21,728 nt of DNA from a virus. Shown in pieces: positions 1 to 21,728 of this stretch. Below the pieces are notes generated by a model. That model was not told where the DNA came from and did not search any database. It worked only from the letters and a program-made list of their open reading frames with translations. The stretch is from IMG/VR virus record IMGVR_UViG_3300030430_000901, positions 3,035-24,762 of that record; one strand, written 5' to 3'. Made by a program: the position numbers and the translations under genes. Positions within the stretch are counted from its first letter, which is position 1. Each line of letters starts with the position of its first letter.

Positions 1-799
1 TTCAGGTCTTGCACCACATTTAATATTAGATCCAGTTCAACAAACATCTATAAAAGGTGCATTAAATAGGAGTGAGTCTTATGCTTTTCTTATTAATAAT
101 GATGGTACTATAGCTGTATTTTATTCTGTAAGAGGAGATCAAAAAGCAGGTTGGAGTTTATGGAACACACAAGGATTATGGCATAGTATTTGTGCAGTAC
201 ATGAAAGATTATTTGTTGTGTGTGCAAGAGATGATGGTTCAGGATCAACAAAACTGTTTCTTGAAGAGTTCCAAGATGATATGCCAATGGATTTTTGTGA
301 TACATTTAGTGGAAGCTCTAGTGTTTTTGGAAGTTTAACTTCACATTTTAGTAATGGTGCAAGTGTAAAAGCTACTAATGGCAATGATTTTTTGGGTACA
401 TTTACCGTATCAGGTGGACAAATAGATGCTAGTAATGTTAAAACTGGAATAACACAAGCATTTATTGGTTATGCTTTTACACCTACACTTAAAACATTGC
501 CTATAGATGCACAGATTACTGGAGGGCCTTTGACTGGAGAACCAAGACAAATACCTAAAGTTGTTTTAGATTTATTTGAAACACTTGCTGTAAATGTTAC
601 TGGACCTAATACAACATCAACTACAAGAGATCTAGTAATAAGAAATGTTACAGATGATATGTCAGCAGATAGAACTGCAATAACTGGTAAAGAAGAATTT
701 AGATTATTAGGATATAGTCGTGATCCACGAGTTACAGTATCACAGTCTTTCCCTTTAGATTTACAAATTAATGGAATGATAGTAGAGGTGGCATTTTGA
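1..799 (+). CDS. Tail nozzle / tail tubular protein B (T7 gp12-like), 3' part
   Basis: The reading frame is open from the left edge (first full codon at base 2) to TGA at 797-799, so about 265 C-terminal residues are visible and the start lies outside the window. The pattern fits the C-terminal part of T7 gp12-like nozzle proteins: an NDGTIAVF strand, a tryptophan-rich segment (AGWSLWNT, QGLWHS), a HERLFVVCAR strand, then LFLEEF. Further on come a GYAFTPTLKTLPI segment and the closing stretch FRLLGYSRDPRVTVSQSFPL. In that family the protein forms the distal tail tube that DNA passes through during ejection. It is followed, with a 4-base overlap, by gp14-, gp15- and gp16-like genes, the order found in T7. 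Family assignment is by remembered pattern, not by a search. Confidence 0.82.
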   Translation, partial: SGLAPHLILDPVQQTSIKGALNRSESYAFLINNDGTIAVFYSVRGDQKAGWSLWNTQGLWHSICAVHERLFVVCARDDGSGSTKLFLEEFQDDMPMDFCDTFSGSSSVFGSLTSHFSNGASVKATNGNDFLGTFTVSGGQIDASNVKTGITQAFIGYAFTPTLKTLPIDAQITGGPLTGEPRQIPKVVLDLFETLAVNVTGPNTTSTTRDLVIRNVTDDMSADRTAITGKEEFRLLGYSRDPRVTVSQSFPLDLQINGMIVEVAF

Positions 800-1302
800 T
801 TGAATTAGCATTAGCATTAGCTTCAACTGGTATATCTGTTTATGGTTCTATGCAATCAGCAAAAGCAGCAAAAGCACAAGGTAGATTACAAGCTAGACAA
901 TTTGCAAATCAGGCAAAAAATCTTTCTTTTACTGCTTTGCAAGAACATAATAAACGTTTAGCAAACTTAAAAACTTTTATAAATACTAATGAAGCAATAT
1001 TAGGAACATCAGGTAGAGCAATGGATAGATCATATGATGCTATTATTAAAAAAGCAAAAGAAGATGCAAAGACAGATGTAACTCGATTAAGAATAGATAC
1101 AGCTATGAAAATTGGTCAGTCTTCATTACAAAGTTCAATGGAAATGTTACAAGCACAAAATAGAGCAAATGCTTATAAACTTCAGGCATTAGGATCAATA
1201 ATGTCAGGTGCAACAAAAGCATATCCACTTATGCCTAATAGTCCTGCATCTACACCTACTACTCCAACTATTTATACTCAAACATTTGATAGGGCATTTT
1301 AA
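796..1302 (+). CDS. Internal virion protein, T7 gp14-like
   Basis: This 168-aa protein starts with TTG at 796, overlapping the upstream stop by four bases (TTGA). The start is supported by AGAGG at 784-788, seven bases upstream; the next in-frame ATG would remove the hydrophobic N-terminus. Residues 1-20 are hydrophobic (ELALALASTGISVYGSM). They are followed by a long Ala/Gln/Lys-rich helical region that looks like coiled coil (about 22-135) and a Pro/Thr-rich tail. T7 gp14 (196 aa) is a small ejection protein with a similar make-up that lodges in the host outer membrane after ejection. Position between a gp12-like gene and gp15/gp16-like genes is the main evidence; sequence similarity to T7 itself cannot be judged here. 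Confidence 0.72.
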   Translation: MIELALALASTGISVYGSMQSAKAAKAQGRLQARQFANQAKNLSFTALQEHNKRLANLKTFINTNEAILGTSGRAMDRSYDAIIKKAKEDAKTDVTRLRIDTAMKIGQSSLQSSMEMLQAQNRANAYKLQALGSIMSGATKAYPLMPNSPASTPTTPTIYTQTFDRAF

Positions 1303-3566
1303 TGAGTTTTGTAAAATCAAAAGGTACTTCATTTATAAATAGACCAGTAGGAGTTGTATCAACAAGAACTGGTGCTGAAGAATTTTATCAAACTATAACA
1401 AATGCAGCTAATGCAAGATCAAATGATTTATTTGCATTAGCTAAACAAGAAGAAATAAAAAAAGGTAAAGACTTTGGAATGTCTGTACAGACAAGAGATT
1501 CTAATGGTGCATTAAGAATAGAAAAAGCACCTGATACTTTTAGTGATATAGCAAAACAAACTGCTCAAGGTGAATTAAATAGAATCTATGCAAATGAATT
1601 AGCTAGTGATATTAATATACAACTGACTAAAGCAAGAGCAGATTCTAATGGAGATGTAGAGGCATTTCAAAAATTAGCTTCTACTTATTTAGGTGAAACG
1701 GAAAAGGTTATAAGCAGTCAAGGTGGCAGTCAATATGTCCCTATGCTTCGTAGAGCAGGGTCAAGATATATGGCTCAACATCAAAATGCTTTAGTTTTAC
1801 AAGCAGCAAAAGATGCAGAAAGAAAAGCTACTAATTTAGAATTAAATGATATTGGTAATAAGTTAATAGAATTAGATGCTCTTATATCAGATGGTGTAGA
1901 ATTTTTTGATGATGAACTTACTGGAGAAGATTTATCTGTAGATTCTTGGAGAGAATCTTTAGTACAAAGAGTTAATGTATTATTGAATAATGGCAAGATA
2001 TCAAATCCTAAACATAAAGAGATAGTTGGTGAAATACAAAAAACATTTTTAACTGCAAGAACAAGATATAAACTAAATCCAATGGGTAACTCTTTAGATA
2101 TTAATGCAATTAACATATTAAAAAACTTTGCTTTAGATGGAAGTTTAACAGATTCAGAAAAAGAAACTTTAGCAAAGTATGATGTTGATGATGCTTGGTT
2201 AGAAGACTTTGATAAGATAACAAGAACAAATAGAGATTATATTGTGCAAAGAATAAACCAGTTTGGAACAGCAGTTAATGGAAGATTATCATTGATAGGG
2301 AAAAAAAATAAAGATATTGAGTTTGCTAGAAAATTTGATGGCAATGATATATTTAGATTTCGTGGTGATGATGAAAAGAAAATGGATACTTATTTATCAA
2401 ATAAGTATAATAATGGTCAATCATTAACTAATAATGATATTTATAGAATAGCATCAACACAACAAGGTTTATCTGATTTATTAAAACATAATGGTCTATC
2501 AAGAAAAGTAAAAGATTTGTTTCAAAATTTACCACAGTTTTTAACTAAAGTTCAAAAAGAAGGTGACAAAGCATTGCCTGAGCTAATTAAACAAGTTGAT
2601 CTATTTAAAAATTTTTATACATCTTTTGGCATTGGTGGCAATATAAGTAATCAATCATTTCGAGATAGTATTGGTAATGGAACATTTGAGCAATGGTTAT
2701 CATTGACAACACGCATAGGATTATATGGTGAAGAAAATGTTGCAGGTATTTTAAAAGATATACAGTCAACTGATATTGATGCAGCAGCTCGAGAAGTTAT
2801 GCAAAAGAAAAACTTATCAATTATTGATTCTGATTTTACAAAGTTTGGAGTAGAAGCAAGTGTTAACTCACTAATGAGAAAGTATATTGATGAAGGATTG
2901 TTTGGTAGTGGTGCAGACTTTAATCCTGAATCTATTTTATATATGAAAATGGTGGCTAAAAAAGAATTAGCTATTGATAATACAGATGAATCAACACTAA
3001 AAGAAGTATTAAAAAATACCTATAATGCTTTATATGTAGAGTCATCAGTAATATTTAGTGAGTCACAACAAACTGGTGAATCAGCTTTTTATACTTTTGG
3101 TATGGGTACAAAATATTTAAGAAGTAGATTTGCGCCTGAAAGATTTTTTGGTACTGGCGAAGTATTTGATGGTTTTAAATTGTATGTTAATAATCATGTA
3201 AAAAAAATTATGGGTGATGGCAAAGATTATAAGTTAGGCGAAAATATATTTTTATTTCCAACTAAAAGATCAGGTACATTAAGTACAGCAGAATATATGG
3301 TCGTATCAAGTGATGGACAATCACAGTTATTGAAACAAGATGGTGATATTATTGCTATTACTACAAATGGTTATATGAAAAAACTTAATGATGAAAATAG
3401 AGTAAAGTATCTTGCTAGAATAGAGGAATTGAGAACACAAAGACTTAGAAGGATTAGAGGTGAAAAAAAATTAGCTAAAGAATTAAATAAAGATGAAAGT
3501 TTTTTAACTAAATTTTTTAAAAGCTTTACAGCAACTCAAGATATATCAGGACAATTATTAAAGTAA
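1302..3566 (+). CDS. Internal virion protein, T7 gp15-like
   Basis: The protein has 754 aa, close to T7 gp15 (747 aa), and lies between the gp14-like and gp16-like genes. The ATG at 1302 overlaps the upstream TAA by one base (TAATG), with AGGG at 1291-1294 as ribosome binding site. The sequence is polar, charged and mostly helical, with no signal peptide and no clear membrane segment. An N-terminal RPVGVVSTRTGAEEFYQ segment (about 15-31) and a helical stretch near 40-180 fit marine podovirus gp15-type proteins. In T7, gp15 and gp16 form the tube that carries DNA across the periplasm. The function is inferred from gene order, size and composition; no enzymatic motif was seen. Confidence 0.68.
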   Translation: MSFVKSKGTSFINRPVGVVSTRTGAEEFYQTITNAANARSNDLFALAKQEEIKKGKDFGMSVQTRDSNGALRIEKAPDTFSDIAKQTAQGELNRIYANELASDINIQLTKARADSNGDVEAFQKLASTYLGETEKVISSQGGSQYVPMLRRAGSRYMAQHQNALVLQAAKDAERKATNLELNDIGNKLIELDALISDGVEFFDDELTGEDLSVDSWRESLVQRVNVLLNNGKISNPKHKEIVGEIQKTFLTARTRYKLNPMGNSLDINAINILKNFALDGSLTDSEKETLAKYDVDDAWLEDFDKITRTNRDYIVQRINQFGTAVNGRLSLIGKKNKDIEFARKFDGNDIFRFRGDDEKKMDTYLSNKYNNGQSLTNNDIYRIASTQQGLSDLLKHNGLSRKVKDLFQNLPQFLTKVQKEGDKALPELIKQVDLFKNFYTSFGIGGNISNQSFRDSIGNGTFEQWLSLTTRIGLYGEENVAGILKDIQSTDIDAAAREVMQKKNLSIIDSDFTKFGVEASVNSLMRKYIDEGLFGSGADFNPESILYMKMVAKKELAIDNTDESTLKEVLKNTYNALYVESSVIFSESQQTGESAFYTFGMGTKYLRSRFAPERFFGTGEVFDGFKLYVNNHVKKIMGDGKDYKLGENIFLFPTKRSGTLSTAEYMVVSSDGQSQLLKQDGDIIAITTNGYMKKLNDENRVKYLARIEELRTQRLRRIRGEKKLAKELNKDESFLTKFFKSFTATQDISGQLLK

Positions 3567-6500
3567 ATGCCACAACCAATACCATATTATAGTAGAAATC
3601 AGGGTATATCTACTGCACCTGACTTAGGATTTTGGGAAGATGTAGGTAATAATTATGCAAGACAATATAAGGGTATATTAAGAAGTTTTAATGCTACATT
3701 GTTTGAAGATTTTGCTACAGAAGAAGCAGAAGAAGACTTTGCTTGGTATAATGATATTGAAGGATATGAAGAAGAAGCCGAGTATTTAAGTCAGGCAAAA
3801 AATAAAAAACATCTAGATTACTTAAAAGAAAATTTAGAAATACAAAGAGAGATAAGACGTAAGGCTGAAAGAGGTGGTCTTTTACCTGCTATTGTTGCAG
3901 GTATTGCAGATCCATTAAATGTAGGTTTTATGTTGCCTATATTTAATACTGGAATTAAAGCAGCATGGGCTGCAAAAAATGCTTTTGGTGTTGGATATGA
4001 AACTGCAAAGATTGCTATTCCTTTTGCTATAACAAGAGAAGCAATCAGAGCGCCCTTTGATCCTTACACTACTCCTGCTGAAATTGGCACAAATATTAGT
4101 GCCGAAGTTTTATTATCTGGTCTATTTGGTTTTGCTGCTAGAGGTGCTGCAAATAAAATTATGCAACCTAAAATACAAGAACAAATAAGAAAATATACAG
4201 ATTATATATTTGATAGAGATACTGTGCCAAAAGATATTAATGGTGTTAAAGTAAATCAAAAGCCAACTGGGAAAACTAGACCTGATGGCTCTAAGGTTAA
4301 TGCTTATTACAGTCCAACAAAAAAAGAAATATTTTGGGATAAAAAATCTTTGTTAGCTGAATATCCTTTGAAGCCTTGGCTGTCACCAAAAGTTAAAGGT
4401 GTATTACCTTTACCTGATTACTTATTTCAAAAGCCTGAAGATTGGGCAAGATTTGTTTTACATCATGAAAAAGCTCATGCAGAAAATCCATTTGAAACAT
4501 TACGAGTTCGTTATGAAGCACAGAATCCAAAGTTTAAATACTCAAGAGCAGATTATGAAAATGAAATAAATAATATTGCTATCGAAGATTTTTCAAAAGG
4601 TTTTGGTTTAAAACAAACAGTAGGTACTAAAAGTGCTTTTTACAAAATGATAACCACCCCGGGCAAAAGAATATTAAATGACACAAAGTTACCTAATGAA
4701 GTAAAAAAGTCTTATGCAGATTTATTTTACAATGCTTCTATAAGTTTAGAAGGTAACATAAGTGGTGCAGGTACTCATGGAGGTAGTGCTGCTGCTCGAA
4801 CAATACCTTATAGAGCAACTGCAAAAAGAACTAATGATGCGATAAAGGCTGCTTATCTACAAGAGTTAAAAGGTAATCCATTACCATCACAAATTCTTGG
4901 TTTAGACATAGATGCTTTAAATGTTAATATAGGTAACTATGGAGAAAAAGCAAAAACTTATCAGGATTTTTATACTAACTTAGTGTCTTTCAGAATTGAT
5001 ATGGTAACTGATCCTGCATTTGATATGAATTTATATCATGCTTTGCCTGATAAACATAAAGAAGCATTAGATGCTTTAGAAACATTTTTTACAGACTTTG
5101 AAAGAGGATTAAGAGATGTTGGTAAATTAGGTGATGATACTGGTGTAAGAAGAAAAGTAGCTGATTTAAAAAAAGCTAAAGAATATCATGAATCACAAAT
5201 AGAAAAACTAAATAATAATATTGTTAAAGGTGAAACAAGAAATAAATATATTAACGGCCTTAAAATAGATTTGATAGCTACACAAAAAAAGATAGATGAA
5301 TTAATTGATTTTAAAGATAAAAACATTGGTAAACCAGTTACTCGTGAATTTTTTAATAAAAAAATTGGTAGAAGAGATTTTGGTAAATTTAAATATACAT
5401 TAAAAATGTTTAATGAAGATGCTGCAGAATTAAATCGTAGAAGAATTAGATTGAGAGGTGAAATAAAAGCAGCAGAAGCAAATCCAAACTATCTTGGTTC
5501 AGAAGAATTTAATATTAAAGCTTTACCTCATCAGCAATATATAAATAAAATAGATACTGAAATAGAATTTTTAAATGGAGTTCTAGAAACACCAATTAGA
5601 AAGTATGCTTATCCCCATTATTTTAATAAAAGACTTTTGTTAGAAGATGAAGATGCAAGAGCAAGATTTAAACAAAAACTTACAGATTTATTTTTTAAGG
5701 AAGGTGGCAAAAAAACTTGGGACGAAGATGCAGGTACTTATTTATTAGAAGATGCAAGTGATATTGGTAAAGCAGCAGAGTTAGCAGAAAGAACAATATT
5801 GCATATATTGGAAGACCCTGACATTATTAATCTTTTACCTAGAAGTGGTAAAAGAAAACATTTAATGTCAAGAGTTTTAAATTTTCCAACACATGAATTA
5901 AAAGAGTTTCTTATTCTTGATGAACGAGTAATTGAAAAATATGCAAATCAAATGGGATTCCATATAGAGTTTGGTCGTAAAATGGGAACTATGGATATTG
6001 ATGATGTATTAGATAGACATGAATTTGTTATGAGAGAAAAAGGTATACCTGAAAAAAGAATAGCTGAAGTTCGTAGTGATTTTCTAGGAGATTATGAAAG
6101 AGAAGCAGGTATACATATTCGTGATCCTGAAGCTAGAAGTCAAAGATATGTAAGAAACTTACAAGCTGTTTCAGGTATGACCTATTTAGGTGGTGCAGGT
6201 TTAACTTCGCTTATAGATGCAATAGGTATGCCTATATTTAGATTCGGTCCAACAAAAGTTTTTAAAACTGGCATGGACGCAATTAATGGCGATTTTCCTG
6301 AAATGTTAAAAATGGGAAAACAACTTAGAGAGTTAGCAGGTGAAGCTATTGAAATGGACGTTCCTATTGTCCAACAAAGATATTTAGGTGATAGTGTAAG
6401 AGATATACAACCTCGTCTTACTGAAAGAGTTATACAAGGTGCAGAGAAAATATTTTATAGAGCTAATCTATTATCACAAGTAACAGTTTCAGGTAAATAT

Positions 6501-7451
6501 TTAGATAATAATATTTTAATACCTACATTTTATCAAAGAGCATTAGCTATAAAAAACAAAGAGTCTATAATTGAAGGTGGCAAAGATGTAACTGATAGTG
6601 TTATTGAAGAATTAGGAAGATATGGCATAAGTCCACAAACAGCTATAGATATGATAGATTCAGCAGGTTGGTACTTATCTCCAAAAGGTCATGCAAAAGT
6701 TGATGTAAGTCAATGGGCAGATAAAACTGTTGCTCAAAGAGAGCTTAAACAAAGTTTTCTTACATACATGGGTACTCATGCTCGTAATACTATTATGAAC
6801 GCTACTGCTTTTGATAAACCTATGATTATGGACGGATTTATGTATGTAAGAATGAATCCAATATTAAAGATGATGGGGTATACTGCTGATAAAAGAGCTT
6901 CGACAGCTAATATAGATATGGTTCGTTTAGAATCTGCTGTATTTGCTTTACCCTTTAAGTTCTTAAATTTTGTATTTGCAGCTACAAATCGTATTACAAT
7001 GAATATGTTTGATGCAAATGTACAACATAGATTGATTGGTATGATGAGTTTAATGGCTATGAGTTATTTAGTTCTAAAATTAAAGAAACCTGATTATTGG
7101 TTTGAGAATAGAAGCACACCTGACTTAGTTGCAAGAGTTTTTGATCAAAGTGGTATTGGTGGTATTTATACAGATTTAGCTTATCATGCTATACATAGTG
7201 CCATTGCACAAGGACATTATAATAATAATACTGCTTGGATTAAAGGTAAGTTTAAGCCAACACCTATGGACGATTTATTTGATAAATTAGGCGCAACACC
7301 CAGTATGATTAGAGAATGGACTCTTGGTGCATATGAATTAACAGCAGGTAGCACAGATGAAGGCATTAAAAGATTGATGAGGAATGTACCCATATTAGGT
7401 TTATTTGGTATGAATAGAGATTTAGAGTATATGTTTAGAACAAGATATTGA
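3567..7451 (+). CDS. Large internal virion (ejection) protein, T7 gp16-like, with metallopeptidase-like domain
   Basis: This 1294-aa protein is almost the length of T7 gp16 (1318 aa) and follows the gp15-like gene; its ATG directly abuts the upstream TAA. Residues 1-103 are charged. Residues 104-195 are hydrophobic and Gly/Ala-rich (GGLLPAIVAGIADPLNVGF), like the membrane-associated part of ejection proteins. Residues about 225-345 form an unusual domain with H300-E-K-A-H304 preceded by DWARFVLH, then E331-x-E333-I-N335-x-I-A338. This is the spacing of HExxH...ExxAN gluzincin-type zinc peptidases such as the ImmA/IrrE group. No T7-style N-terminal lytic transglycosylase is recognisable. A hydrophobic helix lies near 1156-1173 (LIGMMSLMAMSYLVLKL). 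The ejectosome role rests on context; peptidase activity is inferred from the motif only. Confidence 0.78.
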   Translation: MPQPIPYYSRNQGISTAPDLGFWEDVGNNYARQYKGILRSFNATLFEDFATEEAEEDFAWYNDIEGYEEEAEYLSQAKNKKHLDYLKENLEIQREIRRKAERGGLLPAIVAGIADPLNVGFMLPIFNTGIKAAWAAKNAFGVGYETAKIAIPFAITREAIRAPFDPYTTPAEIGTNISAEVLLSGLFGFAARGAANKIMQPKIQEQIRKYTDYIFDRDTVPKDINGVKVNQKPTGKTRPDGSKVNAYYSPTKKEIFWDKKSLLAEYPLKPWLSPKVKGVLPLPDYLFQKPEDWARFVLHHEKAHAENPFETLRVRYEAQNPKFKYSRADYENEINNIAIEDFSKGFGLKQTVGTKSAFYKMITTPGKRILNDTKLPNEVKKSYADLFYNASISLEGNISGAGTHGGSAAARTIPYRATAKRTNDAIKAAYLQELKGNPLPSQILGLDIDALNVNIGNYGEKAKTYQDFYTNLVSFRIDMVTDPAFDMNLYHALPDKHKEALDALETFFTDFERGLRDVGKLGDDTGVRRKVADLKKAKEYHESQIEKLNNNIVKGETRNKYINGLKIDLIATQKKIDELIDFKDKNIGKPVTREFFNKKIGRRDFGKFKYTLKMFNEDAAELNRRRIRLRGEIKAAEANPNYLGSEEFNIKALPHQQYINKIDTEIEFLNGVLETPIRKYAYPHYFNKRLLLEDEDARARFKQKLTDLFFKEGGKKTWDEDAGTYLLEDASDIGKAAELAERTILHILEDPDIINLLPRSGKRKHLMSRVLNFPTHELKEFLILDERVIEKYANQMGFHIEFGRKMGTMDIDDVLDRHEFVMREKGIPEKRIAEVRSDFLGDYEREAGIHIRDPEARSQRYVRNLQAVSGMTYLGGAGLTSLIDAIGMPIFRFGPTKVFKTGMDAINGDFPEMLKMGKQLRELAGEAIEMDVPIVQQRYLGDSVRDIQPRLTERVIQGAEKIFYRANLLSQVTVSGKYLDNNILIPTFYQRALAIKNKESIIEGGKDVTDSVIEELGRYGISPQTAIDMIDSAGWYLSPKGHAKVDVSQWADKTVAQRELKQSFLTYMGTHARNTIMNATAFDKPMIMDGFMYVRMNPILKMMGYTADKRASTANIDMVRLESAVFALPFKFLNFVFAATNRITMNMFDANVQHRLIGMMSLMAMSYLVLKLKKPDYWFENRSTPDLVARVFDQSGIGGIYTDLAYHAIHSAIAQGHYNNNTAWIKGKFKPTPMDDLFDKLGATPSMIREWTLGAYELTAGSTDEGIKRLMRNVPILGLFGMNRDLEYMFRTRY
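4242..4602 (+). other. HExxH gluzincin-like domain inside the gp16-like protein
   Basis: This segment encodes roughly residues 226-345. CAT CAT GAA AAA GCT CAT at 4461-4478 gives H299-H300-E301-K302-A303-H304, so two zinc ligands (H300, H304) and the catalytic glutamate (E301) are present. GAA at 4557-4559 (E331) starts an E-x-E-x-N-x-x-A pattern 27 residues later and is the candidate third ligand. A preceding beta-like stretch (NAYYSPTKKEIFWDKK) and an amphipathic helix (PEDWARFVL) match the usual lead-in to such an active site. Domain borders are estimates. Confidence 0.6.
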
Positions 7452-7486
7452 TAGACATTTATTAAAAAAAAATGTAAAGGTTAATT
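7449..7486 (+). promoter_or_regulatory. Intergenic gap with ribosome binding site and shared TGATAGACAT element
   Basis: The gap begins at the stop codon with TGATAGACAT (7449-7458), giving tandem in-frame stops TGA TAG. The same ten bases open the gap at 14278. ACATTT and AAATGT flank an A-rich loop and could form only a weak hairpin, so this is not a convincing terminator. AAAGG at 7476-7480, six bases before the ATG at 7487, is a good Shine-Dalgarno site. A phage promoter is possible but not shown. Confidence 0.35.
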
Positions 7487-8896
7487 ATGACTATAGCTTT
7501 AAGTGCAAATACACCAAGAATAAGTTACACAGTAAATCAAGGTGTGACACAAACTTCTTTTCCAGTACCTTTTGTATTTTTTACAACGAGTACAGATCTA
7601 AATGTTTTTGTAGATGGTGTAGCAAGAACCTTTGATTCTTCAACTTCTAGTACATCTCTGTATACTGTTTCTGGTGGTGATGGCTCTACTGGTACAGTTA
7701 CAACGTCTGTAACTGGTGCTACTGGTGGTAGTACAGTTGTTATTACAAGATCAATACCATTAGCAAGAACAACTGATTTTCCTAGTGGTGGTGCTTTTGA
7801 AGTTGCAAAATTAAATACAGAGCTAGATACATTGCTTACTATGATAGCTGATGCTGATGATGAAAACTCAAGAGCTATTAGGTTACAAGATAATGATGCT
7901 GCAGCTACATTAACAATACCTTTAGCAGATGATAGAAAAGGTAAGATACTTGGATTTAATTCATCAAGTGGAAATGCTGAAGCTGTTGATTCTATTACAA
8001 CTGCTTCTATTGCTGCTGTGAATACTGTGTCAGCAGGTGGAAGTGCTACTGCTAGTGCTGCTGTATCAGGTGGCAATATAGCATTTACATTAGGTATACC
8101 TACTGGTGCTACTGGTGCAACTGGTCCTGCAGGTGGTGGACTTGCTGAGTTATCAGAAGACAGTTCTCCACAATTAGCAGGTAATTTAGATTTAGTTACG
8201 TTTGATATTGTAACTACAAGTAATCGTGATCTTGAACTAGCACCAGATGGTACTGGTCATGTCACAATCAAAGGCAATACAAATTCAGGTGCTATACAAT
8301 TTAACTGTGAAAGCAATTCACACGGACAAATAGTGAAAGCACAGCCTCATAGTGCAGGAGTTACCAATGAATTAACTTTACCTGCAGGTAGTAATCAAGA
8401 ACTTGTTGGTGCATCTGCTACACAAACACTTACTAATAAGACAATAGGTGTATCTCAATTATCAGGTCAAGTTGCAATAGCTAATGGTGGTACTGGTGCA
8501 TCTTCACTAGCAGGTGCAAATATTGTTACAACTAATGCACAACAAACTTTTACAAAGGCACAAGTGCCTTCAACATATACCGCTGCTTTGTCTGCTACGA
8601 GTGGTGTGTTAGATTATGATACATACCAAAATTTTATAATTACTTTAGCTAGTGGTGCTAATACACTAGCAGCACCTACAACGGAAGCCTCACAGATAGG
8701 TCAAACTGGAGTTATTATTTTTATTCAACCTAGTAGTAGTAGTGCAGGAACAGTAAGTCTACATGGTGATTATGAGTCAGTTGGTGGAGGTGGTCTTACT
8801 TTATCAAGTACAAATAGTGCTTATGATGTAGTTCCATATATAATCAAAGCAGATAATTCTATTTTACTTGGTACACCACAGTTGGCTTTCAGCTAA
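7487..8896 (+). CDS. Tail fibre protein with T7 gp17-type N-terminus
   Basis: This 469-aa protein begins with an N-terminal domain (about 1-150) of the T7 gp17 tail-fibre type. It has a SYTVNQGVTQTSFPVPFVFF strand pair, a DLNVFVDGVA strand, VVITRSIPLARTTDFPSGG, then a helix (AKLNTELDTLLTMIADADDE); in T7 this domain fixes the fibre to the tail. Residues 203-217 hold a short collagen-like run (GATGATGPAG). The distal part carries motifs frequent in marine phage fibres, ATQTLTNKTI near 310-320 and AIANGGTGASSL near 331-342, and a C-terminal beta-rich domain. No catalytic motif is visible, so it probably acts as adsorption shaft or receptor-contact protein. The start is supported by AAAGG six bases upstream. 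The next gene overlaps its stop by one base. Confidence 0.82.
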   Translation: MTIALSANTPRISYTVNQGVTQTSFPVPFVFFTTSTDLNVFVDGVARTFDSSTSSTSLYTVSGGDGSTGTVTTSVTGATGGSTVVITRSIPLARTTDFPSGGAFEVAKLNTELDTLLTMIADADDENSRAIRLQDNDAAATLTIPLADDRKGKILGFNSSSGNAEAVDSITTASIAAVNTVSAGGSATASAAVSGGNIAFTLGIPTGATGATGPAGGGLAELSEDSSPQLAGNLDLVTFDIVTTSNRDLELAPDGTGHVTIKGNTNSGAIQFNCESNSHGQIVKAQPHSAGVTNELTLPAGSNQELVGASATQTLTNKTIGVSQLSGQVAIANGGTGASSLAGANIVTTNAQQTFTKAQVPSTYTAALSATSGVLDYDTYQNFIITLASGANTLAAPTTEASQIGQTGVIIFIQPSSSSAGTVSLHGDYESVGGGGLTLSSTNSAYDVVPYIIKADNSILLGTPQLAFS

Positions 8897-11346
8897 TGTT
8901 TAGCTCAGATAAATGGTTTGGCTCTACTTCTGCTGAATTTTATAATGGTGTTATCTCACGAAGTCTTAGACTTGATGCTACAAGCCAAGCTAGACTAGAA
9001 TCTCCTAGTTTTTCTTCAGATGGTGGTGATACATGGACTTGGAGTGCATGGGTTAAGTTCCATGATTTATCAAAATCGAAACAAATACTTTTTGGTAGAA
9101 GTGGTAATAATGCTTGTTTAATTTATAATGATGGTGGTACTGGTGAGGGTGAATTAGACCTTAATGATGATGGTGCAGTTGTAAGAAGATCAACTGGTTT
9201 TTTTAGAGATGTAAGTAACTGGTATCATGTAACATTAAATGGCAACGGAACTGTAAATAAGCTATGGGTAAATGGAGTAGAAGTAAATTTTCCATCAACA
9301 GCAAATATTGGTGATTTAAATGCAGCAGTAGTTCATTATATTGGATATGGTATAAATAGTAATTTTTATGCAGATATAACTTTTGCAGATATTAATTTTG
9401 TAAGTGGAACAGCATTAGACTATAGTTCTTTTGCTGAATTTAAGAATGGTGTTCTTATACCTATTGAGCCAAGTGTGACCTATGGTAGTAATGGTTTTAG
9501 GTTACAATTTCTACAAACTGGTAGTGGTGCTGATGCAAGTGGCATTGGTGCAGATACAAGTGGCAATGGCAATCATTTTACAGCAACAAATTTAAACTCT
9601 CATGATGTAATAATAGATTGTCCAGAAAATAATTTCTGTACTATTAATGATCAATTTGCAGATGTTACAGCTAATACAATAGATGAAGGTGGATTGAAAG
9701 TAATAACAAGCACAGCAGGTCGTTCTTTTAGTTCTGGTACTTTTTTAATGACAAGTGGTAAATGGTATTGGGAATTTAGAGTAGATGCAAATTCTGGTGG
9801 TATGGGTGTTGCTAAAGTTAATGGCTCAGATGGCACTGGTGCGTATAGATCTGTTACTAGCTCAAGTACAAGTGCAAACTCAACAGATTATTATTATGGA
9901 GAAACAAACTGGGTTATGTATGGTGATGGTATTGTTCATAATGGTGGTTATGTAGGTGGCACTTCAGGTGGTATGGGTAGTCCTAGTTATCCTCAAATAT
10001 GGGGTGTAGCAGTTGATATGGACGCAAGTCCACCAACAATAAGTTATTATATAAATGGAAGTTCAGTAGGAAGTGCTGATTTAGATACTGGGTTTGATTA
10101 CATACCTATTGCAGGAGATGGTAGTGGTGGTGTCAGTAGAATTATACACGTCAATTTTGGTCAGAATCCAACATTTAATGGCGAGGAAACTGCAGGAACT
10201 AATACAGATGGAAATGGTAATGGCTTGTTTCATGATGCTGTGCCTTCAGGACATCTAGCATTGTGTGCTGCTAATTTGCCTGACACTAATTTTAGTGCTA
10301 CACAAGATGAACAACCGACAGATCATTTTAATTCACTTCTTTATACTGGTGATGGCTCAAGTTCAAGAAATATAACTGGGGTAGGGTTTCAACCTGATTG
10401 GGTATGGATAGCACAAAGAAACAATAGTTCAGCAAAAGTTATGTATGACTCAAATAGAGGTGTTAACAAAATGTTAAGAAGTGATAGTACAGCTGCAGAA
10501 GATGATAGTTCAATTTATGGTTATTTAAGTGCTTTTGGATCAGATGGTTTTACATTAACAGCAGGAACTACTAATAATAATTATACAAACGAGAATAGTA
10601 AAAATATAGTTGCATGGAACTGGAAAGCAAATGGTGGAACAACTAGCAGTAACGGAGATGGTTCTAAAACTAGCACAGTACAAGCAAATCAAACTGCTGG
10701 GTTTAGTATCGTGCTTTATTCAGGTGATACTTCATCATTTACAGTTGGACACGGATTAAACTCTGCTCCAGAATGGGTTATAGTTAAATCAAGAACACAC
10801 TCAGAAAGATGGGCAATATTTCATACATCTATTTCTGATCAATACATTTATCTTAATGAAACTTTTGCAGGTTCAACTGGTAATGCTGATGAAAGATTTG
10901 GAAATAGCACAAGTGTAGTTGTTCCAAATTCAACTGTTGTTACTCTTGGTGCAAACAATTCAGATGTCAGTAAAAATGGTGAAAATTATGTTATGTATTG
11001 CTTTCACTCTGTTGAGGGATATTCTAAGTTTGGCAGTTATACTGGCAATGGTTCCTCAGATGGTGCATTTGTCTATACTGGATTTAAACCTGCTTGGCTT
11101 CTTCTAAAATCATCTTCTTCTGCAGGAGATAACTGGTTTATATTTGATAACAAAAGAGATGTAGATAATGTAGTAGGATCAGATTTAAATCCAGATTCAT
11201 CTGCCGCGGAAGCAACTTCAACATATATGGATTTTTTAAGCAATGGCTTTAAATTACGTACAACATCTGGTGCAGTAAATGATGCAACAATATTTATATA
11301 TATGGCTTTTGCAGAACAGCCATTTAAATTTAGTAATGCAAGATAG
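8896..11346 (+). CDS. Virion adhesin: LamG-like, SPRY-like and three DUF7483-like repeats
   Basis: This 816-aa, beta-rich protein starts at an ATG overlapping the fibre stop (TAATG) with no strong ribosome binding site, so translation is probably coupled. Residues about 18-205 look like a concanavalin A/LamG-type lectin fold (RSLRLDA, WTWSAWVKF, WYHVTLNGNG). Residues about 285-422 look like a SPRY domain (SGKWYWEFRVD, WGVAVDMD, TISYYINGS). Three degenerate repeats follow at about 480-577, 602-705 and 710-808. Each has a (Y)TG(D/N)GSS-like opening, a G(F/L)xPxW(V/L) strand and a closing aromatic-rich strand (NIVAWNWKA, YVMYCFHSVE, IFIYMAFAEQ), as in DUF7483 proteins of marine phages. A receptor- or glycan-binding role is inferred from the domains and from its place next to the fibre gene. 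Confidence 0.75.
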   Translation: MFSSDKWFGSTSAEFYNGVISRSLRLDATSQARLESPSFSSDGGDTWTWSAWVKFHDLSKSKQILFGRSGNNACLIYNDGGTGEGELDLNDDGAVVRRSTGFFRDVSNWYHVTLNGNGTVNKLWVNGVEVNFPSTANIGDLNAAVVHYIGYGINSNFYADITFADINFVSGTALDYSSFAEFKNGVLIPIEPSVTYGSNGFRLQFLQTGSGADASGIGADTSGNGNHFTATNLNSHDVIIDCPENNFCTINDQFADVTANTIDEGGLKVITSTAGRSFSSGTFLMTSGKWYWEFRVDANSGGMGVAKVNGSDGTGAYRSVTSSSTSANSTDYYYGETNWVMYGDGIVHNGGYVGGTSGGMGSPSYPQIWGVAVDMDASPPTISYYINGSSVGSADLDTGFDYIPIAGDGSGGVSRIIHVNFGQNPTFNGEETAGTNTDGNGNGLFHDAVPSGHLALCAANLPDTNFSATQDEQPTDHFNSLLYTGDGSSSRNITGVGFQPDWVWIAQRNNSSAKVMYDSNRGVNKMLRSDSTAAEDDSSIYGYLSAFGSDGFTLTAGTTNNNYTNENSKNIVAWNWKANGGTTSSNGDGSKTSTVQANQTAGFSIVLYSGDTSSFTVGHGLNSAPEWVIVKSRTHSERWAIFHTSISDQYIYLNETFAGSTGNADERFGNSTSVVVPNSTVVTLGANNSDVSKNGENYVMYCFHSVEGYSKFGSYTGNGSSDGAFVYTGFKPAWLLLKSSSSAGDNWFIFDNKRDVDNVVGSDLNPDSSAAEATSTYMDFLSNGFKLRTTSGAVNDATIFIYMAFAEQPFKFSNAR
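10333..11322 (+). repeat. Three tandem diverged protein repeats in the adhesin
   Basis: Three consecutive modules of about 100-105 residues share a pattern: LLYTGDGSSS / IVLYSGDTSS / FGSYTGNGSS at the start, GFQPDWVWI / LNSAPEWVIV / GFKPAWLLL next, and WNWKA / YCFHSVEG / YMAFAEQP at the end. They are conserved at protein level but strongly diverged in DNA, so the duplications are old. Borders are approximate. Confidence 0.6.
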
Positions 11347-11355
11347 GAGAAAAAA
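11345..11355 (+). promoter_or_regulatory. Strong ribosome binding site
   Basis: AGGAG at 11345-11349 overlaps the upstream TAG stop and sits six bases before the ATG at 11356. It is the clearest Shine-Dalgarno site in the window and suggests the downstream gene is translated independently and well. Confidence 0.7.
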
Positions 11356-11931
11356 ATGCCTTGGAAAAAATCTGATGGAACTTATATTAGAGAGGGTAAA
11401 GCATGGGTAGGTGTTGATGGCACTAAATTCCCTAGCGTTTGGAGAAGATTTACAGATGATGAACTTAAAAAATTTGGATTAACATGGGAAGACCCACCAA
11501 AATCCTCTGAATCTTATGATGATAAATTTTATTGGGGTAGAAAAACAGATGGTTCATTAATAGAAAGAAATCTTGCTGATGTAAATGTTGTTGATGATGA
11601 CGGCAAGGCAGTAATAGATCATCAGACTGGAAAACAAATGATTGAATTAGGCTTAAAATCTATTTGGATAGCAAAAACAAAAGAGATGGCACAACAAAAA
11701 TTAAATAAACATGATTGGATGATTACTCGTAAGGCAGAAAAAGGCACAGAAATACCTTCTGACATTTCAACTTATAGAGATGCCATTAGAACAAAATGTG
11801 CTTCTATTGAAACAAGTATAAATAATTGTAGCAGTCATGCAGATTTTATAAAGTTATTTGATGTCCCTTTAGATAGTGAAGGTCAACCAACTGGTAATGC
11901 ACCAATGTACGATTTTCCAGATGAGATTTAA
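11356..11931 (+). CDS. Putative tail fibre assembly protein / chaperone (DUF4376-like)
   Basis: The protein has 191 aa. The C-terminal half, about residues 105-165, has the DUF4376-like pattern found in phage tail-fibre assembly proteins: a helix (IAKTKEMAQQKLNKHDWM), then TRKAEKGTEIPSDISTYR with the conserved RK.E.G..IP....YR signature, then a second helix. The N-terminal half (about 1-100) contains short beta segments with many Trp and Lys and is not recognised. It lies directly after the two fibre/adhesin genes, where fibre chaperones are usually found, so a role in folding or attaching one of them is likely. It could instead be a small structural protein. No signal peptide or membrane segment is present. 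Confidence 0.6.
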   Translation: MPWKKSDGTYIREGKAWVGVDGTKFPSVWRRFTDDELKKFGLTWEDPPKSSESYDDKFYWGRKTDGSLIERNLADVNVVDDDGKAVIDHQTGKQMIELGLKSIWIAKTKEMAQQKLNKHDWMITRKAEKGTEIPSDISTYRDAIRTKCASIETSINNCSSHADFIKLFDVPLDSEGQPTGNAPMYDFPDEI

Positions 11932-11933
11932 TC

Positions 11934-12512
11934 GTGCCAATAACGTCTTTAAAGTTCAGACCAGGAATAAATAAAGAGACAACATCTTACTCTAACAAAG
12001 GTGGTTGGAATGATTGTGATTTAGTTCGTTTTCGATTTGGCTATCCAGAAAAATTAGGTGGATGGGAAAAATATTCAGTAAACACTTTTCTTGGTGCATC
12101 ACGATCTCTTCATGCTTGGGCAAATTTAGAGGGCAATAAATATCTTGGGTTGGGTACTGAATTAAAATTTTACATTGAGGAATCTCAAGGGTTTAATGAC
12201 ATAACACCATTAAGAAGAAAAATTGTAAGTGGTGTAACCGTTTTTGATTTAGGTGGGCTGACTGTAACTGCTGCAACCTCTGGGAACGCTGGAACCAGTC
12301 AAGTGGGCACAGTAGTGGTTGATCCTGAACAAGTGGTAAGTGTAAGATCAACTAATCCAGAAAATAATTTAAGAATACTGGGAACTACAGCAGTTGGAAC
12401 TGTAACTGTGGAAGCTATACAAAGACCAATTACTGCTAACCTATTTGCTACTGGTCAAATTGGAACAGTCACTGTTGAAGATACTAGAAATGAAACAATC
12501 TCTGTGGGTTAA
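11934..12512 (+). CDS. P22 gp10-like stabilisation / nozzle protein, N-terminal part with beta-repeat insert
   Basis: This 192-aa frame starts with GTG at 11934, two bases after the previous stop. Residues 1-100 (MPITSLKFRPGIN, RFRFGYPEKLGGWEKY, SLHAWANLEGNKYLGLGTEL, ITPLRR) are the typical start of the marine-phage protein related to P22 gp10 / phage stabilisation proteins, which is normally about 600 aa in one frame. From about residue 101 it switches to a beta-rich segment with three spaced VGTVVV / VGTVTV / IGTVTV units (residues 124, 154 and 176), then stops at 12510-12512. The continuation of the family pattern is found in the next gene in the -1 frame. It may be a functional half-protein, part of a recoded fusion, or the result of an indel. 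Confidence 0.72.
   Translation: MPITSLKFRPGINKETTSYSNKGGWNDCDLVRFRFGYPEKLGGWEKYSVNTFLGASRSLHAWANLEGNKYLGLGTELKFYIEESQGFNDITPLRRKIVSGVTVFDLGGLTVTAATSGNAGTSQVGTVVVDPEQVVSVRSTNPENNLRILGTTAVGTVTVEAIQRPITANLFATGQIGTVTVEDTRNETISVG
12303..12476 (+). repeat. Beta-strand repeat units (xGTVTV) in insert
   Basis: Three coding units, at 12303-12320 (VGTVVV), 12393-12410 (VGTVTV) and 12459-12476 (IGTVTV), are spaced 90 and 66 bases apart. Similar ATGxVGTVTV repeats recur in structural proteins of uncultured marine phages. They interrupt an otherwise family-typical protein just before the frame break. Confidence 0.55.
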
Positions 12513-12514
12513 AA

Positions 12515-14056
12515 ATGGCTATAACATTTACATCGGCAACTGATAGCACAAGCGTAACTGTAAATGACACATTGCATGGAGCTATTGCTGGAGATTTTGT
12601 AACATTTAGTAATGTCAGTACAGGTGACACAAGTCTTAACACACAACTCAATAATGAATTTAGTATCACATCAATTACAGATGAAAATAGTTACGTCATA
12701 ACATTAAGTGCAAATGCAGCCGCAGCTAAGTCTAGTGCTGGATCAGCAGATGCAGAGTATCAACTCAATGTGGGTATCAACACAGTTGTGCCTGGTGATG
12801 GATGGGGTGCTGGAACTTGGGGTGCAGACGGATGGGGTTCAGCTTCTTCAGATGTCGTAGGTGGAGGATCATTACGCTTATGGTCTCAAGATAATTTTGG
12901 AGAGGATTTAATCTTTAATCAAAGAGATGGATTTGTATTTTATTGGGATAAATCTAACGGTGTAAGCACAAGAGCTAAAAATTTAATAGAGCTATCTGAT
13001 GCTGCACCAACAAAGTCAAGAAAAGTTATTGTGTCTGAAAGGGATCGTCATGTTATTTGTTTTGGTGCTAATCCTATAGGTCAAACTGCACAAGACAGAC
13101 TATTAATTAGATTTAGTTCACAAGAAAATCCATTTTTTTGGACCCCTACAGCAACAAATACTGCAGGTGACTTACGAGTGGGTTCTGGTTCTGAAATTAT
13201 TACAGCAGTTAAAACAAGACGAGAAATGATTGTATTGACTGATACATCTGTTTTTTCCATGCAATTTATTGGTCCACCATTTACTTTTGGTATTAATCAA
13301 CTTGCTAGTAGTATTACAGTGCGAGGGTTCAACACCGCAGTGGCTGTAGGTGATGCAGTATTTTGGATGGGATATGATCGTTTTTATGTTTACGATGGTC
13401 GTGTTCAAGTCATTCCTTGTTCTGTTAGAGATCATGTGTTTCAAGATTTTAACGAGACACAATCTGATAAAGTTTATGCAGGCGTTAATTCAGCTTTTGG
13501 TGAGGTCTTTTGGTTTTATCCATCACAGACAAATTCAGTGTCAAACGGCGGAACTGGAGAAAATGATAAATATGTTGTATACAACTATGACCAAAAGATT
13601 TGGTATGTTGGTAATCTTGCACGAAGTTCTTGGATAGATAGAGGTGTGTATCAATATCCTATGGCAACGGACTCTAACCTTGTTTACAATCATGAAAAAG
13701 GTAATGATAATGATGGGACTGCCTTTACATCCTTTATTGAATCAAGTCCTTTAGATGTTCAAGATGGAGATCAGTTTGTATTTTTAAGGCGTATGATACC
13801 AGACGTTAGTTTTGATAATAGTGACAGTGGTTTGAGTAATGATAACAAACAAGCCGTATTTTCCTTAAAAGCACAACGTAGTCCAGGTGGTGGATTTGTT
13901 AAAACATCTACAAATACTGTGTCATCGACTACGGAACTTAATCATTTAAGATTGCGTGGGAGATCCTTTGGTCTTAGGGTAGAAAGTACAACTCAAGGTG
14001 TAAACTGGAGGCTTGGTACCCCAAGAGTAGATTTAAGAGCGGATGGAGATAGATGA
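12515..14056 (+). CDS. P22 gp10-like stabilisation / nozzle protein, C-terminal part
   Basis: This 513-aa frame begins with ATG two bases after the stop of the preceding frame, with no clear Shine-Dalgarno site, so it probably depends on reinitiation or on recoding. Its first residues (MAITFTSATDSTSVTVNDTL, HGAIAGDFVTFS) continue the family pattern that broke off in the upstream gene. Later come GWGAGTWGADGWG, LRLWSQDNFGEDLIFNQRDG, KVIVSERDRHVICFG, LLIRFSSQENPFFWTP, TNTAGDLRVGSGSEIITAV and C-terminal LRLRGRSFGLRVES, all typical of this beta-propeller-like tail protein of HMO-2011-type and uncultured marine phages. In P22, gp10 extends and plugs the tail tube. Together the two frames give about 705 aa. 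The gene downstream overlaps its stop by four bases (ATGA). Confidence 0.75.
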   Translation: MAITFTSATDSTSVTVNDTLHGAIAGDFVTFSNVSTGDTSLNTQLNNEFSITSITDENSYVITLSANAAAAKSSAGSADAEYQLNVGINTVVPGDGWGAGTWGADGWGSASSDVVGGGSLRLWSQDNFGEDLIFNQRDGFVFYWDKSNGVSTRAKNLIELSDAAPTKSRKVIVSERDRHVICFGANPIGQTAQDRLLIRFSSQENPFFWTPTATNTAGDLRVGSGSEIITAVKTRREMIVLTDTSVFSMQFIGPPFTFGINQLASSITVRGFNTAVAVGDAVFWMGYDRFYVYDGRVQVIPCSVRDHVFQDFNETQSDKVYAGVNSAFGEVFWFYPSQTNSVSNGGTGENDKYVVYNYDQKIWYVGNLARSSWIDRGVYQYPMATDSNLVYNHEKGNDNDGTAFTSFIESSPLDVQDGDQFVFLRRMIPDVSFDNSDSGLSNDNKQAVFSLKAQRSPGGGFVKTSTNTVSSTTELNHLRLRGRSFGLRVESTTQGVNWRLGTPRVDLRADGDR

Positions 14057-14280
14057 GTAGACAATTAGTACCACCAAATTTTTCACTTCCACCAGATGAA
14101 TATGATCCCCAATATTTTAGCGAAATGGTTAGAAGTTTAAGTCAATTAGTAAATCAACTACAAAATCCTGGTGAACTTCGGGGCACTAAGATTACTTTGA
14201 CGGATCTACCAACAAGTGATACAGGTTTAGAAGTGGGTGCTTTGTTCAATGATAACGGAACAATTAAAGTTAAGACATGA
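14053..14280 (+). CDS. Small conserved virion-cassette protein (75 aa), unknown function
   Basis: The ATG at 14053 overlaps the upstream TGA by four bases and has GGAG at 14045-14048. The 75-aa product is proline- and leucine-containing, with an N-terminal extended part (PPNFSLPPDEYDPQYF), one amphipathic helix (MVRSLSQLVNQLQNP) and a short beta-like end (TGLEVGALFNDNGTIKVK). The ending resembles the short beta hairpin seen at the end of other small phage structural proteins. I do not recognise a function. Small proteins like this often follow the gp10-like gene in marine podoviruses, which suggests a role in tail completion. The coding call rests on tight coupling and sensible composition. 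Confidence 0.65.
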   Translation: MSRQLVPPNFSLPPDEYDPQYFSEMVRSLSQLVNQLQNPGELRGTKITLTDLPTSDTGLEVGALFNDNGTIKVKT

Positions 14281-14314
14281 TAGACATAAAAAAGATAATA
14301 AGGTAAACTAGGGC
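14278..14314 (+). promoter_or_regulatory. Intergenic gap sharing TGATAGACAT with the gap at 7449
   Basis: This 34-base gap begins, from the stop codon on, with TGATAGACAT, identical to 7449-7458, followed by an A-rich run. AAGG (14300-14303) is 11 bases from the ATG at 14315 and AGGG (14310-14313) only one base from it, so neither is an ideal ribosome binding site. A promoter or processing site is possible; the evidence is one shared 10-mer. Confidence 0.3.
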
Positions 14315-15865
14315 ATGGGCCAAGCTACACAACAAATAGATATGCCAGCGGGTGGTATTGGTGACTTTATCTACACAGATGAAGAAATTAAGCTACTTGA
14401 GAAAAAAGAAGTAGAAGATCAGTACGGTACAGAAGGTATTGCTACTTTTAATGATATTGGCATAAAGATGGCAAACTATGGTCGTTATGGCGATGACACT
14501 GTCGCTCATGTTGAAACAGGCGAGCTTATCGTTCCACGGGCCTTGATAGAAAATAATCCAGAACTTAAAGAAAGTATTTTTTCTCATTTAAAAGAGCTGG
14601 GCGTTGAAGATCCAGAAAGATATGTTGTCGGTACAAGTAAAAATAGTATTAATCCAGATACAGGATTACCTGAATTTTTCCTAAAAAAATTATTTAGAGG
14701 CGTTAAGAAAACAGTAAGTAAAATTGGTAAAGGTGTATCAAGAGCATTGAAAGGTGTTGGCAAAGCTTTAAAAAAAGCAGCTCCTATAATATTACCAGTG
14801 GCTTTAAACTTTTTATTTCCGGGGTTAGGTGCAGTTTATTCTGGTGCAATTGGATCAGGCATAGCTACTTTAGCACAGGGCGGTAATTTAAGTGATGCTT
14901 TTAGATCTGCTCTTGTAGGGGGTGCAACGGGTGCATTGACAGCTGGTTTTGCAGGAGAAGGTACTTTTAGTCAAAACATCATGACAGATATAGGCACAGG
15001 TACTTCTAATATAGGTAGTGCATTTCAAGGAGATTTCAGTGGATTACAAGGTAGACCCTTACCTAGCATTAGAGATTTAGGCGGTAGTCCTACAGATACT
15101 GCAACAAGTAATTTAACTAAGTCAAAAGTAAATATAGAAACTTTAGACCCGTTAATAAACCAAGAACTTGGTGTAGGCCTTGATAATTCTGTATCGGATG
15201 CCGCCTTTGGTGTCGGCCAAAAACCACCAAGCACTTTTGATCAAATTAAAGAGTTTGGCAGTAAAGCAAGTGATGTTATGTTTGGAAAAAAACCTACACA
15301 GACTGAAATTTTTGCTAAAGCCGCAGAGTTTCAAAAAGATGCAGCTGCCAAAAATTTAGTGCTTCCCTCTAAAGATGCCATAGCAATGGCTACTAAAGAA
15401 TTAAGTCCAGGATTTTTACGAACTGTTGGACCAAGTGCAGCTCTCGGTATAGCAACACTATCTGGTTCAGGAGCTTTTGATGTTCCAGAGCAAGAGACTA
15501 TAGTTGATCCAGTCACTGGATTAGAAATTTACAATAGAGATCCTGAACTTTACAATATAGCAAACTTTAGACCAAGAGTATCAAATGCTAATTTTACTAT
15601 ACCCTCTCGCTTTCAATTTGATTACAAACCTTATCAAGTAGGTTTAGCTGAAGGTGGTGATGTATTCCCGCGAAGAACAGGTGGCATTGGTCCAAACGAA
15701 GGCACACCGGGTAAAGATAGCGTAAGAGCTATGCTTATGCCGGGTGAGTTTGTGATGACAACAGACGCTGTAAGAGGTTTAGGTAACGGAAATCTTAACA
15801 CTGGCATAAAAAATATGTATAGTGTCATGAGTAAATTAGAGAAAAAAGGAAAGGCGATGGCATAA
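14315..15865 (+). CDS. Structural / ejection protein with cationic amphipathic and hydrophobic segments
   Basis: The protein has 516 aa. Residues 60-107 contain a GELIVPRALIENNPEL segment. Residues 123-155 form a cationic amphipathic stretch with 12 Lys/Arg and no acidic residue (LFRGVKKTVSKIGKG, then ALKGVGKALKK). It runs straight into hydrophobic, Gly/Ala-rich segments at about 156-215 (APIILPVALNFLFPGLGAVY). The C-terminus has LAEGGDVFPRRTGG and an MLMPGEFVMTTDAVRGLGNG motif also common at the ends of phage internal and tape-measure proteins. I infer a minor virion protein that may interact with DNA or membrane during ejection; no enzyme motif is seen. The start is uncertain: an in-frame ATG at 14342 is an alternative. 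The next gene overlaps by one base. Confidence 0.65.
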   Translation: MGQATQQIDMPAGGIGDFIYTDEEIKLLEKKEVEDQYGTEGIATFNDIGIKMANYGRYGDDTVAHVETGELIVPRALIENNPELKESIFSHLKELGVEDPERYVVGTSKNSINPDTGLPEFFLKKLFRGVKKTVSKIGKGVSRALKGVGKALKKAAPIILPVALNFLFPGLGAVYSGAIGSGIATLAQGGNLSDAFRSALVGGATGALTAGFAGEGTFSQNIMTDIGTGTSNIGSAFQGDFSGLQGRPLPSIRDLGGSPTDTATSNLTKSKVNIETLDPLINQELGVGLDNSVSDAAFGVGQKPPSTFDQIKEFGSKASDVMFGKKPTQTEIFAKAAEFQKDAAAKNLVLPSKDAIAMATKELSPGFLRTVGPSAALGIATLSGSGAFDVPEQETIVDPVTGLEIYNRDPELYNIANFRPRVSNANFTIPSRFQFDYKPYQVGLAEGGDVFPRRTGGIGPNEGTPGKDSVRAMLMPGEFVMTTDAVRGLGNGNLNTGIKNMYSVMSKLEKKGKAMA

Positions 15866-16773
15866 TGGCAGTAGAAGAAACCATACAAACCGTCAGGGAA
15901 AGTCCCGAAATAGAAGCCTATCGTATTGGCCTTTTAAAAACAGCAAAAGAACTTTCTGACCTAGGAATTGATTTACCTCCCCAGCAAGTTGCAGAGATGA
16001 CAGGTTTACAAAGAGCAGCTGCTGCCCAACAGATGGCAGGCCTTGGTGCTTTTTTACCTTATCTGCAACAAGCCGGTAGTACGATGGCAACAGCTGGGCA
16101 AACCTTAGGCGGAGTAGAAGACGCTTTAAGAGCTGGAGCCGGTCCTGTGACAGATGAAATGTTACAGCGTTATATGAATCCTTTTCAACAAGCTGTGCAA
16201 GATGAAATAAATAGAAGTTTTGATATACAACAAAGACAAGCAGCCGCGGGGGCTATAGGACAAGGTGCGTTTGGTGGTTCACGAGGTGAAATAGCACAAA
16301 GAGAAATAGACAGAAATAGAGCAGACGCATTAGCTAGATCACAAGCACAAAACTTTTTACAGGCACAACAGGCAGCTGAAAGAGAATTAGCAAGGCAGAC
16401 ACAACTTGGATCTGGTATTGCAGGTCTTGCAGGACAAATGGGACAATTAGGATTAAGACAAGCCGCCCTTGGCGAAACAGGACAAGCATTACAACAAAGA
16501 GATATTGACAGTGCGTACAAGCTCGGATCTTTATTACAGGCTCAAGATCAAGCTAGACTCGATGCAGCAAGAGCAAGTGATTTAGCACAGCTTTATGAGC
16601 CATATCAACGACTAGGTTTTTTATCTGATATTTACAGTAAAGTACCTACGTCACAATCAACAATTACACAGGCAAGTACGCCTAATGTATCACCATTTCA
16701 GCAATATTTAGGCCTCGGTATTGCAGGATTATCAGCAGCAGCAGGGGCTCAGAAAGCAGGGTTATTTGGATGA
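15865..16773 (+). CDS. Gln/Ala-rich internal virion protein candidate (302 aa)
   Basis: The ATG at 15865 overlaps the upstream TAA (TAATG), with a purine-rich site (GGAAAGG) about ten bases upstream. The protein is rich in Ala, Gln and Gly and mostly helical. It contains the block YMNPFQQAVQDEINRSFDIQ (near 112-131), then GAIGQGAFGGSRGEIAQREI, a long Gln-rich helix, LAQLYEPYQRLGFLSDIYSK (near 244-263), and a hydrophobic C-terminus (LGLGIAGLSAAAGAQKAGLF). This pattern is familiar from uncultured marine podoviruses of the HMO-2011 type, where it is regarded as structural. Composition resembles ejection proteins such as P22 gp7, but homology is not claimed. Neighbours suggest it is packaged with the 516- and 930-aa proteins. 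Confidence 0.65.
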   Translation: MAVEETIQTVRESPEIEAYRIGLLKTAKELSDLGIDLPPQQVAEMTGLQRAAAAQQMAGLGAFLPYLQQAGSTMATAGQTLGGVEDALRAGAGPVTDEMLQRYMNPFQQAVQDEINRSFDIQQRQAAAGAIGQGAFGGSRGEIAQREIDRNRADALARSQAQNFLQAQQAAERELARQTQLGSGIAGLAGQMGQLGLRQAALGETGQALQQRDIDSAYKLGSLLQAQDQARLDAARASDLAQLYEPYQRLGFLSDIYSKVPTSQSTITQASTPNVSPFQQYLGLGIAGLSAAAGAQKAGLFG

Positions 16774-19562
16774 TGAATAGAGCATTATTACAAAGACAGA
16801 TGTTTGCTAATGGCGGTAGGGTAATACCTGACGATGCAAAAGGTTTACAAGCTTTAGCAAAAGAACGTCCTGACGTTGTTAGAAAAATGGGTTTTCAAGC
16901 AATGCAAGAGGGCGGTTTAGCAGGTCTTATGTCACAACAAAACATGGCGGCTACACCTATGGGGTCACCACCAATGGATCAGCCACCGATGGCAGCACAA
17001 CAACAATTAGATCCAAACATTGTTATGAGTGCTTTACAAACGGCATCTGAAACAACGGGAGACTTGGAACAAGCTCCTGACTTTCAATCTATGATGAACC
17101 AGTTTAGTGGTGAAGATAAGTCAGAAGAAGAAAGAAGAGATGATCTAGCAAGTATAGTTGGGCCAGAGGACGCAGCTCAAACACCTGATAGTGTTTTAGC
17201 TTTAGTAACACCGATGGTTCAAATTAGTATGATGGAAGAAGGCATTGCACCGATGGCTCGCGAGGCAATGGACACACCAGTAGAAGGCGATATGGCTGGC
17301 GGAATAATGAGCATGACGGAGGCTGGAAGCGAACCACCCGAAAATTTTAGGTATGGCGGTGAGGTTCGCCGCCGTGGAGACGAGGACCCAGTTTTAAAAT
17401 TTGCAAACGCAGGAGTTGTACCAGGAACAATTACTCCAATGACGGACTACCAGCAAAAAGTTGGAGAAACTGCTACTGCTTTGTTGCCAACCTTTCAACA
17501 GTTTTTACCAACTACAGATCCTGAAACACAAAAAAGAAGACTGCAATCAGATATTTTGTTTGATATAGCTAACACTGCTTTAGCTTTTTCTGCACCTATG
17601 AAAGGCGAAAAAAAAGGTTTAAGCCCTGCGGAAAGATTAGCCTTAGCGGCTCAAACAACACAACTACTACCAAAAATACAAGCTAGAACATCAAAAGCTG
17701 CGGAAGACATAAAAAAACAAGAGTTAGCTCAAAAGTCAGGAGCCTTACAAGCTGCTATAGGGCTTGAGCAAGCTAGGTTAAAACAGGTTGGAGCTGAAAG
17801 AGGTCAATTAATTTCAGGTTCTTTTACTTTGGCAAATACAGCAAAAAAATTAGCAGCAGCAAAAGCAGAGGGAATAAGCTCTAGAGCCCATGAAGAAAAA
17901 ATGCAAAATTCTAAGTTTGCATTACAAACCACTTTGGACGCAATAAACAAAAAATTAGATTTCGGATACGATACAAAACTTGCGACCCAAAAAGGAGAAA
18001 TTGAAACAGCTTTGAAAAAAGTACAAGAAGGTATTGATATTAATAAAATAAATATTCAACACGAAGATAATATTGAAAAGATTAATTTAGAAATTACTGG
18101 AAAAAAAGGTGTTGCAACTCTTAACAACATCGCTTCTTTAGAAAGGTTAAAACTTAATATAAAATCAAGAGAAGGTATAGCTGAAGCTAACCGTCAGATG
18201 GATAAAGTAATAGCTAATGAAAATAACAATACACGCTTACTTATAAACGAAAACAATGTGAACCAACAAAATTTAAGACTACAGTTTGATAAAGTAAGAG
18301 AAGAAAACCTTGTTGCAGATAGAAATGCAAAAAATCAACAAGCTATTGCTGAATTAGACCTTAAAAAAGTAATTGAGGCTCGTCAAACATTAGAAGGTTT
18401 GAGAGAGTTTGAACTTAAAAAAGCTCAAGGTGAAAGAGATGAAAAGAAACTTCAACTCATAGAAAAAGAATTAAATGAAGTAAAAATAGCCGAAACTCAA
18501 ATTAAAAAGTTTTCAGCTGAAAATAGAGCTGACAATGACAAAGAAGTTTTAGCGTTTAAGAGAGAGCAGTTAGCCAAGCTTGATCAATACAGAAGTAGAT
18601 CACTTGATTTGAAAGAAGAATTAAATCAAATCACCAGAACTAACAATGTGATGAACCAAAAGTATAAGCAAATAGAGCTTACACTTAAAAAACACCAAGC
18701 TCAGTTACAACTTTTTGGTAAAGGAGCTACTGGTGCAACTCTAAACATTATGTCAGATCCAAACCGTTATGAACCTTACAGAGACGGTAGAGATGATAAT
18801 CAACTAGAACTTGCTATACAAAATTATGTAGCAAAGACCACTGGGCCAAAAGGAGAGACTATTGAAAAAGAATTACCTCCATACATGAAAGAAATATTAG
18901 TAGATAGAGTAAAACAAGGCTTCAGAATACCTGATATTCCTTTATATAAATTAGGCTTATCTCAAAAAGAAATAGATCAATATAAACCTGTTTCTAATGA
19001 AGTTGGTGAAAATGCACTGAACACAGTTATTGACGAGGGTGTTGATTTGACAAAAGGCACTGGAGTAATGTCAACTGTTAACACAGCATTAAGATGGGTG
19101 GCAGGTCAAATATCTGAGATAGGTCCAGGCACGGGCGATGTTCTTACACAGACTTCTCAAGCAAGAAAAATGTTAAACGCTCTTGCTAATGTGACTGAAG
19201 GGTTTTTAAGAGAGGCCGTATCAAACGATAGATTAGATAAAGATACAATTGCTCTCGTAAGAAGAGATATTTTAAGACCTACGGGTACAATGACTGATGC
19301 TAACGCATATGCTCAACTTAAACAGACACAACAGACAATTAAGGCAAAGCTAGATGAGAAAAGAATTGTAGTAAATAATCCGGGTCAGTACACTGAATCA
19401 CAAGTAACAAAAGCAAGAGAAACTATAAACATGATGAAAGCTCTTATCAACAATTATGGTATTGCTATAAATAGTTATGAAAAGTTTGGTGGGTTCGGGG
19501 AAAAAGGGTCTACTCGTGCAAAAGGTGTTTTAAGAAACATCATTAAAAGAAGTGGTCAATAA
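16770..19562 (+). CDS. Large coiled-coil internal virion protein (930 aa)
   Basis: Translation can start at ATG 16770 (overlapping the upstream TGA) or at 16773; AGGG at 16758-16761 is better spaced for the first. Residues 1-60 (RALLQRQMFANGGRV, GFQAMQEGGLAGLM) are typical for the large structural protein of HMO-2011-like and uncultured marine phages. Residues 55-190 are Met-, Pro- and acid-rich and likely disordered; a YGGEVRRRGDEDPVL motif lies at 195-209. About 300-680 is a long, highly charged coiled coil rich in Lys, Glu, Gln and Asn. The C-terminal part (about 740-925) is a helical domain. A role as internal or ejection protein, or as a rod-like spacer in the virion, is inferred. No catalytic motif was found. 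Confidence 0.65.
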   Translation: MMNRALLQRQMFANGGRVIPDDAKGLQALAKERPDVVRKMGFQAMQEGGLAGLMSQQNMAATPMGSPPMDQPPMAAQQQLDPNIVMSALQTASETTGDLEQAPDFQSMMNQFSGEDKSEEERRDDLASIVGPEDAAQTPDSVLALVTPMVQISMMEEGIAPMAREAMDTPVEGDMAGGIMSMTEAGSEPPENFRYGGEVRRRGDEDPVLKFANAGVVPGTITPMTDYQQKVGETATALLPTFQQFLPTTDPETQKRRLQSDILFDIANTALAFSAPMKGEKKGLSPAERLALAAQTTQLLPKIQARTSKAAEDIKKQELAQKSGALQAAIGLEQARLKQVGAERGQLISGSFTLANTAKKLAAAKAEGISSRAHEEKMQNSKFALQTTLDAINKKLDFGYDTKLATQKGEIETALKKVQEGIDINKINIQHEDNIEKINLEITGKKGVATLNNIASLERLKLNIKSREGIAEANRQMDKVIANENNNTRLLINENNVNQQNLRLQFDKVREENLVADRNAKNQQAIAELDLKKVIEARQTLEGLREFELKKAQGERDEKKLQLIEKELNEVKIAETQIKKFSAENRADNDKEVLAFKREQLAKLDQYRSRSLDLKEELNQITRTNNVMNQKYKQIELTLKKHQAQLQLFGKGATGATLNIMSDPNRYEPYRDGRDDNQLELAIQNYVAKTTGPKGETIEKELPPYMKEILVDRVKQGFRIPDIPLYKLGLSQKEIDQYKPVSNEVGENALNTVIDEGVDLTKGTGVMSTVNTALRWVAGQISEIGPGTGDVLTQTSQARKMLNALANVTEGFLREAVSNDRLDKDTIALVRRDILRPTGTMTDANAYAQLKQTQQTIKAKLDEKRIVVNNPGQYTESQVTKARETINMMKALINNYGIAINSYEKFGGFGEKGSTRAKGVLRNIIKRSGQ

Positions 19563-21728
19563 TGGCTGAAATTAATACCATAACTACTCCGGATGGCCCT
19601 ATAAATTTTCCAGTAATAGAATTTACTAGTGACGAGGCTAATTTTTTTACAGAAGAATTTGGAGGTGAAAAAGCTACTAGTTTTCTTGCAAGAGAAGCTA
19701 TTAGTGAAATTACACAGAATCCAAAGCTTGGTAACCTTTTTACTTACGAAACTTTAAAAGATGGGACTGCCCCATTGTTTGATTTTGATCCTGAGCTGGT
19801 AGGTAAATCAAGTAAAGAAAAATCTTTAAGTGATGAAGAAATATTAAAAGAATTTACAAACCTTGAAGATACAGGGTTTTTTACAGGTTTTGGCAGAGAA
19901 ATATTTAAAACAGCCCCAAGTGCCGCAGGTTTTGTTGGTGGAGCAAAAATAGGTGGTAAACTACAACAGATGATCCCACCTCTTGGGCCAATAGCGATTG
20001 GTGTTAAATTTGCAATACCTGTAACCACCGGTGTGCTTGGAGCTTTTGGTGCTTATGAGATGGGAGACGATGTTTCTGAGTTTGTATTAGGTGAAGAGGG
20101 TCTAATTATACCTAGTCATAAGGCCTCTTATGAAGCAGGAAGAACAACAGCTGGCGGACTGGCATGGTTGCCTACACCTTTTATGATATCAAAAAATGTA
20201 AGTTTTGGTGCAGCTAACTACATTAAAAATTTAGATGAAATATTAAAAACAGGGCAACAACAGATAGGATTACAACGAAGCAAGCCTCCTATAACAACAA
20301 AACTAATATCTGGCGTTGAGACTTTATTAAATAAAACAGGAAAAGAGTTTAAAGATAAGCCAAAGCGAATGGCAGCTTTAGAGGGTTTAAGTGTAGGCGG
20401 TGCAACTACAGGTGCTTATTTTGCAGAAAATTTAGATCCAGGTGGTGTAGCAGCAAGAATAGGTTTTGAAATGACAGGTGCAATTGCTCCACAACTTGCT
20501 TTTGGCACATTCGTAAGAAACTTTGAAGATATACTAGGTAGTTTAAAAAAACCTTTTACAAAAGAAGGACGTAAAGATCTGTTTGATAAATCCGGTGTAA
20601 GCGTTACTAAAAGAAGGTTGCAAGCCGTAGGTCGAATAAAAAAAATATTAGAGGACAATGGTGATGACGTAGAAACTTTAATAAAAGAGTTATCAGATGA
20701 TTCAATCACAAATCAACTCTATGATGAGTCAGGACAGTTAATTAAACTTACCGCAGGTCAAAAGTCAGGTAATCCTACTTTGATGGCGATTGAAGCAAGT
20801 TTGGCCTCCTCTTCACAAGGTTTAGGTAAAACAAGAAAAGAAAACCATGTTCTTGCAAACAAAGCATTAAGAAATTTAATTGGTGCTTTAGTTTTACAAG
20901 GCGATAAAGACGCTTTGAAACAGGCAGCTCAAATTAGAAAATCTCAATTTGATGGTTATTTAGCCGAAAAGCTTGCATTAAGAACTGATCGTGTTCTGGA
21001 CACCTTTAAAAAAATTGCTGGAGACAATCCAATAAATAATAAAAAGTTATCAACACAATTATTTGATGTAACCGGATCTGCTTTACAACAAGCTAGGACA
21101 GAAGAATCAAGACTATACAAAAACATAGGTAATTTTGAAATCACATCGTTTGTGGGGCCAGATGGTAATGCAGTTGATGCTCCTAACTTTATTTCATATT
21201 TAAAAAATAATTTACCGCAGACGCAGGAAGCATTAAGTGAGACATTAAAAGATTTAGGTCCTCTTTATGCTTTTTACCAAAGAAAAGGTAGAGAATTAGG
21301 GTTACCTGAGTTTGTGGAAGAGGCTACAGATAGAGCTGGTAAAGCTGTTGACCTTAGTAAGTTTGACCAAAACATAGACAAAATATTTGAAAAGGGTGCT
21401 TTGCAAAAAGGTAATACAGTTTTAAACGAAATAAATAGAACCTTAAGATATTTAAAATTACCAGAGGTAGATGATGTCTCTAAATTAAAAGATGTTACGA
21501 CTTTTAGTAGAGATGATCTTCTAAATATACAAGAGTATTTTGTATCAAAAACAAACTTTCCAAGAAGATTTGGCACTACTAAAGACGAATTAGCTGTCAG
21601 AGCTTTTGAAAGAGATAAAAGAAATTATACAGCCGCTAAAAATGTTTTTAATAATTTACTTAAAAAAAGCGATGCAAGTCCTACCGCAACGGCAACGGCA
21701 CAAGCAGATGAAGTACAGCCTCTGACTG
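19562..21728 (+). CDS. Giant virion / ejection protein candidate, 5' part (at least 722 aa)
   Basis: The ATG at 19562 overlaps the upstream TAA by one base, and the frame is open for 722 codons to the right edge without a stop, so the end lies outside the window. After an acidic N-terminal region (1-105) come two hydrophobic Gly/Ala-rich regions at about 117-165 (AGFVGGAKIGGKL, LGAFGAYEMG) and 271-316 (ALEGLSVGGATTGAYF, GAIAPQLAFGTF), suited to membrane insertion. A long Lys-rich helical part follows, containing LTAGQKSGNP and SLASSSQGLG, and a Thr/Ala low-complexity stretch (ASPTATATAQA) appears just before the edge. Size, composition and place at the end of the internal-protein cassette fit a large ejection protein analogous to T7 gp16 or P22 gp16. 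No enzyme motif is visible in the part seen. Confidence 0.62.
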   Translation, partial: MAEINTITTPDGPINFPVIEFTSDEANFFTEEFGGEKATSFLAREAISEITQNPKLGNLFTYETLKDGTAPLFDFDPELVGKSSKEKSLSDEEILKEFTNLEDTGFFTGFGREIFKTAPSAAGFVGGAKIGGKLQQMIPPLGPIAIGVKFAIPVTTGVLGAFGAYEMGDDVSEFVLGEEGLIIPSHKASYEAGRTTAGGLAWLPTPFMISKNVSFGAANYIKNLDEILKTGQQQIGLQRSKPPITTKLISGVETLLNKTGKEFKDKPKRMAALEGLSVGGATTGAYFAENLDPGGVAARIGFEMTGAIAPQLAFGTFVRNFEDILGSLKKPFTKEGRKDLFDKSGVSVTKRRLQAVGRIKKILEDNGDDVETLIKELSDDSITNQLYDESGQLIKLTAGQKSGNPTLMAIEASLASSSQGLGKTRKENHVLANKALRNLIGALVLQGDKDALKQAAQIRKSQFDGYLAEKLALRTDRVLDTFKKIAGDNPINNKKLSTQLFDVTGSALQQARTEESRLYKNIGNFEITSFVGPDGNAVDAPNFISYLKNNLPQTQEALSETLKDLGPLYAFYQRKGRELGLPEFVEEATDRAGKAVDLSKFDQNIDKIFEKGALQKGNTVLNEINRTLRYLKLPEVDDVSKLKDVTTFSRDDLLNIQEYFVSKTNFPRRFGTTKDELAVRAFERDKRNYTAAKNVFNNLLKKSDASPTATATAQADEVQPLT

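Follow-up and report, generated by a model that had tools for sequence, protein, structure and literature searches.

A predicted zincin-like domain in the T7 gp16-type ejection proteins of uncultured phages

A gp16-like protein carrying a conserved HExxH motif

The DNA analyzed here (the window; 21,728 nucleotides) belongs to a marine phage and covers positions 3035-24762 of a 24.8-kb virus record. It contains an open reading frame for a 1294-aa protein, preceded by two frames in the gp14-gp15-gp16 order (Table 1). The first and third of these frames matched PHROG families of internal virion proteins, and a profile built from the proteins that carry the domain described below (carriers) matched a solved 'Internal virion protein' (9sfn_G, E 5e-20). 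The gp16 position given to the protein in the first-pass annotation was therefore retained. Judged by homology together with the gene order, the 1294-aa protein is a T7 gp16-type ejection protein.

Table 1. Positions of the gp16-like gene, its neighbours and its predicted parts in the window
Feature	Position	Strand	Remarks
gp14-position internal virion protein	796..1302	+	phrog_418 ('internal virion protein'), E 2e-9
gp15-position protein, 754 aa	1302..3566	+	no peptidoglycan hydrolase detected
gp16-like ejection (internal virion) protein, 1294 aa	3567..7451	+	ATG start; phrog_342 ('internal virion protein with endolysin domain'), E 1e-17
N-core, residues 55-192	3729..4142	+	homology to T7 gp16 274-406, iterated HMM E 6e-14
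Zincin-like (HExxH) domain, residues 224-346, ~123 aa	4236..4604	+	AF2 model; 82 distinct sequences
HEKAH, residues 300-304	4464..4478	+	H300 and H304, predicted zinc ligands; E301, predicted general base
ENEINNIA, E331 to A338	4557..4580	+	E331, predicted third ligand; on second C-terminal helix
C-core, residues 950-1289	6414..7433	+	contains second hydrophobic region 1121-1170

The two motifs on which the earlier annotation had drawn, HEKAH and E331-x-E-x-N-x-x-A, are present in the protein, with E331 located 27 residues past H304 within Y-E331-N-E-I-N335-N-I-A338. When the 1294-aa protein was shuffled, HExxH appeared in 2.4% of trials, while HExxH with a suitably spaced E...[ND]..A appeared in only 0.04%, so that the pair is unlikely to have arisen by chance. 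Shuffling and the conservation in relatives together ruled out a chance motif. Proteins 97-98% identical to that of the window were found on three IMG/VR contigs. H300, E301, H304, E331 and N335 were all kept in L009 (74% identity), L068 (61%) and L074 (~47%), and HE(I)AH was kept in L009 and in L010/L011, which are ~74% identical to the window protein.

To sample the family, DNA was scanned with the pattern PLPxxxF-x8-F[VI]xxHExxH, in which HExxH was fixed. Viral contigs gave 90 matching stretches, and 257 Gb of genomes gave 5. Nearly all of the viral matches continued into the downstream part of the domain, and L137 was the only one of the five genome matches to do so. To avoid circularity, HExxH was not required in a second pattern, which yielded 88 stretches (79 distinct, 78 readable). 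Among the readable sequences, 74 of 78 had HE..H, and the other four had RE..Y, HE..R, RE..R and KE..R in its place. At positions that the first pattern left free, the 82 distinct domains matching it retained E331 (79/82), N335 (80/82), A338 (75/82), W271 (81/82) and A246 (77/82).

Nearly all of the approximately 82 distinct sequences came from uncultured viruses. A protein scan of genome contigs found no relatives, and a tblastn search of isolated phages with the domain returned only a degenerate copy in phage Hodr and a weak match in Xanthomonas phage X1 (E 5e-3). phrog_342 was matched by 28 of 41 carrier proteins and phrog_16310 by 21 of 41. Other carriers had SNase, PDDEXK, ART-PolyVal or LPD23 domains. 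By eye, L046 resembles a single-subunit RNA polymerase followed by the zincin-like domain; a PDB sequence search gave no confirmation of this resemblance.

Predicted fold and comparison with known zincins

AlphaFold2 prediction with a 66-row alignment gave pLDDT values >90 over approximately residues 225-345. For the trimmed domain (residues 224-346, 65 rows), the mean pLDDT was 94.9 and the pTM 0.87. In its own numbering, the trimmed model comprised three strands, helix 36-45, helix 67-83 with HExxH at 77-81, an insert helix at 86-96, and helix 104-120, in which E331 is residue 108. The structure prediction thus produced the HExxH helix and the glutamate helix expected from the motifs, and the core of the model agreed with the zincin-like MPTases of phages (PMC5512222).

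A Foldseek search of the PDB with both models, including the trimmed one, gave no match below E 0.5; zincins, among them lethal factor and aminopeptidase N, made up many of the weak, non-significant matches. In BFVD, the significant matches were large uncharacterised phage proteins, and the weaker ones included metallopeptidase, peptidase, IrrE-like and SprT-like entries. At the sequence level, the window domain alone was not recognised by Pfam, PHROGs or NCBIfam models, the best PDB sequence match (MJ1213) was not significant, and none of the families searched reached its curated cut-off. Across the 66 members, Pfam M91 matched five (weak, best 3e-4) and MPTase-PolyVal (PF18818) two, below the cut-off (best E 0.046); PHROG metallo-protease families matched five members (9e-5). 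The Peptidase_M91 family includes injected effectors of pathogens. Because the model core, the weak fold matches and the sequence profiles agree, a zincin is the best reading of the predicted fold, the profiles pointing in the same direction inconclusively. We regard a zincin fold for residues 224-346 as highly probable.

The first-pass annotation had assigned the domain to the ImmA/IrrE type (Peptidase_M78, PF06114), in which HExxH is likewise followed by E...N..A; the two differ by a long insert between the helices. An hhalign comparison of the domain profile with M78 placed both motifs in register (P 9e-4, probability 23%), against an M78 profile that was thin because only 8 of 25 seed loci gave a usable HExxH segment. 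Pfam M78 did not match the window domain and was absent among the 25 Pfam families listed for the 66 members. Kinship of the domain to ImmA/IrrE, as the annotation had it, thus appears weak.

Among known domains, it comes closest to the zincin-like MPTases found in phage polyvalent proteins and in N4 virion RNA polymerase. The former share the HExxH helix, the glutamate helix and the three strands, belong to very large proteins that are ejected or transferred into the host, and are combined with lysozyme, nuclease or ART domains, like some of the carriers here (PMC5512222). In contrast to them, the window-type domain has its own signature (W271, G278-V279, P281-L-P283 and ENxxN) and lies inside an ejection protein of the T7 gp16 type; neither gp16 nor internal virion proteins came up in a text search of PMC5512222. 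On the predicted model, it may be counted as a phage zincin MPTase in the broad sense of that study, its ejection being taken from gp16 homology. The N4 polymerase (gp50), which is ejected into the cytoplasm, also has an HExxH domain (PMC12633501). Its C1 part (residues 2124-2375) reads HELVH followed by ExxxD (EAYAD), and thus places an HExxH domain within an ejected podovirus protein, although the protein that hosts it is a different one. Neither N4 gp50 nor T7 gp15 or gp16 matched the domain HMM.

Placement in the gp16 scaffold and loss of catalytic residues

To place the domain, we ran HMMs of the N-core and C-core iteratively against carriers and phage controls. The N-core HMM matched T7 gp16 inside its first membrane region, whereas T7 gp16 gave no match to the C-core HMM. 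T7 gp16 consists of a transglycosylase (residues 1-156), TMH I (243-410) and TMH II (1119-1290), with residues 411-1118 modelled as cytoplasmic (PMC8954989). Hydropathy of the window protein indicated hydrophobic segments at 105-123, 173-191, 1121-1139 and 1152-1170. The two proteins are alike in gp14-15-16 gene order, length and spacing of hydrophobic regions; T7 gp16 has an N-terminal SLT domain and a tape region that are both missing from the window protein, whereas the latter has an additional zincin domain after the first membrane region. Because the C-core HMM did not match T7 gp16, the T7 topology transfers only in part to the window protein.

The domain lay between the two membrane regions in 40 of 40 gp16-like carriers with both cores, which is weaker evidence than it appears because most carriers have only ~55 residues ahead of the N-core. 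Its insertion sites fell around 280-340, 380-700 and 880-970. The domain is thus a module placed at various points of one gp16 scaffold, and by the T7 topology it should face the cytoplasm in all placed carriers.

As the earlier annotation had stated, no transglycosylase was recognisable in the 1294-aa window protein, and the N-terminal SLT domain was absent (T7 gp16 positive control, 1.7e-31). Pfam likewise found no peptidoglycan hydrolase in the gp15-position protein of the window; since Pfam also missed the annotated transglycosylase of a Vibrio relative, this protein may include a divergent one. In related phages that lack the zincin domain, the gp15-position protein has SLT (TL-2011b) or GH108 (ctHz2215). 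In L061, residues 14-138 are probably a phage lysozyme (E 6e-4, narrowly missing the Pfam cut-off); the N-terminus of its relative L129 is similar. In both, the zincin domain follows the N-core alongside the probable N-terminal lysozyme, so that lysozyme-type and zincin functions probably coexist in one protein. We reject the view that the domain has replaced the transglycosylase, given this co-occurrence and its position, after the first membrane region and between the cores. The gp16-like protein of the window lacks the N-terminal part of the T7 protein altogether.

Among isolated phages, the window protein retrieved a single relative, Pelagibacter phage EXVC031P Hodr (WDQ27578.1). Its gp16-like protein is ~25% identical over the gp16 scaffold and has the domain at the same place, reading KKE where the window has HHExxH; the catalytic residues have been lost. 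Most of the distant gp16-like contigs likewise read KKE, and in them, as in Hodr, the flanking scaffold GVxPLPxxxF...EN was kept. In a FastTree tree of the N-core and C-core (389 columns), inactive L144 grouped with active L091 and inactive L139 with active L106 (both support 1.0), inactive L143 was nested among active copies (0.993), and the Hodr clade (0.927) was joined to the active L117/L137 (0.924). The inactive copies thus fall at separate places on the tree, which implies at least four losses of the catalytic residues from a domain that was itself retained. The expected conservation of the two histidines and E301 thus holds for most relatives and breaks down in these lineages, Hodr included. 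The dN/dS (Nei-Gojobori) of the domain was approximately 0.2-0.5 in comparisons with L009, L068 and L074, and the rest of the protein was alike. Repeated inactivation with the scaffold kept suggests that the activity is useful only against some hosts.

Possible function of the domain

We propose, with confidence evenly balanced, that the gp16-type protein carries an ejected, cytoplasmic zincin metallopeptidase that cleaves a host cytoplasmic protein early in infection. Zn2+ would be bound by H300, H304 and E331, and water would be activated by E301. From gp16 homology, the protein would be packaged in the virion core, ejected through the tail and then inserted in the host inner membrane. If the topology is that of T7 gp16, the zincin segment and the DNA-handling part would both face the cytoplasm, and a zinc-dependent cleavage of a host cytoplasmic protein would follow in the first moments of infection; its target is a guess. 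The parts of this proposal differ in strength. An active peptidase in the window phage, predicted from the residues and the fold, is likely, and action after ejection on the cytoplasmic side is, by analogy, somewhat favoured; a host protein as the main target is a tentative choice.

Alternatively, the substrate might be the protein that carries the domain, or an ejection protein next to it, cut either before packaging or once ejected; such a cut could, for instance, release the cytoplasmic part from the membrane anchors. Self-processing has been proposed for polyvalent-protein MPTases, and P1 DdrB is processed before packaging (PMC5512222). The domain also often adjoins a membrane core, just past the N-core (about 280-340) or just before the C-core (about 890-970), but further insertion sites lie at 380-700. 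Loss of catalysis, moreover, would be costly if cleavage were needed for entry, and it has occurred repeatedly while the protein persists. The N4 polymerase, which takes its HExxH domain into the same compartment, is packaged uncleaved (PMC5512222). For these last two reasons we favour a host target and consider self-processing unlikely.

It is improbable that the domain is not a peptidase at all, being instead an oxygenase-type HExxH enzyme or a metal-binding, structural or DNA-handling domain that retains an HExxH fold. The motif is known from radical-SAM/alphaKG enzymes too (cited in PMC12633501), the PDB gave no significant fold match, and the domain persists without its histidines in at least four lineages; yet 74 of 78 sequences keep all three HExxH residues and E331 is almost invariant, which is the classical gluzincin set, and the weak profile matches are mostly to metallopeptidases. 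The first-pass annotation had suggested cleavage of a periplasmic or membrane protein, or processing of the phage's own ejectosome. A protease that cuts peptidoglycan peptide bonds, or a periplasmic or membrane protein, would take the role of the missing transglycosylase, in keeping with the gp14-16 proteins of the window, in which no peptidoglycan hydrolase was recognised, and with the SLT or GH108 that related phages keep in the gp15 position. The domain, however, lies after and not before the first membrane region and occurs together with a probable lysozyme in L061/L129, which makes a periplasmic substrate less likely than a cytoplasmic one; we find this role quite improbable.

Extending the proposal of a cytoplasmic host target, we offer more speculatively that a mobile module, representing a widespread family of ejected proteases in uncultured aquatic phages, cuts a host protein, perhaps a component of defence or transcription, as the DNA enters, and is repeatedly switched off when the host target is gone. 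The natural active/inactive pairs L139/L106 and L144/L091 make the function testable. The module was missed by the family libraries searched and looks active almost only in uncultured phages. Ejection proteins are usually viewed as a conduit combined with an enzyme that cuts the cell wall. That gp16 carries a conserved protease-like module, on what is presumed to be its cytoplasmic side, suggests that many podoviruses also deliver an enzyme with their DNA, which would parallel N4 and its polymerase.

Architectures of gp16-like carriers

In the gp16-like proteins of L061 and L129, two other sequences carrying the zincin domain, a probable N-terminal phage lysozyme is followed by the N-core (the segment homologous to T7 gp16 274-406) and then the zincin domain. 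The catalytic histidines are gone in L139, L140, L143, L144, and the clade of Pelagibacter phage EXVC031P (Hodr), with E301, the predicted general base, and the scaffold retained; among gp16-like carriers they were lost independently at least four times.

Other ORFs of the window

Neither of the two large ORFs had a Pfam match. The 930-aa ORF, the first of the pair, contains long charged stretches that appeared coiled-coil-like by eye.

Features in the window and in two other carriers
Location	Feature	Match or note
Window 8896-11346	Tail-fibre-like protein	DUF7483 (E 1e-111); concanavalin-like Laminin_G_3 domain
Window 16770-21727	Large ORFs of 930 aa and 722 aa, the latter open at window end	
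L061:11792-13789	gp16-like protein, probable N-terminal phage lysozyme	PF00959 (E 6e-4)
L046:3851-7846 (- strand)	Zincin-domain carrier, 1332 aa	Resembles single-subunit RNA polymerase by eye

Carriers of other types

Polyvalent-type giant proteins (L081, L085, and others) combine the zincin domain with other enzymes; an SNase-like segment was visible in L081, and L085 matched PDDEXK_1 at 1925-2109. A weak tblastn match (E 5e-3) at 87041-87208 of OQ427096.1 suggests that Xanthomonas phage X1 (200 kb) is possibly a further isolated carrier. Searching PDB by sequence gave no confirmation that L046 contains a single-subunit RNA polymerase. By eye, the zincin domain of L046 lies directly behind the polymerase-like part, a placement like that in the ejected virion RNA polymerase of coliphage N4.
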